From assembly GCF_003461245.1 (NCBI RefSeq), contig NZ_QTWS01000018.1:1-64000 (forward strand): DNA of 64,000 bases, in the 5' to 3' direction. A program made the position numbers and the translations under genes. Position 1 is the stretch's first letter. Each line of letters begins with the position of its first letter. This document shows, in pieces, positions 1 to 64,000 of this stretch. Below the pieces are notes generated by a model. That model was given only the letters and a program-made list of their open reading frames with translations. It searched no databases and was not told where the DNA came from. Source of the stretch: Blautia sp. AF19-10LB. Its GTDB lineage: Bacteria > Bacillota > Clostridia > Lachnospirales > Lachnospiraceae.

Positions 1-66
<66 letters not shown>

Positions 67-233
67 GTTTGATGTCTCAAGACAACCAACTAGCTTAGTT
101 ATCTCTCGTCATTACTGTTATAAAAAGTTCATTCTATTGAATGATGATTCGTTAAGAATTTTCGAGAATCGTATGTGTTTCACTGTTTAGTTATCAAGGT
201 TCTTTTGTTTTGCTCTCTTGCGACAGCTCATCT
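67..233 (-). other. rRNA operon transcribed leader
   Basis: This AT-rich stretch between the innermost rRNA promoter and 16S has no plausible gene. On the minus strand it reads GAACCTTGATAACTAAACAG, which resembles the GAACCTTGAAAACT motif common in Firmicutes rRNA leaders and spacers. It probably holds the RNase III and antitermination signals. The short ORFs between 210 and 513 are not genes. Confidence 0.7.
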
Positions 234-262
234 AGGTTATCACATTCATCAGCGCTTGTCAA
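234..262 (-). promoter_or_regulatory. rRNA promoter, proximal
   Basis: On the minus strand a perfect -35 TTGACA (257-262) and a -10 TAACCT (234-239) are separated by 17 bp. It is the closest of three evenly spaced rRNA promoters. Confidence 0.85.
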
Positions 263-328
263 GTACTTTTTTCATTTTCTTTTCGAAGCTTTTATGATGT
301 TTGCGCGTCGCTCTCAGGCGACTTGTCT

Positions 329-357
329 ACTCTATCACATCTTCATTTCCTTGTCAA
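329..357 (-). promoter_or_regulatory. rRNA promoter, middle
   Basis: On the minus strand -35 TTGACA (352-357) and -10 TAGAGT (329-334) have a 17-bp spacer, about 95 bp upstream of the proximal promoter. A/T tracts upstream could act as an UP element. Confidence 0.85.
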
Positions 358-440
358 CAACTTTTTTCACATTTTTCAAAACTTTTGAAATTGTTTAAGT
401 TGTTTATTCAGAAGAAACAATTCTTCGTGACAGCTCAGTT

Positions 441-469
441 AGAATACCACTATAAAACCAATCTGTCAA
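441..469 (-). promoter_or_regulatory. rRNA promoter, distal
   Basis: On the minus strand -35 TTGACA (464-469) and -10 TATTCT (441-446) have a 17-bp spacer, preceded by long A/T tracts. A candidate plus-strand promoter for the MATE gene (about 478-507, TTCACT and TATACT) lies back to back with it. Confidence 0.85.
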
Positions 470-571
470 CACCTTTTTTCACTTTTTTTCTTTTTTTGTG
501 TTATACTTTATAGTATCTCCCCAAAATGGGGCAAACATATCACATTACTATAGAAGAAAGAGGTTTTTATC

Positions 572-1954
572 TTGAAACAGCAATCACCCCCTTCAACATC
601 AACCGCAGCAAATCCACTGGGTTCTGCCCCTGTTGGCAGTCTTCTTGCCAAATTTGCAGTCCCTGCCATTATCAGTATGCTGGTCAATGCTCTCTATAAT
701 ATAGTAGACCAGATCTTTATCGGTCAGGGTGTCGGCATGCTTGGAAATGCCGCTACCAATATTGCATTCCCGGTTACGACGATCTCAACTGCTGCCGCTC
801 TGCTTCTGGGAATCGGTGGTGCATCCAACTATAATCTGGAAATGGGCGCAGGTAATGAGCACAAAGCAAGCGAGATCGCCGGAAGCGCACTTTCCACACT
901 GGTCATCACCGGAGTATCCATTGCCGCAGTCATTCTGATTTTCCTGCGGCCGCTGCTTATCTTTTTTGGCGCGACGGATACTGTTATGCCTTATGCAACA
1001 GATTATGTAAGCATCATTGCGATCGGTCTTCCGTTCTTTACTTTATCCGTCGGCGGAAATCATCTGATCCGTGCTGACCGCAGTCCTACTTATTCCATGA
1101 CCTGCACCCTTACCGGAGCAGTCATCAACACCATCCTGGACCCGTTATTTATCTTTGGTTTCAAATGGGGCATCAAAGGTGGCGCCTGGGCAACTGTGAT
1201 CGGTCAGATCGTATCTGCATTTCTGGTCCTGCTTTATTTTACAAAATTCCGCAAAATGTATCTGGACCGCAAAATGCTAAAGCCACAAATACACCACCTC
1301 AAAGCGATCACTTCACTTGGAATGGCTTCCTGCATCAATCAGATCGCAATTGCAGCTGTTCAGATCGTAATGAACAATATCCTTCGCTATTATGGATCAA
1401 TTTCTGTTTATGGAAGTGATATTCCGATCGCATGCGTCGGAATCGTATCCAAAGTAAATATGGTCTTCCTGGCAATCTGTATCGGAATCGCTCAGGGTGC
1501 ACAGCCAATCTGGGGCTTTAACTACGGTGCACGAAAATTTGACCGTGTTCGACAGACATATAAATATTCAGCCACCGCCTGTACGATCATTGCAGTGATC
1601 TTTTTCCTGTGCTTTCAGTTTTTCCCTCATCAGATCGTGGGAATGTTTGGCGGCGGAAGTGATCTGTACTTTAAATTTGCGGAAAATTATCTGAGGATCT
1701 TTATGCTTCTCACTTTTGCAAATGGCATTCAGCCAATGTCCGCAGGATTTTTTACTTCTATAGGAAAAGCAGGACTTGGTATTATCATGTCCCTTACGAG
1801 ACAGGTGATCTTCCTGCTTCCACTTGTTGTGATCTTTCCGAAGTTTATGGGAATTGACGGCGTAATGTACGCAGGGCCAATTGCTGATGCGGCGGCTTTT
1901 GTACTCGCAGTCGTGTTTGCAAGAAGGGAACTCTCACAGATGAAAAACGAGTAA
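572..1954 (+). CDS. MATE family multidrug exporter
   Basis: A 460-residue polytopic membrane protein of the MATE (NorM/MepA-like) family, expected to export cationic drugs or metabolites using an ion gradient. Hydrophobic segments fill the length in the usual 12-helix pattern. Family-typical stretches include PAIISMLVNALYNIVDQIFI near the N-terminus and QPIWGFNYGARK near residue 310. The start is a TTG at 572, preceded by AGAAAGAGG. It is a single gene, diverging from the rRNA operon and closed by a hairpin near 2006-2053. The substrate cannot be told from sequence. Confidence 0.92.
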   Translation: MKQQSPPSTSTAANPLGSAPVGSLLAKFAVPAIISMLVNALYNIVDQIFIGQGVGMLGNAATNIAFPVTTISTAAALLLGIGGASNYNLEMGAGNEHKASEIAGSALSTLVITGVSIAAVILIFLRPLLIFFGATDTVMPYATDYVSIIAIGLPFFTLSVGGNHLIRADRSPTYSMTCTLTGAVINTILDPLFIFGFKWGIKGGAWATVIGQIVSAFLVLLYFTKFRKMYLDRKMLKPQIHHLKAITSLGMASCINQIAIAAVQIVMNNILRYYGSISVYGSDIPIACVGIVSKVNMVFLAICIGIAQGAQPIWGFNYGARKFDRVRQTYKYSATACTIIAVIFFLCFQFFPHQIVGMFGGGSDLYFKFAENYLRIFMLLTFANGIQPMSAGFFTSIGKAGLGIIMSLTRQVIFLLPLVVIFPKFMGIDGVMYAGPIADAAAFVLAVVFARRELSQMKNE

Positions 1955-2005
1955 ATCAGCGGACTTGCCACTGGCCACTGACACCTCCTCGATATGCAAT
2001 GCAAC

Positions 2006-2053
2006 AAAAAAGCCGGAGGGGCAGGTACAATACCCGTCCCCCCTGGCTTTTAT
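2006..2053. terminator. bidirectional terminator between converging genes
   Basis: AAAAGCCGGAGGGG pairs imperfectly with CCCCCCTGGCTTTT, with T- and A-rich flanks on both sides. It sits between the converging MATE gene and the 319-residue gene, and its right arm touches the latter's stop codon. Confidence 0.7.
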
Positions 2054-3009
2054 TTACAGGCATATTCTTCGACTTCCACCACCACGTCGCCCCTTTTTTC
2101 TTTCCATATCATAAGATACACTTTATACCCCAGCGAATCTCGCGCGATCGTAAAAGGCTCTTCTCTCAGAATATCTGACTTATATCCCTGTTCCTCCAAT
2201 TCCTGCTGTCTTTTTCTCGCCATTTTCAGCATCTTCTCATATTTCCGTTCCAGCTCATCCCCAAGAAAACGCCGTGGATACTCCGCTGTTGCTTCCCGCA
2301 GTCTCCGTGTCAGCAGATCCACAACTGCAGCATGTTTCTTTTTATGAAGCATGGCTGCAATTCTTTTTGCCCGGAATTTTGTCGGATGTTTCCGATATGT
2401 TTCCAGCTTTTTTTCGAGAGAAATATCTCCGCACTCCGCAGAGAGTTCTTTCATATAAGTAATGGCTTCCTCCGACGGAACCCAGGGATCCTCCCGCGGC
2501 ACGATATACTTTTCAGGAACTGCCGGATAGCAGCAATAATTTAATGGAGGAAACTCTACAAGTGCCGCCAGACGTTTTTCTTCCTCAGTGCAGTATTCTT
2601 CGCCAAGATAATCGTACTTATCTCTCAGAATCGCAAGCCTGTATTCGAGCTGTCTCAGATATTCATATCCCTTAACCCAGAAATGTCCGGTGTACGCATA
2701 TTCATACAGATACACTTCCAGATCCATCTCTTCAAAAAACAACGTCAAGACTGTCTCTCCCTGTTTCACCACCAGCACAAATTCCTCACCCTGTTTGTTC
2801 AGAGATGCTTCCAGTTCTCCCTCATACTCCGCATGATATTCGCCTGTCATCCGGGCATCCCGGAAGACCAGAAAGCTCTCCACAGCATCATTCATCAGGT
2901 ATACCAGCCGTATATCCTGTCCTCTGCCAGCTCCGCTTTCTGAAAAAATCAACTCAAACTGATCCTGTTCCAGAAGCTGTGCCAGCTTTTCCAATGTATT
3001 TTCTGTCAT
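2050..3009 (-). CDS. uncharacterised protein downstream of sbcDC
   Basis: A 319-residue protein without signal peptide or membrane segment. It is acidic in the N-terminal half, rich in aromatic residues in the middle (near residues 95-165), and has a basic helical stretch (about 200-280). It may be a Lachnospiraceae-restricted DUF (DUF3878 is my guess; not verified). It starts 10 bp after the sbcC stop, so it is probably the third gene of the sbcD-sbcC operon. No catalytic motif is evident. A link to DNA end processing rests only on operon position. Confidence 0.75.
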   Translation of the reverse strand: MTENTLEKLAQLLEQDQFELIFSESGAGRGQDIRLVYLMNDAVESFLVFRDARMTGEYHAEYEGELEASLNKQGEEFVLVVKQGETVLTLFFEEMDLEVYLYEYAYTGHFWVKGYEYLRQLEYRLAILRDKYDYLGEEYCTEEEKRLAALVEFPPLNYCCYPAVPEKYIVPREDPWVPSEEAITYMKELSAECGDISLEKKLETYRKHPTKFRAKRIAAMLHKKKHAAVVDLLTRRLREATAEYPRRFLGDELERKYEKMLKMARKRQQELEEQGYKSDILREEPFTIARDSLGYKVYLMIWKEKRGDVVVEVEEYACK

Positions 3010-3019
3010 TCTTTCTTCC

Positions 3020-6000
3020 TTAACTGATCTGCCATCTTACACGGCTTCCATTTTCATCTTTGTTTACGATCAGCTGATCTTCTATCTCCTGTTTAAGTTC
3101 TGTCACATGGGAAATGATTCCGATCAGTCTTGAGCCCTCTGCCATCTCCTGAAGGACTTTTACCGCCTGGTTGCGTGAGTGCTCATCCAGCGAACCAAAG
3201 CCTTCATCTATAAACATCATATCCAGATTGACCGCCGCAGAACTTTCCTGGATCTGATCTGCCATTCCAAGTGCGAGTGATAATGCCGCCATAAAAGATT
3301 CCCCTCCGGAAAGTGTCCGCACTTCCCGTTCTTTGCCGGTGACTGTAGAATATACCATCAGATCCAGTCCGCGATTTTTACCTTCGCCTGCTTTTTCCAA
3401 GTCATACATCCGAAATTCAAACTGCCCTGCAGACATCTCCTGAAAACGTCGGTTCGCCGCATAAAGGATCCTCTCCAGATAATATCTCTGGACATACGTT
3501 TCCAGATCCATACGTGCTCCACTTACATTTCCTGATGTCATCCGATACAGAGCATCGATCCGGGCATGTTCCTCCACAACTGCCTTTCGTTCTTCCAGTC
3601 TGGATGAAAGAGCAGCCAAAATCTCTCCATCGTCTTTGCTGTCCATACGCAGTTGATTATAAATCTTTTCTGCTTCCAGATATTCTGTCTCGGCCAGATC
3701 TCTTTCCTTCTGAATTTCTTCCAGGACTGGCCGTCCGACCTTCCCAACTGCATTCTTTGCAGAATCCCTCCTTGCCTGCTGTGCCGCTTTCTTTTCATAA
3801 TAAGTATTAACTGTTTTCTGAAATTCTTCTGCCGCCTCACGGCTGTAAGCCTCTGCAAGTTCTTTCCATTCTTTTTCCGCCATCTGCTTCGTGCTCATTA
3901 TTTCTATATAAGAAGTTTTTCGTTCTTCCACGCACTGTTTCTGTGTCGGAATTTCCTGTTGATAACGGCCGATCAGTGTCTCTGCCTGCTTTTGCGAATT
4001 CACAGCTTCTTTTGCTTCTGCCGAAGCCTTCTGATATGTTTCCTCCGCACGCTGTTTGCTGCTCACTGCCTGATGCAAAGCTGCCTTTGCCGCTTCTTCT
4101 GTCTGAAATTCTGCAGAATCTTTCAGATTTTTCAATGTAGCCTCACTGCCTGCCAGTTTTTCTGCCGCTTCTTTTTCTTCTGTCATACATTGAGTATACG
4201 TTTCCCGAAGTTTTCGTCTCTGTTCTTCTATATTCTGAAGTGCCTCACGGAGTTTCGCCAGAAGTTTCGCGTCTTTCTTTAACTTGTTCAGTTCTTCTTC
4301 CAGCTGCTGCTTCCAGTTCTCCAGCACCTGGTCCATTTCTGTCACACTCGACTGCTCCGTTATAGAAGAAATACTTTTTCCCAGACGTTCCTGAAGTTTT
4401 CGTACACTGCCAATGTAGGTCGTTTTTCGTGTCTCATATTCTGCTCTTGCCGCCGCGACATCTCCTGCCGATTTCTCCTGCTTTTTGCGAAGTTTATCCA
4501 CATTTATCTGCATATTCTGGAGTTTTTCTTCGGAGATATCCACATATTCCACAGCCCTTTTATGTGGATTCGGATGTTCTGTCGAGCCACATACGGGACA
4601 TGGTTTTCCCGGTTCCAGTTCTTCCGCAAGAAAACCTGCCTGTGCGTTCAAAAAACGCTGTCTCATACTCTCATATTTTGTATTTGCCGCATTATAATCT
4701 TCTGTTATTCTGACATAATCTTCTCTTGCTTTGATCGCTTTTTTGCGGCACTGCTCTGCCTGATTTCCAAGTGTTCGAACGTCAGAAATTTCCTGCGAAA
4801 CAGCATCTGCTTCTTCCTTTTTCCCCTCCGCAACTGCCAGTTTTTTGTCCACTTCTGCCAGCTCTTCACTCTGTATTTTCCACTGTTCAGCTTTCTGCTC
4901 CAGAGTTTCCTGCTGCTGCTGTGTTTTCTGCGTTTTTCTGGTCGCTTCGTTGTAACTTTTTCTGTCTGTTTCTGTCTGTATAGAAAGGTTTTTTATCTGC
5001 GTCAAAACCTCTAATGACTTCTGTACTTTCTCAGATATTCTGCTGTGATTCTGCAGCTCCTGATCGTATGTCTGCTTCGCCTGTTCTTCAGCACTTTCGG
5101 CTGCTTCCCGCGCGTTTTTCAGCATTGGCAGGCGTTTTTCCTGACTCAGCAGTGCTTCTTCCAGATCTCTCAGATGTTTCTGGGCATCACTCAGAAGCAT
5201 ATAGTTTTCCCTGATCTCCCAGGTATCTCTGATACGTCCGAGCAGCCCCTGCATCTCCTTTATTCTGCCTTCATCAGATGCATATTGCTGCAGTTTCTGT
5301 TCCGCATCTTCGAGCTGTACAAACCACTTCAGAAGTTCTTCTGCTCTTGTATATGCCTCTCTTTTTTCATCTCTTTTTTTAGCCGCTTCCTGGTATTCTT
5401 TTTCCGCCTCGCGGGTATGTTTTCCCAGCCAGTCACATAGTATTTCCAGCTCTTTCAGGAAATCTGTGAGGCGTGTCATCTCACCTTCTTCAAGTTGTTT
5501 TTTCAACTGTTTGAGTATCTCTGATCCGTATATTTCAGGTATGCGGATCCTGCTCACTTCGCTCTGACACTGTGTTTTCAAAACAGCGATCTCTTTCTCT
5601 TTTGCACGCTTCCGATTACCCAGTTCTGCCACGATCTCCTGGTACATTTCTGTATTAAAAAGCTTCCGGAAGATCACTTTTTTGTCATCGGATCTTGCCC
5701 GCAGAAGCTCCATAAATTCACCCTGTGCGATCATCGCAACCTGCATGAACTGCCCCTTCGTAAGTCCTGTGATCTCCTGTAATTTCCGGTCAGTTTCTTT
5801 GGACGGATATTCAGTCCCATCCGGCATAATGAGACTTACAGATCCCGTAACTTCTCTCTGTTTTCCCTTCGCCGCACCTCTGGTGATCATCTTGAGATGT
5901 CTCGGAACGCGGCGCACGGTATACACTTCCCTGGTCTCGCCCTGTCCCTCTGCAAAGACAAGTTCCACAAACGGTTCCTGCGCAAAATCCACATACTGAC

Positions 6001-6205
6001 TCTGCAGAACAACGCCGTCTTTCTTATTTGTCGAAGAACTTGCCTCCCCATATAAAGCAAATACGATCGCATCAAAAATAGTCGTTTTCCCCGCTCCGGT
6101 ATCTCCCGTAATAAGAAAAAGATTCTGGTTTACTTTCTCAAAATCGATCACTGTTTCCTTACCATAAGAGCCAAATGCCTGCATTTTTAAGCGTAAAGGT
6201 TTCAT
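3020..6205 (-). CDS. sbcC: exonuclease subunit SbcC
   Basis: A 1061-residue SMC-like ATPase, partner of the SbcD nuclease. SbcCD cleaves DNA hairpins and blocked ends at the chromosome. The N-terminus has the Walker A motif GDTGAGKTTIFDAI (about residues 34-47). Long coiled coils follow, with the zinc hook CPVCGSTEH near the middle. The C-terminal ATPase half has the ABC signature LSGGESFMAALSLALG and Walker B MMFIDEGFGSLDE. Its ATG directly follows the sbcD stop codon without a gap, so the two are translationally coupled. Confidence 0.97.
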   Translation of the reverse strand: MKPLRLKMQAFGSYGKETVIDFEKVNQNLFLITGDTGAGKTTIFDAIVFALYGEASSSTNKKDGVVLQSQYVDFAQEPFVELVFAEGQGETREVYTVRRVPRHLKMITRGAAKGKQREVTGSVSLIMPDGTEYPSKETDRKLQEITGLTKGQFMQVAMIAQGEFMELLRARSDDKKVIFRKLFNTEMYQEIVAELGNRKRAKEKEIAVLKTQCQSEVSRIRIPEIYGSEILKQLKKQLEEGEMTRLTDFLKELEILCDWLGKHTREAEKEYQEAAKKRDEKREAYTRAEELLKWFVQLEDAEQKLQQYASDEGRIKEMQGLLGRIRDTWEIRENYMLLSDAQKHLRDLEEALLSQEKRLPMLKNAREAAESAEEQAKQTYDQELQNHSRISEKVQKSLEVLTQIKNLSIQTETDRKSYNEATRKTQKTQQQQETLEQKAEQWKIQSEELAEVDKKLAVAEGKKEEADAVSQEISDVRTLGNQAEQCRKKAIKAREDYVRITEDYNAANTKYESMRQRFLNAQAGFLAEELEPGKPCPVCGSTEHPNPHKRAVEYVDISEEKLQNMQINVDKLRKKQEKSAGDVAAARAEYETRKTTYIGSVRKLQERLGKSISSITEQSSVTEMDQVLENWKQQLEEELNKLKKDAKLLAKLREALQNIEEQRRKLRETYTQCMTEEKEAAEKLAGSEATLKNLKDSAEFQTEEAAKAALHQAVSSKQRAEETYQKASAEAKEAVNSQKQAETLIGRYQQEIPTQKQCVEERKTSYIEIMSTKQMAEKEWKELAEAYSREAAEEFQKTVNTYYEKKAAQQARRDSAKNAVGKVGRPVLEEIQKERDLAETEYLEAEKIYNQLRMDSKDDGEILAALSSRLEERKAVVEEHARIDALYRMTSGNVSGARMDLETYVQRYYLERILYAANRRFQEMSAGQFEFRMYDLEKAGEGKNRGLDLMVYSTVTGKEREVRTLSGGESFMAALSLALGMADQIQESSAAVNLDMMFIDEGFGSLDEHSRNQAVKVLQEMAEGSRLIGIISHVTELKQEIEDQLIVNKDENGSRVRWQIS

Positions 6206-7354
6206 CTATTTCACCCCCTGAACCGTGTAAAGTACATCCTGCAGGATCGTCTTCTCTTCCTCATCCAGATCTTTTAGAAAAGAGCAGCATAACTCATAAG
6301 GGTCAAGCAGTTCTTCCGTCTGTAACGTTCTGGTATAATCAGCTTTTCTCAGATTTTCCCTTCGGATCTCCAGCAGATTCGGAAATGCCAGCCGGATGCG
6401 CTCCTGCATATCGATCACATCAAGATCTGCTTTATCTGTCAAAATGACTGTTACATAATCTGCACAGGATTCTTCCAGAACCTCTTCCAGTGTTCCCTTT
6501 ACAACCTTCACCTGACGCAGTGGTTCAAGTGGTAAGACTGTTGTTTTGACTTCGCCTTTTGCGCCCATTTCTACCATTATGATCCCTTTCTGCTGCTGTG
6601 CTTCACTCACAGAGCAGGCGAGAGGTGTTCCGCAATAACGCCAGTTTTCGCTGCCAGCTTTCATTGGTTTGTGGATATGTCCAAGCGCCGCATAATCAAA
6701 AATCTCCAACACATCTGCGGAAATTTCATCGATATTTCCTACCGTGCAGATTTCTGATTCCATTCGCTCGATCTCATCTGCTTTCTTGCCGACAGGAAGA
6801 TAAAACTGGTGGCTGACGAGTACATTTCTGTCATTCTCATCAATTTCCTCACGCCCGATCAGTCTGTGCAGAGTTTCATTATAAGAAAGATTATTTCCAT
6901 TCTCATCCACCCCCACGACCTGTTTGACCATAGATGGTTTTACAAACGGAAGCAGATAAAAATTCACGTTTCCATATGCATCATGCAGAACGACTTTTTC
7001 TATATATTCTGCCTCTGTTCTCGGTGGCTGACCGATCATATATACCTTCTGTCTGGACAAAACATTTCGAAAACAGTTGACCCTCGGCGCACTGTCGTGA
7101 TTTCCGCTGATCATCATGATCACCGCATTCGGAACAGTCTCCGTCAGTTCTTCGAGAAACCGGTCAAAAACTTCGACTGCTTCGGCAGACGGAACGGCTT
7201 TATCATAAATGTCTCCCGCGATCACAACCGCATCCGTCTCTTCCCGACCTGCTGCCTCGACGATCTTACTCAAAATATATTCCTGATCTTCCCGCAGATC
7301 ACGGTTCATTAATTTCAATCCGATATGTAAATCTGATAAGTGAAAAAATTTCAT
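6206..7354 (-). CDS. sbcD: exonuclease subunit SbcD
   Basis: A 382-residue Mre11-type metallophosphoesterase forming the nuclease part of SbcCD. The start MKFFHLSDLHIG at 7354 is preferred over an upstream ATG at 7429 because it has GGAGAGG about 8 nt upstream and matches the family N-terminus. Metal-binding motifs visible in order: DLHIG, GDIYD, GNHDS and GHIHKP. It heads the sbcD-sbcC-unknown operon. Confidence 0.97.
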   Translation of the reverse strand: MKFFHLSDLHIGLKLMNRDLREDQEYILSKIVEAAGREETDAVVIAGDIYDKAVPSAEAVEVFDRFLEELTETVPNAVIMMISGNHDSAPRVNCFRNVLSRQKVYMIGQPPRTEAEYIEKVVLHDAYGNVNFYLLPFVKPSMVKQVVGVDENGNNLSYNETLHRLIGREEIDENDRNVLVSHQFYLPVGKKADEIERMESEICTVGNIDEISADVLEIFDYAALGHIHKPMKAGSENWRYCGTPLACSVSEAQQQKGIIMVEMGAKGEVKTTVLPLEPLRQVKVVKGTLEEVLEESCADYVTVILTDKADLDVIDMQERIRLAFPNLLEIRRENLRKADYTRTLQTEELLDPYELCCSFLKDLDEEEKTILQDVLYTVQGVK

Positions 7355-7577
7355 AGTCACGTTCCTCTCCGGCAGTATTTTCTGCCTGTTACGATTCACC
7401 CTATTCATGGCACTCTCTGTCTCCATCATAACATCTTAGCTGTCTGCCTGCATCTTTTTCTTTCGCTATTTCTCAACAAGGAACTTTTTTATGTCGTTTC
7501 TTTTGCCTTTTGCACAATTTACTTATTCTAAAACCGATATTTTTCAGCTTTTATTAGTTACTTTTTACAAAGTTTTT

Positions 7578-7606
7578 TTGTCTTATTGATTTTTTTTGTG
7601 TATTAT
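7578..7606 (+). promoter_or_regulatory. candidate promoter of deaminase-permease operon
   Basis: TTGTCT (7578-7583) and TATTAT (7601-7606) with a 17-bp T-rich spacer, 70 bp before the deaminase start. The 247-bp region shows no purine riboswitch core or other structured leader that I recognise. Confidence 0.5.
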
Positions 7607-7676
7607 GATACACTTTGTTAAAAGGTATTACCTCATACCAATAATATCAAAAAATAAGAAAAAGGAGCAGCAAAAC

Positions 7677-8159
7677 ATGTATAGAGAACATGAATATTAT
7701 CTGAAACGATGCATCGAAGTTTCCAAAACATCCCGTGAACACGGAAACACACCATTCGGCGCAATCCTCGTTGACGAGGATGGAAATATCCTGTTAGAAC
7801 AGGAAAATGTAGAGATTTCCACTCACAAGAGCACCGGACACGCTGAAACACAGCTTGCAGAAAAGGCATCCACCATGTATTCCAAAGATTTTCTCTGGAA
7901 ATGCACACTGTATACAACCGCAGAGCCATGTGCAATGTGCGCCGGCTGTATTTACTGGTCCAATATCGGCCGCGTCGTTTATGCAATGACAGAAAAGGAT
8001 CTGCTGTCACTGACCGGATCTGATGAACAGAATCCTACCTTTGATCTTCCATGCAGAGATGTTTTTGCCAGAGGTCAGAAGGATATCCGGGTGATCGGAC
8101 CATTCCCGGAACTTGCACCGCTTGCAGCTGAAGTTCACAGGGGATTCTGGAACAAATAA
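7677..8159 (+). CDS. nucleobase/nucleoside deaminase, CDA fold
   Basis: A 160-residue zinc deaminase of the cytidine deaminase superfamily (guanine, cytosine or similar base). The zinc and catalytic signature is HAE (about residues 60-62, His ligand and catalytic Glu) plus PCAMCAGCIYW (two Cys ligands). The start at 7677 has AAAGGAG upstream; a longer reading frame from 7596 lacks a site. The partner permease 54 bp downstream is of the cytosine/purine NCS1 family, so a scavenged base is the likely substrate. Guanine versus cytosine cannot be decided from the residues seen. Confidence 0.88.
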   Translation: MYREHEYYLKRCIEVSKTSREHGNTPFGAILVDEDGNILLEQENVEISTHKSTGHAETQLAEKASTMYSKDFLWKCTLYTTAEPCAMCAGCIYWSNIGRVVYAMTEKDLLSLTGSDEQNPTFDLPCRDVFARGQKDIRVIGPFPELAPLAAEVHRGFWNK

Positions 8160-8213
8160 CTTATGGGATCAGGGATTACAAAAACTATTTTATTTTTTTA
8201 GAGGGTATTTACT

Positions 8214-9491
8214 ATGGGAAACACAAACAATACTAACGAACAGGATACAGAGTTCGCACTTTGTACCGTTCCTGAGAATGAGCGAAAAAGCTATTTCAGT
8301 CTGACGATCGTCTGGACTGGATTCGTATTTGTTATTACCAGTATGATGGCAGGAGGGGGATTATCTGCCGGGCTGGATTTTAAGGGAATTTTACTTGCTG
8401 TTGTACTTGGAAACGTCTTTTTGAGCATAATCGCCGTGGCTGTCAGCTATATTGCCAGCAAAACAGGCCTTACCTTTGCTCTGCTTACCAAATACAGCTT
8501 TGGTGAAAAAGGCTCCCGCGTTGCTTCCATGTTTGTACCTGTCGTAAACATCGGCTGGTATACCATTCAGGCAGCAACCTACGGACATTTTATCGCCCAG
8601 GCATTTAACTGGAGCGGAACTGCTGAATTATTCTGCATGGCTGTCAGTGCAGTTATCATGGGGATTTTCTCCATGAAAGGCTACAAGGCTATCAGTATTC
8701 TTGGATACATTGCAATCCCTGCAATCGTATTCCTGTCACTGGCAACCTCCATCTGTGCAGTAGGCATGGTTGGTGCAGACGGCATCTGGAACCATGTTCC
8801 GACCGACAGTATTTCTATCGGAAGCGGAATCACGATTGTAATCGGTACCTGGATTCTTTCCACTGCTACCTGTATCGCAGATATCATGCGCTATGCAAAA
8901 TCTGCCAAATCTGCAATCGCAGCTACACTTACCGGACTTCTGGGCGGAAATATTTTTATGATTCTCTGCGGTACACTGACTTCCATCGCTGTTGGAGACA
9001 GTGATCTGACAAACGTACTGTTATCCATGGGTCTGCTGATTCCATGTCTGATCCTGATGACTACCAATATTTTTACTACCAATGCATCAAACCTGTATTC
9101 GACTTCACTGAACCTGTCCAACGCATTCAAGATGGACCGTAAGAAGATTATCATTGTGATCCTGATCATCTCTGCCGGTGCAACGCTCTGCAGACCTTAT
9201 CAGATCTCATTCCTGTTTACATTCCTGAACCTGCTTGGTACTATCGTACCTCCACTTCCGGGAATTATTCTGGCTGACTATTTCATCATTCATCATGGAA
9301 GTTACGCCAGACTTGAAGGTGTGAAATTCCACAACTTCAACATTATCCCGTGGATTGCATGGGTTCTTTCACTGGTTCTGGTATTTACACTTCCATTTGG
9401 ACTTCCGTCCCTGAATGGACTGATCCTCGGTGCAGTCATCTATACTGTACTTATGAAAATCACCAAAAAACAGGTTATCAAGGAGGATTAA
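8214..9491 (+). CDS. NCS1 family cytosine/purine-type permease
   Basis: A 425-residue membrane protein with about 12 hydrophobic helices, of the nucleobase:cation symporter-1 family (CodB-like). Family features include AGGGLSAGLDF in the first helix region and SYIASKTGLTFALLTKYSFG around residues 80-100. The ATG at 8214 is preferred, with GAGGGT upstream. It lies between the deaminase and a small membrane protein in one apparent operon, so it probably brings in the base the deaminase acts on. Specificity is inferred from context. Confidence 0.9.
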   Translation: MGNTNNTNEQDTEFALCTVPENERKSYFSLTIVWTGFVFVITSMMAGGGLSAGLDFKGILLAVVLGNVFLSIIAVAVSYIASKTGLTFALLTKYSFGEKGSRVASMFVPVVNIGWYTIQAATYGHFIAQAFNWSGTAELFCMAVSAVIMGIFSMKGYKAISILGYIAIPAIVFLSLATSICAVGMVGADGIWNHVPTDSISIGSGITIVIGTWILSTATCIADIMRYAKSAKSAIAATLTGLLGGNIFMILCGTLTSIAVGDSDLTNVLLSMGLLIPCLILMTTNIFTTNASNLYSTSLNLSNAFKMDRKKIIIVILIISAGATLCRPYQISFLFTFLNLLGTIVPPLPGIILADYFIIHHGSYARLEGVKFHNFNIIPWIAWVLSLVLVFTLPFGLPSLNGLILGAVIYTVLMKITKKQVIKED

Positions 9492-9494
9492 CTC

Positions 9495-9668
9495 ATGGAA
9501 GAACTGAGAAAATATAAAATCGCAGCACTTATCGGAATCATCGTCATGGGCATCGGTGCTTTTATGGCGTGCCTCTGCACAACTTCATCACTGATCATGA
9601 CAGGAAATGTTTTATTGATTGCCAGCATCTTTGTTCTGATCTACGCTTTTTCATCCTGGCAGCCGTAA
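9495..9668 (+). CDS. small two-helix membrane protein of the deaminase operon
   Basis: A 57-residue ORF starting ATG GAA GAA CTG, with AAGGAGG 9 nt upstream and only 3 bp after the permease stop. It has a charged N-terminus, then two hydrophobic stretches (about residues 9-27 and 38-51), ending in SSWQP. The strong ribosome site and tight spacing support a real gene. It may be an accessory subunit of the permease; I recognise no family. Confidence 0.75.
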   Translation: MEELRKYKIAALIGIIVMGIGAFMACLCTTSSLIMTGNVLLIASIFVLIYAFSSWQP

Positions 9669-9706
9669 CAGAAACAATACTCAGCTTTGATAAATTTTTT
9701 CCTACC

Positions 9707-9755
9707 AAAAAAGAAACAGATCTTCTGTTCCGCACAGAGGATCTGTTTCTTTTTT
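9707..9755. terminator. strong bidirectional terminator
   Basis: A perfect 16-bp stem AAAAAAGAAACAGATC / GATCTGTTTCTTTTTT, extended inwards by CTTCTGT/ACAGAGG pairs. It separates the deaminase operon from the convergent GntR gene. Confidence 0.92.
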
Positions 9756-9764
9756 ATTTACTGT

Positions 9765-10514
9765 TCAAAAAATTCTTTTACGGATCTGGGAATACTTCAG
9801 TATAGAAGTATTGATATATTCACGAATATAAACACTCTCCCGGTTCTTCTCATCATAATTTACCGAACTCAGAAAAAGAAATGGTTTTCGCTCCGGAAAA
9901 CCTTTTACTTTCATTCCTCTCGGCAGTATATCATCGCTCAGGATGGTATCGATTTCCACCTTATCCCAGGCAATCCTTCTTCCGGTTTCCTGATAAAGAA
10001 AATAGAAAATACTGTCTTTGTAGTTCTTCAGTTTCTCCAGTGCCTCCTCAGAAAAAATTTCTGTCGACACATAATCGTAGCTGATCACGCAGGGATGTTC
10101 ATCCGCATAAAATACCTTAAGTGCACTCCAGACCTGTGCTCCCGGTGCCAGTCTCAATGCTTCCGCTACTTCTTTTTCGGCCGGCTCCATCCGAATTTCC
10201 AGTATCTCCATCCGTGCTTTATATCCACTGCTCTCGATCAGATCCGGAAAATGGATTGCCTGGTCAAACCGGCATGCAATTTCCCGAAAGTGCGGATTGA
10301 CAAAAGTACCTCTTCCATGAACCCGGATGATAATTCCCTCTGCTGCCAGATCATCCAGCACGCTTCGAAGCGTCACCCTGCTGATCCCGAGAATACGGCA
10401 GAGTTCCTCTTCCCGCGGGAGTTTGTTGGCTACATCCAGATCCAGAGAATGAATATACTCTTCCAGTTCCGCACGAACCTGAGATTTAAGATTAATCTTT
10501 TTTATCTGTTTCAT
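9765..10514 (-). CDS. GntR family transcription regulator (HutC/UTRA type)
   Basis: About 249 residues. The N-terminal winged helix-turn-helix (about residues 5-75) reads NKLPREEELCRILGISRVT and ends in GRGTFV, the GntR signature. A UTRA effector-binding domain follows (DEHPCVISYDYV). It is convergent with the deaminase-permease operon and is the best local candidate for its regulator, though no operator was identified. The start at 10514 (MKQIKKINLK) is chosen for family length; an ATG at 10523 is equally possible because the ribosome site is weak. Confidence 0.87.
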   Translation of the reverse strand: MKQIKKINLKSQVRAELEEYIHSLDLDVANKLPREEELCRILGISRVTLRSVLDDLAAEGIIIRVHGRGTFVNPHFREIACRFDQAIHFPDLIESSGYKARMEILEIRMEPAEKEVAEALRLAPGAQVWSALKVFYADEHPCVISYDYVSTEIFSEEALEKLKNYKDSIFYFLYQETGRRIAWDKVEIDTILSDDILPRGMKVKGFPERKPFLFLSSVNYDEKNRESVYIREYINTSILKYSQIRKRIF

Positions 10515-10648
10515 TATAATCATCAGTTCTTTCTGGTATATTTTCTTTTCTGTAAATAATAGTACCACAATTTCCTGATATATGAAAAGATTAGATTGAT
10601 ACTTTTATACTACAACAAAATTACTATCCCAATTAACTCCCATATATA

Positions 10649-10677
10649 TTGACGTATTCTCATGTTTTTTTTATAAT
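10649..10677 (+). promoter_or_regulatory. toxin-antitoxin promoter
   Basis: TTGACG (10649-10654) and TATAAT (10672-10677) with a 17-bp spacer, a near-consensus promoter about 70 bp upstream of the toxin start. No clear operator palindrome was seen. Confidence 0.8.
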
Positions 10678-10746
10678 CAAACTACACCTACACCAGATAA
10701 AAAATTGAATATGATTCGACTATAATTTATGTAGGGAGGTTTTCTA

Positions 10747-10989
10747 TTGTTTCAAATTTCATATTCCAAAAAGGCAATCAAATTTTTAAAACGCCAGGAT
10801 ATTCCTTCGCAGAAAAGATTGATAGCAGCCATTTCCAGACTTCCGTTGGAGGGTGATATAAAGAAATTACAGGGTACCGACGGATATCGTCTTCGTGTAG
10901 GAAATTTCAGAGTTTTATTTAATGTTAATGGTATCATAATAGATATCATCGATATCGGAAACCGTGGTCAGATTTATAAAGGAGTGTGA
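10747..10989 (+). CDS. type II toxin, RelE/ParE family
   Basis: An 80-residue basic protein with the RelE/ParE fold signature: the N-terminal KKAIKFLKRQ helix, then YRLRVGNFRVLFNV and a C-terminal IIDIGNRGQIYK strand. Such toxins are mRNA interferases or gyrase poisons; which one is not clear here. It starts with TTG at 10747, with AGGGAGG 8 nt upstream. The presumed antitoxin starts 4 bp after its stop. Toxin-first order is less common than antitoxin-first but known. Confidence 0.88.
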   Translation: MFQISYSKKAIKFLKRQDIPSQKRLIAAISRLPLEGDIKKLQGTDGYRLRVGNFRVLFNVNGIIIDIIDIGNRGQIYKGV

Positions 10990-10993
10990 TACT

Positions 10994-11221
10994 ATGTCCA
11001 GTATAAAAGAACGAATTTTCGGAGCTGTTACTGTTATGAGCGAAGAGGATGCGCAAAAAGTCTGGGATCTGATTCTCTCCACTTTTGCTCTTGATAATAT
11101 CGAACAGGTTGTGCCTGATCCCGACGAACAGGCAATTATGAACGCCTATAAAAATGGCGATCCTGATTATCAGCCATCTGTTTCTCAGGAAGATTTGCTT
11201 AAAGAATTGAATTTAAAATAA
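10994..11221 (+). CDS. presumed antitoxin of the RelE/ParE pair
   Basis: A 75-residue acidic protein with an N-terminal helix rich in charged residues (SSIKERIFGAVTVMSEEDA) and a C-terminal segment ending SQEDLLKELNLK, typical of antitoxins that fold onto the toxin. No helix-turn-helix or ribbon-helix-helix is obvious. The ATG at 10994 has AAAGGAG upstream, overlapping the toxin's last codons. The assignment rests on size, charge and position next to the toxin. Confidence 0.8.
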   Translation: MSSIKERIFGAVTVMSEEDAQKVWDLILSTFALDNIEQVVPDPDEQAIMNAYKNGDPDYQPSVSQEDLLKELNLK

Positions 11222-11224
11222 CAA

Positions 11225-11261
11225 GAAAAAAGTTCCTGACAAAGTGCCGGGAACTTTTTTC
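11225..11261. terminator. bidirectional terminator
   Basis: A perfect 12-bp stem GAAAAAAGTTCC / GGAACTTTTTTC with a 13-nt loop, between the antitoxin (plus) and the GH42 gene (minus). Confidence 0.93.
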
Positions 11262-11272
11262 TGTCTTATTTT

Positions 11273-13297
11273 TTATTTGTGTTTCTTCAAAATCCTTGTC
11301 TGCAGCGATGCCATGACTTCGCTTTCGGTTCCATAGAGCAGTTCATACTCTGCCGGAACTGGAACAGCCTGTGGCTTGCGCGCATAGTTCTGGATGAAGA
11401 GGTATTCAGTGTCTTCGCTTTCTCTTACGGTTACGGCAACGCCTTCCGGAATGAATTCGATCGGGGATTTCAGACCTGCTTCTGCAGCTACTCTGCCGTA
11501 GAAGTCCTGATAGAATCCAAGTTCCATATCCGCGCATACATAGTATACATGGCCTTTGCCGAATGCCTTGTGTGTCAGCACCGGATATCCCTGATAGAAG
11601 TCTTCGCCGTAGCGCATCAGCACTTCCGCATCGGAAACTTCAACCAGTTCGCAGAGGTTTTTGCAGGTATATACGCTGCTGATTCCAAGATGGCTTCCTG
11701 CCTCCGGGATTGCATGATTTTCTTCCCAGTCATAGAGAGCATCGATCTCTGCACTGCGGATTCCGGTCACATCCATAAGACCATACGGAGTTCCATCAAG
11801 GAAGCATCTGTCTGTACCGTCCACCAGTCCTGACCAATAGGAAAGCACCAGAGTTCCGCCGTTCTCTACATAAGTACGGAGTTTTTCTTCGTATCCGTCT
11901 TTGAACATATATGCCATCGGAGCTGCCAGGACTTTGTAGTCTGCAAGGTCATGTTCCATTGCGATAACGTCAACATTCAGACCCTGTTCTCTAAGTGCAC
12001 GGTAGTTCTTCTGCACATTTTCACGATAATGCATATCTACATTTCTCGGTCCCTGCACATCAGCGATCGCCCAGTCATTTTCGCGGTCATAAAGGACAGC
12101 CGCCTGTGACCTCATACTGGTTCCAACAGTCTCCTGAATCTGTTCCAGAACCTCTCCAACCTCTGTTACTTCACGGAAAACACGGGTATCTTCTTTGCCG
12201 TAATGATCGATCACAGCACCGTGGAATTTCTCGGAAGCGCCCTGACTCTGACGAAGCTGGAAATACAGAACACTGTCAGAACCGTGAGCAACTGCCTGGA
12301 GAGAACCTGCCAGAAGCATTCCCGGTTTTTTGAGTTTGTTGATCGGTTTCCAGTTCGTTGCAGACGGGCAGGATTCCATAAGAAGGAACGGCGCTTTCTT
12401 GATGCTGCGCATCAGGTCGTGCTGCATTGCCGCGTCAACAGCTGTGACATATTCCTCTTTTTTGTGCCATCCCGGATAGTTGTCCCAGGATACAATATCA
12501 AGAACATCTTTGAATTTTTTGTAATCCAGACCGTCAAAATCATACATCAGATTGGCGGTCACAGGCAGTTCAGAACCTCCTTCACGAATCGCATCAACCT
12601 CATTTTTGATAAAGTCGATCGTCTGATCTGTGACAAAACGCTTCCAGTCAAGTTTCAGTGCATGAAGTTCATTTTCACCCTTCGTGGATGGGCTTTCGAT
12701 CTGATCAAAGCTGTTGTAAATGTGGCTCCAGAATGTTGTGCACCAGCTCTTGTTGAGGTTTTCGATCGTGCCATATTTTTCTTTCAGCCATTCTCTGAAC
12801 TTCGCCTGGCACAGCGGGCAATGGCATTCTCCACCGAACTCGTTGGAGATGTGCCACAGCATAACTGCCGGATGTTTGCCGAATCTTTCGGCTAATTTCT
12901 TATCGATCGCATGGACTTTTTCTCTGTATACCGGAGAGGTAAAGCAGTGATTATGTCTGCCTCCGAAAAATCTTCTTGTTCTGTCCGGGTCCATACGAAG
13001 GACTTCTTCGTATTTGTCTGCCATCCATTTTGGTCTTGCTCCTGACGGAGTTGCAAGGATGGTATAGATGCCTTCTTTGTAAAGATTATTGATAATCTCT
13101 TCCAGCCAGTCGAAGTTATATTTTCCTTCTTCCGGTTCAAGAACAGCCCAGGAAAAAATCCCTACCGATACAGTGTTGATATGTGCTTTTTTGAAATATT
13201 CGATGTCTTTCTGAAGGATATCCGGGCGGTCAAGCCACTGCTCCGGGTTATAATCTCCACCATGAAGGTAACGTCCGTATTTCATCTGTTTCGCCAT
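11273..13297 (-). CDS. beta-galactosidase, GH42
   Basis: A 674-residue glycoside hydrolase family 42 enzyme, hydrolysing beta-galactosides. The TIM barrel starts at YLHGGDYNPEQW. The acid/base is Glu153 (HISNEFGG) and the nucleophile Glu309 (LLMESCPSA). The four zinc-site cysteines of the family are present: Cys118, Cys158, Cys160 and Cys163. Beta-galactosidase trimerisation and C-terminal domains complete the length. There is no signal peptide, so it is cytoplasmic. The start lies 11 bp after the lacZ stop with AGAGGAG, so lacZ and this gene form one operon, probably acting on different linkages or lengths of imported galacto-oligosaccharides. Confidence 0.95.
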   Translation of the reverse strand: MAKQMKYGRYLHGGDYNPEQWLDRPDILQKDIEYFKKAHINTVSVGIFSWAVLEPEEGKYNFDWLEEIINNLYKEGIYTILATPSGARPKWMADKYEEVLRMDPDRTRRFFGGRHNHCFTSPVYREKVHAIDKKLAERFGKHPAVMLWHISNEFGGECHCPLCQAKFREWLKEKYGTIENLNKSWCTTFWSHIYNSFDQIESPSTKGENELHALKLDWKRFVTDQTIDFIKNEVDAIREGGSELPVTANLMYDFDGLDYKKFKDVLDIVSWDNYPGWHKKEEYVTAVDAAMQHDLMRSIKKAPFLLMESCPSATNWKPINKLKKPGMLLAGSLQAVAHGSDSVLYFQLRQSQGASEKFHGAVIDHYGKEDTRVFREVTEVGEVLEQIQETVGTSMRSQAAVLYDRENDWAIADVQGPRNVDMHYRENVQKNYRALREQGLNVDVIAMEHDLADYKVLAAPMAYMFKDGYEEKLRTYVENGGTLVLSYWSGLVDGTDRCFLDGTPYGLMDVTGIRSAEIDALYDWEENHAIPEAGSHLGISSVYTCKNLCELVEVSDAEVLMRYGEDFYQGYPVLTHKAFGKGHVYYVCADMELGFYQDFYGRVAAEAGLKSPIEFIPEGVAVTVRESEDTEYLFIQNYARKPQAVPVPAEYELLYGTESEVMASLQTRILKKHK

Positions 13298-13308
13298 GTT
13301 GTCTCCTC

Positions 13309-16300
13309 TTAAAGTCCTTTAAATACAAAGGAAAATTCCATCTTTTTATCGGTTTCCAGTAAATATTCTTCGTGTGTGCGTGCTCCCCAGCTGTCATCTC
13401 CACCGATTCCCATCTGGTCTTTTGCAACACGTACAACAGTGTAATGAACCTCCGGAAGTTCGTATGGATGCATTGCATTTTCCATCTCATGCGGAGTGTA
13501 TGGAAGTGCTGAGAACATCATTGGACCATTGTTCTCATCCATCTCAAAGAGCATTCCTCTTCCCTTGCGGTCAGTTACTTTTGCCCAGCGCACTTCTTCT
13601 TTTGCACCACATTCCTGCGGAACCATATATCTTGCAATATTGTCTGCGACTTTGTTTGCATAGATGCCAAGTTTTGCTCCTTTTTTACGGTCAGAATAGG
13701 TCTCTGCCTCTCCAAGTCCGTACCATTCCACACGGTCATAATCTGCATTGAATTTGAAGATCACACCAAATTCCGGCATGTCGCCAAGTTCTTTGACTGG
13801 GTCATAACTGAGGGTTGTCTTTACTCTTCCATCACCGGATACTTCATAGGAAAGTCTGCATTCGCTGAGTGGTGTGGTCGGCATGAGATACGTGTAAGTC
13901 ACTTTTACAGTCTTCTCATTTACCTCTACTTCCGGCTCATTTCCCGGGCCGTATGGTCCCTGACGGAAGTCTTTGTGGCTTAAGTACATGCTGGCGATCT
14001 TCCACTGTCCGTAGCGCATTCCCATGAGATTTCCACAGTCATTATCCGTTGGTGCACGCCAGAAGTTTGGCTTTGGAATTGCCTCGATCATTTCTTTTCC
14101 GGCATATTTATAAGATACCAGACCGCCGTTCAATACAGAGAAAAGTACTTCAAAATGCGCTCCTCTGACACCGATATTGTGTGTACTGCGGATCACTTTT
14201 ACACCTTCCGGGCAGGTCTTTTTCGGTTTTTCAACCTGGTATACATACTGTCCAAAAGCTACCTCATGTCCCGCTTCTGCCCATGCTTTATCTTCTTTCA
14301 GATGGAAGGAAACAGTCACTGCATATTCGCCTGGTTTCTCTTCTTTTGCGAGTGGAAGTGCATAGGTTTCTTCGCTTAATGGAGCAACTGCCGTTGCAAG
14401 AGAAGCCTTGCGGATCACTTTACCATTCTTTGCAACAGTTACTTTGCAGTCAAAAATATCTGTGTTCACAAACAGGTTCTTGTTGATGACTTTTACGCTG
14501 TCTGCACTGACTTCTGCAGTGATGTTCTGGTAGTTGAATTTGACTTCCTGCATCTTCGGAGAAGCATCTCTGTTTCCACCATATGCGATACCGTTTCCGC
14601 TGAAGTTGTAGTCTGTCGGACGTTCTCCGAAGTCACCGCCGTACGCCTGGAACTCTTTGCCGTAGCGGTCTTTTTTGTAGATAGACTGATCAATGTAGTC
14701 CCAGATAAATCCACCCTGATACTTCGGTTCTGTGTCGGTCAGATCTGTATATTTGTGCATTGCACCACAGGAATTTCCCATCGCATGAGTGTATTCACAG
14801 CAGATGAACGGCTTGGAATCATCTTTTGCAAGGAACTTTTTGATTGCCTCTACAGACGGGTACATCTGGCTTTCCATATCGCTGGTATCGTTATATCTGC
14901 GGTCATGGCAAAGACCTTCATAGTGAACCAGACGGGTCGGGTCTGTGTTGCGGAAGAACTGGGACATTTCAAAAATATCCTTGCCTCCGAAGGACTCATT
15001 TCCGCAGGACCAGATCAGGATCGCCGTGTGGTTTTTATCTCTCTGATACATGGAATTTGCACGGTCAAGCATCATATCCAGCCATTCCGGCTTGTCATGC
15101 GGTACAACGTAAGTGTAGTCCTTTGTAAATTCAGCAACATCCCAGGAACCGTGGGATTCCAGGTTTGTCTCATCGATCATATAGATTCCGTATTCATCGC
15201 AGAGCTGATAGATCAGGGATGCATCCGGATAATGGCAGGTACGGATCGCATTAATATTGTTCTGCTTCATCGTCTTAAGGTCTTTGCGAAGTTCTTCTTC
15301 GGATACGTGTCTTCCGCTTACAGAACTGAATTCATGACGGTTCACGCCCTTGAATACGATACGTTTTCCATTCAGTGTCATGATGCCGTCTTTCATTTCA
15401 AAACGACGGAATCCAACTCTCTGAGGGATCACTTCCTGAAGCTCTCCTTCCTCATTATAAACTTCCAGTGTCAGGTCATAAAGCTGTGGATCTTCTGCGC
15501 TCCAGAGTACCGGATCTGCTACTTTCCAGGAATAAATTTCTTCTCCGTCGAGTGCTTTTTTGTCCTCGATCACGGTCTCTCCGTCTTTGGAAAGAGTAAT
15601 CTTAACTGTGCCTTTGCCCCAGGTATTTGTTCTGATCTCAAGTGCTGCTGCACTTAATGTTTCATCCGGGATCGCACGGATCTGAAGGTCATAAACATGA
15701 ACTTCCGGTACAGTATAAAGGTAAACATCTCTGTAAATTCCGGAGAAACGGAAGAAGTCCTGGTCCTCGCACCAGCTGCTTGCTGTCCATTTGAATACCT
15801 GTGCTGCGAGTTTGTTTTCGCCTTCTTTTACATACTCGGTCAGTTCAAATTCTGACGGTGTAAAAGAGTCTTCACTGTATCCGACGAAGTGTCCGTTGAG
15901 CCATAATGCAATGCCGCTCTCTGCTCCCTGGAAGGAGATAAAGAGACGTTTCCCCTGCATTTCTTTCGGCACTTCAAAGTATTTCACGTAGCTTGCAACC
16001 GGATTGAAATGCTCCGGAATCTCACCCGGATGGATGTCCTCGTGGCCTTCCCACGGATACTGTACGTTAGCATACTGAGGTGCATCATATCCTTCCATCT
16101 GGATATGGGCCGGTACACGGATATCATCCCAGTCTCTGCAGCAATATTCTTCTTTTTCGAATCCCAGAATCGCACTTCCATAGTTACGGGCATAGTGGAA
16201 TTTCCAGATTCCGTTGAGGTCATAACGGAAGGAAGTTTCTTTTTCCTGCGCTTCCTCTCCATCTCTGTAATATGTGTGGTCAGAATGTGCATCCATTCTT

Positions 16301-16353
16301 CCATCTTTGAAATACTGTGGATCTTTTACTAAAGAATAATCAAAAGTTTTCAT
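13309..16353 (-). CDS. lacZ: beta-galactosidase, GH2 (LacZ)
   Basis: About 1014 residues, the full length of E. coli LacZ. Domain order: jelly-roll N-terminal domain, immunoglobulin-like domain, TIM barrel starting at GVNRHEF, then the C-terminal beta-galactosidase small-chain domain. The acid/base is in IWSCGNES and the nucleophile in FICCEYTHAMGN. It splits lactose and related beta-galactosides in the cytoplasm. Of two adjacent ATGs (16356, 16353) the second has better spacing from AGGAGG. It is divergent from an AraC regulator and forms an operon with the GH42 gene. Confidence 0.96.
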   Translation of the reverse strand: MKTFDYSLVKDPQYFKDGRMDAHSDHTYYRDGEEAQEKETSFRYDLNGIWKFHYARNYGSAILGFEKEEYCCRDWDDIRVPAHIQMEGYDAPQYANVQYPWEGHEDIHPGEIPEHFNPVASYVKYFEVPKEMQGKRLFISFQGAESGIALWLNGHFVGYSEDSFTPSEFELTEYVKEGENKLAAQVFKWTASSWCEDQDFFRFSGIYRDVYLYTVPEVHVYDLQIRAIPDETLSAAALEIRTNTWGKGTVKITLSKDGETVIEDKKALDGEEIYSWKVADPVLWSAEDPQLYDLTLEVYNEEGELQEVIPQRVGFRRFEMKDGIMTLNGKRIVFKGVNRHEFSSVSGRHVSEEELRKDLKTMKQNNINAIRTCHYPDASLIYQLCDEYGIYMIDETNLESHGSWDVAEFTKDYTYVVPHDKPEWLDMMLDRANSMYQRDKNHTAILIWSCGNESFGGKDIFEMSQFFRNTDPTRLVHYEGLCHDRRYNDTSDMESQMYPSVEAIKKFLAKDDSKPFICCEYTHAMGNSCGAMHKYTDLTDTEPKYQGGFIWDYIDQSIYKKDRYGKEFQAYGGDFGERPTDYNFSGNGIAYGGNRDASPKMQEVKFNYQNITAEVSADSVKVINKNLFVNTDIFDCKVTVAKNGKVIRKASLATAVAPLSEETYALPLAKEEKPGEYAVTVSFHLKEDKAWAEAGHEVAFGQYVYQVEKPKKTCPEGVKVIRSTHNIGVRGAHFEVLFSVLNGGLVSYKYAGKEMIEAIPKPNFWRAPTDNDCGNLMGMRYGQWKIASMYLSHKDFRQGPYGPGNEPEVEVNEKTVKVTYTYLMPTTPLSECRLSYEVSGDGRVKTTLSYDPVKELGDMPEFGVIFKFNADYDRVEWYGLGEAETYSDRKKGAKLGIYANKVADNIARYMVPQECGAKEEVRWAKVTDRKGRGMLFEMDENNGPMMFSALPYTPHEMENAMHPYELPEVHYTVVRVAKDQMGIGGDDSWGARTHEEYLLETDKKMEFSFVFKGL

Positions 16354-16356
16354 CAT

Positions 16357-16456
16357 TATCCTCCTGCGTTTTATGGATTCATTATAGTATGTATCTTTCT
16401 CATGTGGTATAATAAGTCATTCCAAAAAATATAACATTTCGAAACAAGGTAAGCTT
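16357..16456. promoter_or_regulatory. divergent lacZ / araC-type regulator promoter region
   Basis: A 100-bp region with one -10 for each direction: TATAAT on the minus strand (16381-16386) for lacZ and TATAAT on the plus strand (16408-16413) for the regulator. Neither has a good -35 at 17 bp, as expected for activator-dependent promoters. Confidence 0.6.
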
Positions 16457-17269
16457 ATGCCAATTTACTTCCGAAACACTCCCGTAACCATGCCATTCAT
16501 GTTTGATTCTGTCGGAAACCACTGGTATCAGGAGAGTATGCAGCGTCCGAACGGACATCCACATTATCATTATCTCCAGACGGAGAAGGGACGTGGACGA
16601 ATTGAGATCCGTGGAAAACATTATATCCTGGAGGAACAGGAAGGAATCCTGATTGCACCGTCTGTCCCTCATTCTTATACGAAAGAATCTGAGGAATGGG
16701 ATACTGTTTTTGCCACATTTACCGGCACACTCTCTTCCGGGATCTCTTCGATCCTTCAGAATCAGTCGGTTGTTTTTGTCAGTAAGGAGCAGGGATGTCT
16801 GATCGAGCACATCATTTCGGACGCCGTTTCTGAATTCCAGAAATCCATTCCTGACATGAAAGTTCTCTCTACGCTCTGCTATGACCTGCTGCTTGCTTTT
16901 ACTCTGGACACTTCTTCCGGAAATCTGACCGCCGATCCGTTGTATCAGAGATATGTTGCCCCCACTGTACGGGAAATCGAAACCAGATATTCTGAGGAAC
17001 TGACTGTTCAGGAATTGAGCAGCCAGGTTTTTGTCACTCCTCAGTATCTCTCCCGACTGTTCCGCAAATTCCTGGGTGTTTCGGTCTATGAATATCTGAC
17101 CGGCTACCGGATCAACAAATCCAAGGAACTGTTGCTGACTCACACGCACATGAAGATCCAGGAGATTTCCCTCGCGTCCGGTTTCACAGACACCAGCCAC
17201 TTTATTTCGATCTTTCGGAAATACACGGGAACCACTCCACTTGATTTCCGTAAGGTTTACCACATGTAA
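16457..17269 (+). CDS. AraC family regulator beside lacZ
   Basis: A 270-residue regulator with an N-terminal cupin-like sensing domain (HPHYHYLQTEKG, about residues 34-45) and a C-terminal pair of helix-turn-helix motifs. The HTHs read LTVQELSSQVFVTPQYLSRL and IQEISLASGFTDTSHFISIF. It is transcribed divergently from lacZ with 100 bp between, so it probably activates lacZ-GH42 when a galactoside is bound. It may also act on the ABC transporter genes that converge on it. Confidence 0.92.
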   Translation: MPIYFRNTPVTMPFMFDSVGNHWYQESMQRPNGHPHYHYLQTEKGRGRIEIRGKHYILEEQEGILIAPSVPHSYTKESEEWDTVFATFTGTLSSGISSILQNQSVVFVSKEQGCLIEHIISDAVSEFQKSIPDMKVLSTLCYDLLLAFTLDTSSGNLTADPLYQRYVAPTVREIETRYSEELTVQELSSQVFVTPQYLSRLFRKFLGVSVYEYLTGYRINKSKELLLTHTHMKIQEISLASGFTDTSHFISIFRKYTGTTPLDFRKVYHM

Positions 17270-17286
17270 ATACGTTAAAAAGTTAC

Positions 17287-17360
17287 AAAAAAGGATGCCG
17301 CATAATCTGTCTGGGACATATTACGCAATATACCCACAGGACCAAGCAGCATCCTTTTAT
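17287..17360. terminator. bidirectional terminator, long loop
   Basis: Arms AAAAAAGGATGC (17287-17298) and GCATCCTTTTAT (17349-17360) enclose about 50 nt. It separates the AraC gene from the converging ABC permease genes. Confidence 0.65.
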
Positions 17361-17371
17361 TTAATTCATAA

Positions 17372-18199
17372 TTACTTAACCGCTCCGGTAATACCTTCTG
17401 CGAACTGTTTCTGCAGTACGAAGAATACAACCATTGTCGGGATGGAACAGAATAATACGCCACACATCAGCATACCATAGTCTGTTACATAACCTGTGAT
17501 CAGGTTGGCGATCAACATTGGCATTGTCATCGCCTTGTTATCAGTCATGATTACCTTCGGCCACAGGTAAGAGTTCCATGCATTCATGAAGGTAATAACT
17601 GCTGCAGCTGCATATGTAGATTTCATAGTAGGAATGAACATCTGTAAGAAGATTCTTACTTCGCTCAGTCCATCGATACGAGCTGCCTCGATAATATCTA
17701 TAGGGAAGGATCTTGCGTTCTGACGGAACATCATGATCATAAACGGTGTAGAAATGATCGGAAGGATAAAACCAACTGCTGTATTCAGAAGTCCTGCTTT
17801 GGAGAACATCTTGAATAACGGAACCATGGTAGCAACCTGAGGAACCATCATTGCCAGAAGCAGAACGGAGAACAGTCTGTCTTTTGCCTTATCATGATAA
17901 ACTTCAAAACCATATCCTGCGATAGAGCAGATCAGCAGACAGATCACTGTTGTAAGGATCGCATAGAAGAAAGAGTTTCCAAGTGCTCTCCACAGTGGCT
18001 GCTGAGCTGTCAGGTTTTTGAAGTTTTCCATGAAGTAACTTCCCGGAATAATTCGTCCACGAGATACATCTGTTGATGTATTTGTTGCAGCTGAGATCAT
18101 CCAGTATAACGGAAATACTGAAATAAATGACACGATGATCAGAAAAATATAGGTAGGAATCAATCTTCTCTGAATTGCTGATTTGTTTTTCTTAGTCAC
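17372..18199 (-). CDS. sugar ABC transporter permease (MalG type)
   Basis: An inner permease of about 275 residues with six hydrophobic helices and the EAA loop EAARIDGLSEVRIFLQMFIP that contacts the ATPase. GTG at 18199 is preferred over GTG at 18208 because the AGG ribosome site is 8 nt away. It overlaps the end of the other permease gene. It is the last gene of the binding protein-permease-permease operon. No ATPase gene is present, so a shared MsmX-like ATPase elsewhere must drive it, as is usual for CUT1 importers in Firmicutes. Confidence 0.93.
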   Translation of the reverse strand: MTKKNKSAIQRRLIPTYIFLIIVSFISVFPLYWMISAATNTSTDVSRGRIIPGSYFMENFKNLTAQQPLWRALGNSFFYAILTTVICLLICSIAGYGFEVYHDKAKDRLFSVLLLAMMVPQVATMVPLFKMFSKAGLLNTAVGFILPIISTPFMIMMFRQNARSFPIDIIEAARIDGLSEVRIFLQMFIPTMKSTYAAAAVITFMNAWNSYLWPKVIMTDNKAMTMPMLIANLITGYVTDYGMLMCGVLFCSIPTMVVFFVLQKQFAEGITGAVK

Positions 18200-19091
18200 G
18201 TGTATCACCTACTTTCAAGTTGATAAATGCAAGTACAGCTACCATAATGAATATAAGGAATGACATTGCTGATGCATATCCAAAATTCGGTACGTTGATA
18301 AAACATGTATTGTAAACATAATGGGACATTGTGATCGTTGAGTTCGCCGGACCACCTTTTGTCAGGTTGACGGACTCATCGAACAACTGTAATGTACCAT
18401 TGATTGACATGATAAATGTCATGATAATTGTCGGTTTCAGAAGCGGAACTGTAATCTTCCAGAAAGTCTTCCAACCATTAGCACCATCGATCTTGGCTGC
18501 CTCGTATACAGAATATTCGATATTCTGAAGGCCTGCAAGATAGAATACCATGTTGTATCCTGTCCATCTCCAGATCAGCGCGATGATGATAACGATCTTG
18601 GCACTGGTGGAGTTTCCAAGGAAGTTGTAGCCGGTAGATAAGATTCCAAGTTTGATCAGGATACTGTTGATCAGACCATCTGTTGCAAACATGGAACGGA
18701 AGATCAGGGAATAGGAAACCAGGGATGTTGCACATGGAAGGAATACGCATGTACGGAAAAATCCTCTGAATTTCAGGTCTTTGTTGTTGAGCAGCTGTGC
18801 AAGTAAGATTGCGAGTACCAGCATGATCGGTACCTGAATGATCAGATACAGGAACGTATTGACAATTGACTGCTGGAATACCTTATCAGCCATGATACGC
18901 TGATAGTTACTGAAAATTGGTTCTGCGAACCGCATGTTTGCTCCGGCACCTGTCTGTAAAGAAATGATAAATGCACGGATCATTGGATAAAAACTCATGA
19001 TTGCGATCATCAGTGTTGCCGGCAGAAGGAAAATCCATCCGGCAGCTCTCTGTTTCGCGATCAATGACATGCCTTTTTTCTTGGAATTCAC
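18192..19091 (-). CDS. sugar ABC transporter permease (MalF type)
   Basis: About 299 residues with six hydrophobic helices and the EAA motif YEAAKIDGANGWKTFWKITV. The chosen start is GTG at 19091 (NSKKKGMSLIAKQ), which has GGGGGAG 5 nt upstream; an upstream TTG at 19109 would place that site inside the gene. It pairs with the downstream MalG-type permease to form the membrane channel of the importer. Confidence 0.93.
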   Translation of the reverse strand: MNSKKKGMSLIAKQRAAGWIFLLPATLMIAIMSFYPMIRAFIISLQTGAGANMRFAEPIFSNYQRIMADKVFQQSIVNTFLYLIIQVPIMLVLAILLAQLLNNKDLKFRGFFRTCVFLPCATSLVSYSLIFRSMFATDGLINSILIKLGILSTGYNFLGNSTSAKIVIIIALIWRWTGYNMVFYLAGLQNIEYSVYEAAKIDGANGWKTFWKITVPLLKPTIIMTFIMSINGTLQLFDESVNLTKGGPANSTITMSHYVYNTCFINVPNFGYASAMSFLIFIMVAVLAFINLKVGDTRD

Positions 19092-19131
19092 AGGAACTCC
19101 CCCTTTCAAACCTAACTTTTAACGCACGACA

Positions 19132-19151
19132 GGGGACTGCAAGCAGTCCCC
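19132..19151 (-). other. intercistronic hairpin in the ABC operon
   Basis: GGGGACTG CTTG CAGTCCCC on the minus strand: a perfect 8-bp GC-rich stem with a 4-nt loop, between the binding-protein gene and the first permease gene. No T-run follows. Such hairpins often protect the upstream message and lower expression of the permeases relative to the binding protein. Confidence 0.75.
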
Positions 19152-19192
19152 CGCCTTGATTACTTATAAATGTTCACTTTTCGAGATTCAGA

Positions 19193-20479
19193 TTACTCTG
19201 TCATCTTGAATGCAAGTGTATCCTGTGCTTCCTGAAGTGCGTCTTCTACAGATGTACCATTTACGATATTAACAACTGCTGTGTTGACACATTCTCTTGC
19301 TTCATAGTGATACGGTGTCTTTGTGAACTCCGGAATATGAGAAGAGTACTCTACAATTGTTGAGAAGATCGGCTGGTCATTGAAGAATTCGTTTGGCTCG
19401 TTGTAAACATCAGATTCTCCAGCTGGCAGGTAGCAGGAAATTGCTCCTGTTTCCGGAAGGATTGCATCATAGAAATCTGTGCTGGAACCAAATGTGCTTG
19501 CAAGGAAGTCCTCTGCGAGTTCTACATTCTTGCAGTTAGATGTAATGTACCAGGAAGATCCACCGTTGTTAGCGTAGTTTGTTGCACTGTCAACATCGTC
19601 AACTTTTGGCATTGTTGTGATCTGCCACAGACCTTTCTGATCCTCTGTCTGCATCAGAGTAGCTGTGATCCAGTTACCATTTACGATACCAGCAGCCTCG
19701 CCGCTTGTGATTGTTGCAATGTACTCATCCCAGTTGTTTACGAGTTTAACAACGTCGTTTTTAACAAGGTCTACATAAAGGTTGATGCATTTTTCTGCTG
19801 TGTCGTTTCCAACGATATAAGCTTCTCCGTCTTCATTTACGAAGTTAGCTCCGCAGGACTGCATCATCATCATCAGAGTGTCGCCGCCTGTAGCTTCGCT
19901 TGTAAGGAGGTATTTACCGGTCTTTTCATGAACGTCTTTACCGATTTCCATGAATTTGGACCATGTGATGTCTGTCAGGTCATCCAGTGTGTATCCAGCT
20001 TCGTCAAGGATATCTGTACGATAGCAGGCGATAACAGCACCGTTGTCGAACGGAACACCGTAATGTGTGTCATCTATCATTGAATAGGACTGTTTCAGTT
20101 TTCCGAAATCATCCCAGTTGATGTCCATATCTTTGAGATCTGTGAAAGCGTCCGGATAGCTCTTCAGATATTTCTGATAGCTGTTGTCCTGCATCAGAAC
20201 GATGTCCGGAAGTGTGCTGTAGTCACCAGCGTTAGCTGCTGTTGTCAGTTTGGTCTGGCAGTCATCAGAAGATGTCTCAATAACGTCTACTGCAAATCCA
20301 TCATGATCTTTTGCATACTGCTCACCAGCCATCTGCATGGATTTGATGTTGAAGTTCTGATCCCATGCCCATACGGTTAAGGTGTTGTCATCGTCTGCTG
20401 CATAAACAGTTGTAGCTGCGCCGGCAAAGGATGCTGCCATAATACCTGTCATTAATACTGCAAGTAATTTTTTCTTCAT
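19193..20479 (-). CDS. extracellular sugar-binding protein of ABC importer
   Basis: A 428-residue family-1 solute-binding protein (MalE-like). The N-terminus MKKKLLAVLMTGIMAASFAG is a signal peptide, but no cysteine follows: at the expected lipobox the sequence runs AGAATTVYAADD, which looks like a type I cleavage site. That is unusual for a Gram-positive binding protein. The mature protein starts TLTVWAWDQNFN and contains the QMAGEQYAKDH helix. It heads the operon with two permeases and has AAGGAGG upstream. A galactoside ligand is inferred from the adjacent lacZ-GH42 genes. Confidence 0.93.
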   Translation of the reverse strand: MKKKLLAVLMTGIMAASFAGAATTVYAADDDNTLTVWAWDQNFNIKSMQMAGEQYAKDHDGFAVDVIETSSDDCQTKLTTAANAGDYSTLPDIVLMQDNSYQKYLKSYPDAFTDLKDMDINWDDFGKLKQSYSMIDDTHYGVPFDNGAVIACYRTDILDEAGYTLDDLTDITWSKFMEIGKDVHEKTGKYLLTSEATGGDTLMMMMQSCGANFVNEDGEAYIVGNDTAEKCINLYVDLVKNDVVKLVNNWDEYIATITSGEAAGIVNGNWITATLMQTEDQKGLWQITTMPKVDDVDSATNYANNGGSSWYITSNCKNVELAEDFLASTFGSSTDFYDAILPETGAISCYLPAGESDVYNEPNEFFNDQPIFSTIVEYSSHIPEFTKTPYHYEARECVNTAVVNIVNGTSVEDALQEAQDTLAFKMTE

Positions 20480-20535
20480 TTAGATGTCCTCCTTTTATTA
20501 AGCGTATTCTTTTACCCCGAATTGCTTATGAATCA

Positions 20536-20618
20536 ATTATAGCATCCGATTCAATAGGATAGTTTGCAGAATCATTTACATAATGTGCATTTTCGACTAT
20601 TTTGTGTATTTCGCACTA
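20536..20618 (-). promoter_or_regulatory. promoter of ABC operon with AraC-like direct repeats
   Basis: Minus-strand -10 TATAAT (20536-20541) lacks a good -35. Upstream lie two direct repeats, TGTGCATTTTCGACTA (20584-20599) and TGTGTATTTCGCACTA (20603-20618) as read on the plus strand, 12 of 16 identical and 19 bp apart. This fits a regulator with two HTH modules, such as one of the two local AraC proteins. Confidence 0.6.
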
Positions 20619-20690
20619 TTTACATGATTCATTTTTGGGTTTTTTGTTTGTTTTTCGCATTCATGCGTTTTTTGTCGTATCATTTTGATG

Positions 20691-20748
20691 AAAAAAATCC
20701 TCTCTTTTCGACAGAATGCATAGATTCTTTGTTTCCAAGAGAGGTTTT
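20691..20748 (-). terminator. terminator of the 170-residue membrane protein gene
   Basis: CCTCTCTT (20699-20706) pairs with AAGAGAGG (20737-20744). On the minus strand the stem is followed by a run of seven T after one A; the plus-strand side also has five T. Confidence 0.65.
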
Positions 20749-20810
20749 TGTTCTTATTTCATAAATTTTTCATTCATTTTTTGTACATATTTCACATATT
20801 TTTTCACATT

Positions 20811-21323
20811 TTATGCAAAATAGACTTTTTGAGGATGCAGGGTTTTTATGGTATGCAGCATCTCATCCGTCAGATCAAGAAGAAGTTTTATTTTGTTTCC
20901 GTCCTCTTTTACGATCATTGTGTAGTATGGCACATCATCGTCGTAGGATGTGTAATCGTATTTTTTAAGCTTTTCTGTGCCGCCGTTTTTCTTGTATTTT
21001 GCAACGCTTTCGTGCCAGTGCGGCGCGGTCACTTCCATGTTTTTGAGTTCCAGGACATGAGCGGTCTTGCGGTATTTCTTGCCATAGATCACATCGATGG
21101 TAAGTGTATCGCTCTCAAGTGTGTACTCGTAATCTTTCTGGCTGAAGACATCATACACGAAATAAAGTGCCGCCAGCAAAAATCCTGCAAGCATGAAGGA
21201 CTGAGAGATCGTGATTCCGAGTATTACAAAGAACACGGCAAAAATGATCATGACTTTTCGCAGGATACCGGACATGCTTTTTTTCTTCCGGGATACCTGC
21301 TCTACAATTTTGTAATCGTACAT
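20811..21323 (-). CDS. uncharacterised two-helix membrane protein
   Basis: A 170-residue protein. Residues about 23-60 form two hydrophobic helices (VMIIFAVFFVILGITI and MLAGFLLAALYFVYDVF). The remaining soluble part has the alternating pattern of a PH-like or bPH domain (DTLTIDVIYGKK, YYTMIVKEDGNKIKLLLDLT). It may belong to a DUF6106-like family, but I am not sure. It starts 31 bp after the AraC gene stop with AAAGGAA and is probably co-transcribed with it. Confidence 0.75.
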   Translation of the reverse strand: MYDYKIVEQVSRKKKSMSGILRKVMIIFAVFFVILGITISQSFMLAGFLLAALYFVYDVFSQKDYEYTLESDTLTIDVIYGKKYRKTAHVLELKNMEVTAPHWHESVAKYKKNGGTEKLKKYDYTSYDDDVPYYTMIVKEDGNKIKLLLDLTDEMLHTIKTLHPQKVYFA

Positions 21324-21354
21324 TAAAAAATTCCTTTCTGTTTTGGATTCTATT

Positions 21355-22293
21355 CTACCATCCCTCTTCTGAGTGGATGTCGAATTTCAGGATCTGCTGT
21401 TCGTAGCTTTCCGGGCGTTTTCGCCATTCGATCGGGGTAACTCCCATAAGCTGCTTAAAGTTCCGGTTAAACGTTGAGTTTGTCGTAAATCCGCACTTGT
21501 GGGCAATATCCGCCACCGGCGCATCTGTTTTCTGCAGAAGATCACAGGCAGTCTGGATTCGCACGGTATTGATATATTCCAGCGGGCTTACTTTCATATA
21601 AGAGGTAAAAAGCCGTCGAAAATGTGTCTCACTGATGTGGCAGCTTTTTGCGAGATTTTCGATCTTGATATCTTCCATGTAGTGATCGGATATGTAATCG
21701 AGAGATCTGGAGATCATGTTCGTGATCTTTCCCTTTTCTTCCGGAACTCTCTCTTCTGCTTCATTTCGATTCATTCTGGCAATTTCCGCCAGAAGTGACG
21801 CAAGGATTCCTTTTGCTTCCTCAAGATAAAATTCCTCGCCATTTCGCATAATATCCATGATCTTGAGGATCTTGGATGCTACAGAAGTATTGTCTGCTTC
21901 TTTTAGAAACAGTGGTTTGGAATAAATACGCTGGAGCATTTTTTCTGCTTTTACAGGATTGTCCAGAAATTTCCGAAGAAATCCCTCTACATCGATAAAC
22001 AGATACTCCCACTGGCTAAGATCTCCCGGATCACTGTTCGTAGTATGAGGATAATTCGGTGGAAGGACCGTAAACTCTCTTCCATGAAAACGCACCATAT
22101 CCTCTCCCAGAATCAGATGCCCCTCTCCCTCATAGCAAAAGCCGATCTCAAGATAATTATGAAAATGAAGATAATCCACACCTTTGCCATAATTCTGCCG
22201 CCACTTCTGCCCCAGCAATGCCAGGATCGGGCTCCCCGCCGGCATCTGGTAGTAACGGAACTCCATCTTGGGTTTTTTTCTCTTTTTCGCCAT
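21355..22293 (-). CDS. AraC family regulator
   Basis: 312 residues. An N-terminal cupin-type domain (LHFHNYLEIGFCYEGEGHLI, ending PPNYPHTTNS) senses a small molecule. The C-terminal HTH pair reads IKIENLAKSCHISETHFRRL and VADIAHKCGFTTNSTFNRNF, with the family end GVTPIEWRK. The basic start MAKKRKKPKM has GGAGGG upstream. It is the closest AraC gene to the direct repeats before the ABC operon and may control it. Confidence 0.92.
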   Translation of the reverse strand: MAKKRKKPKMEFRYYQMPAGSPILALLGQKWRQNYGKGVDYLHFHNYLEIGFCYEGEGHLILGEDMVRFHGREFTVLPPNYPHTTNSDPGDLSQWEYLFIDVEGFLRKFLDNPVKAEKMLQRIYSKPLFLKEADNTSVASKILKIMDIMRNGEEFYLEEAKGILASLLAEIARMNRNEAEERVPEEKGKITNMISRSLDYISDHYMEDIKIENLAKSCHISETHFRRLFTSYMKVSPLEYINTVRIQTACDLLQKTDAPVADIAHKCGFTTNSTFNRNFKQLMGVTPIEWRKRPESYEQQILKFDIHSEEGW

Positions 22294-22346
22294 TGTATCC
22301 CTCCGTTTCTCAGAGATATTGTATTATTGTACAACAAAAAAAGGGT

Positions 22347-22391
22347 AAAAAAAAGACCTCTCTGCCATAACTGGCATTGAGATCTTTTTCT
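22347..22391 (-). terminator. terminator of pflBA
   Basis: On the minus strand AAAAAGATCTC and GAGGTCTTTTT enclose an inner stem TGCCA gtta TGGCA, followed by a T-run. It ends the pfl operon before the AraC gene. Confidence 0.75.
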
Positions 22392-22411
22392 TTTCCAGTC
22401 TTCTGACCGGT

Positions 22412-23149
22412 TTATATCGCTCCCAGAATTTCTCTGGCATTGTCGATCCGTTCCTTCGAAGGTGGTCTGACACCTTCCAGCGGATAAGGAATTCCTAGCT
22501 GTTCCCACTTAAATACACCAAGTGTATGGTACGGAAGCACTTCGACTCTCTCCACTGTTTTTAAAGTATGGATAAAATCTGCAAGCCTGTGGAGATACTC
22601 ATCTTTATCGCTGCCTCCCGGAACCAGTACGTGGCGGATCCACATCGGTTTTCCCATATCTGACAATTTCCGTGCCATTGCCAGAATATTTTTGTTGGAC
22701 TGTCCTGTAAGCTTGATATGTTCTTCTTCGTCAATCTGCTTGATGTCCAGAAGAACAAGATCAGTATACTTCATAAGCTCCAGCCATTTGGAATAAAAAG
22801 GTTCCTTTTCTGTGTAAGGATTGGCACTGGTATCAAGAGTCGTATGAACTCCTGCGGCCTTTGCCTGACGGAAAAATTCAATCAGGAAATCAATCTGAAG
22901 AAGAGGTTCTCCTCCACTCACAGTGATCCCGCCTTTGTTACCCCAGTAATTCTTATAGCGAAGAGCCTGTTTCAGAAGCTGAGACGGGGTGTACTGCTGC
23001 CCCTCTCCCATTTTCCAGGTGTCCGGATTATGGCAGAACTGGCAGCGCATTGCACATCCACTCAGGAATATCACATATCTGACGCCCGGTCCGTCTACTG
23101 ATCCGAAGCTTTCCAGAGAATGGACATATCCTTTGATTTCTTCACTCAT
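22412..23149 (-). CDS. pflA: pyruvate formate-lyase activating enzyme
   Basis: A 245-residue radical SAM enzyme that installs the glycyl radical on PflB. The [4Fe-4S] cluster ligands are Cys32, Cys36 and Cys39 (SGCAMRCQFCHNP), and the SAM-binding motif TVSGGEPLLQ follows. Its ATG begins 2 bp after the pflB stop with no strong ribosome site, so it is probably translationally coupled to pflB. Confidence 0.97.
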   Translation of the reverse strand: MSEEIKGYVHSLESFGSVDGPGVRYVIFLSGCAMRCQFCHNPDTWKMGEGQQYTPSQLLKQALRYKNYWGNKGGITVSGGEPLLQIDFLIEFFRQAKAAGVHTTLDTSANPYTEKEPFYSKWLELMKYTDLVLLDIKQIDEEEHIKLTGQSNKNILAMARKLSDMGKPMWIRHVLVPGGSDKDEYLHRLADFIHTLKTVERVEVLPYHTLGVFKWEQLGIPYPLEGVRPPSKERIDNAREILGAI

Positions 23150-23151
23150 TA

Positions 23152-25407
23152 TTACATTCTGTCGTGGCAGGTTCTGGCAATAACATCCAGCTGCTGCTCT
23201 CTTGTAAGGTCGATGAATTTAACGGCATATCCGGATACACGGATTGTGAAGTTTGCATACTCTTCTTTTTCCGGATGTTCCATAGCATCAATCAGTTTTT
23301 CTTTACCGAATACGTTAACATTGAGGTGATGAGCACCCTGATCAAAGTATCCGTCAAGCACACGAACAAGGTTCTCTGTACGTTCTTCTTCTGTATGTCC
23401 CAGAGCATCAGGGTTGATGGTCTGAGTATTGGAGATACCGTCAAGGGCATCTTCATAGTCCAGTTTTGCAACAGAGTTGAGGGATGCAAGAAGTCCGTTC
23501 TGCTCTGCTCCATAGGACGGGTTGGCACCAGGTGCCAGCGGTTCGCCTGCTTTTCTTCCATCCGGAAGAGATCCTGTAGCTTTACCATAAACAACGTTGG
23601 ATGTAATGGTAAGAATGGAAGTAGTAGGTTTGGAATCACGATAGGTATGGATGTGTTTCAGTTTCTCAAGGAATGTAGAAAGCAGTGTTGTTGCGATCTC
23701 ATCTGCTCTGTCATCATCGTTACCATAACGTGGGAAGTCACCTTCTACGATGAAGTCTGTTGTGATTCCGTCTTCATCACGAACAGCTTTAACTTTTGCA
23801 TATTTGATAGCGGACAGGGAGTCTACTACGTGAGAGAATCCTGCGATACCAGTTGCGAAAGAACGGTCAACCTTTGTATCGATCAGAGCCATCTCTGCTG
23901 CTTCATAGTAGTATTTGTCATGCATGTAGTGGATCATGTTCAGTGTTCCAACATACAGATGAGCCAGCCAGTCCATCATCTTGTCATATTTAGCAACTAC
24001 TTCGTCATAATCAAGATACTCAGAAGTAATCGGCTGATAGTTCGGTCCTACCTGCTGTTTTGTCTTCTCATCAACACCACCGTTGATAGCGTAAAGAAGG
24101 CATTTTGCAAGGTTTGCACGAGCTCCGAAGAACTGCATTTCCTTACCTGTCTCAGTAGCGGATACACAGCAGCAGATGCTGTAGTCATCACCCCATACCG
24201 GACGCATAACATCATCGTTCTCATACTGAACAGAGCTTGTCAGTACAGAGATGTCAGCTGTATATTTTTTGAAGTTTTCAGGCAGTCTTGAAGAATACAG
24301 AACTGTAAGGTTCGGTTCCGGAGCCGGTCCCATGTTTTCCAGTGTATGCAGGAAACGGAAGTCGTTCTTTGTTACCATGGAACGTCCGTCCTGTCCCATA
24401 CCTGCAACTTCCAGAGTTGCCCATACCGGGTCACCGGAGAACAGCTGGTTGTAAGAAGGAATACGGGCAAATTTAACCATACGGAATTTCATTACCATGT
24501 GGTCAACAAGCTCCTGAGCTTCTTTCTCTGTAAGAGTTCCGTTCTCAAGGTCTCTTTCAATATAAACATCAAGGAATGTGGAAATACGTCCAACACTCAT
24601 TGCAGCACCGTTCTGAGTCTTGATTGCTGCAAGATATCCGAAATACAGCCACTGGAATGCTTCTCTTGCATTCTTAGCCGGCTCGGAAATATCAAATCCG
24701 TATGCTTCAGCCATAACCTTCATGCCTTTGAGAGCACGGATCTGATCAGCGATCTCTTCACGAAGCTGGAAGTCATAACGTCTCATACCCTGACGGTCGC
24801 ATGCTGCGAAGTCTTTCTGTTTTCCTTCGATCAAAGCATCGATACCATACAGAGCAACTCGTCTGTAGTCACCAACGATACGTCCACGTCCGTAAGTATC
24901 CGGAAGACCTGTCAGGATCTTGCTGTGACGGGCTAATTTCATCTCTGGTGTGTAGATATCAAATACACCCTGGTTGTGTGTTTTGAATTCATAGTTGTGG
25001 AATACGTCTTTGATCTTGTCGCTTACTTTGTATCCGTAAGTTTCGCATGCCTGCTCTGCCATTTTGATTCCACCGTATGGCATAAATGCACGTTTCAGCG
25101 GTTTGTCAGTCTGAAGACCAACAACTGTTTCAAGATCTTTAAGATCTTCGTCGATGTATCCCGGGCCATATGCTGTCAGAGATGTAACAACCTCTGTTTC
25201 CATATCCAGAACTCCGCCTTTGGCACGTTCTTCTTTCTGCAGTTCCTGAAGTTTTCCCCACAGTTTGTTTGTTGCTTCTGTTGGTTCTTCCAGGAAGGAA
25301 GCATCTCCGTCATATGGTGTGTAGTTCATTGAGATAAAGTTACGAACGTCGATTTTTTCTTTCCAACGGTTTCCTTTGAAACCTTCCCACTGTGAAAAGT
25401 TTTTCAT
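23152..25407 (-). CDS. pflB: formate C-acetyltransferase (pyruvate formate-lyase)
   Basis: A 751-residue glycyl radical enzyme turning pyruvate and CoA into acetyl-CoA and formate, central to anaerobic fermentation. The catalytic cysteine pair matches Cys413-Cys414 in the triplet ICCCVS, followed by [15 protein letters not shown]. The glycyl radical site is Gly726 in RVSGYAV, 25 residues from the end. The start [12 protein letters not shown] at 25407 has GAGAGG upstream; the frame extends further up but without a site. Forms an operon with pflA. Confidence 0.97.
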
Positions 25408-25500
25408 TTTGCACCTCTCTAATATATGATTTATTCCGCGTATGTCCCGTCTAACTTTTCTTGCAAAAGAAAAATAAGACCGGAATCTTATTAGTTTCAA

Positions 25501-25556
25501 GTGAACACTCCCTTGTTCACGCCGCTAGTGTACACTATGGAATACGCCGTTGTCAA
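25501..25556 (-). promoter_or_regulatory. pfl promoter with a perfect palindromic operator
   Basis: Minus strand: -35 TTGACA (25551-25556), 18-bp spacer, -10 TACACT (25527-25532). Directly downstream lies GTGAACA CTCCCT TGTTCAC as read on the plus strand (25501-25520), a perfect 7-bp inverted repeat over the expected transcription start. Its position fits a repressor site. The half-site is not the TTGTGA core of Rex; the nearby TetR protein is a candidate binder. Confidence 0.7.
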
Positions 25557-25671
25557 TCGATTAGCGCATGCTTTTAATTTAATACAATTTGTAGCTGTGT
25601 CTTGATATTTTTTATCAACATGTTGTGGTTTTGTACTTTTTTACGTTCAAAAAATGTACCCGGAAAAGTAC

Positions 25672-25696
25672 AAAAAAGCAGCCTCTCGCTGCTTTT
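25672..25696 (-). terminator. terminator of the TetR gene
   Basis: AAAAGCAGC ctctc GCTGCTTTT hairpin with a T-run on the minus strand, overlapping the end of the TetR gene. Confidence 0.85.
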
Positions 25697-26330
25697 ATAT
25701 TCCCCCGTTCCACACATCAATATGCAGAAGCTGGAACAATAATGCAAATACTGTTTTGTAGATCGTTCGTGCCTTGAGAGCTGTCTTGTCCATATATCCA
25801 AGATGCATTTTGACTGCTACAGATACGGTGCTGTCGATGATGTTGGACACGATCACCTCCGGATCCATCAGATCGGACACCCCAAACATCCTGCCGGTCT
25901 CTACCATATAATTAACGAATACTTCAAAGCTCTGCTGCCGCACCTCAAGGATCTTCTTAGTATAGTGTGCTGACTGGCAAAATCTCCAGTAAAAAATGGT
26001 CTGTTCCGGATCACTCATAAGGAATTCCCAATATGCACTCCAGAGAGTCCAGCACATAGATTCCAGATCCTCTGCTGTCTTAAGCTCTGCCTTCTGGTTC
26101 TGGATCAGATTCTGGATCATTCCTACAACCTTGCCGTCTACTTCAAAAAAAGATGTCTCCATCAGATCGAACAGATCCTTGTAACACTGATAAATATACG
26201 GGTCGGAAAGCCCGCATCCCTTTGATACTTTACGGACGGTAACGCCTTCGATGCCTTCTTCTGCTACTACTTTATATATGGAACGCTGAAGTCTTTCTTT
26301 TAATTCTTCTTTTGTATATTTTCGAGCCAT
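25695..26330 (-). CDS. TetR/AcrR family regulator under riboswitch control
   Basis: 211 residues. The N-terminal HTH (about residues 12-50) reads EEGIEGVTVRKVSKGCGLSD followed by PYIYQCYKDLFDLMETSF, the TetR pattern. The rest is a helical ligand-binding domain. The start MARKYTKEEL at 26330 has GGAGAG upstream. It is a single-gene unit preceded by a cyclic-di-GMP-I type riboswitch and terminator. A palindrome at the nearby pfl promoter may be its operator, but this is not shown. Confidence 0.92.
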   Translation of the reverse strand: MARKYTKEELKERLQRSIYKVVAEEGIEGVTVRKVSKGCGLSDPYIYQCYKDLFDLMETSFFEVDGKVVGMIQNLIQNQKAELKTAEDLESMCWTLWSAYWEFLMSDPEQTIFYWRFCQSAHYTKKILEVRQQSFEVFVNYMVETGRMFGVSDLMDPEVIVSNIIDSTVSVAVKMHLGYMDKTALKARTIYKTVFALLFQLLHIDVWNGGI

Positions 26331-26404
26331 TACACTCTCCTTCTGTATGCCGTTGATTTGGTTAAATTTGACCGAATCCCGACTGCTGACTTCGCTTTTT
26401 ACAT

Positions 26405-26442
26405 AAAAAAAGCAAGACAGCAGATGGATTCTCTGTTCTTGC
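26405..26442 (-). terminator. riboswitch expression platform: intrinsic terminator
   Basis: Minus strand: GCAAGAACAG (26433-26442) pairs with CTGTCTTGC (26412-26420), one A bulged, 12-nt loop, then seven T (26405-26411). Its 5' arm begins inside the last bases of the aptamer, so aptamer folding and termination can compete. An alternative stem of CTGCTG (26418-26423) with CAGCAG (26385-26390) could act as antiterminator. Confidence 0.8.
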
Positions 26443-26507
26443 AACTGGCTGGCTCGTTCTCGGCCCCTATAGCTTTGCGTCACTGCGTTACCACAGCTTT
26501 GCCTTTA
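26441..26507 (-). ncRNA. cyclic-di-GMP-I (GEMM-I) type riboswitch aptamer
   Basis: The minus strand shows the conserved GEMM-I elements in order: GGCAAA (26498-26503), a short stem CTGTG capped by the GNRA loop GTAA, then TGACGCAAAGCTATAGGG, GGCC, and the 3' block AGCCAGCCAGTTGC. The residue matching Vc2 G20 is G, which in this family favours c-di-GMP over cGAMP. The right-hand stem is short. It is followed at once by a terminator and then the TetR gene. Not confirmed with a covariance model. Confidence 0.82.
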
Positions 26508-26520
26508 TGAAGTTAAGTTC

Positions 26521-26549
26521 ATGGTAACGTAAATTCTGCATTTTTTCAA
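26521..26549 (-). promoter_or_regulatory. promoter of riboswitch-TetR transcript
   Basis: Minus-strand -35 TTGAAA (26544-26549) and -10 TACCAT (26521-26526), spacer 17 bp, placing the start about 5 nt before the aptamer. Confidence 0.65.
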
Positions 26550-26579
26550 GGGTTTTGATCCAAATAAGTAAAAATTAAT

Positions 26580-26640
26580 GTAAATGTTAAAGTAAATGTT
26601 AACCTGATTTATTTTAATTCATGGTGTAACATGGTATGAT
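26580..26640 (+). promoter_or_regulatory. candidate promoter region of terD-AIM24 operon
   Basis: Two direct copies of GTAAATGTTAA (26580-26590 and 26592-26602), 12 bp apart, lie about 32 bp upstream of a -10-like TATGAT (26635-26640). No good -35 is seen, so a regulator binding the repeats may be required. Confidence 0.45.
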
Positions 26641-26687
26641 TAGAACAGTGAACAATGTAGTATCAATAAAATACGGGGAGGTAAACT

Positions 26688-27491
26688 ATGTTTCAAATTC
26701 CCACAAAGATCGAACCGGCATATACCGCCGGGAACGTTCTTACACTTAACCAGCAAAAGATCCAGCCTGCTCTGCACAGGGGAAATATTCTTTCTGTAAA
26801 TTTGAAGGAAACTTCATCTGGCCATGTACAGGAAAATCCCAAAAGAACGCAGGCTTATCGACATCCAGAACCAGCACCTGTAACTCCGACAGTATCTTCG
26901 GTATTCTCTGCTCCGCAGAAACACGATATCCCGGTCCTTCGTAACGTCATACAGAAGGGCCAGAAAGTCCGTATCGGCACAGTCGGGCAGCTTCCAAAGG
27001 TGCGTGTTGCACTTGGCTGGAACGTCTCTAACCCTCAGTGTGATATCGATTTATCCGCTTATCTTCTGGATGCTTCAGGCAAGGTTCCCGGCGATGACTG
27101 GTTTGTTTTTTACGGACAGACACTGAGCCCCGACGGAAGTGTTGCCCTGCATGTAAACGGCTCCAGGGCAGACCGTGAATATGCGGATATTGATTTTTTC
27201 AAACTGAATACTTCCATACGGAAGATCGTTTTTGTCCTTACGATCAACGAGGCACTGGAGCGGCACCTAAATTTCAGCATGGTCAAAGATGCCTATATCC
27301 GGCTTCTCGATCCGGATTCCGGTCAGGAGATCTACAGTTTCATGCTGACCGATTATTATGACAATGTCACATCCATGATGCTCGGAGAGATTTACTTACA
27401 TAATACAGAATGGAAATTCAACGCCATCGGAAATGGTGTCGCCAGAGATCTGGCGGGGCTCTGCCAGTTATACGGCGTTGAGACAAACTAA
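26688..27491 (+). CDS. TerD domain protein with N-terminal extension
   Basis: 267 residues. The first 80 or so are low-complexity and proline-rich, with the near-repeat GNVLTLNQQKI / GNILSVNLKET. A TerD domain (about 85-267) follows, containing VRVALGWN, CDIDLSAYLLD, DDWFVFYGQT, and the C-terminal [10 protein letters not shown] block. TerD proteins bind calcium and take part in tellurite, membrane and phage stress responses. The usual GDN-x-TGEG calcium loop is replaced by HVNGSRADREYAD, so calcium binding may be altered. It is co-transcribed with the AIM24 gene 15 bp downstream. Confidence 0.9.
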   Translation: MFQIPTKIEPAYTAGNVLTLNQQKIQPALHRGNILSVNLKETSSGHVQENPKRTQAYRHPEPAPVTPTVSSVFSAPQKHDIPVLRNVIQKGQKVRIGTVGQLPKVRVALGWNVSNPQCDIDLSAYLLDASGKVPGDDWFVFYGQTLSPDGSVALHVNGSRADREYADIDFFKLNTSIRKIVFVLTINEALERHLNFSMVKDAYIRLLDPDSGQEIYSFMLTDYYDNVTSMMLGEIYLHNTEWKFNAIGNGVARDLAGLCQLYGVETN

Positions 27492-27506
27492 CGGGAGGAT
27501 ACTCTT

Positions 27507-28211
27507 ATGATCAAATTTGAAACCATAAACGAACTGACACTCAAAGTCACTACTACAGGCAACGACGTTATCTTCACCAAGACCGGTGCTTTTATCGCAG
27601 GCGACTGCAGCGGCAACACTAATTACCGCTTCGAAAAAGTCCTTCTCGGACCGCAGAAAAGTCTCGCCCAGGCAGCACTCGGCTCCCTGATGCGCCGCGT
27701 CACCGGTGAAAACATTCCTCTTACCAAAGTCACCATGAACGGTCCATCCGAAACCTATTACGCAGAAAGCGCACAGCATGTTCTGGTCTATAAACTGGAA
27801 CCGGGCGAAACGATCTCTGTCGAATCCGAAAACCTGCTTGCATTTACACAGGACTGCAAATACAGCGTCCGCTTCATCGGTGTCGGCGTTTTGTCCCAGA
27901 AAGGTCTTGCTACCACCACACTTACCGGAACTGGAAGCGAAGCTTATGTGGCGGTCATCACTGACGGAAACCCGATCGCACTCAGCAATGTACAGTCCCA
28001 CAATACGATCTCTGTCGATCCGGATGCTGTGATCTGCTGGATGGGCAATGGCGCCTGCGACCCGCGCATCACAACAGATGTCAACTGGAAAACCTTTATC
28101 GGACAGGCTTCTGGCGAATCTTATTCCTTTGAATGGCATGGCGGAATTCCGGTAACTGTTATCATTCAGCCTTCTGAACGCAGCGGCGGTATCCGCGTTG
28201 CAATCGATTAA
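27507..28211 (+). CDS. AIM24/TIGR00266 family protein
   Basis: A 234-residue beta-rich protein of the AIM24 family (double beta-helix barrel, no catalytic residues known). Visible features include MIKFETINELTLKV at the N-terminus, SAQHVLVYKLEPGETISVES in the middle and GNGACDPRITTDV toward the end. Bacterial members commonly sit beside ter genes, as here with the upstream TerD gene. Its exact role is not known. It has GGGAGG upstream. Confidence 0.85.
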   Translation: MIKFETINELTLKVTTTGNDVIFTKTGAFIAGDCSGNTNYRFEKVLLGPQKSLAQAALGSLMRRVTGENIPLTKVTMNGPSETYYAESAQHVLVYKLEPGETISVESENLLAFTQDCKYSVRFIGVGVLSQKGLATTTLTGTGSEAYVAVITDGNPIALSNVQSHNTISVDPDAVICWMGNGACDPRITTDVNWKTFIGQASGESYSFEWHGGIPVTVIIQPSERSGGIRVAID

Positions 28212-28213
28212 AA

Positions 28214-28246
28214 AAATATCCCCTGCCACTTTAGCAGGGGATATTT
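28214..28246. terminator. bidirectional terminator
   Basis: A perfect 13-bp stem AAATATCCCCTGC / GCAGGGGATATTT with a 7-nt loop, between the AIM24 gene and the converging P-type ATPase gene. Confidence 0.93.
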
Positions 28247-28261
28247 CAAAATCAGCTCTTT

Positions 28262-30901
28262 TTATTTGTTAGATCTCATGATCGCTTTTCGTACCATATC
28301 CACAGGGATGATCAGTACTCCAAGAACCATGGAAACAAGCAGTGCTTTCAGTGTCAGAGGAGTTGTGCTGAAGACTTCTCCACCGATCTGGATCAGGACT
28401 GTCTGAAGAACAAAGATCGCACCCATTACAAGGATAAATCTCTTATTTTCTCCAATATGCTCAAACAGGTTAAATCTCTCAGATCTGGTATTCAGACTGT
28501 TAAAGATAATCGCATAAATAAAGAATGCAAACATAAAGGTCTTCTCATACAGATCCGGATTTGAACATCCTGCCGGCATAACTGCTGTTGTGATTCCGCC
28601 GACATTTTCCAGGATCAGGATAGATCCCAGAGTGATAAATATTGAACTTACACCAATTGCAGATTTGATATATCCTGTCAGGATATTGTCGCTTCTCTTT
28701 GCCGGCTGCTCGTTCATGTAACGGTTCAGGATCGGCTCACCGCCGAATGCCATAGCTGCCAGTGTATCCATGATCAGGTTGATCCACAGGATCTGTACGA
28801 TAGAGAATGGCTCTGTCCAGCCAAGGATCGGTGCCAGAATGTTCATCAACAGGGTACTGATATTTACAGTTAACTGGAAGATCAGGAATTTGCCGACGGA
28901 TTTTGCCATCGTTCTACTGTTCAGTACACAGTCTTTGATAGAAGTCAAACTGTTATTCAGGATGACAACATCGCCTGCTTCCTGTGCAACTGCGGTTCCA
29001 TCTCCCATTGCAAATCCGATATCCGCCTGTTTCAGAGCAGGTGCATCATTGACACCGTCTCCGGTCATACCACAGACATCATCAAGCTGCTGTGCAACTG
29101 TGACAAGGCGTTTCTTGTCCAGAGGTTTCGCACGGCTGACAACACGAAGATTCGGAAGTTTTTTCTTAAGCTCATCATCAGAAAGCTGTTCCAGTTCATC
29201 ATGAGTAAGAACAACTTCTGTCTTTTCATCTTTGAGGATTCCGGCTTCTTTTGCGATCGCAACGGCGGTCTCTTCGGCATCACCGGTAACCATGACTACC
29301 TGGATTCCGGCACGGTTCAGGACTTCAACTGTTTCGATCGCATCTTTTCTTACGTTGTCTCGCAGAGAAAGGACTGCAAGAAGGATCTTCTGGGAACCAA
29401 TGATCTTCACTACGGAGAGAAGTTTCATAGTTCTCTTCGCCTGTGCGACCATCTGCTCTTCCACTTTGGCTTTCTCTGCAGATGTAAATTCTGCGATGCT
29501 GCCATCTTCTGTCATATAATGTGTTACGTCATTGATGATGTTCTCTGTTGCACCTTTCCAGTAAACAGTGCCATCATTTAGTTCTACGGTTGCACATTTC
29601 TTCTCGGAATCAAATCCGCTGATCTCTTTTACTTTGGACGCATCAACTTTATCCGGAGCACCCTTGGAAATAGCATAGGTCAGAAGTGCACGGTCCATGT
29701 TGTTACTTCCGATCGCTTTACCTTCAGAGATTTTTGCAAGGTTATTCAGAGTGATCGCTTCCAGGAAATCATTATGTGAGACATGGTCAACGATTCTTCC
29801 GTCTCCAAGGACAAACTCTACCAGTGAAAGATTTCCCTCGGTAATGGTTCCTGTCTTATCACTGAACAGAAGGTTCATGTAAGCAGAATCAGAAAAAGCT
29901 GCCTTATGGCTTACAAGGATGTTTTTCTTATACATGGATTCTGTGTTCATGGACTGAACCAGGCTGTTCATCATCGGAAGACCTTCCGGTACTGCCATGA
30001 TAACGATGGAGGCCATCAGCATAACAGCCTCTGCGATCAGAAGAAGTACAAATACTGGTGTGATTGCTTCATCTGCTCGCATGATAGAAAGAACAACCTG
30101 CAGGACACCTGCGATCGCTGCTGCAGAAACACCAAGTTTACCGATTCCGCCGGCAACAACTTCAAGTTTGAGGCTGGAAGTATCTTTACGCTCTTCTTCC
30201 TCGTTTTCATCGGTAAGGGCTTTGTTGATCTTACCAAGTTCGGATGCATCGCCAATCACGGTTGCTACCATATATGCCTCGCCGCTGGTAACGACTGATC
30301 CCATAAATACTTTATGTGCAGAAGAATAATCTGTAGATTCTGCTTCTTCCATGGTATCTGCTGCGGACTTGGACTCATCACGGGATTCTCCGTTCAGAGC
30401 TGCCTGAGATACTTTCACATTGCCTTTGAAAACAAGTCCGTCAACCGGGACTTTATCACCTGCCTGGATCAGAATGGTATCGCCTTTAACAATATCACTT
30501 GTGAGAACTTTGACAAGTTTGCCGTTTCTGAATACTTTGGCGTAGGTTTTGCTGTACTCTTCCTGCAAAGCCTCACTTCGTGATGTATTTCTGTATTCAG
30601 ACAAAGTGCTGAATCCAGTCGCAAGTGCGATCGCAATCACGATACTGATGATCTCAACGACATCATTGTCGCCGCTCAGTGCCGGAACGATCACGCCAAG
30701 GATTGCAAGTACAATCTTGAGTACCAGTGCAAGACATAGAACCTTGATCCAGATATCATCAAAAGCACCGATGAACATAGACCAGAGTGACTCTGTTTCT
30801 TTCTTGGCAAGTGCGTTGGTTCCATACTGCTGTTTGCTCTGCGCTGCCTGCTCCTCCGTCAAGCCCTGTTCAAGAGCTTTCCTGTTTAGTTTTTCACTCA
30901 T
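28262..30901 (-). CDS. P-type calcium-translocating ATPase (PII type)
   Basis: An 879-residue P-type ATPase expected to pump Ca2+ out of the cytoplasm. Order: N-terminal cation ATPase domain, actuator domain with ALNGES, helix-4 motif VPEGLP (304-309) typical of Ca2+ pumps, phosphorylated Asp348 in DKTGT, and the hinge TGDGVNDAPALKQADIGFAMG. C-terminal helices complete it. The ATG at 30901 is used; the frame extends upstream without a better site. It ends the yceG-telA-terD-terD run. A calcium pump beside calcium-binding TerD proteins fits, since TerC or such pumps occupy this place in other ter operons. Confidence 0.95.
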   Translation of the reverse strand: MSEKLNRKALEQGLTEEQAAQSKQQYGTNALAKKETESLWSMFIGAFDDIWIKVLCLALVLKIVLAILGVIVPALSGDNDVVEIISIVIAIALATGFSTLSEYRNTSRSEALQEEYSKTYAKVFRNGKLVKVLTSDIVKGDTILIQAGDKVPVDGLVFKGNVKVSQAALNGESRDESKSAADTMEEAESTDYSSAHKVFMGSVVTSGEAYMVATVIGDASELGKINKALTDENEEEERKDTSSLKLEVVAGGIGKLGVSAAAIAGVLQVVLSIMRADEAITPVFVLLLIAEAVMLMASIVIMAVPEGLPMMNSLVQSMNTESMYKKNILVSHKAAFSDSAYMNLLFSDKTGTITEGNLSLVEFVLGDGRIVDHVSHNDFLEAITLNNLAKISEGKAIGSNNMDRALLTYAISKGAPDKVDASKVKEISGFDSEKKCATVELNDGTVYWKGATENIINDVTHYMTEDGSIAEFTSAEKAKVEEQMVAQAKRTMKLLSVVKIIGSQKILLAVLSLRDNVRKDAIETVEVLNRAGIQVVMVTGDAEETAVAIAKEAGILKDEKTEVVLTHDELEQLSDDELKKKLPNLRVVSRAKPLDKKRLVTVAQQLDDVCGMTGDGVNDAPALKQADIGFAMGDGTAVAQEAGDVVILNNSLTSIKDCVLNSRTMAKSVGKFLIFQLTVNISTLLMNILAPILGWTEPFSIVQILWINLIMDTLAAMAFGGEPILNRYMNEQPAKRSDNILTGYIKSAIGVSSIFITLGSILILENVGGITTAVMPAGCSNPDLYEKTFMFAFFIYAIIFNSLNTRSERFNLFEHIGENKRFILVMGAIFVLQTVLIQIGGEVFSTTPLTLKALLVSMVLGVLIIPVDMVRKAIMRSNK

Positions 30902-30954
30902 TTTGGTGAATTCCTCTCTTAAAATAAATTTATATATATTCTGATAATGAAGCA

Positions 30955-30983
30955 GGAAGAGAAACTGCAAAAGTTTCTCTTCC
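30955..30983 (-). other. intercistronic hairpin between terD and ATPase genes
   Basis: GGAAGAGAAACT and AGTTTCTCTTCC form a perfect 12-bp stem with a 5-nt loop. No strong T-run follows on the minus strand, so it is more likely an attenuating or mRNA-stabilising element than a full terminator. Confidence 0.7.
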
Positions 30984-30999
30984 CAAACTCTTCACATCA

Positions 31000-31590
31000 T
31001 CATACATACCGTCTGCAAAGATCGCCGATCGATGTGTCCTTTGTGCCCTGACCGATGGCTCCGAATTTCCATTCGCCATTGTGTCTGTAGATCTCTCCAA
31101 AGATCATTGCGGTCATACCGGAATAATTCTCGGTAAGGTCATATTTACACATCTCGCGATTGGTACTTCCATCTACAATTCTGATAAATGCATTTTTGAT
31201 CATTCCAAAATGCTGTTTTCTCTGGACTGCTGAATAGATATTTACAACGATCACGATCTTGTCATATTCCTGCGGCACCCTGGAAAGTTCAATGAGGATC
31301 TGCTCATCATCGCCTTCTCCCTCGCCAGTCAGGTTATCTCCCATATGACGGACAGTGCCTGATTTGTGCACAAGATTTCCGAAATAAACAACATCTGTCT
31401 TATCCACAAATTTACCATTCTTAAGCAGGATCGCGGTCGCATCACAGTCAATATCTGCCGCCTTAAAAAGCCCGAACAGCCCTGATCTCTGCTCTACCGC
31501 ATCCCATCCAAGTCCTACGAGTACATTTGAAAGTCCCTTGCTCTCTTTGCTGAGACTGACTTTCTGTCCTTTTTGCAAACTAATCGACAT
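31000..31590 (-). CDS. terD: TerD family stress protein (first of two)
   Basis: A 196-residue single-domain TerD protein. Family features: SLQKGQKVSL at the start, VGLGWDA, DIDCDATAILL, the calcium loop [13 protein letters not shown] (about residues 90-102), and the C-terminal GEIYRHNGEWKFGAIGQG. It is 64 bp downstream of its paralogue in the same operon. TerD proteins are cytoplasmic, membrane-associated calcium binders of the ter stress system. GGGAGGAG precedes the ATG. Confidence 0.95.
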   Translation of the reverse strand: MSISLQKGQKVSLSKESKGLSNVLVGLGWDAVEQRSGLFGLFKAADIDCDATAILLKNGKFVDKTDVVYFGNLVHKSGTVRHMGDNLTGEGEGDDEQILIELSRVPQEYDKIVIVVNIYSAVQRKQHFGMIKNAFIRIVDGSTNREMCKYDLTENYSGMTAMIFGEIYRHNGEWKFGAIGQGTKDTSIGDLCRRYV

Positions 31591-31654
31591 ATTCTATCTC
31601 CTCCCGGCATTCGCCAGTCAGTTAATGTGTAACGTTGTTTTTGATGCAAAAAAA

Positions 31655-32236
31655 TTATGCAACTTCGATTCCGTAATGTCCGCAGAGTGCTGCCAGACCG
31701 CCCTGGAATCCACTGCCGATCGCATTGAATTTCCATTCGCCGTTGTGTTTGTAAAGTTCTCCAACAACAATAGCTGTTTCGATGGAGAAGTCCTCTCCCA
31801 GATCATAACGGATCAGTTCCTGGTTTGTATCTTTGTCCACGATTCTGATATATGCATTGGAAACCTGGCCGAAGTTCTGTCTTCTTGCCTCTGCCTCATA
31901 GATCGTTACTGTAAAAGCAATTCTCTCAACATTTGACGGAACATCTGCAAGAACAACTTCCAGTTCTTCATCATCACCTTCGCCCTCGCCAGTACGGTTA
32001 TCTCCCATATACTTTACGGAAGCTGACGGATGTTCAAGATTTCCATAGAAGATGAATTCTTTGTCCGTCGGGCATTTACCATTGGAACCAAGCATAAATG
32101 CTGCTGCATCAAGGTCAAAATCTGCACCTGTGTCAAAAGCATTTACATCCCAGCCAAGTCCTACCATGATGTTCTTTAAGCCCGGATTTCCCTTTGTAAG
32201 ATCTACTTTCTGTCCTTTTGATAAATTGATTGGCAT
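31655..32236 (-). CDS. terD: TerD family stress protein (second of two)
   Basis: A 193-residue TerD protein, paralogue of the next gene. It shows [33 protein letters not shown], the calcium loop [13 protein letters not shown] and the end [15 protein letters not shown]. It has AAGGAGG upstream and lies 50 bp after telA. All calcium-loop acidic residues are kept. Confidence 0.95.
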
Positions 32237-32285
32237 AGCTGTTTCCTCCTTTATGATTTCCTCTTTTGAGAAATTTTAACATGTT

Positions 32286-33431
32286 TTATTTGCCTGCACC
32301 ACCATAGGTTTTGAGAAATTCCTGTTTGATATTCTCAAGGCGGGCCGCATCGTCGATACGCTGTTTTCTTGCTTCCTTCTGAATATTCTGCGTTTCCTCG
32401 ATACCATTGACGATCGTTCTCCACGTTGTTTCCAGCGTTTCGATCTTGACGGAACTTCCACTTGCAAGTCTCGCTGTCATCTTGGACTGCTCAACTGTAT
32501 TCCTGGCATTTTTGATCAACATTTCATTTGTCTTCTTGTCAAGTTCTGACAGTGCCTCTGCCTGGATCTTCTGGCGTTTGAGCATGACTGCCTGGGCAAG
32601 CCCCTGCTTAAAGACCGGAAGCGTAACGATAAACGCTGAATTGATCTTTCTGACAAGGTTCATATTGCTGTATGCCATTGTCTTGATCATCGGAATGGAC
32701 TGGATCGCAATATTCTCAGCAACGCGAAGATCCTGTGTACGCTGTTCCAGCATCATAAGTGCATTGTTCAGTCCTGCCAGTTCAAGCTGAATGGAGTTAT
32801 CTCCTGTCGCCTCAAAATCTGCCTGGCGCTGTGCAATGTAAGCTTCCAGTTCACGGCAGCCCTGCTCACCGGCAAGAATGTATTTGACAAGCTGATGGTA
32901 ATAATCGACATTTGCATCAAACATCTGCTCCAGCTTACGGTTGGACTGCTTGATCTCGCCCTCATACTCACGGAGCTGCACATAGATCTTGTCTACTTCC
33001 TCTCCCATTGTATGATATTTGTCGAGGATCTTTTCGAGCTGTTTCTTCATATTTCCAAACAGCTTGTTAAACAGGCCTTTGTTTTCCTGAAGTTCACTCG
33101 GATCAAACTTTGACATGATCTTGGACAGCGATTCAAGCATCTCACTGGACTCATCCAGCTGGCTCATACTCATGCTGTTCAGAACAACATCCGATGCTTT
33201 TGCAATCTCCTCTGCCGCCTCTGCACCGAAAGAAACGATCGTTTCGAGATTATTGACCTCGATCGTGCTTACAAGTGCGTCGACCTCCTCGGAATTCGTC
33301 AGTGTTTCATTCATTTGCTGACGGTCTGCCATGATATCATATGGCTGCACTGTCTCAATCTCAGTGCTGGCTGCCGGTGCAGATTCCACGGGTGATGCCG
33401 GTGGTGTTACCTTGCTGAAATCAATTCCCAT
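32286..33431 (-). CDS. TelA family toxic anion resistance protein
   Basis: A 381-residue, largely alpha-helical cytoplasmic protein of the TelA (KlaA) family, named for tellurite resistance and found in ter operons. The first 40 residues are proline- and alanine-rich; the rest is coiled coil with the family segments FNKLFGNMKKQLEKILDKYH and ETLETTWRTIVNGIEETQNI. It starts 6 bp after the yceG stop and precedes the two terD genes. Confidence 0.93.
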   Translation of the reverse strand: MGIDFSKVTPPASPVESAPAASTEIETVQPYDIMADRQQMNETLTNSEEVDALVSTIEVNNLETIVSFGAEAAEEIAKASDVVLNSMSMSQLDESSEMLESLSKIMSKFDPSELQENKGLFNKLFGNMKKQLEKILDKYHTMGEEVDKIYVQLREYEGEIKQSNRKLEQMFDANVDYYHQLVKYILAGEQGCRELEAYIAQRQADFEATGDNSIQLELAGLNNALMMLEQRTQDLRVAENIAIQSIPMIKTMAYSNMNLVRKINSAFIVTLPVFKQGLAQAVMLKRQKIQAEALSELDKKTNEMLIKNARNTVEQSKMTARLASGSSVKIETLETTWRTIVNGIEETQNIQKEARKQRIDDAARLENIKQEFLKTYGGAGK

Positions 33432-33437
33432 AACACT

Positions 33438-35708
33438 TTATCCTTTCCTGAATAGTCTGTCACGCCATGACGTGTGTGCTGTTAATGGAATCGTATTCCA
33501 GTCAGGAACCTGCAGATCATACATAAAATCTCCTGTCTGATGTTCTTCCATTAATCTCTGGTTAAAATGGTTATCCATATTGTAGCCTGTCGGAACAAAG
33601 AAAAGCACATCAAATCCCAGCAGGTTCAAAAATGCTGCATAGACAGAATCCTCCAAAGTGATCAGTACTTCTGAAGCATTGATGTAGATCAGTTTCGGAT
33701 TTTTCTTCGTAAAATCAAAATTCTGTATCAGCCGCGTGACCTGTTTCGGCAGGTTCAGTGCGACAGATATGATCGTATATTCTGTTCCATTCTCAAATGT
33801 TCCCCGGATCAGCCGCTGCTCGATCAACGCCTCCAGCTTGTCCAGGATGTACTCCTGCATCTCTTCCCGGAGAAATCCATACGGATATGCCGGATGATTC
33901 CGGATCTTCCTGCGCTGCAGTTTCCCGTTTCGGAAAAATTCCGCCGCGTACATTTTAATCGGATTCGGTGATGTGGAAGTCAGAAACGGAGGATGATCGA
34001 TCACCACCGTTTCCGGTGTCATCAACTGTTTGATCGAGATCCAGTAACCCTCTGTTTTCCTGTCCTTCACGCCGGATATTTTTGAAAAAATCACCGGCAT
34101 GTTCACGGTTCCGTCAGCCGTACTGAAATTTGGTCTGTATTTCATCTCCGTATTCCAGAGAAGTTTGATCTCCCTGTCCATAGTCTGCAGCGAGATCGTA
34201 TTGGCTTTCGTAAACTGCTGATCCCGGAATATCACAGAGTCATTGTACATCAGTGTATCCAGTTCCCGTTCTGCATGATACGCGGCAGTTCCTATATGAA
34301 GCTGTGCGTTTTGCTCCGGAAACTGATCCAATTTCATTGAAGTCTCATAATTTATCTCATATAAAAGAGTATCTTCAAGCATGCAGTGTTCATTCCGGTC
34401 CGGACACAGAATCAGGACATCCACCGGCACTCTCGCCAGAAATTTCATAAAAAGAACTTCATTTACATTCTGACATACGCCCAGATGGATAAAACAACCT
34501 GTGTCGTTTTTCTTCCAGTTCTTAAAAATCTGGTTCTGATATCTCCGGATCCAACACAAAAGATACACACCCTTATTCATCAGTCTGTTAAGATTGATCT
34601 CCGGCTCTCCTGCTTCCAGCTTCATCACTTCTGCAAAAGCCCTGCAGAGTACTGCCTGCAGAACCGGGCTCACCGGATATTGTATATTCATCTGCAGATC
34701 CGCGATCATCTGCTCCACTCCTGTATAGTGGTTTCTTCGGATCCTCATGATCTCATCTGTTGTCGGGTTTGGAATGCTGCCATTCACGATCACTGTCTGC
34801 CGCTTCTGATTCTTCAGTTCCAGATAAAACTGGTACAGATCATTTGCATAAGTAAGTTTATCCTCCACACCACCTATCCGCAGATAACAGTTATAAAAAA
34901 GATCCTCCCTGTCGCCGCGCTGCTCCGGTGCTTTGAGGATATCTGCCAGTCCACTTCCTTCGATCCAGGCATTTGTGCAGTTGATAAGCCCATCCTTTGA
35001 ACCAAACAACTTCTGATTCTCCTCTGCCTTCTCAACCTCTGCTCTCAGTTTCTTAAGTGAAAAATCCGCCGGGAATCCTCCGACGTTTTCTCCTGTATAT
35101 AAAGTAGATTTCTGAGACTGCGGATCAAGTTTCAGATACGCTTCATCTCCCATCGGTTCTGCAAGGACCACATCACATCCTGCATTTGAAAGAACAGAAA
35201 TCAGCAGAAGTTCATAATTACTGATCGAACCAACATAGAGGATCTTGGGAACATTTTGCTGTCCGAGCTGATTCACGATCCGCTCAAATTTGTAATAAAG
35301 CCAGCACATAAACTTGATATATGCATTCTTGAGCATATTTTCAGTTTTTCCCGCTCTTCTCAGTTCCTCCAGTGAATCATAGATGGAAGCGGCTACATTC
35401 TCGTTCTGTGAACGGTTCATCCTGGGAAGCCATTTCTGAAGCCCCGACATGATAAAGCCCATGCTGAGCTGAAAATCATTCCCCATCATTTCATAGTAAT
35501 AAGACAGATTCCCCTCCGTGGGATTCGGTATCTTACCCTCAACGATCACTCCGCATTTCCCCGCGGCATCATAATAATCGTACAGAAATCTGCCGATTTC
35601 TTCCGAGTAACCATTGATACGGTAAAAATAAACACCCTTTTCCCTACGCTTCCCCAACTCTGTAAAAAAGTCACTGAGGCTTTGAATTTCTTTATGTTCT
35701 AAAACCAA
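33438..35708 (-). CDS. yceG: YceG family protein of the ter operon
   Basis: A 756-residue soluble protein matching the YceG family (named for B. subtilis YceG, encoded in the yceB-I ter-like operon next to TelA). Two copies of a GKIPNPTEGNLSYYYEM / GSIPNPTTDEIMRIRRNHY segment suggest an internal duplication. The enzymatic role is unproven; a component of a biosynthetic module has been proposed. It starts with TTG at 35708, with GAGGTGAG upstream, and is the first gene of the minus-strand ter operon. Confidence 0.85.
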   Translation of the reverse strand: MVLEHKEIQSLSDFFTELGKRREKGVYFYRINGYSEEIGRFLYDYYDAAGKCGVIVEGKIPNPTEGNLSYYYEMMGNDFQLSMGFIMSGLQKWLPRMNRSQNENVAASIYDSLEELRRAGKTENMLKNAYIKFMCWLYYKFERIVNQLGQQNVPKILYVGSISNYELLLISVLSNAGCDVVLAEPMGDEAYLKLDPQSQKSTLYTGENVGGFPADFSLKKLRAEVEKAEENQKLFGSKDGLINCTNAWIEGSGLADILKAPEQRGDREDLFYNCYLRIGGVEDKLTYANDLYQFYLELKNQKRQTVIVNGSIPNPTTDEIMRIRRNHYTGVEQMIADLQMNIQYPVSPVLQAVLCRAFAEVMKLEAGEPEINLNRLMNKGVYLLCWIRRYQNQIFKNWKKNDTGCFIHLGVCQNVNEVLFMKFLARVPVDVLILCPDRNEHCMLEDTLLYEINYETSMKLDQFPEQNAQLHIGTAAYHAERELDTLMYNDSVIFRDQQFTKANTISLQTMDREIKLLWNTEMKYRPNFSTADGTVNMPVIFSKISGVKDRKTEGYWISIKQLMTPETVVIDHPPFLTSTSPNPIKMYAAEFFRNGKLQRRKIRNHPAYPYGFLREEMQEYILDKLEALIEQRLIRGTFENGTEYTIISVALNLPKQVTRLIQNFDFTKKNPKLIYINASEVLITLEDSVYAAFLNLLGFDVLFFVPTGYNMDNHFNQRLMEEHQTGDFMYDLQVPDWNTIPLTAHTSWRDRLFRKG

Positions 35709-35728
35709 CGATTCTCACCTCAATATTT

Positions 35729-35770
35729 ATTATAAATCATATTGTGACTCTCTTTTTTCAGAATAGTCAC
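35729..35770 (-). promoter_or_regulatory. candidate ter operon promoter with inverted repeat
   Basis: Minus-strand -10 TATAAT (35729-35734), 20 bp before the YceG start. An inverted repeat GTGACT (35744-35749) / AGTCAC (35765-35770) covers the expected -35, which is itself poor. It resembles a regulator site. Confidence 0.5.
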
Positions 35771-35881
35771 TGTAAATCATTTTATCATAGTCGACTGTTA
35801 ATTACTACAGGTCTGAATTATTTTAAGATAATTTTTAGAAAATAGTTACATTTGTCATATAGCGTAAAGTTATGTCCTATT

Positions 35882-36835
35882 TTACAGGTAATAGCAGTTT
35901 CCACTGCATCCGTATGGAAAAATCTGCTTCTTCATTTCTGTCCGGAAAGCAGCTTCTGTGTCTGTATTTTCCAGAATCTCAAGAGCAGTTTTGAGGTTTC
36001 GGATATCTTTCTCCATAAAATCGGTGTAGTTGCCTCTGCCGACCAGTTTCAGGTGTGTAATCCCGGCATCTCTCAGTCTGTAAAGTGCACATAGACCGCA
36101 GCCGGTCGCACCGCACAGATAGCCGTTGTCATCGTATTTGGGGACAGTGGCATCTTCATCCTCAGATTCATCTCGTACCGGTTCCGTCCAATAGGGAACC
36201 CTGCACAGATGCCCTAGCTCATCACAGTGAAGCGAATTACAGAACGCTCCCGTAAACTGGCACATCTCATTCAGCACAAAAGCCTCAAACTCTGTCTCCG
36301 CCCGTCTCCCACCGGCAGTTCTTTCCGAGCAGATCACAGACTGCATATCCTCGAAGCTGTTTTTCCTGTGAAAAATCACCCTCTTCAGATCCAGACGCTG
36401 AAAAACTTCCACTGTTCTGCGGTTGATCTCTCCCATCTCACCACTCATATGGATTTCGCACGGGATTCCCTTCTCTCTCAGATAAACGATCAACGCCGGG
36501 TCTGCAATAATATAGCTCATAAATCCAAGTTTCATACAGTTCTCTATGATCTCCACGATCTCCGGATACTGCTGTGGAATATAGTACAGGGAATTGAATG
36601 TCAGATGTACCGGCTTTTTGTATTTCCGAATCATTTCTGACAAAATTTCCAGTTCACTGAACGCCCCAAGCTGCACATGATAACACAATACCTCACGACG
36701 GTTGAGCGGCATGACAGTTCCGTACTTTTCCGTCCACGAATACGGTACAAATCCGCTGAAAAACTCATCTGCACCTGCTTCCACGAAACGGATATATTCA
36801 TCTACTGATCCCAGTCCTGCTGTAATCTTCATCAT
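35882..36835 (-). CDS. peptidase U32 family-like protein
   Basis: A 317-residue TIM-barrel protein of the U32 collagenase-like family. It begins MMKITAGLGSVDEYIRFVEA and has AGADEFFSGFVP, where U32 members have GADAVYxG. The C-terminal half carries cysteine groups (CQFTGAFCNSLHCDELGHLC and CGATGCGLCALYRL), probably an iron-sulfur site as in U32 hydroxylases such as RlhA or TrhP. Whether it acts on protein, RNA or cofactor is not known. It follows its unknown partner by 9 bp. Confidence 0.8.
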   Translation of the reverse strand: MMKITAGLGSVDEYIRFVEAGADEFFSGFVPYSWTEKYGTVMPLNRREVLCYHVQLGAFSELEILSEMIRKYKKPVHLTFNSLYYIPQQYPEIVEIIENCMKLGFMSYIIADPALIVYLREKGIPCEIHMSGEMGEINRRTVEVFQRLDLKRVIFHRKNSFEDMQSVICSERTAGGRRAETEFEAFVLNEMCQFTGAFCNSLHCDELGHLCRVPYWTEPVRDESEDEDATVPKYDDNGYLCGATGCGLCALYRLRDAGITHLKLVGRGNYTDFMEKDIRNLKTALEILENTDTEAAFRTEMKKQIFPYGCSGNCYYL

Positions 36836-36844
36836 CTTTTTACC

Positions 36845-38209
36845 TCATAACAGATTCAGGACAAGTCTGTCTATATTTGAATCTGTATACCTTTTTAATT
36901 GTTCTGAATCTTCCAGGAAGTCCCGGTCCAGCGCAAACAGCGAATTATATCTCCCTATCATATTCAAATGTTTCGGATACAAAAACGCCGCATTTTTACA
37001 ATACTGCGGACATTTGTATACCAATCTCTGTCTGCCTCTGTCTCCTTCTTTCTGCACTGCATACAACGGACAATACTGCGACGTATTCGTCTGGTAAAAT
37101 GGAAAATGCAGGCTGTTTTTTCCTGCCGGGATATCCTGCATATAACCACAGGACTCCCACTCCGCCCGCTCAATTCCGAAACTTTCTCTCAGAAATTCCT
37201 GGTAAAAATCTGCATTGAAACTGTTCTGGCTGTACAGGTCTCGCTCGCCTTTTTTGTAATTGATACGGGGATCTTTTTTTCTTTTGTTAAGAAGCGTTCC
37301 GAGGCAGGGGAGCAAATGTTTCGTTTCTTTTCTGATAAAATCTGCCATTCCCCAGTCGTTGACTACACACTCCATTTCAAGTTCATTTTTGCTACACCAG
37401 TGATCGATTTTTCTTAACAATGCAAAGGTGTCTTCAAGCAAAATTTCTCTGACATAAGTAAAAGAAAGCGTAACTGCCGTAAACTCTTTTTTTGCCTTTT
37501 CCAGCATAGCGAAAAGAAGTTCTTCCTCTGGAAAAAGGAGATGACAGAACTGGTTTCCAATATAAATCCGATCCGGGATACGCGCTTCCAGACCGCTTCC
37601 CTGGAGATGATTTTTTCTCAGATAATCATGGTAAAATTCCGGAAGAGATTTTTGCAGGTATGCCGTATAGCGTTCCGGGCAGTCAAGTTCTATGGCAAAT
37701 TCTGTGTGCTCCAGGATTTCCATATTGATCTCAGCACGACCTGCTTTTTCTGCAAACCAATACTGTCGCTGTTCCTCCAGACTGCTGCAATGCTCACCGT
37801 CAAATTCTGAGGGATATCCTGTCAGTTCGCTTTCAAGTTCTCCGTCATCTTCCAGTTTCAGCCGGATATATTTGCTGTACTGCCGCACAAGTTTCTGCAC
37901 CTGCCGCCGATACTCTTCCTGCTCCGTCCATACAAGAAACTGCGTAAAAAAATCCTCTTCTTTCTCTCTGCAGATTTCAAATTCTGTAATGACTACAGTC
38001 CCGTATTCTGCCCTCTCCATATCATAAAAACAAACTTCCAGTTTCTGTGGGCTGCAGATAGCACTCGCGGTTCGAAAGCAGAATCCTCCCTCTGCCATTT
38101 CTGTAATCTGAATTTCTTTTCTGTTTCCCGGACTCTCCTGCATTACAGCACTCAGAAGTCCATACGGCAGCATGGGGATTCCATGAAAGCGTTCCTTCTT
38201 TTCCTGCAT
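36845..38209 (-). CDS. uncharacterised protein paired with the U32 gene
   Basis: About 454 residues; not recognised. Residues 35-115 could be a degenerate PilZ-like beta-barrel (IQITEMAEGGFCFRT). The middle has TIM-barrel-like features (ARIPDRIYIGNQFCHLLFPE, then VVNDWGMADFIRKET), as in U32 proteins. The C-terminus holds Cys pairs (YCPLYAV, CPQYCKN). It is probably a divergent U32-type partner of the next gene. The ATG at 38209 is preferred to 38218 because GAGGAG is 9 nt away. Confidence 0.7.
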   Translation of the reverse strand: MQEKKERFHGIPMLPYGLLSAVMQESPGNRKEIQITEMAEGGFCFRTASAICSPQKLEVCFYDMERAEYGTVVITEFEICREKEEDFFTQFLVWTEQEEYRRQVQKLVRQYSKYIRLKLEDDGELESELTGYPSEFDGEHCSSLEEQRQYWFAEKAGRAEINMEILEHTEFAIELDCPERYTAYLQKSLPEFYHDYLRKNHLQGSGLEARIPDRIYIGNQFCHLLFPEEELLFAMLEKAKKEFTAVTLSFTYVREILLEDTFALLRKIDHWCSKNELEMECVVNDWGMADFIRKETKHLLPCLGTLLNKRKKDPRINYKKGERDLYSQNSFNADFYQEFLRESFGIERAEWESCGYMQDIPAGKNSLHFPFYQTNTSQYCPLYAVQKEGDRGRQRLVYKCPQYCKNAAFLYPKHLNMIGRYNSLFALDRDFLEDSEQLKRYTDSNIDRLVLNLL

Positions 38210-38265
38210 CCTGTACATCTCCTCATTTTTCTCGTCTCAGTATAACATTTTTTCTTTATAATACA

Positions 38266-38304
38266 CAGAGGGTGTTATACTTTCCTTTCGTATAACACCC
38301 TCTG
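38266..38304. other. perfect 15-bp inverted repeat
   Basis: CAGAGGGTGTTATAC and GTATAACACCCTCTG are separated by 9 nt. It lies between the GH32 stop and the upstream end of the U32-partner gene. There is no T-run on either side, so it is a weak terminator at best; TATAAC recurs nearby at 38241. It may be an operator or a stem protecting the GH32 message. Confidence 0.7.
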
Positions 38305-38337
38305 CATTTCCATTCGTGCGGCTTCTGTATGATTCTG

Positions 38338-39768
38338 TTATTTTATCCCGGTCATCTCTTTTAATTCATAAATATGTCCCTGGATCTTGTCTGCTTCCAG
38401 TTTCACAACTTGTGTCGTTTTTTCCGGATAGTATCTTGTTGAGGAAACAACTTCCCCGTGATTCAGATAAATTTCCACAGCTGTTGTGTCCACAAGCATC
38501 CGGAACTCTTTTAATCTGCCTGACGGAATGACTGCCTTTCTCTGTTTCCGTCCTGCACCGGCTTTCTCAGATAATCGCAGGCAAGCTTCTCTGCCATCTA
38601 CCTCAAACATAAGATCATCTCCGACAGATATTCTGCATTTGCGTGAATCCAGTTTCAGGTCCAGCTCAAACGGTTTCCAGACTTCAATATTTTTCTGTGT
38701 CTCATCTATTTCACAACATCTTCCCCGAAGGGCTTCCATTTCTTCGACAGGATACTGGTACAATCTTCCATCATGTAAAGTGATCTCGCGCGGAATCGTC
38801 AGGCAGTGCTGCCAGCCCTCGTCTTTTGCTGTCGGATTCGTGTATTCCTCTTCGACATCCGGCAGACCCATCCAGCCGATCAGGATCCGTCTTCCTTTCA
38901 CATCCTCAAACGTCTGCGGCGCATAGAAGTCAAATCCCATATCCCATTCCTGAAATTCTTTCACATTGATCTTATCCTCTTTCAGAAGGAAATAGCCTGA
39001 CTGGTAGATATTCTGAAAACGATATTCTTCTCGTTCAAGTCCCTGTGGAGAGATGGACAGTGCCTGCTCTCCGTCGATTTCAAACAGATCCGGACATTCC
39101 CACATGTATCCGAACGGCTCTTCTGTCGTAATTTCTTTATCATAATCCCAGTTTTTGAGATCCTCAGACTTGTAGATCAGCACAGCTCCCTGGTCATTTT
39201 TCTTTCGACCGCCCAGTGCCATGAAATAGTCAGCGCCATCTTTCCACACTTTTGGATCACGCACATGCTGCGTATAATCTTCCGGATAATTGCGGTAATC
39301 GACTGCAACTTCCTTCGCACTGAAATGAACTCCGTCCTCGCTCTCTACGTGAAGAGTACTGGCCTGCCTCCCGTTATTGATGTAATCGTAATCCCCATCC
39401 ACTTTGATATTTCCGGTAAAAAAAAGATGCAGCTTTTCATCCTCAACGATCGCAGAGCCGGAATATACACCATGGCAGTCATAGCTGCTGTCCGGGTACA
39501 GCGGCACACCCTCGTATCTCCAGGAAACCAGATCGTCGCTGGAATAATGTCCCCAGAATTTCAATCCGCCCTCTGCATCAAACGGAGCATACTGAAAAAA
39601 CACATGATATCTTCCCTTGAAATAGCACAGCCCATTCGGATCATTCAGCCAGCCCGTCGGAGGCATCAGATGATGGGTAAGACGCTGTTTCTGAATTTCT
39701 CTGCTCATTGCTGCGGTTTCTTCGATCTTTCTTACTTCTGTGACAAGGATTCCTGTTAATGCACTCAT
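38338..39768 (-). CDS. GH32 sucrose-6-phosphate hydrolase / beta-fructosidase
   Basis: A 476-residue family 32 glycoside hydrolase that cleaves sucrose, sucrose-6-phosphate or short fructans. The five-blade propeller motifs are present: nucleophile Asp in GWLNDPNG, the RDP motif in HVRDPKVW, and acid/base Glu in WECPDLF. A C-terminal beta-sandwich completes it. No signal peptide, so it acts in the cytoplasm. No PTS or permease is beside it. The start at 39768 has AGGAGG. A promoter with an overlapping cre site lies upstream. Confidence 0.94.
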   Translation of the reverse strand: MSALTGILVTEVRKIEETAAMSREIQKQRLTHHLMPPTGWLNDPNGLCYFKGRYHVFFQYAPFDAEGGLKFWGHYSSDDLVSWRYEGVPLYPDSSYDCHGVYSGSAIVEDEKLHLFFTGNIKVDGDYDYINNGRQASTLHVESEDGVHFSAKEVAVDYRNYPEDYTQHVRDPKVWKDGADYFMALGGRKKNDQGAVLIYKSEDLKNWDYDKEITTEEPFGYMWECPDLFEIDGEQALSISPQGLEREEYRFQNIYQSGYFLLKEDKINVKEFQEWDMGFDFYAPQTFEDVKGRRILIGWMGLPDVEEEYTNPTAKDEGWQHCLTIPREITLHDGRLYQYPVEEMEALRGRCCEIDETQKNIEVWKPFELDLKLDSRKCRISVGDDLMFEVDGREACLRLSEKAGAGRKQRKAVIPSGRLKEFRMLVDTTAVEIYLNHGEVVSSTRYYPEKTTQVVKLEADKIQGHIYELKEMTGIK

Positions 39769-39828
39769 TTTTCTGACCTCCTGTTGTTTTTGCGATTATA
39801 TATTTATGGTATCATTATCATTTAGTTT

Positions 39829-39858
39829 TTACATGTATTTCATATACTATACATGTAA
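39829..39858. promoter_or_regulatory. palindromic operator-like site before GH32
   Basis: TTACATGTAT and ATACATGTAA form a perfect 10-bp inverted repeat with a 10-bp spacer in the GH32 leader. It could bind a local repressor; no regulator gene is adjacent. Confidence 0.55.
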
Positions 39859-39873
39859 CATTTTTATTTTATA

Positions 39874-39887
39874 TGTAATCGTTTTCA
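39874..39887 (-). promoter_or_regulatory. cre site (CcpA catabolite repression)
   Basis: TGTAATCGTTTTCA matches the cre consensus TGWNANCGNTNWCA at every position. It sits just downstream of the GH32 -10 box, where bound CcpA would block transcription. Confidence 0.85.
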
Positions 39888-39899
39888 TATTTTCACGAT

Positions 39900-39928
39900 A
39901 TTATACACCATGCTATCCACAATTGTAA
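39900..39928 (-). promoter_or_regulatory. GH32 promoter
   Basis: Minus-strand -35 TTACAA (39923-39928), 17-bp spacer, -10 TATAAT (39900-39905). The rest of the 330-bp gap between GH32 and pgi holds the cre site, the palindrome at 39829 and the pgi terminator. Confidence 0.8.
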
Positions 39929-40017
39929 ATAAGCATGATGCCACAAAAAGCCTGTCGAAATTTGTACATTTTATATAATATAGCAGAAAAGCCGACGGGT
40001 ACCCGGGGATCTGCAAA

Positions 40018-40070
40018 GAAAAAGGACTTCCCCACGGTACAGATTTAACTGTACGGCAGAGAAGTCCTCA
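40018..40070 (-). terminator. pgi terminator
   Basis: AGGACTTC / GAAGTCCT outer stem with an inner GTACAG / CTGTAC stem; on the minus strand it is followed by TTTTTCTTT. Confidence 0.85.
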
Positions 40071-40098
40071 TTATTTAATATTAATTTTCAGCTCAAGA

Positions 40099-41679
40099 TC
40101 AGATGTTCAGAAGGTCGCTGAATACCTTAAGTGCTCCGTCTGTCTCGTGAGCAAGTACACGTTTTGCAAGGACTTTACCAAGCTGTACGCCTTCCTGGTC
40201 AAAGCTGTTTACGTTCCACAGGAATCCCTGGAACATAACTTTGTTCTCGAAGTGAGCAAGAAGTGCACCAAGAGATTCAGGTGTTACCTGATCACCAATG
40301 ATGATGCTTGACGGACGTCCACCCTCGAAGTTCTTGTTGCGGTTCTCATCTGCTTTACCGCAGGCAAATGCTACGATCTGAGCAGCAACGTTTGCACAGA
40401 GTTTCTGCTGGCTTGTGCTGTCCTGGATCACTACATCTGTACCGATCTGGCTGTTCTTGAAGCCGATGAACTGAAGAGGTACAATGTCAGTTCCCTGATG
40501 CAGAAGCTGATAGAAGGAATGCTGTCCGTTGGTTCCTGGCTCACCGAAGATAACCGGTCCTGTCACATAGTCTACAGGCTCACCGAAACGGTTTACAGAT
40601 TTACCATTAGATTCCATATCCAGCTGCTGAAGGTGTGCCGGGAAACGGCTCAGTGCCTGAGAGTATGGAAGAACTGCTGTGCTCGGATATCCCAGTACGT
40701 TGCGCTCGTAAACACCGATCAGGGCATCCAGCATAGCCGGGTTCTGCATTACGTCTTTGTTTGTTGCAAGCTTGTCCTCTGCTGCTGCTCCATCGAGGAA
40801 CTGTGCGAATACTTCTGGTCCGAATGCCAGAGATAATACAGCACCGCCAACAGCAGATGTGGAAGAATAACGTCCACCGATATAGTCATCCATGAAGAAT
40901 GCTGCAAGGTAGTCATCGCTCTTTGCAAGAGGTGATGTCTCACTTGTAACTGCGATCATATGTTTAGATGCATCCAGTCCTGCATTCTTGAGGGCATCTT
41001 TTACAAAAGATTCATTTGTCAGAGTTTCAAGAGTTGTTCCTGATTTGGAAACCAGTACAAAAATGGAATGTGCAACATCAATAGAATTCAGAACTGCTGC
41101 TGCATCATCAGGGTCTACGTTGCTGATGAATTTTGCTTCCATTTTGAATTTACCATTTTTCTTAGCCCAGTTTTCAAGTGCAAGATACATTGCACGAGGA
41201 CCAAGGTCACTTCCGCCGATACCGATCTGGACAACAGTTGTGAATTTCTCGCCTGCTCCGTTTGTGATCTCACCAGCATGTACTTTGTTCGCAAATTCTG
41301 CGATCTTTTTCTGCTGTTCTGTATAGAAAGTTCTCTTGTCAACGCCGTCAGCTTCTACTGCGTTTCCAAGCTGTCCACGTGTCATATGATGAAGAACAAG
41401 ACGTTTCTCTCCTGTGTTGATCACTTCTCCATTGTAAAGAGCTTCGAATTTCTCTGTAAGCTGTGCTTCCTCAGCCAGTTTCTTAAGTCCTTCCAGTACT
41501 TCGTCGTCTACCTGTTTTGCTGCAAAGTTATAAGCAAATCCCTCTGCCATCGGAACGCTGTAATTCTTTACACGCTCTGCACCGTTTTCTCCTGCCATAA
41601 CTTCTGCAAGGTTTACTTTTTTTACTCCTTCGAGTTCCTTAAAAGAAGCAAGTGTATCCAGATTGTTCCAGGTAATCAT
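40099..41679 (-). CDS. pgi: glucose-6-phosphate isomerase
   Basis: A 526-residue phosphoglucose isomerase interconverting glucose-6-P and fructose-6-P in glycolysis. Signature segments: IGIGGSDLGPRAMYLAL, VSKSGTTLET (sugar phosphate loop) and the catalytic region GEPGTNGQHSFYQLLHQGT. The start MITWNNLDTL at 41679 has AAGGAGG 7 nt upstream; the frame continues upstream without a site. It is monocistronic, with its own promoter and terminator. Confidence 0.97.
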   Translation of the reverse strand: MITWNNLDTLASFKELEGVKKVNLAEVMAGENGAERVKNYSVPMAEGFAYNFAAKQVDDEVLEGLKKLAEEAQLTEKFEALYNGEVINTGEKRLVLHHMTRGQLGNAVEADGVDKRTFYTEQQKKIAEFANKVHAGEITNGAGEKFTTVVQIGIGGSDLGPRAMYLALENWAKKNGKFKMEAKFISNVDPDDAAAVLNSIDVAHSIFVLVSKSGTTLETLTNESFVKDALKNAGLDASKHMIAVTSETSPLAKSDDYLAAFFMDDYIGGRYSSTSAVGGAVLSLAFGPEVFAQFLDGAAAEDKLATNKDVMQNPAMLDALIGVYERNVLGYPSTAVLPYSQALSRFPAHLQQLDMESNGKSVNRFGEPVDYVTGPVIFGEPGTNGQHSFYQLLHQGTDIVPLQFIGFKNSQIGTDVVIQDSTSQQKLCANVAAQIVAFACGKADENRNKNFEGGRPSSIIIGDQVTPESLGALLAHFENKVMFQGFLWNVNSFDQEGVQLGKVLAKRVLAHETDGALKVFSDLLNI

Positions 41680-41738
41680 ATTTGATTCCTCCTTAAATAT
41701 TATCGGTTTTTCGTTTCCGAACTTTTTCAATCATTTTG

Positions 41739-41767
41739 ATTATAATATTAAATATGGGGAAATTCAA
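41739..41767 (-). promoter_or_regulatory. pgi promoter
   Basis: Minus-strand -35 TTGAAT (41762-41767), 17-bp spacer, -10 TATAAT (41739-41744), about 50 bp upstream of the ribosome site. Confidence 0.8.
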
Positions 41768-41809
41768 GGTAATTGTTCACAACTGGTCATTCCAGATCAA
41801 TTTCCCATA

Positions 41810-42496
41810 TCAGTCGCAGATAAGTGTCTGTCTGGAATCTGCGCCATCTTTCTTGAAGTCGGAATTTACAAATTCGATCTTCTTTGGTTTTATTTTGATG
41901 AGATTCATCGGATGCAGCATTTTTTCCAGAGCCTTCAGTGGAATCTTTCGGAAATCTGCCGCCTGCACATATTCCTGTGAAAATGGCTCTACAATAGATG
42001 CCAGGCCTGTGACCTGCATTCCTTTGAGCTTGCCAAATCCTTCATATTTATCAAAGATGACCAGGCATACATTTTTGTTCTTTTCCAACGCATAAAACTT
42101 CTCGCCACCTTCAGAAAAAATCCAGAAGCAGTCGTCATGATACGTATACTCCAGCGGCGTACAGCGCACAAAATCTCCTGCCGTGGTTGCCAGTGCGCAG
42201 GTGTTGTTTGCCTGAATATACTCCTCCACGGCCTTTTTTAAAACATCCTGGTCCAGCTTTTTTGACTGTGCATCTTTTTCTTTCCAGTAGTTTGCAGCTC
42301 TTTCGTATTCCTCGTGAGAAAGATCTGTATTCTCAGGGATTTCCTCATATTCATCTTTGTCCAGACAGAGTGGGATTCCTGTCTTGCTGTTTACATTGAT
42401 CCCGCCATACCAGGTTCCTGTCACTTCCAGGATATCGCCAACCTGATAATCCATGGAATAGTCGTCATTTTTCTTGATTACTCTGATCTTTGCCAT
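41810..42496 (-). CDS. pyridoxamine 5'-phosphate oxidase-like flavin-binding protein
   Basis: 228 residues. An N-terminal part of about 70 residues (MAKIRVIKKNDDYSMDYQVG, then VTGTWYGGINVNSKTGIPLC) resembles a small SH3-like domain. The C-terminal split-barrel flavin domain has NNTCALATTAGDFVRCTPLE and KFYALEKNKNVCLVIFDKY. Such proteins bind FMN, F420 or haem; the substrate is unknown. It is the last of three collinear small genes. Confidence 0.82.
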   Translation of the reverse strand: MAKIRVIKKNDDYSMDYQVGDILEVTGTWYGGINVNSKTGIPLCLDKDEYEEIPENTDLSHEEYERAANYWKEKDAQSKKLDQDVLKKAVEEYIQANNTCALATTAGDFVRCTPLEYTYHDDCFWIFSEGGEKFYALEKNKNVCLVIFDKYEGFGKLKGMQVTGLASIVEPFSQEYVQAADFRKIPLKALEKMLHPMNLIKIKPKKIEFVNSDFKKDGADSRQTLICD

Positions 42497-42526
42497 TTTT
42501 GTGCCTCACTTTTTGTTATAGTCGGA

Positions 42527-42778
42527 TTACTTTTTGTCCAGGGTAAACTGTAACTTTTCATCGTCCCAGTATTTTACATTCAGTCCTTTATCCAGGAAAT
42601 ACTGTTCGATCACCTGATGCATCTCATCATAATGTCCCTCGCAGGCACAGTTTCCCAGTGGTTCGATCCACAAAGCCTGTGCTCCGCAGGCGTCGCGAAG
42701 GTGGAGTTTGAAATTCAGATGTTTTTGTTCCAGTATTCCGTTTACTTCTATGATTTCGTTGAAAGTGATAATTGCCAT
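42527..42778 (-). CDS. small conserved protein with RDACG motif
   Basis: An 83-residue protein without membrane segment. It contains KLHLRDACGAQALWIEP and CACEGHYDEMHQVIEQY. I recall this as a family named RDAC in Firmicutes, but no function is known to me. It lies 30 bp upstream of the flavin-binding gene. Confidence 0.75.
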   Translation of the reverse strand: MAIITFNEIIEVNGILEQKHLNFKLHLRDACGAQALWIEPLGNCACEGHYDEMHQVIEQYFLDKGLNVKYWDDEKLQFTLDKK

Positions 42779-42795
42779 CGTTGTTCCTCCTGATG

Positions 42796-43257
42796 TTAAA
42801 TTTTTCTGAATGGGATCTCCTTTCCATCATGTGATAAAACAATTTTATTTTGCTTTAATTCATATTCGAATTTATATATTGGTATTATTGAATTACCAGT
42901 AAAAGGAGCAAATCCAAAATCTGTCTCGAGTGGATTCAGCCACAATGTTACTGTATCATCATCCACTCCAATAATCCAGCCTCCGATTCCCGGATTTCCA
43001 GCCTCCGAATCATAAACGTCCAGATAAGGAATCTTTGCTGAATTAATTATAAGATCATAACAACTGTTATAGAAAAAAATGTCACTGTCATCGTCATCAT
43101 CACTGGTCTCTGTCCCGTCTTTTTTCAGGTCTACTCCTGTATAATAGCCTGATATCTCCCCTAACCTTTTCGCATCTACGCTAAAATAAATCATCGAAAA
43201 AATGATCAGCACGATTACTGCCACTGTAATAACTATTTTCTTTTTCTTTGTATACAC
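42796..43257 (-). CDS. uncharacterised membrane-anchored protein
   Basis: A 153-residue protein starting with GTG at 43257 (YTKKKK follows), with AGGGGG 6 nt upstream. One hydrophobic helix (about residues 8-26, IVITVAVIVLIIFSMIYF) anchors a mostly acidic outer part with the run SDDDDDSDIF. The longer frame upstream lacks a ribosome site. The function is unknown. Confidence 0.7.
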   Translation of the reverse strand: MYTKKKKIVITVAVIVLIIFSMIYFSVDAKRLGEISGYYTGVDLKKDGTETSDDDDDSDIFFYNSCYDLIINSAKIPYLDVYDSEAGNPGIGGWIIGVDDDTVTLWLNPLETDFGFAPFTGNSIIPIYKFEYELKQNKIVLSHDGKEIPFRKI

Positions 43258-43363
43258 TGATATCCCCCTTCTGATAATTATAAATTCTGGTTTTATTATA
43301 ATCTCTCTTTTTGTGGATGTACAACCAAATTTTCCGGCAAAGTTCGACCTTGCCTGCATGCAA

Positions 43364-43404
43364 AAAAATCCCGGTCTGCTCTGGATACTGGCAGTCCGGG
43401 ATTT
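43364..43404. terminator. terminator after the NifX-FKBP gene
   Basis: AAATCCCGG-CTGC and GCAG-CCGGGATTT arms with a 10-nt loop. The A-run upstream gives a T-run on the minus strand. Confidence 0.85.
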
Positions 43405-43418
43405 CATACTATATTAGA

Positions 43419-44273
43419 TTATTTTACTTCCACAAGTTCAATCTTGAAATTCAGTTCCTTACCAGCCATCTCATGGTTTGCATCAAAAGTGATCGTTGTC
43501 TCTTCTTTGGCAGTTACTTTAACCGGGAATGGCTGTCCGTACTGGTTGGACAGATATACCTGCTGTCCTACGGTAAGATCCTCAGAACCTGGAAGCTGTG
43601 CGATCTCAAGTGTAAAGATTGCATTCGGGTCCGGCATGCCGTATGCTTCTTCCGGCATCAGGTGGATTTCTTTGATCTCTCCGACCTCCATATTGGCAAC
43701 TGCTGCATCGAATCCTTTGATCATCTGTCCAGCTCCGCAGACAAATTCCAGCGGCTGTCCACGATCGTAAGAAGAGTCAAACTGAGTTCCGTCATTGAAA
43801 GTTCCCTTGTAATGAGTACGGCAGGTCTTTCCTACGTTCGGGCCTGTAAATGCCGGCTTGTGTGAACCACATCCACCACCGCAGGTTCCTCCGCAGGAAT
43901 GTCCCTCTTCATGATCGCCACAGGAATGACCTTCTTCATGGTGATGATGGTCACAGGTTGTTCCTGCTGAAACCAGTTCGCCCTTAAGGTAAGCCTCTAC
44001 CACCTCATCTGTATTTCCCTGAGCACCTGAGCATAACTGAACCCCAGCCTCTGCAAGTGCATTCTGTGCACCGCCGCCGATGCCGCCACAGATCAGGACA
44101 TCGATTCCCTGCTCTGCAAGAAGTCCTGCCAGAGCGCCGTGTCCTGTTCCATTGGAACCGATTACTTCACTGGAAACAACTTTGTTGTCCTCTACTTCAT
44201 AAACCTTGAAATTCTCTGTTTTTCCAAAGTGCTGGAAAACATTTCCATTATCATAAGTTACTGCAATTTTCAT
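43419..44273 (-). CDS. NifX-type metallocluster domain fused to SlyD-like FKBP
   Basis: 284 residues in three parts. Residues 1-100: a dinitrogenase iron-molybdenum cofactor (NifX/NafY) fold (MKIAVTYDNGNVFQHFGKTE, VLICGGIGGGAQNALAEAGV). Residues about 105-140: a His/Cys/Gly-rich linker with CDHHHHEEGHSCGDHEEGHS and CGGTCGGGCGSH, probably binding metal. Residues about 145-284: a SlyD-type FKBP prolyl isomerase with inserted flap (THYKGTFNDGTQFDSS, PEEAYGMPDPN). The ATG at 44273 has GGAGG upstream. A metal-handling chaperone is likely. No nif genes are nearby. Confidence 0.88.
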   Translation of the reverse strand: MKIAVTYDNGNVFQHFGKTENFKVYEVEDNKVVSSEVIGSNGTGHGALAGLLAEQGIDVLICGGIGGGAQNALAEAGVQLCSGAQGNTDEVVEAYLKGELVSAGTTCDHHHHEEGHSCGDHEEGHSCGGTCGGGCGSHKPAFTGPNVGKTCRTHYKGTFNDGTQFDSSYDRGQPLEFVCGAGQMIKGFDAAVANMEVGEIKEIHLMPEEAYGMPDPNAIFTLEIAQLPGSEDLTVGQQVYLSNQYGQPFPVKVTAKEETTITFDANHEMAGKELNFKIELVEVK

Positions 44274-44288
44274 GTAAAAATCCTCCAA

Positions 44289-44758
44289 TTCATACTATGT
44301 CTGTCTGATTAGTATAGCTTGTTGGAGAGATAAAAGCAAGGGAAGACTTTTTTATAGCTTTTTCTAAACCACAGGTTCATTGTTTTGCCCCGGAAGCTGT
44401 GCTAATCTTAATGCATCGAAGGAACACAAGTCCTTCAAAAGAAGTCTTGCAGAAGGCAGACTTCACAGATATTTTTATCATAATCTTATATTAATCAGGC
44501 GCGTACAGCAGCGAAATAAATTAGCCTTATGAGTTTTCTATTGTTGCTCAGGTGATCTTTTTTAACCATAACACAGATAACTTCTGATCGGAGGTGCTCC
44601 ACGTTGAAGTGGTATAAAGAGAGGTATTTACGCTAAAAAACAATACACATATCAGATGAGATCTTACATCGCGTCTCGCTCATAATGATATAAGGTATAA
44701 AGAAGTCTAAAACCTTCTGCAAGTTGTAACCAGACTAATTCACAGAAAGGAGCAGCCA
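44289..44758 (+). other. 470-bp structured non-coding region before the DUF2828 gene
   Basis: No plausible ORF in any frame. Hairpins seen: GAAGGA / TCCTTC (44418-44436), GAAGTCT / AGACTTC (44441-44464, then ATTTTT), CCAC / GTGG (44600-44613), and possible long-range pairing of ACTTCT (44580-44585) with AGAAGT (about 44700-44705). It precedes a Ro60-like vWA protein, so one or more Y-like RNAs could be encoded here, but I cannot match a known RNA family. Confidence 0.4.
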
Positions 44759-46267
44759 ATGTCATTTCTTGATAATCTTAAAGAAGAAGCAAGCTTCACA
44801 GAGACATTGAACGGAGCAAAGACTCACTCTACCTCCGGCGATGCCTGTCTGGATCTGTTTGCTGTGGCCGGCGGCATGCGTCATCGTTCATACCGTGACC
44901 AGATCCATCTCTTTGATCGCGCTTATATCGAAAATCCAGAGCTGGCAATGAAGCTCCTTTTCTATATCCGCGATATCCGGGAGGGACTTGGCGAGCGTGA
45001 GCTTTTCCGCAACCTGATCCGGCATACCGCCAAAACCTGGCCGGAATCTGCCAGAAAAAATATTTCTTTAATTTCTGAATACGGACGTTTCGATGACCTC
45101 ATGTGTCTGATGGGAACTCCATCTGAGGAAGCTGTTGTCGAGCTGATCCGCACTCAGTTGAACCAGGACTGTGAAGCTCTCAAAAAGCGAAAAGCAGGAA
45201 ATATCAATGCACATATTTCTCTTCTCGCCAAATGGCTTCCTTCCATCAACACCTCAAGTGCACGTACAAGAGGACAGGCAAAGGTTCTTGCCTCTGCTCT
45301 TGAAATGAACGCCGGACAGTACCGCAAACTTCTGTCCGCACTTCGTGCAAATATTGCTCTGCCAGAGCGTTATCTTACGAGCAAAAAGCGGGGCAAAATC
45401 AATTATGAAGCTGTCCCGGCAGGCGCAATGCTCAAATATCACAAAACCTTCCACCAGCAGGATACCGAACGTTTTTCTGCTTTTCTGGCAGATGTCAATA
45501 ACGGTCGGAAATCCATCCACTGTGACACGCTTTATCCATATGAGATCCTGCGTCCATTAATGCCGGATGGCCGCAGTCTCCCATACCGCGAACCTGACTC
45601 TGCAAATGCTGCACTGGAAACTCTCTGGAAGCAGCAGCCTTCCAAAGTATGTGAGCAGAATGCAATTTGTGTGATCGATGTTTCCGGCTCCATGTATTGT
45701 CATCGTTACGGAACGCCTATGCCGGCTCTAATCTCACAGGCATTGGGTCTGTATCATGCAGAACACTGCACTGGTACTTTTCACAATACATTCATCACTT
45801 TTTCATCCAACCCGGAACTGGTGGAAATTTGCGGTCAGACACTCGAAGAGAAACTTCGTTATATCCAGAGCAGCAGCTGGGAATTTTCAACAAACCTTGA
45901 GGCAGTTTTTGACCTGATTCTCCGGACAGCAGTCAATGCTGGCACACCTCAGGAAGAAATGCCTTCCACCTTATTTATCATCTCTGACATGGAGTTTAAC
46001 GGTGCAGTGGAAAATCCGGATAAAACCATTTATGAAAATGCAAAAGCTGCATTTGAAGCAAAAGGCTATCAGCTTCCTGCTGTTGTATTTCATAATGTCA
46101 GCAGCTGGCAGATGCAGACTCCAGTCAGAGCTCATACCAAAGGTACTGCGCTCGCAAGTGGTACCGGAACTAATTCCTTCAACTACAAATTTGATGGAAA
46201 CATCACGCCGATGGATCACATGCTCCGCGTTTTAAACAGTCCCCGTTACGCGGCTGTGCATGCATAA
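44759..46267 (+). CDS. DUF2828 / vWA protein (Ro60-like architecture)
   Basis: 502 residues. The N-terminal 290 are alpha-helical and match the DUF2828 pattern: STSGDACLDLFAVAGGM, LLFYIRDIREGLGERELF, SEYGRFDDLMCL and SLLAKWLPSINTSS. The C-terminal vWA domain has a complete MIDAS: Asp307-x-Ser309-x-Ser311 (DVSGSM), the Thr in FSTNLEAVFDLI, and Asp in ISDMEF. A helical-repeat ring plus vWA is the architecture of Ro60/TROVE proteins, which bind misfolded and Y RNAs. RNA binding is inference here. AAGGAG precedes the ATG. It converges on and overlaps the HTH gene by 22 bp. Confidence 0.9.
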   Translation: MSFLDNLKEEASFTETLNGAKTHSTSGDACLDLFAVAGGMRHRSYRDQIHLFDRAYIENPELAMKLLFYIRDIREGLGERELFRNLIRHTAKTWPESARKNISLISEYGRFDDLMCLMGTPSEEAVVELIRTQLNQDCEALKKRKAGNINAHISLLAKWLPSINTSSARTRGQAKVLASALEMNAGQYRKLLSALRANIALPERYLTSKKRGKINYEAVPAGAMLKYHKTFHQQDTERFSAFLADVNNGRKSIHCDTLYPYEILRPLMPDGRSLPYREPDSANAALETLWKQQPSKVCEQNAICVIDVSGSMYCHRYGTPMPALISQALGLYHAEHCTGTFHNTFITFSSNPELVEICGQTLEEKLRYIQSSSWEFSTNLEAVFDLILRTAVNAGTPQEEMPSTLFIISDMEFNGAVENPDKTIYENAKAAFEAKGYQLPAVVFHNVSSWQMQTPVRAHTKGTALASGTGTNSFNYKFDGNITPMDHMLRVLNSPRYAAVHA

Positions 46268-46566
46268 CCGGAGACTGTATCACTGGTGTTTCCTCGATAC
46301 ATACGAAGAAAACAAGAAGAGGCCATTTCGGCCTCTTCGTATACCAGCAAATCTTCCATCTGCACATGGTACAGATGGCTGAGTGCCAGCAGGTTATCAA
46401 TTGTAGGGAGACACGCTCCGCGTTCCCATTTGTAAACTGCCTGCTCAGATATGCCGCCCATGTATTCACATACAGCGGCAACTCTGATTCCGTTCTCCTT
46501 TCTCATATTTCTTAATCGTTTCCCTGTTTTTTCTATCTGAATCACAGGAAAAGAAGTCGTTGTCAT
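46246..46566 (-). CDS. XRE family helix-turn-helix protein
   Basis: 106 residues. The Cro/CI-type HTH (about residues 12-66) reads GKRLRNMRKENGIRVAAVCE, then SEQAVYKWERGACLPTIDNL. The short tail of about 35 residues has no known domain. The start at 46566 has GGGGGA upstream. It is 17 bp downstream of the ADP-ribosylglycohydrolase gene and overlaps the converging DUF2828 gene by 22 bp, so it may link their regulation. A perfect hairpin GAAGAGGCC / GGCCTCTTC (46316-46338) lies inside its 3' part. Confidence 0.87.
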   Translation of the reverse strand: MTTTSFPVIQIEKTGKRLRNMRKENGIRVAAVCEYMGGISEQAVYKWERGACLPTIDNLLALSHLYHVQMEDLLVYEEAEMASSCFLRMYRGNTSDTVSGYACTAA

Positions 46567-46583
46567 ACGACATTCCCCCTTTT

Positions 46584-47612
46584 TCATTCCCTCTGAATTA
46601 TCTTCATCATTGCATCAATCTGTTCCTGCATTACATCGACCAGTTCCAGACGGTCAAGCCAGTCTTTTGGAATTGCATCCATTCCCAGATATGCTCCAAG
46701 AATATTTCCGGCAACAGCTCCGGTAGAATCACTGTCTCCGCTGTGGTTTACAGCTGCAATCAACATTTTTCTGATATCATCTGGATACTTCAGACAACAG
46801 TATATCGCAATTGCCAGTGCTTCTTCTCCAACCCATCCTCCGCCGAGTTCTTTTTCGATAGTGGATGCATCTTCCTCACAGGCTGCTTCACTCAGTGCAA
46901 TAGCTTTCTTTATGAGCCGTTCAAAATATGCCATGCTTTCGGATTCTCCAAACTGATTTTTTGTATCAGCCAGAGATTCCTCGATGATGAGTTTCAACGG
47001 CTTCTTTTCTCCATAAATACATTTGAAAACAATATCCGAAAGCATGCCTGCCGGAATCCAGCCAAGCGGATGACCGTGAGTTATGGCTGCCGCTTTGGCA
47101 CCATTCAAAAGAGGTAAACCGTAAGCGTCTGTGAATCCAAGCGGTGCAGTCCGCATAACGCCGCCACAGCCTTTGCTGTGGTTGATCGGTTCCTGAATTG
47201 TTCCCATCTTGCCTGATGTCAAAGCATACAGACAAGTATTACCCGGTGCCCGGCGGCAGTTCATTTTCGGAACCACGGCGAGTCTGCTTGGCCAGTCACA
47301 TGGCAGTTTTACACTCATCCCCTGCGTCTGCGCCCATTTCAGATAAGAAAGGTAAATTTTTTCCTCCACTTCATCTTCTGTCTCCACAGACATTCCCTCC
47401 ATGGTAAAAAGAGTCATCTGTGTATCATCCGAAATGATCGCTTCCTCTCCCGTCCGCAGCAGATCCTGGATTCCGTCTTTTCCATATTTATTCTTGATAC
47501 TGCTATACAGGTCAAATTCCACTACATATCCCAGAGCATCACCCAACGCCCCTGCAAATACACAGCCGCTTATTTTGTCCTGAATCATCTGATATTTTTC
47601 TTTTTCCTGCAT
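46584..47612 (-). CDS. ADP-ribosylglycohydrolase family protein
   Basis: A 342-residue all-helical enzyme that removes ADP-ribose from proteins or nucleic acids (DraG/ARH type). Metal-binding motifs: GALGDALGYVVEF at the N-terminus, SDDTQMTLFTMEG, and GDSDSTGAVAGNILGAYLG near the C-terminus, with the paired Asp/Thr residues that hold two Mg2+. The ATG at 47612 has AGAGGA upstream. It shares an operon with the HTH protein. The macro-domain gene in the same island also concerns ADP-ribose. Confidence 0.92.
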   Translation of the reverse strand: MQEKEKYQMIQDKISGCVFAGALGDALGYVVEFDLYSSIKNKYGKDGIQDLLRTGEEAIISDDTQMTLFTMEGMSVETEDEVEEKIYLSYLKWAQTQGMSVKLPCDWPSRLAVVPKMNCRRAPGNTCLYALTSGKMGTIQEPINHSKGCGGVMRTAPLGFTDAYGLPLLNGAKAAAITHGHPLGWIPAGMLSDIVFKCIYGEKKPLKLIIEESLADTKNQFGESESMAYFERLIKKAIALSEAACEEDASTIEKELGGGWVGEEALAIAIYCCLKYPDDIRKMLIAAVNHSGDSDSTGAVAGNILGAYLGMDAIPKDWLDRLELVDVMQEQIDAMMKIIQRE

Positions 47613-47701
47613 ATTTGTCCTCTTTTCCACAAAACGCAATTCTCAGAGCCATATTTATTGTTACAAGAACAGTATAACCCTGAAAATTGCAATTTTGTTT
47701 T

Positions 47702-49729
47702 TTAGCGTCCTATTACCTTTCCATACTGCCGTCCATCCAGGGTCGTCCATTCCCTTGGACCATTTGCAGATCTTCCTCCTACGACTACTGCCGCTGCCGA
47801 CGGACTGTCAAATGCGTAGTCCTCTGTAAATACATCATCGACAACAATCCCCGTAGTTATAAGATTGTCCCTGATATCACTATAAAACTTCTGGCAGCTT
47901 TCGGTTATATTTCTGGAAATAGTACTTCCTTTTACAACAACAAATTTAGAATCATCACCCAAATATCCGGTTGCATTGCATCCTCTGATCGCTATATGAA
48001 ACAAAAGCTTCTGATTTGCCGGTGCATTGTCATTTTTTTCTATTTTCAGGTCCCATTTTTTCTCAAAAAGCTGCAGTAGTTTTTCCTGTCGTGTTTTCAC
48101 AACATCCGGTGTCCATTTGTCCATATTTACGACCTGTGTTGTCAGGCTGTACGATGTAGTTCCGTTTTTGTTCTGGAAATATGTAGTTTTTTTCGTTACA
48201 AAATCATAATTCTGTGCTGCTGAATTATGCATTCTCGTTAATGGCACAAGATTTGCAATTCTGTTTACCCAGTAACGTCTGTCTTCCATATCCGGCCATG
48301 AAGTATCCCATTCGCTGCCCTTCTGTGGATTCTGCGGAAGAATATGTTCAATTGTAAAAATTTTTGCATCATATCTGGCAGCACCGTCAGAGGTAAATGA
48401 ATCCAGTCTCTGAATAATATAATTACGTCGTCTGGACGGCATAGTGTAGATTTCCCCTGATAATGCCTCCATAAAAAGTTTTTTCTCATTATTCGTAAGC
48501 TCAATTGTTTCCAATGGTGCATTCAGAGAATGTTCCGGTTTACTGTCCATCTCCAGAAGCAGCCATTTATACCTGCTTACACGACGGTTTACATCCTGTG
48601 CCGTAACCTGAAGATATGCAGTCAGACGTTCCAGTTTTTTCATAAACTGAAGGGTATATGCTGAATCATGTGCATGTTCTGCCAAAAATTTTATTGCAGG
48701 CGGCATCCAATCATAGTTGTCAATCTTATTCAGCCAGTAAAGAATGTCGTTGATATCCTCTGCCCCTGAAGTCGACTCATATGTCTGATTCCTGAGAATT
48801 GAATATGCCTCTGTATATGGCATCAGAATCTTGTCTACAAGATCTTTCGGCGTTGTATTTTTGAGTACATATTCCCTGAATTCTTCCAGAAGGTTTTTCT
48901 TTACCCGATCTTTTGCAAATATTGTTCTTGTGTGGGAAAAAATCTCGTTAAAGCCATCACGCCCTACATCATTCTCAAGTTTTTCCCATTTCTCTGTATA
49001 TTCATCACGCTCATTCTCCTGAATTCCACCGATAACCTCTGATTTTATGATATCAATCGGAAGAAGATCCAGACCGCGGCTGTTCATTACAGAAAAAACT
49101 CTGAATGCAGATTCCTGACTGGCTGTACTTACCGCAACAAGAAAACAGCGATTTAATAGAAAAATGCTGAATTGTATCAGTTTATCCTGATCCTTGTCAA
49201 ATGCGTCTGCAAATTTCTCCATCAGGCATTTACAGTTTTCATAAATATGTACCTGTGCCTCGGTTTTCATGGATGACAGATCCAGTTTCATCAATTCTTC
49301 CAGTTTTACATTCTGAATATACTCTTCAAAAAATTTCTGATCACGGTCTCTCAGGTGAAGACGTGGTCTCGCCGGAATTCCTGCCAGTACATTTCCACTC
49401 TCCTGAAGAAGTTCATAACATGCCTGCTGTGCCTGACCTGTAAGATTTGATGCCAGTACAGAAAACAAAATCGTCAACGTTGTCAAACGCTGTTGTCCAT
49501 CTATAACAGCAGCCTTTGATCTGTCCTCATCCTTGATCAGCACGATCGTACCCAGGAAATAATTATCTGCCTGCTCCGTCTGGTAAAAGTCATACAGATC
49601 TGTAAACAAAGTCTCCGTCTGCTCTGTCGTCCATGCATAAGGTCTCTGATACGCCGGAATATAATATTCAAAATCCGAACTGAATATTTTTAATAATGGA
49701 TATTCTTTTCCTGTAATCTTACTGCTCAT
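47702..49729 (-). CDS. GmrSD-like DUF262/DUF1524 protein with DUF4357 tail
   Basis: 675 residues. The DUF262 domain at the N-terminus carries the nucleotide-handling motif VIDGQQRLTTL (about 75-85) and PAYQRPYAW. The DUF1524 HNH-type nuclease domain has IEHILPQNP (about 460-468) and NRIANLVPL. A C-terminal DUF4357 module ends SPSAAAVVVGGRSANGPREW. This architecture matches GmrSD and related type IV restriction enzymes that cut modified phage DNA. The start at 49729 has GGAGGAG. No methylase is nearby, which fits a modification-dependent enzyme. Confidence 0.9.
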   Translation of the reverse strand: MSSKITGKEYPLLKIFSSDFEYYIPAYQRPYAWTTEQTETLFTDLYDFYQTEQADNYFLGTIVLIKDEDRSKAAVIDGQQRLTTLTILFSVLASNLTGQAQQACYELLQESGNVLAGIPARPRLHLRDRDQKFFEEYIQNVKLEELMKLDLSSMKTEAQVHIYENCKCLMEKFADAFDKDQDKLIQFSIFLLNRCFLVAVSTASQESAFRVFSVMNSRGLDLLPIDIIKSEVIGGIQENERDEYTEKWEKLENDVGRDGFNEIFSHTRTIFAKDRVKKNLLEEFREYVLKNTTPKDLVDKILMPYTEAYSILRNQTYESTSGAEDINDILYWLNKIDNYDWMPPAIKFLAEHAHDSAYTLQFMKKLERLTAYLQVTAQDVNRRVSRYKWLLLEMDSKPEHSLNAPLETIELTNNEKKLFMEALSGEIYTMPSRRRNYIIQRLDSFTSDGAARYDAKIFTIEHILPQNPQKGSEWDTSWPDMEDRRYWVNRIANLVPLTRMHNSAAQNYDFVTKKTTYFQNKNGTTSYSLTTQVVNMDKWTPDVVKTRQEKLLQLFEKKWDLKIEKNDNAPANQKLLFHIAIRGCNATGYLGDDSKFVVVKGSTISRNITESCQKFYSDIRDNLITTGIVVDDVFTEDYAFDSPSAAAVVVGGRSANGPREWTTLDGRQYGKVIGR

Positions 49730-49757
49730 AAACTCCTCCACGAATGTATATTTTATC

Positions 49758-49796
49758 AAAAACAGCGGGCATTCATTACCCGCCCGTCTGTTTTTA
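49758..49796. terminator. terminator after the vWA gene
   Basis: AAAAACAG-CGGGC and CGCCCG-CTGTTTTT arms; on the minus strand a TTTTT run follows. It separates the vWA gene from the DUF262 gene. Confidence 0.8.
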
Positions 49797-49866
49797 TTAT
49801 ACATTATTTACTGGAAAGTGTCTTTCTTTTATATGCTATTGCAACTTAAAATTTTATCATATCTTC

Positions 49867-50532
49867 CTATTCCTTATGGCGTCTCCTGTAATCTTCGCGG
49901 ATCGGGTCACAGCAGGAAAATGCTTCATTCATTTCTTCTCTGTTTCTGGATCTGCGTACTGCTGAGACTGTTTCGGAAAGCACCTGGTAATTCAGTACTG
50001 TGCCTGCGCTGTCACTTTCATAGTTTAAAGCTCTGTCAGCTCCGATTCCAAATCTTGCAGCAACCTGAATGGCATCAATGTTTGCTCCAAGAAAAAGGAA
50101 CTCCCATCCGTATTTCTGTTTTTCTTTCTCGACCATTCGCTTTACCTTGTCATAAGTGTAACACCGGCTGGCATTCTCCATTCCATCTGTAGTGATAATG
50201 AATAAGGTTTTTTCCGGTCTGTCTTCTTCTCTGGCGTATTTATGTACATTGGCAATGTGATGGATTGCGCCGCCGATCGCATCCAGAAGAGCGGTGCAGC
50301 CTCTTACATAGTACTGGCTGTCATTCATCGGCTCTATCTTATCCACCGGAACCCTGTCATAGAGAACTTCACACTGACTGTCAAAAAGTACCGTAGAGAT
50401 TAAGACCTCTCCTTCTTCTTTCCGCTGCTTCTCGATCATGGAATTGAATCCCCCGATCGTATCTTCCTCAAGCCCTCTCATAGAACCGCTTCTGTCCAAA
50501 ATAAAAACAACTTCTGTTAATCCCTTACGCAT
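49867..50532 (-). CDS. vWA domain protein
   Basis: A 221-residue cytoplasmic von Willebrand A protein. The MIDAS is complete: DRSGSM near residue 13, Thr in RGCTALLDAIGG, and Asp in ITTDGMEN. It resembles vWA proteins of TerY type. The C-terminus is basic and ends RRRHKE. Start with GGAGGATAAATTATG. It lies between the macro-domain gene and the GmrSD-like gene on the same strand. Its partner is not known. Confidence 0.88.
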   Translation of the reverse strand: MRKGLTEVVFILDRSGSMRGLEEDTIGGFNSMIEKQRKEEGEVLISTVLFDSQCEVLYDRVPVDKIEPMNDSQYYVRGCTALLDAIGGAIHHIANVHKYAREEDRPEKTLFIITTDGMENASRCYTYDKVKRMVEKEKQKYGWEFLFLGANIDAIQVAARFGIGADRALNYESDSAGTVLNYQVLSETVSAVRRSRNREEMNEAFSCCDPIREDYRRRHKE

Positions 50533-50638
50533 AATTTATCCTCCTCTGGTTTCTTATTTCTCGGTGTTTTTTCTTGTTGGACTCATTATACACAAAAGCT
50601 GCTCTTAACCGGTCGTTTGAAAAGCGACCCTTATTTTT

Positions 50639-51751
50639 CTACGAAATAATACATGGCAGACCATGTTCCTCAAGCTGAATATCCAGTTCGATCATGTCAT
50701 AAATTTCATTCTCAATAAAATAGGAAAAAATAATATCTGTCTTATCGCAGGGTGATAATGCATAACCCGCTCTGGCAAGCAGATCTCTGGTCTCATCCAG
50801 ATTCAGTTTTGCCCCTACGCAAAGACATAATGCTGTCAATTTGTTTGGGTGATAATTTACATTGTTTTTTATTTTTGAAAATATCTTTTTATCTACAATT
50901 GCCCGTTTCCAGACCTCAGCATTTTCCATCTTTCTTTCCTGGATCAGATACATTAAATACTCCGAAAAAGTATCCGAAAGATGGCTCATTCTCTCTTCCA
51001 GTTTTCCTTCGTGTAATCCTTCAAAATCCAGAAATGAAGCTTCATCTTCACCAAATCCACAAGGTTGTGAATCCACTCCACTCAAAAACAACTTTGGTTG
51101 TTTTTCCTGCATCCCATTATTTTTATTTGGTCTTCTGTCAATATTGGATGAGCTCCGCTCTCTCCACAACCTGATAGACTGTTCAGAAGACTTTCCGTAT
51201 TCTTTTTCCCGAACACTCTCTACATAATTGTGGTCAATATAAGATTCCAGATCGGGATAAAGTTTTTCCCCAAGTGCTGTTGCCTTCCTGCCAAAAACGA
51301 CCAGATAGATCAGCATCTCATTGCTAAGAAGAAATGTATTTATCTCATCTGCCGCGATTCGTATTCCCTCTTCCTTCGGATATCCGAAACCGCCTGTGGA
51401 TATCAATGGAAACGCGATAGACTTAACCCCGTTCTCCTTCGCAAGCTGCAGGCTTTTGCTGTAACAGGAGCGAAGTTTCTTCTCTTCTCCATGCTTTCCA
51501 TCGACATAATATGGACTTACTGCATGGATAATATACTTCGCCTGCAACTGAAAACCGGGAGTAATGAACGCACCGCCTTCTTCCACGAAACCGATATGTT
51601 TCTTACGATATTCCAGCAACTCCTGATATCCGGCCGCTTCGTATACTGCGCTGTCACAGCCTGTGCCAACAGCAGCATGGTCATTCGCTGTATTAACAAT
51701 CGCTTCTGTGTTCATTTTTGTGATATCGTTGCGTATGATTTTAAATGGCAT
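50639..51751 (-). CDS. macro domain protein with C-terminal helical domain
   Basis: 370 residues. The macro domain (about 1-175) binds or removes ADP-ribose: IVNTANDHAAVGTGCDSAVY, ITPGFQLQAKYIIHAVSP and AFPLISTGGFGYP are the family loops. A linker of low complexity follows. The C-terminal 110 residues are helical (VWKRAIVDKKIFSKIKNN, LNLDETRDLLARAGYALSP, DIIFSYFIENEIYD), a module I have seen fused to signalling proteins but cannot name. The GGGGGGA ribosome site precedes the ATG. Confidence 0.9.
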   Translation of the reverse strand: MPFKIIRNDITKMNTEAIVNTANDHAAVGTGCDSAVYEAAGYQELLEYRKKHIGFVEEGGAFITPGFQLQAKYIIHAVSPYYVDGKHGEEKKLRSCYSKSLQLAKENGVKSIAFPLISTGGFGYPKEEGIRIAADEINTFLLSNEMLIYLVVFGRKATALGEKLYPDLESYIDHNYVESVREKEYGKSSEQSIRLWRERSSSNIDRRPNKNNGMQEKQPKLFLSGVDSQPCGFGEDEASFLDFEGLHEGKLEERMSHLSDTFSEYLMYLIQERKMENAEVWKRAIVDKKIFSKIKNNVNYHPNKLTALCLCVGAKLNLDETRDLLARAGYALSPCDKTDIIFSYFIENEIYDMIELDIQLEEHGLPCIIS

Positions 51752-51905
51752 ATATTCCCCCCGCTTTTATAAACATCCCATATTTACTGATATTTCCAGT
51801 ATATACGAAACAAATAAAAAGTGCCAGAGTATTGCCACATTTGCTAAAACATGTAATAATTATTTTGTTTTTACCCACATATTCATAAAAAAGGAACTGA
51901 TTCAA

Positions 51906-52682
51906 ATGAAAACATACGAAGAATTACTCTCAGATATCGAAGACGATATTGAACTCATGGGTGCGTCGCATATCGTTTATTCCATGGAAGAAAATAATAT
52001 CATTACAGACTACGATTACCTCCCATCCGATTCCTGCAATATCTCCACTACCTTAAAGGACCTGCAGGAAAATATCCGCCAGCAGATGCTGTACGCCAAA
52101 GTTTCCGGTCACCTCGCTGCTGCAGATAAAACTGCTCCGAAGCTGGCAGTTATTTTTCCGGGCATCGGATATACTGCTGACAAACCACTCCTGTACTACA
52201 CAAGCCGCCTTGCCAGAAAACATGGATACCAGATCCAGACCGTCTCCTATGGCACCCTCCCGGAAAATATCAAAGGAGACTCTGTCAAAATGCGGCAGGC
52301 TTTTGATCTCGCCCTCGCACAGACAGAAGAATCCCTGCGCGATATCGACTGGACCTCTTACGGCAGCATCCTCTTTATTTCCAAAAGCATTGGTACTGCT
52401 ATCTCTTCTGCTTATGCAGCCCAATATAATTTAAACGTAAAAAATATCCTGTTTACGCCATTGGCAGACACCTTCTCCTTCCCGCTCCAGGGAAGCATCG
52501 CCTTCCACGGCACTGCCGATCCGTGGGCTGAAACTGCTGCGATCCAGACTTTGGCAGAGCAGAAAGAAGTACCACTTTTTCTCACCAAAAACGCCAATCA
52601 TTCCCTGGAGACCGGCGATATCCAGACCGATCTCTCCATTCTCAAAACTACGATGGACCGGGTTGAACGGTTTATCATTTAA
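51906..52682 (+). CDS. alpha/beta hydrolase-like protein
   Basis: A 258-residue protein with an alpha/beta hydrolase core from about residue 80: LAVIFPGIGYTADKPLL, the nucleophile elbow ILFISKSIGTAI, a late Asp in FHGTADPWA and His in NANHSLE. The elbow reads S-K-S-I-G instead of G-x-S-x-G. The first 75 residues are acidic and helical with no recognised domain. The start at 51906 has AAGGAA upstream; the longer frame lacks a site. The substrate is unknown. Confidence 0.85.
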   Translation: MKTYEELLSDIEDDIELMGASHIVYSMEENNIITDYDYLPSDSCNISTTLKDLQENIRQQMLYAKVSGHLAAADKTAPKLAVIFPGIGYTADKPLLYYTSRLARKHGYQIQTVSYGTLPENIKGDSVKMRQAFDLALAQTEESLRDIDWTSYGSILFISKSIGTAISSAYAAQYNLNVKNILFTPLADTFSFPLQGSIAFHGTADPWAETAAIQTLAEQKEVPLFLTKNANHSLETGDIQTDLSILKTTMDRVERFII

Positions 52683-52697
52683 TCTGTGACAATAATT

Positions 52698-52729
52698 AAG
52701 CCCTTCTGAAGTTTAGCTCAGAAGGGCTT
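52698..52729. terminator. bidirectional terminator
   Basis: AAGCCCTTCTGA / TCAGAAGGGCTT, a perfect 12-bp stem with an 8-nt loop, between the hydrolase gene and the converging permease gene. Confidence 0.9.
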
Positions 52730-52735
52730 TGCTGT

Positions 52736-54139
52736 TTATTTCCATATTCCTTTGCTTTTCCGGACGTAATAGTAAAGATCGTTTTCCATCGCCATAACTT
52801 TTTCGAGTGGAATACTCTTGAACACTTTCATTTTCATCTTGAATTTGATCCATACAGCTGAGTAAATTCCAAGTACGATAAAGCAGCCACCTGTCAGAAG
52901 CCAGATCATCAGACGTTCATGTGGATCACTGGAGATGTTGAGGACCATATATGCGGTTCCGACGATTCCTATTACCGGAAACAGGGCACCGCATGGCACT
53001 TTGAAATTTCTCGGTGCATTTGGAAGACGTTTTCTGAAAACCAGCACATCCACATGTGCAAGTATGTACGAGATCATCCAGAATACAGAACCTGCCAGAA
53101 TAAGGAAGGAGATCATATCCGCGGAACTGTCGCTCAAATATCCGAATATAAGGATTGCCGCACTTACAAACACCTGTCCAAACCACGGAACATTATGTTT
53201 GTTTGTCTTTGAAAAGATCTTCGGCATCATATTCATCTTTGCCATTCCCTGACAGATCACAGCAAGTGAGTTAACCGTGGAGTTCTGTGTACTTATTACC
53301 GCAAGCGCACCTACCAGCATCATCCAGACTTTTCCGACCTCGCCAAGTACCGCATATCCATAAAGAAGATGCGGTGCTGCTGAATCAGCAAGCTCGCCCC
53401 AGTCTACATAATTGTGGAAGCCAAGTACCATGACTGACTGCATGATAAAAATCAGAAACAGACCGATCATCATACCAAGCGGTACATTTCTCTTTGCATT
53501 TTTTACTTCTTTTGAGATCGGAATTGCATACTCTGCTCCGATAAACAGCCAGAATGCAACTGCTGTCATAGCCGCAATATCTTTAAAATCTGCATTGAGC
53601 ACATAAGGCTGCTGTACTTTTACGCCTGTACCCATTCCGATCATTCCGATAAATCCCATCGCAACCAGGGAACCTACCAGCAGAAATGCAACAATATCCT
53701 GGATCTTCGCAAACATATCCACGCCGCGAAGATTCGCCAGCAGAATGATCACCGTCATAATGAGTGTGTATACAAAACTCGGAATATGACCTCCCACTAC
53801 ATCTGCCAGTGAAAAGGAAAAGATTGACGCTTCTACTCCACAGGACATTGTATTACAGATTATGTAGCCGCCAACCATCGATATCAGTGTCGGAAAAGGA
53901 CCAAGTGCCGCAAGTGTGTACTGTGCAAGTCCACCTGTCGTGTTTGGCATAAGTGCATTGAGTTCTGACAATGATGCAACCGTAGTCATATTAAGCAGCA
54001 TGGCAATTGCCATCGCAAGTATAAACGTTACTCCAAGTGTACCGGCACCATTTCCAAGTGATACCAGACAGCTGGTCGCCACAACAAGTCCGACTGAAAT
54101 AGAGACTACGTTCCCCAGACCTAATTTTTTTTCATTCAT
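52736..54139 (-). CDS. APC superfamily amino acid/amine permease
   Basis: A 467-residue membrane protein with about 12 helices. The N-terminal helix begins LGNVVSISVGLVVATSCLVS, and a family-typical stretch AMTAVAFWLFIGAEYAIPIS (helix 6 region) occurs near residue 195. It is probably the importer for the substrate of the adjacent oxidase locus. The ATG at 54139 has AGAGGAG 6 nt upstream. It is directly downstream of a PII gene, 18 bp apart. PII proteins commonly regulate the transporter encoded next to them, as GlnK does AmtB. Confidence 0.9.
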   Translation of the reverse strand: MNEKKLGLGNVVSISVGLVVATSCLVSLGNGAGTLGVTFILAMAIAMLLNMTTVASLSELNALMPNTTGGLAQYTLAALGPFPTLISMVGGYIICNTMSCGVEASIFSFSLADVVGGHIPSFVYTLIMTVIILLANLRGVDMFAKIQDIVAFLLVGSLVAMGFIGMIGMGTGVKVQQPYVLNADFKDIAAMTAVAFWLFIGAEYAIPISKEVKNAKRNVPLGMMIGLFLIFIMQSVMVLGFHNYVDWGELADSAAPHLLYGYAVLGEVGKVWMMLVGALAVISTQNSTVNSLAVICQGMAKMNMMPKIFSKTNKHNVPWFGQVFVSAAILIFGYLSDSSADMISFLILAGSVFWMISYILAHVDVLVFRKRLPNAPRNFKVPCGALFPVIGIVGTAYMVLNISSDPHERLMIWLLTGGCFIVLGIYSAVWIKFKMKMKVFKSIPLEKVMAMENDLYYYVRKSKGIWK

Positions 54140-54157
54140 AAGCAACTCCTCTTGTGT

Positions 54158-54505
54158 TTAAAGAGCTTTGACGCCCTCATCTCCTGTACGGACTCTGATC
54201 ACATTGTCGATATCATATATGAAGATCTTGCCATCGCCGATATGCCCTGTGTAGAGTTCCTTTTTGATGATATCAACGATCTTATCTACTTTCTCCGCTT
54301 CCACTACGATATTGATCTGCTGTTTCGGAAGCAGTTCCATCACTTCATTGCGCTCAACCTCGTATTCCGGAGTTCCCATCTCAATTCCACATCCAAGCAC
54401 CTGCATGACAGTTGCACCTCTTACACCAACCTTGCTGAGATTCTGGATCAGATCTGTGAGTTTTGACATTCCGGTGATCACTTCAATCTTTACTATTCCA
54501 CTCAT
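54158..54505 (-). CDS. divergent PII signalling protein
   Basis: A 115-residue PII family (GlnB/GlnK) trimer subunit. The B-loop TGHIGDGKIF and C-loop VRTGDEG that bind ATP/ADP are kept. The T-loop has the canonical length but a changed sequence: GCGIEMGTPEYEVERNEVME. The residue matching Tyr51 (uridylylation site) is Glu and the one matching Gln39 (2-oxoglutarate/Mg contact) is Glu. It sits between an AraC gene (4-bp ATGA overlap) and an amino acid permease, so control of that permease is likely. Confidence 0.92.
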   Translation of the reverse strand: MSGIVKIEVITGMSKLTDLIQNLSKVGVRGATVMQVLGCGIEMGTPEYEVERNEVMELLPKQQINIVVEAEKVDKIVDIIKKELYTGHIGDGKIFIYDIDNVIRVRTGDEGVKAL

Positions 54506-55317
54506 ATACGGTTCCTCCCTGTAATTTCCTGCAATTTTCTATACTGCTCAATCGTTATACCTGCATAATTCTTAAATCCCTTCATCATATGCGCCTCGTC
54601 ATAATATCCGCACTCAAGTGCAAGCTCATCATAACGCATATTTCCGGTTTTTAACTTTTCCAGAAGAATCTGAAATCTTATATACTGTGCAAACTGTTTT
54701 GGAGATATACTATGATAATTCTTGAATACTCTCCTGAGATAACATGCTGAATAATTCGTCTCATCTACAAGCTCATTCATACTCACACAGCCTTTTGCAC
54801 GGGTGATCCTGCTTACCAGATACTCATTGATCTTTTCCTTATCTGAAAGATCAGGTCTTCCATAGACAAGGGTTTCATAAGCCTCTTTGAAGATCCTGCT
54901 TCTGTCAACAATGTTGTCGGCAAGTGCGATCTTTTCCGTAAGGTTTTCCCCAAAGATATTACCATCAATTTCCACATCGTTATTTACAAGCATGTCCATC
55001 GTCAGGTCCTTCGGAAGAATTCCCTGTCCCGGCTGAAATCTGACGCCGAAACACAGATCCGCATCTCCCAAGTTCCAGTCTTTTACACTAAATACCGTTC
55101 CACTTATATAGGTCGTAACCTTGTCACTTCCTATATTGAAAAGCAGATCAATACTTCCATCCGGGACTGCTTTCAGCTCATGTGTTTTTCCCTGTCCAAG
55201 TGAAAATTCATAAAAATGAGAAATTCCAAGCTGTGGACAGTTCAGCTTCTTGAGTTCATCGACTCCTAATTCTATGTATAACTGACGTGGATTAATGATC
55301 GTAGTATCTCTTCTCAT
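54502..55317 (-). CDS. AraC family regulator of the oxidase locus
   Basis: 271 residues. An N-terminal sensing domain (GISHFYEFSLGQGKTHELKA, LLFNIGSDKVTTYISG) is followed by an AraC HTH pair: VSMNELVDETNYSACYLRRV and YDELALECGYYDEAHMMKGF. Its stop overlaps the PII start by 4 bp, so both are translated together. It is the best candidate for binding the 20-bp repeated sequence upstream of both oxidase transcription units. Confidence 0.92.
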   Translation of the reverse strand: MRRDTTIINPRQLYIELGVDELKKLNCPQLGISHFYEFSLGQGKTHELKAVPDGSIDLLFNIGSDKVTTYISGTVFSVKDWNLGDADLCFGVRFQPGQGILPKDLTMDMLVNNDVEIDGNIFGENLTEKIALADNIVDRSRIFKEAYETLVYGRPDLSDKEKINEYLVSRITRAKGCVSMNELVDETNYSACYLRRVFKNYHSISPKQFAQYIRFQILLEKLKTGNMRYDELALECGYYDEAHMMKGFKNYAGITIEQYRKLQEITGRNRI

Positions 55318-55348
55318 AGTTAATCTCCTTTTTTAAAGAGAGTTATAA

Positions 55349-56482
55349 CTAGTGAAGTTCAGGTTCGTCCCACAGATGAAGTTTTACGCCTATTCCAAGT
55401 TCCAGTGCTCTCTTGTAGACAGTTTCACCCCAGGCAATGTCTTCTACAGGCATGCCTCCAACGGAATAGATGATCCTCTGTTTGTCATTTTCTCTTCCTG
55501 CAAGCTTTCCAGTTATAACATCCGCAACATCTATTATTTCATCTCTGGTGATTTTTTTATCATGCAGAAGATCCATGAACTTACATCCTACGATCTGTAC
55601 CGGGTCATAGCTTGGATATGGATACTCTTCAGCCCATGCTTCGTACAGTTTATAGTTATCTACAACCAGCTTCGTATTTTTATCAAGGTAAAAACTCTCA
55701 TCAAATCTGGCTGCTGACGGCATACACACAAGAGCACCTTCCTTGATCCATTTTTCATCAATATACGGGAATAAGATCTCTTTATCTCCAACACAGGTAG
55801 TTGTGCTGATGATATCGCTGTCCCTGATGGCTTCTTCCATTGTCTCACAGACTGTGATCGTTTTGATCTGTGGAAACTCTTTCTTCACATATTCAACAAA
55901 GGAATCAATGGATCTTTGACCACGGCCTTTGATCTTTACAGTGTCGATCTTCGGGCAGACACTTATGAATGCTGCCAGTGATGTTTTTCCCATGACGCCC
56001 GGTCCTACGATCGTTACAACTTTGGAATCTTTTCTTGCAAGATATTTAGCTCCGACTCCTGGAATCGCACCTGTTCTGTATGCACTCAGAAGGTTCGCCG
56101 ACATCAGTGCAAGCGGTTCTCCTGTATCTTTGTCGTTGAGCATCATCATAAGGATGGAACGTGGAAGACCTTTTTTCTTGTTTTCGGTGTTTGAACCATA
56201 CCATTTCATACCTGCCATCTGGAAATTGCCTCCCAGATATGCCGGCATTGCCATGAAACGTCTGTCTTCACCATTTTTCGGCATTCCTTCGAATTCCGGA
56301 TTGTCCGGGAAAGTAACCATACATCCGTGTGAGTTGTGGTTTTCACCACCCATTACGTAGTCACCTTTTTTGAGTGTGACCATCATGTCTTCCATGACTT
56401 CCACACATTTTCCCATGTCCTTGACACCGGCTTTGATCATATCCGGCTCACTTAAATATAAAAAATCAATCTTTGCACTCAT
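55349..56482 (-). CDS. ornithine cyclodeaminase / mu-crystallin family protein
   Basis: A 377-residue NAD(P)-binding protein. The Rossmann motif VVTIVGPGVMGKTSLAAF lies near residue 160, after LLSAYRTGAIPGVGAKYLA, which is typical of the family. Related proteins are annotated as a tyramine oxidase subunit B; that label is from memory and unproven here. It could be an imine reductase or dehydrogenase working with the FAD oxidase. It has TGGAGG upstream and is the first gene of the second unit (this gene, AraC, PII, permease). Confidence 0.88.
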   Translation of the reverse strand: MSAKIDFLYLSEPDMIKAGVKDMGKCVEVMEDMMVTLKKGDYVMGGENHNSHGCMVTFPDNPEFEGMPKNGEDRRFMAMPAYLGGNFQMAGMKWYGSNTENKKKGLPRSILMMMLNDKDTGEPLALMSANLLSAYRTGAIPGVGAKYLARKDSKVVTIVGPGVMGKTSLAAFISVCPKIDTVKIKGRGQRSIDSFVEYVKKEFPQIKTITVCETMEEAIRDSDIISTTTCVGDKEILFPYIDEKWIKEGALVCMPSAARFDESFYLDKNTKLVVDNYKLYEAWAEEYPYPSYDPVQIVGCKFMDLLHDKKITRDEIIDVADVITGKLAGRENDKQRIIYSVGGMPVEDIAWGETVYKRALELGIGVKLHLWDEPELH

Positions 56483-56540
56483 TTTTTCTCCTCCATTCTA
56501 TGTCTACATATGCATGTCGGAGAATCATCACCAATGAAAA

Positions 56541-56570
56541 AAGGCGCCAACAGATTCACTGTTGACGCCC
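56541..56570 (-). other. leader hairpin before the cyclodeaminase-like gene
   Basis: GGCGCCAACAG (56543-56553) and CTGTTGACGCC (56559-56569) pair with one mismatch; on the minus strand six T follow. It could be the terminator of the upstream oxidase gene or an attenuator. The GCGTCAAC core is shared with the hairpin at 60146. Confidence 0.7.
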
Positions 56571-56672
56571 TTGTCACGCACATATAGTAACATATTTTAT
56601 TTTCGTAGTCCATATTACTAAAAAAGTTTCTCAATTATTTTTTTATGATTGTATACCTTAATCCTGTTGATT

Positions 56673-56692
56673 GTATTGTAAAAAACGATACA
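56673..56692. promoter_or_regulatory. 20-bp operator-like repeat, copy 1
   Basis: GTATTGTAAAAAACGATACA, identical to the copy at 60229-60248. It is an imperfect dyad: GTATTGT and ACGATAC around AAAAA, one mismatch. It lies about 190 bp upstream of the cyclodeaminase-like gene. A candidate promoter between them has TGGACT and TACTAT 17 bp apart on the minus strand. Confidence 0.75.
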
Positions 56693-56698
56693 GCATCT

Positions 56699-57862
56699 TT
56701 ATCTGCAAGGCTTAAATCTGTCATAGCGAAGTGCGCTGATATCTACGACTGTTTTTTCGCCTCTTACCATCTGGCTTAACATGAGTCCGACTGCAGGTGC
56801 AGTTCCGAATCCATGTCCTGTAAATCCACATGCAAGAATCAGTCCAGGTGCCTCCTCTACAGGGCTCAAAAATGGTACTCCATCGAAAGCTTCATCCAGC
56901 CATCCGCACCAGCTTCTTACGATCTTGGCATCACGCAGTGCCGGAATGTAACCCTGGATCGCTCGACAGCTTGCTGAAAGTGTCATTGAGTTTGTGATCA
57001 TTCTGGATGGGTCTGCGATATTTGTAGACGGGTCTACCATCTCGTCGACTGTCTCCCAGCCTGAGTCTGAACCAAACACAAAGGATCCATGTTTTGTCTG
57101 ATGTCCGTAAAAATCTGCCGACGCGCATCCAAACATTACATCGATCATATGTGGCTGCATTTCTGTTACAAGACATTCGTCGATCAGTCGTGTCATTGGA
57201 ACATCGACTCCGACTGTTCTTGCGATCGCCCTGCTTTCATATCCCGCAACAAGGATGATCGTCTCACCTTCAAATACAGTTCCATCGTTCAGGATTACTT
57301 TTCTTACTTTTCCTTTTATCTTCTGCAGGCTTTTTACCGGTGCTTCTGTGTAGAATTTTACGCCCAGTTCAAGTGCTCTTTTATAGTATCCGAGAGTGGT
57401 TGTAAGCGGGTTTGCATGTCCGTCTGTCGGACACCAGCTTGCACCGATCACATCGTCAGAAAGATATGGGCAGATTTCTTTTACTTCTTTCTGATCGACC
57501 ATTCTTACATCAAGACCTACAGATTTTGCGGAGTTTGCAAGAGCTTCCAGTTTTTTCATATGCTCCGGAGTTTTTCCCATTCTGAGATTTCCTTTCTGGG
57601 TATACTCTGTATCTACTCCGAGTTCTTCTGACAATGTCGGCCACAGATTCTGGATTCCATACATCGCATATGGAAGTTCTCTTACATCTCTTCCTGACTG
57701 ACGGACACCACCGCCATTTCTTGATGAACCGCCATGTCCGATACTGTTTGTTGCCTCTAATACAATGACTGACTTTATGCCGCTTTTTGCAAGGTAATAT
57801 GCTGCTGCACATCCATTTACTCCACCACCGATAATTACAACATCTGCTACATTACTCATCAT
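56699..57862 (-). CDS. FAD-dependent amine/amino acid dehydrogenase (DadA/HcnC type)
   Basis: About 387 residues of the D-amino acid oxidase-like flavoprotein family. The FAD-binding motif VVIIGGGVNGCAAAYYLAKS is at the N-terminus, with RNGGGVRQSGRD after it. The C-terminus has GLILACGFTGHGFGTAPAVG. It is the catalytic subunit of a four-protein oxidase with the HcnA-, HcnB- and BFD-like genes. Two adjacent ATGs (57862, 57859) follow GGAGG, and the gene overlaps the BFD gene end. The substrate may be proline, hydroxyproline, an opine or an amine. Confidence 0.9.
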   Translation of the reverse strand: MMSNVADVVIIGGGVNGCAAAYYLAKSGIKSVIVLEATNSIGHGGSSRNGGGVRQSGRDVRELPYAMYGIQNLWPTLSEELGVDTEYTQKGNLRMGKTPEHMKKLEALANSAKSVGLDVRMVDQKEVKEICPYLSDDVIGASWCPTDGHANPLTTTLGYYKRALELGVKFYTEAPVKSLQKIKGKVRKVILNDGTVFEGETIILVAGYESRAIARTVGVDVPMTRLIDECLVTEMQPHMIDVMFGCASADFYGHQTKHGSFVFGSDSGWETVDEMVDPSTNIADPSRMITNSMTLSASCRAIQGYIPALRDAKIVRSWCGWLDEAFDGVPFLSPVEEAPGLILACGFTGHGFGTAPAVGLMLSQMVRGEKTVVDISALRYDRFKPCR

Positions 57863-58184
57863 CGTCACCTCCGTCTTCTGCAAGTATGCACATCTCGATT
57901 GGTCTCATTGGAGCCCGCGAACTTGCCGGAACGACTTCCGCCGGAGATACTTTTAACTCACTTGCAATGATTCCTTTTACTAATTTTCCGCAGGTCTGTC
58001 CCTGACATAATCCCATTCCGGAACGGAGATATCTGCGCATCTCTTCCAATGTAAAAATACCTTCGTGTACTGCTTTTCGGATCTGTCCTTTTGTGACTTC
58101 TTCGCATCTGCAGACCAGGAGGTTATCATCCGGTCCTTCCACAAAAGGTCCTATTTCTTTTAATTTTGCCTGAATATCAACCAT
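57852..58184 (-). CDS. BFD-type [2Fe-2S] protein of the oxidase
   Basis: 110 residues. A BFD-like [2Fe-2S] domain holds four cysteines: LVCRCEEVTKGQIRKAVHEG (two) and GLCQGQTCGKLV (two). In HcnABC-type and opine oxidases this domain is either separate or at the end of the B subunit; here it is separate. It passes electrons between the two flavoproteins. It is 11 bp after the FAD/ferredoxin subunit gene. Confidence 0.92.
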   Translation of the reverse strand: MVDIQAKLKEIGPFVEGPDDNLLVCRCEEVTKGQIRKAVHEGIFTLEEMRRYLRSGMGLCQGQTCGKLVKGIIASELKVSPAEVVPASSRAPMRPIEMCILAEDGGDDDE

Positions 58185-58195
58185 GATCTAACCTC

Positions 58196-59776
58196 CTAAG
58201 CTTCTTTTTTATAGAATCTTGCTTTCATTACCATATCATTTGGAACTTTGATCGTAAGCAGATACGTATGATCAAATGCTGGTGCTGTTCTTATTTTTGT
58301 TACCTCTGCCTCGCATACATATTTTCCATTTCTTCCAAGTGCCACGCCTTTGTCTCCGACTTCCGGAAGTGGAAGGAATTCATATGGCATTGTGACTTCT
58401 CCATATCCTTCTTCTACATCTTCTTCCACAAGGAAAATAGACTGACCGGAGCAGGAAGCTACGCACATTCCACAGCCGATGCATTTTTTGTCCGGATCGA
58501 TTGCCGGAAGAGATGTGATATTTTTTCCGATCCTGATGCAGCCTTTTTTGCAGGCATCCTGACATGGGTTGCATGGAATATTCTGCGTACACTCGATGAC
58601 CGGATGAATCCCTTTCTGATGTGTCACGCCTGGAAATCTCTCGATCTCATCATCTGCCACATATCCTTTGTTCAGAAGGTTCATGGAAACGTCGATGCCT
58701 TCCTCTGTTTTTTCAACGAGTTTTCCTCTGTTCTTTGGTGCAAACATTCCCTGACGCAGAGTATCAAGCTGACCTTCCAGTTCATCAATCCTTGCATCTC
58801 TTTCTTCCTCTGTCATGTATCCAAGATAACATGCAATGGATGCGCCAGACATTCTTCCCTCGATCATAGCGGAACTTGCTTCTTCAATTCCTGAAACATC
58901 ACCTGCCGCATAGATTCCCGGAACACTTGTAGCTCCGTATTTGTCGCATACCGGAACGTGTCCGCCTTTTGTATCATTCATCCTGACCTCAGCCTGTTTC
59001 AGAAGCTGTGACATTGGTGATAAACCAACTGCCAGACAAACTGTATCCACGTCGAAATGTTTTTCTGTTCCAGGAATGATCTTCCAGTCCGGACCAACCT
59101 GTCCGATCACAACGCCTGTTACGTAGTCATCTCCCTCAACTCTTATGATCGTATGGGAAAGATAGAATGGAACTCCGCATCTTGCTACTTTTGCGGCATG
59201 AACGCCATATCCACCGACTCTCGGTGCGGCATCCGCAAGTGCAACGACTTCGCATCCTGCCTGCATGAGCTGATAACTTACAACAAGTCCGACGTTTCCT
59301 GAACCAAGCATCAGAATTCTGTTTCCTGGTTTGATATGGTGAAGGTTCATCATTGTCTGTGCGGCTCCGGCTCCGATGACACCAGGTTTTGTCCAGCCTT
59401 CGAAGTTTACCATGTTTTCGCTTGCGCCTGTTGCAACAAGGACTGCATCGCCTTTGTAATGTTTTACTTTATCTCCGACTTTGACGGTTACTTCTTTCTC
59501 CGGATATAAACCAACTACTGTCGCATTTAAGACTACTTCTACTCCGTATTCCTCAGCCTCAGCAAGAAGTTCCTGTCCGATCTTGAATCCTCTTACTTTT
59601 GCTTTATGTTCTTTTGAACCGAAGAACTTGTGGATCTGTTTAAAAAGCTGTCCGCCCGGTTTTGCGTTTTCATCAAATACAATTGGTTTTAAACCTTTTT
59701 TGGCAGCTTCGATCGCTGCAGATAAACCAGCCGGACCAGCACCAATTACTATCATGTCGTATCGTTCTATCTTCAT
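58196..59776 (-). CDS. FAD/NAD oxidoreductase with ferredoxin domain (HcnB type)
   Basis: 526 residues. The two nucleotide-binding motifs are IVIGAGPAGLSAAIEAAKKG (FAD) and ILMLGSGNVGLVVSYQLMQA (pyridine nucleotide). ATG and GD motifs follow (LVATGASEN, GIYAAGDVSG). After residue about 400 lies a [4Fe-4S] ferredoxin insert: CTQNIPCNPCQDACKKGC and CIGCGMCVASC. Together with HcnA- and BFD-like proteins it forms the electron-transfer core of the oxidase. Fe-S clusters suggest ferredoxin or NAD as final acceptor in an anaerobe. Confidence 0.92.
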   Translation of the reverse strand: MKIERYDMIVIGAGPAGLSAAIEAAKKGLKPIVFDENAKPGGQLFKQIHKFFGSKEHKAKVRGFKIGQELLAEAEEYGVEVVLNATVVGLYPEKEVTVKVGDKVKHYKGDAVLVATGASENMVNFEGWTKPGVIGAGAAQTMMNLHHIKPGNRILMLGSGNVGLVVSYQLMQAGCEVVALADAAPRVGGYGVHAAKVARCGVPFYLSHTIIRVEGDDYVTGVVIGQVGPDWKIIPGTEKHFDVDTVCLAVGLSPMSQLLKQAEVRMNDTKGGHVPVCDKYGATSVPGIYAAGDVSGIEEASSAMIEGRMSGASIACYLGYMTEEERDARIDELEGQLDTLRQGMFAPKNRGKLVEKTEEGIDVSMNLLNKGYVADDEIERFPGVTHQKGIHPVIECTQNIPCNPCQDACKKGCIRIGKNITSLPAIDPDKKCIGCGMCVASCSGQSIFLVEEDVEEGYGEVTMPYEFLPLPEVGDKGVALGRNGKYVCEAEVTKIRTAPAFDHTYLLTIKVPNDMVMKARFYKKEA

Positions 59777-59803
59777 AATTCCAATCTCCCATCCGTTTAT
59801 TTT

Positions 59804-60121
59804 TTACTCCTGCGGTGTTGCTGAAACTCCATACTGTGTCTGCACAACCATTCCTGCTTCAAGCGGCGTGATACATGTTCTGATGTTTGGCTTGCCATCT
59901 ACGATCATTACACAGTCTGTACATCTTCCTATCGCACAGAACACACCTCGCGGTTCATGTGTCTTCGCCGTATATCGATGCGCCATAACCCCCGCCGCCT
60001 TCAACGCTGTAGCGATCGGCTCTCCCTCATATCCTTCCAGTAATTTTCCATCATAGCTGAATGTAACTTTTTTCCTCTTCGGTGTCTCTCCAAGTATTGG
60101 GTGATTTTCAATTCTATCCAT
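59804..60121 (-). CDS. HcnA-like [2Fe-2S] ferredoxin subunit
   Basis: A 105-residue 2Fe-2S plant-type ferredoxin-like protein. Cluster ligands are in GVFCAIGRCTDCVMIVDG, with a fourth Cys in NIRTCITPL. The GEPIATALKAAGVMAHRYTA segment is characteristic of HcnA and the sarcosine oxidase alpha N-terminus. It is the first gene of the oxidase operon (HcnA-HcnB-BFD-DadA type) and follows a leader hairpin and TAGGAGG. Confidence 0.92.
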   Translation of the reverse strand: MDRIENHPILGETPKRKKVTFSYDGKLLEGYEGEPIATALKAAGVMAHRYTAKTHEPRGVFCAIGRCTDCVMIVDGKPNIRTCITPLEAGMVVQTQYGVSATPQE

Positions 60122-60145
60122 AGTCTCATCCTCCTATAAATAAAG

Positions 60146-60176
60146 AAGGCGTCAACGATCTTATCGTTGACGCCTT
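60146..60176 (-). other. leader hairpin before the HcnA-like gene
   Basis: AAGGCGTCAACGAT and ATCGTTGACGCCTT form a perfect 14-bp stem with a 3-nt loop, ending about 12 nt before the ribosome site. No gene to terminate lies just upstream. It shares the GGCGTCAAC core with the hairpin at 56541. Confidence 0.8.
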
Positions 60177-60228
60177 TGTCTGTCTCAGTTCATTTACTGA
60201 TTAGACTTTATCATTTAGTTGGGGATTC

Positions 60229-60248
60229 GTATTGTAAAAAACGATACA
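60229..60248. promoter_or_regulatory. 20-bp operator-like repeat, copy 2
   Basis: GTATTGTAAAAAACGATACA, identical to the copy at 56673-56692, about 110 bp upstream of the first oxidase gene. Dyad symmetry and matching positions in two promoter regions point to a shared regulator. Confidence 0.75.
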
Positions 60249-60328
60249 TGTGGGATAGGGGTGATTTCTAGGTTTCCGGATGAGCAACATAATCTTTCAT
60301 TTCCTCCATTAACAATGTCTGCATTATC

Positions 60329-60703
60329 TTGTACATATCACCTATGAGGTGGGGAATTGAAACATCTTTTAGAGATTTAAAATATACTATAGGATTACTT
60401 CATTTTCATTCGAAAAAGGTGGACTATATACTCCAAGAAATTTTCGCAAGGCTAATAATGTATAACTTTTCTGAATTGATTACCTCGCACGTAGTCATAG
60501 AAAAGGGTTCCAGAAAATATGAATATAAAGTCAACTTTTCTGTTGCTGTACATATATGCCGTGATTTCCTGTTAAGTATAAATAACCCACCTGATGTTGA
60601 ACTGCTCATTGCCAGATATGTACTACCCATTCGCCCCGGGCACTCAAGGCCACGAGAAATGAAAGTCAAACAAGCAATAAGCTTCATGTATAGAATAGCA
60701 TAA
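60329..60703 (+). pseudogene. IS4-type transposase remnant
   Basis: About 124 residues matching only the C-terminal part of an IS4-family DDE transposase: PMRWGIETSFRDLKYTIGLL holds the Y-R-E-K region with the last catalytic Glu, followed by QEIFARLIMYNFSELI. The N-terminal catalytic Asp residues are missing and an in-frame stop lies just upstream (60290). No terminal inverted repeats were found. It is an old insertion remnant between the oxidase operon and lysS. Confidence 0.85.
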
Positions 60704-60810
60704 AATATCAAAAAATGTATCAATTTTTGACAAGGGTATTGCTCTTGTCTATTTGTCGTACATTTTTTTGATTTATGTATGGAATTTAATCTGTGACAAG
60801 AAAATGAAAA

Positions 60811-60932
60811 GAGAAGTTAGTATCGAAAAAAGATACCAACTTCTCTCATAATCAGCCTTAACTTAATGCCATTGAGCATTTGCCATGGGCTTTGTCTAGA
60901 ATCTGAGGGGCTGGAATTCAATCCTGCCCCTC
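60811..60932 (-). terminator. lysS terminator region, two hairpins
   Basis: Nearest the lysS stop, GAGGGGC (60905-60911) pairs with GCCCCTC (60926-60932). Further on, GAGAAGTT-GTATC (60811-60824) pairs with GATAC-AACTTCTC (60832-60845), one mismatch, followed on the minus strand by TTTTCATTTTC. The second is the likely terminator. The remaining bases from 60704 hold no gene. Confidence 0.75.
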
Positions 60933-60948
60933 TATATATTCTTTTATC

Positions 60949-63006
60949 TTAGTACAGCTTCGCACCAGCCGGGATATGGTTATCAACCATGATCAGATGA
61001 AGTTCTTCATCCTCTGAATCCTTAAGGTTGTTTACTGCTGAGAGCAGCATACCGCAGGATTCGATTCCCATCATTTTACGTGGCGGCAGATTTGTGATCG
61101 CGATCAGGGTCTTGCCTACCAGTTCTTCCGGTTCATAGTATGCATGGATTCCTGAAAGGATCGTGCGGTCTGTACCTGTTCCGTCATCCAGTGTGAACTG
61201 AAGGAGCTTTTTGCTCTTCGGAACTGCAACACACTCTTTAACCTTCACTGCACGGAAGTCAGATTTGCTGAATGTGTCGAAATCAACATCTTCTTCAAAC
61301 AGTGGCTCAACCTTTACATTGGAGAAGTTGATCTTCTCGTTTGGTGTGAAGAATCCGTTGCTGTCGTTCGCTGCTACCTCTGCAGTATCGCCTGCTTTGG
61401 ATGCATTCTTGTCGGAGTCAAGGCTCTTCATTGTCGGGAACAGAAGTACGTCTCTGATTGCCTGGCTGTCTGTCAAGAGCATAACCAGGCGGTCGATTCC
61501 GTATCCGATACCACCTGTAGGCGGCATACCGATCTCCAGTGCGTTCAGGAAGTCTTCATCTGTGTGGTTTGCTTCCTCATCGCCTGCGTCAGCAAGGGCA
61601 TCCTGTGCTTTGAAACGCTCTCTCTGATCGATCGGGTCGTTCAACTCGGAGTATGCGTTGCACATTTCCCATGTGTTGATGAAAAGTTCGAAACGCTCTA
61701 CCTTAGTAGGATCAGAAGGTTTCTTCTTTGTCAGCGGAGAAATCTCGATCGGGTGATCCATAATGAATGTCGGCTGGATCAGCTCTTTCTCACAGTATTC
61801 TTCGAAGAAGAGGTTGATGATATCACCTTTCTTATGACGCTCTTCATATTCAATATGATGCTCAGCAGCAAGTTTCTTAGCTGCTTCATCATCTGCTACT
61901 TCGTCAAAATCGATTCCTGCATATTTCTTGATCGCATCGTTCATGGTCAGACGCTCAAACGGCTTGCCAAGGTCGATCTCGATACCATTGTAGGAAATCT
62001 TTGAGGAACCACAAACCTTCTCAGCCAGATAACGGAACATGGACTCTGTCAGTTCCATCATTCCCTCATAATCTGTATATGCCTGATAAAGCTCCATCAG
62101 AGTGAATTCCGGGTTGTGACGGGTATCAACACCCTCGTTACGGAATACACGGCCGATCTCATAAACTCTCTCAAGACCACCAACGATCAGTCTCTTGAGG
62201 TAGAGTTCCAGAGAAATACGAAGTTTAACATCTTCGTTCAGTGCATTGTAATGTGTCTCAAACGGTCTTGCAGCGGCACCACCTGCGTTGGAAACCAGCA
62301 TTGGTGTCTCAACTTCCATGAAGTCGCGTCCTGCAAGGAAGTTACGGATCTCTTTCAGGATCTGGGAACGTTTGATAAATACTTTCTTGCTGTCCTGATT
62401 CATGATAAGGTCTACATATCTCTGACGATAACGTGTATCTGTATCTGTCAGTCCGTGGAATTTCTCCGGAAGGATCTGTAAACTCTTGGATAACAGAGTC
62501 ATTTTCTCTGCGTGGATAGAGATCTCACCAGTTCTTGTTCTGAAAGCAAAACCTTCCAGTCCGAAGATATCACCGATATCAGATTTCTTGAAATCTGCAT
62601 AAGATTCTTCTCCGATCGCATCTCTTGCTACATAGACCTGAATATTGCCCTGCAGGTCCTGGATATTACAGAAAGAAGCTTTACCCATGACACGCTTGAA
62701 CATCATACGTCCGGCGATAGCTACATGGATCGGGCTTGCATCCATGATCTCTCTTCTTTCTTCATAGTCCTTCTTGAGAACTTCTCTTGCCTGTGCTTCA
62801 TCAAGACCTTCCACATCCGGAGTCTCGCGGTCCTTTAAGAGCTCTGCCTCATGTGCTTCGTAGAGTTCTTTTACCTCAAGTGAATGATGTGTCTGGTCAA
62901 ATTTTGTGATCTGAAACGGGTCCTTGCCATTTGCCTGCAGGTCTGCAAGCTTTTCACGACGAACCTTCAGCAGCTGGTTTGTATCCTGCGTCTTCTGCTC
63001 TGCCAC
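60949..63006 (-). CDS. lysS: lysyl-tRNA synthetase with C-terminal tRNA-binding domain
   Basis: 685 residues, about 185 longer than typical class II LysRS. N-terminal OB-fold anticodon domain (about 60-180), then the class II core with motif 2 [20 protein letters not shown] and motif 3 [14 protein letters not shown]. After residue about 575 comes a Trbp111/EMAP-like domain ([40 protein letters not shown]) as found at the end of MetRS. It starts with GTG at 63006, with AAGGAGG upstream, 33 bp after greA. Confidence 0.96.
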
Positions 63007-63039
63007 TTCTTTGGCCTCCTTCTGTCTTTTGCTTGGTTA

Positions 63040-63522
63040 TTAGATGTTTCTCTGGATCTCCAGAACTTTGTATTTCATGATTCCCATTGGCATTTCTACT
63101 TCTACAACATCGCCTGTATGAGCACCGATCAGGGCTTTTCCTACAGGAGACTCGTTGGAGATCTTGCCTTCAAGGCTGTTAGCCTCTGTAGAACCAACAA
63201 TCTTTAATTCCATATCTTCATCGAATTCATAGTCATGTACTTTGACTTTGCATCCAACATTGATTCTGTCAAGATCAACTTCATCCTCTACAACAACTTC
63301 TGCATTCTTGAGGATCTTCTCGATCTCTTCGATACGAGCCTCGATATCTCTCTGCTCGTCCTTTGCAGCATCGTACTCAGCGTTCTCGGAAAGGTCACCC
63401 TGTTCTCTCGCTTCTTTGATCTTCTCTGCTACTTCTTTTCTTTTGACAACTTTTAAATCGTGCAGTTCGTCTTCCAGTTTCTTAAGACCTGCATATGTTA
63501 ATAAATTCTTCTTTTCTTCCAT
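63040..63522 (-). CDS. greA: transcription elongation factor GreA
   Basis: 160 residues. The N-terminal coiled coil has LTYAGLKKLEDELHDLKVVK and REQGDLSENAEYDAAKDEQR, whose acidic tip residues help RNA polymerase cleave backtracked RNA. The C-terminal FKBP-like domain ends VEVEMPMGIMKYKVLEIQR. It leads an apparent greA-lysS operon under a near-perfect promoter. Confidence 0.97.
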   Translation of the reverse strand: MEEKKNLLTYAGLKKLEDELHDLKVVKRKEVAEKIKEAREQGDLSENAEYDAAKDEQRDIEARIEEIEKILKNAEVVVEDEVDLDRINVGCKVKVHDYEFDEDMELKIVGSTEANSLEGKISNESPVGKALIGAHTGDVVEVEMPMGIMKYKVLEIQRNI

Positions 63523-63629
63523 AATCCTTACACCCTTTCAAAATAGACGGATATTCATTGGATATATACTCCCAGAACAATCATACCTCAAAAAGGGCAG
63601 ACTTATTCTAGGATATTCACAATTCCTGT

Positions 63630-63658
63630 ATTATACCGAAATCCATATGCCTTGTCAA
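63630..63658 (-). promoter_or_regulatory. greA-lysS promoter
   Basis: Minus-strand -35 TTGACA (63653-63658), 17-bp spacer, -10 TATAAT (63630-63635): full consensus in both boxes, about 105 bp before the greA start. Confidence 0.93.
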
Positions 63659-63713
63659 GCGTAAAACAGTTGTATTTCCTGGCGATTTCGGACGTTATTT
63701 ACCGTTTCTCTTT

Positions 63714-64000
63714 TTACCTGTTTTCCAGCTCATGATCCAGCAGCTTCTCAAGTTCTTCATAGCTGCTCACCAGATTGGAATCCCGCCTCAGTCCGGCACT
63801 GTGTCTCATCCCTGATGTGTACCATGCGATATGCTTACGCATCTCACGGATTCCCGTGAATTCACCTTTCAGTTCGATCTGCATTCTTGCATGGCGGAGG
63901 ATCATTTCGCGGATCTCATCCCAGGATGGCCGCGGAAGCAGTTCTCCTGTTGTAAAATAATGGTTCATCTCACGGAAGATCCATGGATTTCCTCTCACGG
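63714..64000 (-). CDS. tRNA-dihydrouridine synthase, C-terminal part (partial)
   Basis: The last 95 or so residues of a Dus protein (DusB type), cut by the window edge. RGNPWIFREM is the family segment near the end of the flavin barrel, and GIREMRKHIAWYTSGMRHSA is the typical C-terminal helical region. The gene starts to the right of the window. Dus proteins reduce uridine to dihydrouridine in tRNA using FMN. dus-greA-lysS order is common in Clostridia. Confidence 0.92.
   Translation of the reverse strand, partial: VRGNPWIFREMNHYFTTGELLPRPSWDEIREMILRHARMQIELKGEFTGIREMRKHIAWYTSGMRHSAGLRRDSNLVSSYEELEKLLDHELENR

Follow-up and report, generated by a model that had tools for sequence, protein, structure and literature searches.

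A type II c-di-GMP-I riboswitch, predicted to act as an ON switch, ahead of a TetR-family regulator gene in Blautia

A c-di-GMP-I riboswitch precedes a TetR-family regulator gene in the 64-kb stretch of Blautia DNA analysed here (hereafter, the window), and a preliminary description of this DNA had named it correctly. The element has the type II form, and it probably controls transcription of this single gene, with activation by c-di-GMP as the likeliest outcome. No direction of switching had been given previously; the anatomy of the leader favours ON. Also new relative to the preliminary description are the loop and receptor subtype, the use of C92 by the terminator, a long hairpin formed on read-through, a palindrome in the leader and the accessory segment around the gene.

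When the whole window was searched on both strands, the Rfam covariance model RF01051 matched the minus strand at 26513–26437 over its full length (model positions 1–87 of 87), scoring 59.0 bits where the gathering threshold is 35 (E = 5.5e-9). The preliminary description had called a GEMM-I (c-di-GMP-I) aptamer and proposed this very search as a check, naming a non-significant score as the outcome that would count against it; the score obtained is significant, and the call holds. The only other Rfam match at the gathering threshold in the window is a partial 16S rRNA at its edge. The aptamer would have been missed on fold stability alone, given z-scores near 0 for the aptamer stretch (–0.09, with 86 of 200 shuffles equally stable) and for aptamer plus terminator (–0.65, 55 of 200). 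A promoter had also been claimed. The promoter scan gave a promoter-like pair (TTGAAA-17-TACCAT, 26549–26521, minus strand) whose implied transcription start coincides with the aptamer 5' edge, so the position fits. As a pattern, the pair does not exceed expectation: 10 such sites were found in 22200–28300 versus 9.8 in shuffles, and it is thus position that argues for this candidate.

To place the aptamer among its relatives, we compared it with 196 others. Of the 64 genus genomes, 39 contain RF01051 matches, which exceed the cut-off in 38; at least 134 of 397 family genomes contain matches too. From the genus we took 89 of 108 matches and from the family 107 aptamers (110 places among the matches listed, 107 after removal of duplicates), many of them orthologous between genomes and hence non-independent.

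The bases that would contact the ligand are in place, with G20 at 26503, C92 at 26441 and A47 presumably at 26476, by counting with the Vc2 numbering. An A at position 20 marks the cGAMP-sensing variant of GEMM-I, and in Geobacter A20 goes with cGAMP. Because position 20 is a G in the window, cGAMP was rejected as the ligand; together with the covariance match, this upholds the assignment to the c-di-GMP class, and we infer that the aptamer would bind c-di-GMP. In Vc2, as described in PMC4744006, G20, A47 and C92 contact c-di-GMP. Across the set, position 20 could be parsed in 196 of 197 aptamers, with G in 178 (window included) and A in 18. The A20 aptamers of Lachnospiraceae include those at loci L061, L062 and L068.

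The GNRA loop noted previously is present, as GUAA (P2 loop, 26491–26488), and P3, a simple short helix, lacks the 11-nt receptor. A GYRA loop lacking the corresponding receptor is the type II form of c-di-GMP-I as described in PMC11218506, and the window's aptamer shows both features. The type I form (GNRA loop plus receptor) was rejected, since P3 contains neither the 11-nt receptor nor a short version of it. Among the aptamers parsed for both elements (189; 8 of 197 were left unparsed, and the criterion for a receptor was adjusted once, following an initial tally), a receptor-like P3 was found in 157 of 173 with a GAAA loop versus 0 of 5 with a GYRA loop (GUAA two, GCAA one, GUGA two). For the three GUAA/GCAA aptamers versus the GAAA ones, the difference in receptor-like P3 has a Fisher P value of 0.0011. 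Judged by sequence, then, the window's aptamer is of a known subtype that is rare among the relatives examined.

The overlapping intrinsic terminator of the preliminary description was found on the minus strand at 26442–26405. Its stem (26442–26412, –11.2 kcal/mol) is followed by seven T, and its 5' arm opens with G26442 followed by C26441, which is C92 itself. The stretch 26446–26404 folds at –12.4 kcal/mol (z = –2.54; 4 of 200 shuffles equally good). The terminator was absent from the list of a simple terminator scan, probably because of a bulge in its stem. Removing the two basal pairs weakens it from –11.2 to –5.2 kcal/mol. In an energy model with neither tertiary contacts nor ligand, the cost of holding the aptamer bound is 2.3–2.4 kcal/mol for transcripts ending up to 26414, where the terminator is still incomplete, rises to 7.3–7.4 at ends 26411–26404, at the U-tract, and then falls to 2.4–2.6 at 26390, 26380 and 26366, with values of 3.9 at 26340 and 6.2 at 26300.

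Further downstream, a long hairpin (26431–26374, minus strand) re-pairs the loop, 3' arm and U-tract of the terminator and leaves the ribosome-binding site (AAGGAGAG, 26342–26335, minus strand) outside. Its fold is exceptionally stable, with –28 kcal/mol for 26433–26366 compared to a shuffle mean of –12.6 (z = –5.49; 0 of 200 shuffles). Because it holds the terminator's 3' arm and U-tract, this hairpin excludes the terminator. It can be completed only once polymerase has passed and hence cannot decide termination of the same transcript; we infer that it would serve as a lock on the read-through RNA. We also considered whether the hairpin is a repeated element, an idea rejected as no second copy occurred in the window or the loci compared.

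These elements suggest the following mechanism. When c-di-GMP is absent, the strand GCAAGAACAG, which includes C92, would pair with CUGUCUUGC, and this pairing would terminate transcription ahead of the TetR gene. When c-di-GMP is present, the ligand would pair with C92, blocking both basal G-C pairs of the terminator, and polymerase would read through the weakened terminator into the TetR gene. After read-through, the longer hairpin would capture the terminator's 3' arm and U-tract, keeping the RNA from the terminator fold. The TetR protein would then act on its targets, possibly including its own gene via a palindrome between the hairpin and the start codon. Transcriptional ON is predicted because the terminator takes up the ligand-pairing C92, as in the pilM layout; in its sequence and predicted fold, the leader shows the pairing of terminator and ligand-binding cytosine seen in ON switches of that kind. 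Another class I switch, Vc1, is reported to act positively (PMC4744006).

Several points weigh against ON. The overlap amounts to two base pairs, and the shortened terminator (–5.2 kcal/mol) could still work; the promoter is not above chance; and the leader is known from one genome, the searches having yielded no orthologous leader for comparison of this pairing. The same riboswitch might instead be OFF, with the bound aptamer stabilised and the two-pair-shorter terminator still forming, while the ligand-free RNA folds otherwise and escapes termination. Consistent with this, the class I switches of C. difficile found functional in isolation are uniformly OFF in the account of PMC6200980 (which also records one class I-associated gene as up), and the shortened hairpin remains in the predicted fold when the aptamer is held bound. 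Yet no antiterminator competing before the U-tract was found in the folding predictions, the ligand-free predicted fold is the complete terminator, and C92 sits in the terminator stem, all of which make OFF unlikely in our view. Alternatively, the aptamer may be intact in sequence but no longer regulatory, or responsive only at unusual ligand levels, with TetR arising from read-through. Its P3 does differ from the common form, the restriction of the leader to one genome would fit, and there is precedent in B. thuringiensis, whose conserved c-di-GMP-I element Bc1 did not respond in the transcription tests described in PMC11218506. On the other hand, the match scores 59 bits with all contact bases retained, the change in loop and receptor fits a subtype described in that same paper, and the overlap with the terminator is kept. 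We regard loss of function as quite unlikely.

Additional support for the ON switch comes from the relatives. One rule applied throughout detected a terminator at 124 of the 197 aptamers, and C92 was paired near the terminator base in 25 of these, including the window and one doubtful case (L162). These figures replace a looser earlier count (18 of 82), in which folds that drew in P3 had produced artefacts. Roughly one in five of the terminators detected behind these aptamers would by this count take up the ligand-pairing cytosine, a possible sequence mark separating ON from OFF. One such aptamer (L060), in the nearest sister genome, precedes a gene for a Cna_B-domain surface protein, of a type whose expression should increase with c-di-GMP, and its layout thus supports the ON reading. 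At the loci L072, L079 and L094, the aptamer has a very long P3, its terminator sequesters C92, and the gene that follows is, by eye, signal-peptidase-like.

How unusual is the target? We took as first ORF the longest frame starting no more than 450 bases from the aptamer. Overall, 11 of 197 aptamers had none and 28 of the 186 ORFs were masked; for the relatives, 185 of 196 aptamers had a first ORF, leaving 157 readable once the 28 masked ones are set aside. Only 1 of these 157 (L098, the aptamer of G423:C17) encodes a TetR protein, so the unusual target remarked on in the preliminary description holds for the relatives examined. The L098 protein is part of the TetR profile and matches it by construction; it was found by eye and confirmed by Pfam (PF00440, E = 3.1e-12). 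Like the window, L098 has a short c-di-GMP-I aptamer and a terminator before a TetR gene and belongs to the same genus group. Unlike the window, its loop is GAAA, its terminator leaves C92 free, and its TetR is a different one, followed by a MotA_ExbB-EAL gene. Given these differences, the pairing of aptamer and TetR arose in at least two unlike settings. In the nearest sister genome, five other first ORFs that were scanned encode hybrid histidine kinases (three), a solute-binding protein (one) and a peptidoglycan-binding domain (one). Expanded sets of short c-di-GMP-I aptamers were seen in genomes G420 (9), G421 (11) and G460 (8); in sets such as these, which include L055, L058 and L059, several aptamers precede hybrid histidine kinases, two with periplasmic solute-binding domains. 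Tandem c-di-GMP-I aptamers, in twos or threes, were observed at G262:C26:727-987, G261:C7:89151-89391, G300:C17:17265-17560 and G341:C1:1232898-1233117.

The regulator gene itself (26330–25695, minus strand) encodes 211 amino acids, although the ORF list gives a longer frame from 26483, and it is followed by a terminator (25696–25674, minus strand) supported by the terminator scan and folding. Its Pfam TetR_N score falls short (18.3 bits versus a cut-off of 24; E = 0.002), as does that of NCBIfam FadR (24.3 versus 200). However, a profile built from the protein and 44 of its 89 homologues (alignment A1) matched the solved structure 3he0 with E = 8.5e-7, and the structure model (pLDDT 91.8, all helical) has as its best Foldseek match the TetR regulator 3pas (E = 5.3e-6, TM 0.71). 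The model predicts the N-terminal three-helix HTH domain and helical C-terminal domain of the TetR fold. With profile and fold in agreement, the naming of a TetR gene in the preliminary description stands.

Homologues of 84–98% identity (P0001–P0009), which lie on metagenome contigs, were found in the protein database. Among the genomes compared the family is scarce: the 397 family genomes gave one match at E ≤ 1e-20 and the 64 genus genomes one at E ≤ 1e-15. By eye these matches, like L004/L120 and L017/L121, are other TetR proteins (for L120, also by Pfam). A scan of genome contigs with the single TetR protein yielded no relative, and with A1 it yielded one locus (L001, 8001–8271) in Hominifimenecus microfluidus, Lachnospiraceae, where the copy has in-frame stops and no Rfam match lies near it. 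A plasmid-borne TetR was rejected (no match among 72,556 plasmid records at E = 1e-5), as was a viral copy: the viral contigs contained neither an A1 relative nor an exact match to a 29-base piece of the aptamer.

What might this regulator control? A palindrome within the leader (26355–26378; 24 bp, 10 of 12 pairs) is a candidate TetR operator. Three palindromes of the same quality occur in the 64-kb window, and when the 357-bp intergenic stretch was shuffled 500 times, one appeared in 2.8% of the shuffles. The derived pattern has one other match in the window, inside the ATPase gene and with three mismatches, which is no more than chance; this search of the 64-kb window thus found no TetR target outside the regulator's own leader. 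The palindrome weakly suggests self-repression, the sole target with any support in the sequence. A two-step relay from c-di-GMP via TetR to other genes is plausible, if putative. In a more elaborate reading, c-di-GMP would open TetR transcription and TetR would bind the palindrome in its own leader to give a pulse; the 58-nt read-through hairpin, by dismantling the terminator, would make each read-through irreversible and leave the freed aptamer to keep binding c-di-GMP; and the unit, on an accessory segment with a ter-type stress module, would bring genes without an aptamer of their own under c-di-GMP control. Taken as a whole, this reading strikes us as improbable.

The accessory segment in question (25634–35888, 10.25 kb) lies between pflB and a U32 peptidase gene and was defined by DNA alignment. 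It carries the switch, TetR, TerD, AIM24, a P-type ATPase, two further TerD genes, TelA and a YceG-domain gene. Two sister genomes, G420 (the nearest of the 64 genus genomes, 93% by greA-lysS DNA) and G442, have the flanks but lack the segment between them; there, likeness to the window ends at 25633 or 25632 and resumes at 35889 or 35973, with 55 to 150 bases between the two window-like flanks. G441 and G263 align to the window in the pfl stretch alone, and the comparison rests on G420 and G442. The segment may have been gained in the window's line or lost in the others. TetR might then be a local regulator of the segment's ter-type stress genes, through which c-di-GMP would reach that module. 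Regulator and module sit together on a segment that two sister genomes lack at the pfl flank, and TetR and the TerD gene at 26688 are divergently oriented. Against this, TelA is present in 7 of 64 genus genomes (E ≤ 1e-60) with a TetR match in none of the seven, meaning that the module does not need TetR and the two are not tied, and the window offers no other good match to the palindrome motif. A local target of this kind is therefore doubtful. The intergenic stretch between TetR and TerD also contains near-tandem repeats of TTAACATTTAC (26570–26605), a possible regulator site, and a perfect inverted repeat (GTGAACA-N6-TGTTCAC, 25501–25520) lies just 3' of a promoter-like pair before pflB.

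At the level of titles, our literature search (in which 'TetR' also matches 'tetraloop') returned nothing on a TetR gene preceded by a c-di-GMP riboswitch, and no c-di-GMP-I study for Lachnospiraceae. The window adds a TetR regulator, in Lachnospiraceae, to the transcription factors under c-di-GMP riboswitch control. If the switch is ON as predicted, high c-di-GMP would act on genes elsewhere by way of a regulator synthesised when needed, and the targets of TetR would reveal the genes linked to this messenger in a gut bacterium. The relay idea is not new, as regulators in this position have been described: Vc2 controls TfoY in Vibrio cholerae (PMC7371385), and three regulators of C. difficile lie in operons under c-di-GMP riboswitches according to PMC6200980. 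Aptamer class, subtype, terminator layout and relay are all known; TetR as the target is uncommon. With the type II form of RF01051, the window's aptamer shares the full-length covariance match, G20, C92, the GUAA loop and the lack of an 11-nt receptor, differing in its short P3 and in having TetR as the sole downstream gene. Like Vc2 before tfoY, it is a c-di-GMP-I aptamer ahead of a transcription regulator, in what would be a relay, but Vc2 is a translational OFF switch and TfoY belongs to a family other than TetR. In the pilM riboswitch of Geobacter, as described in PMC9262584, the ligand-pairing cytosine is likewise held in the terminator of an ON switch, although there the ligand is cGAMP and the gene pilM, whereas here the direction is a prediction.
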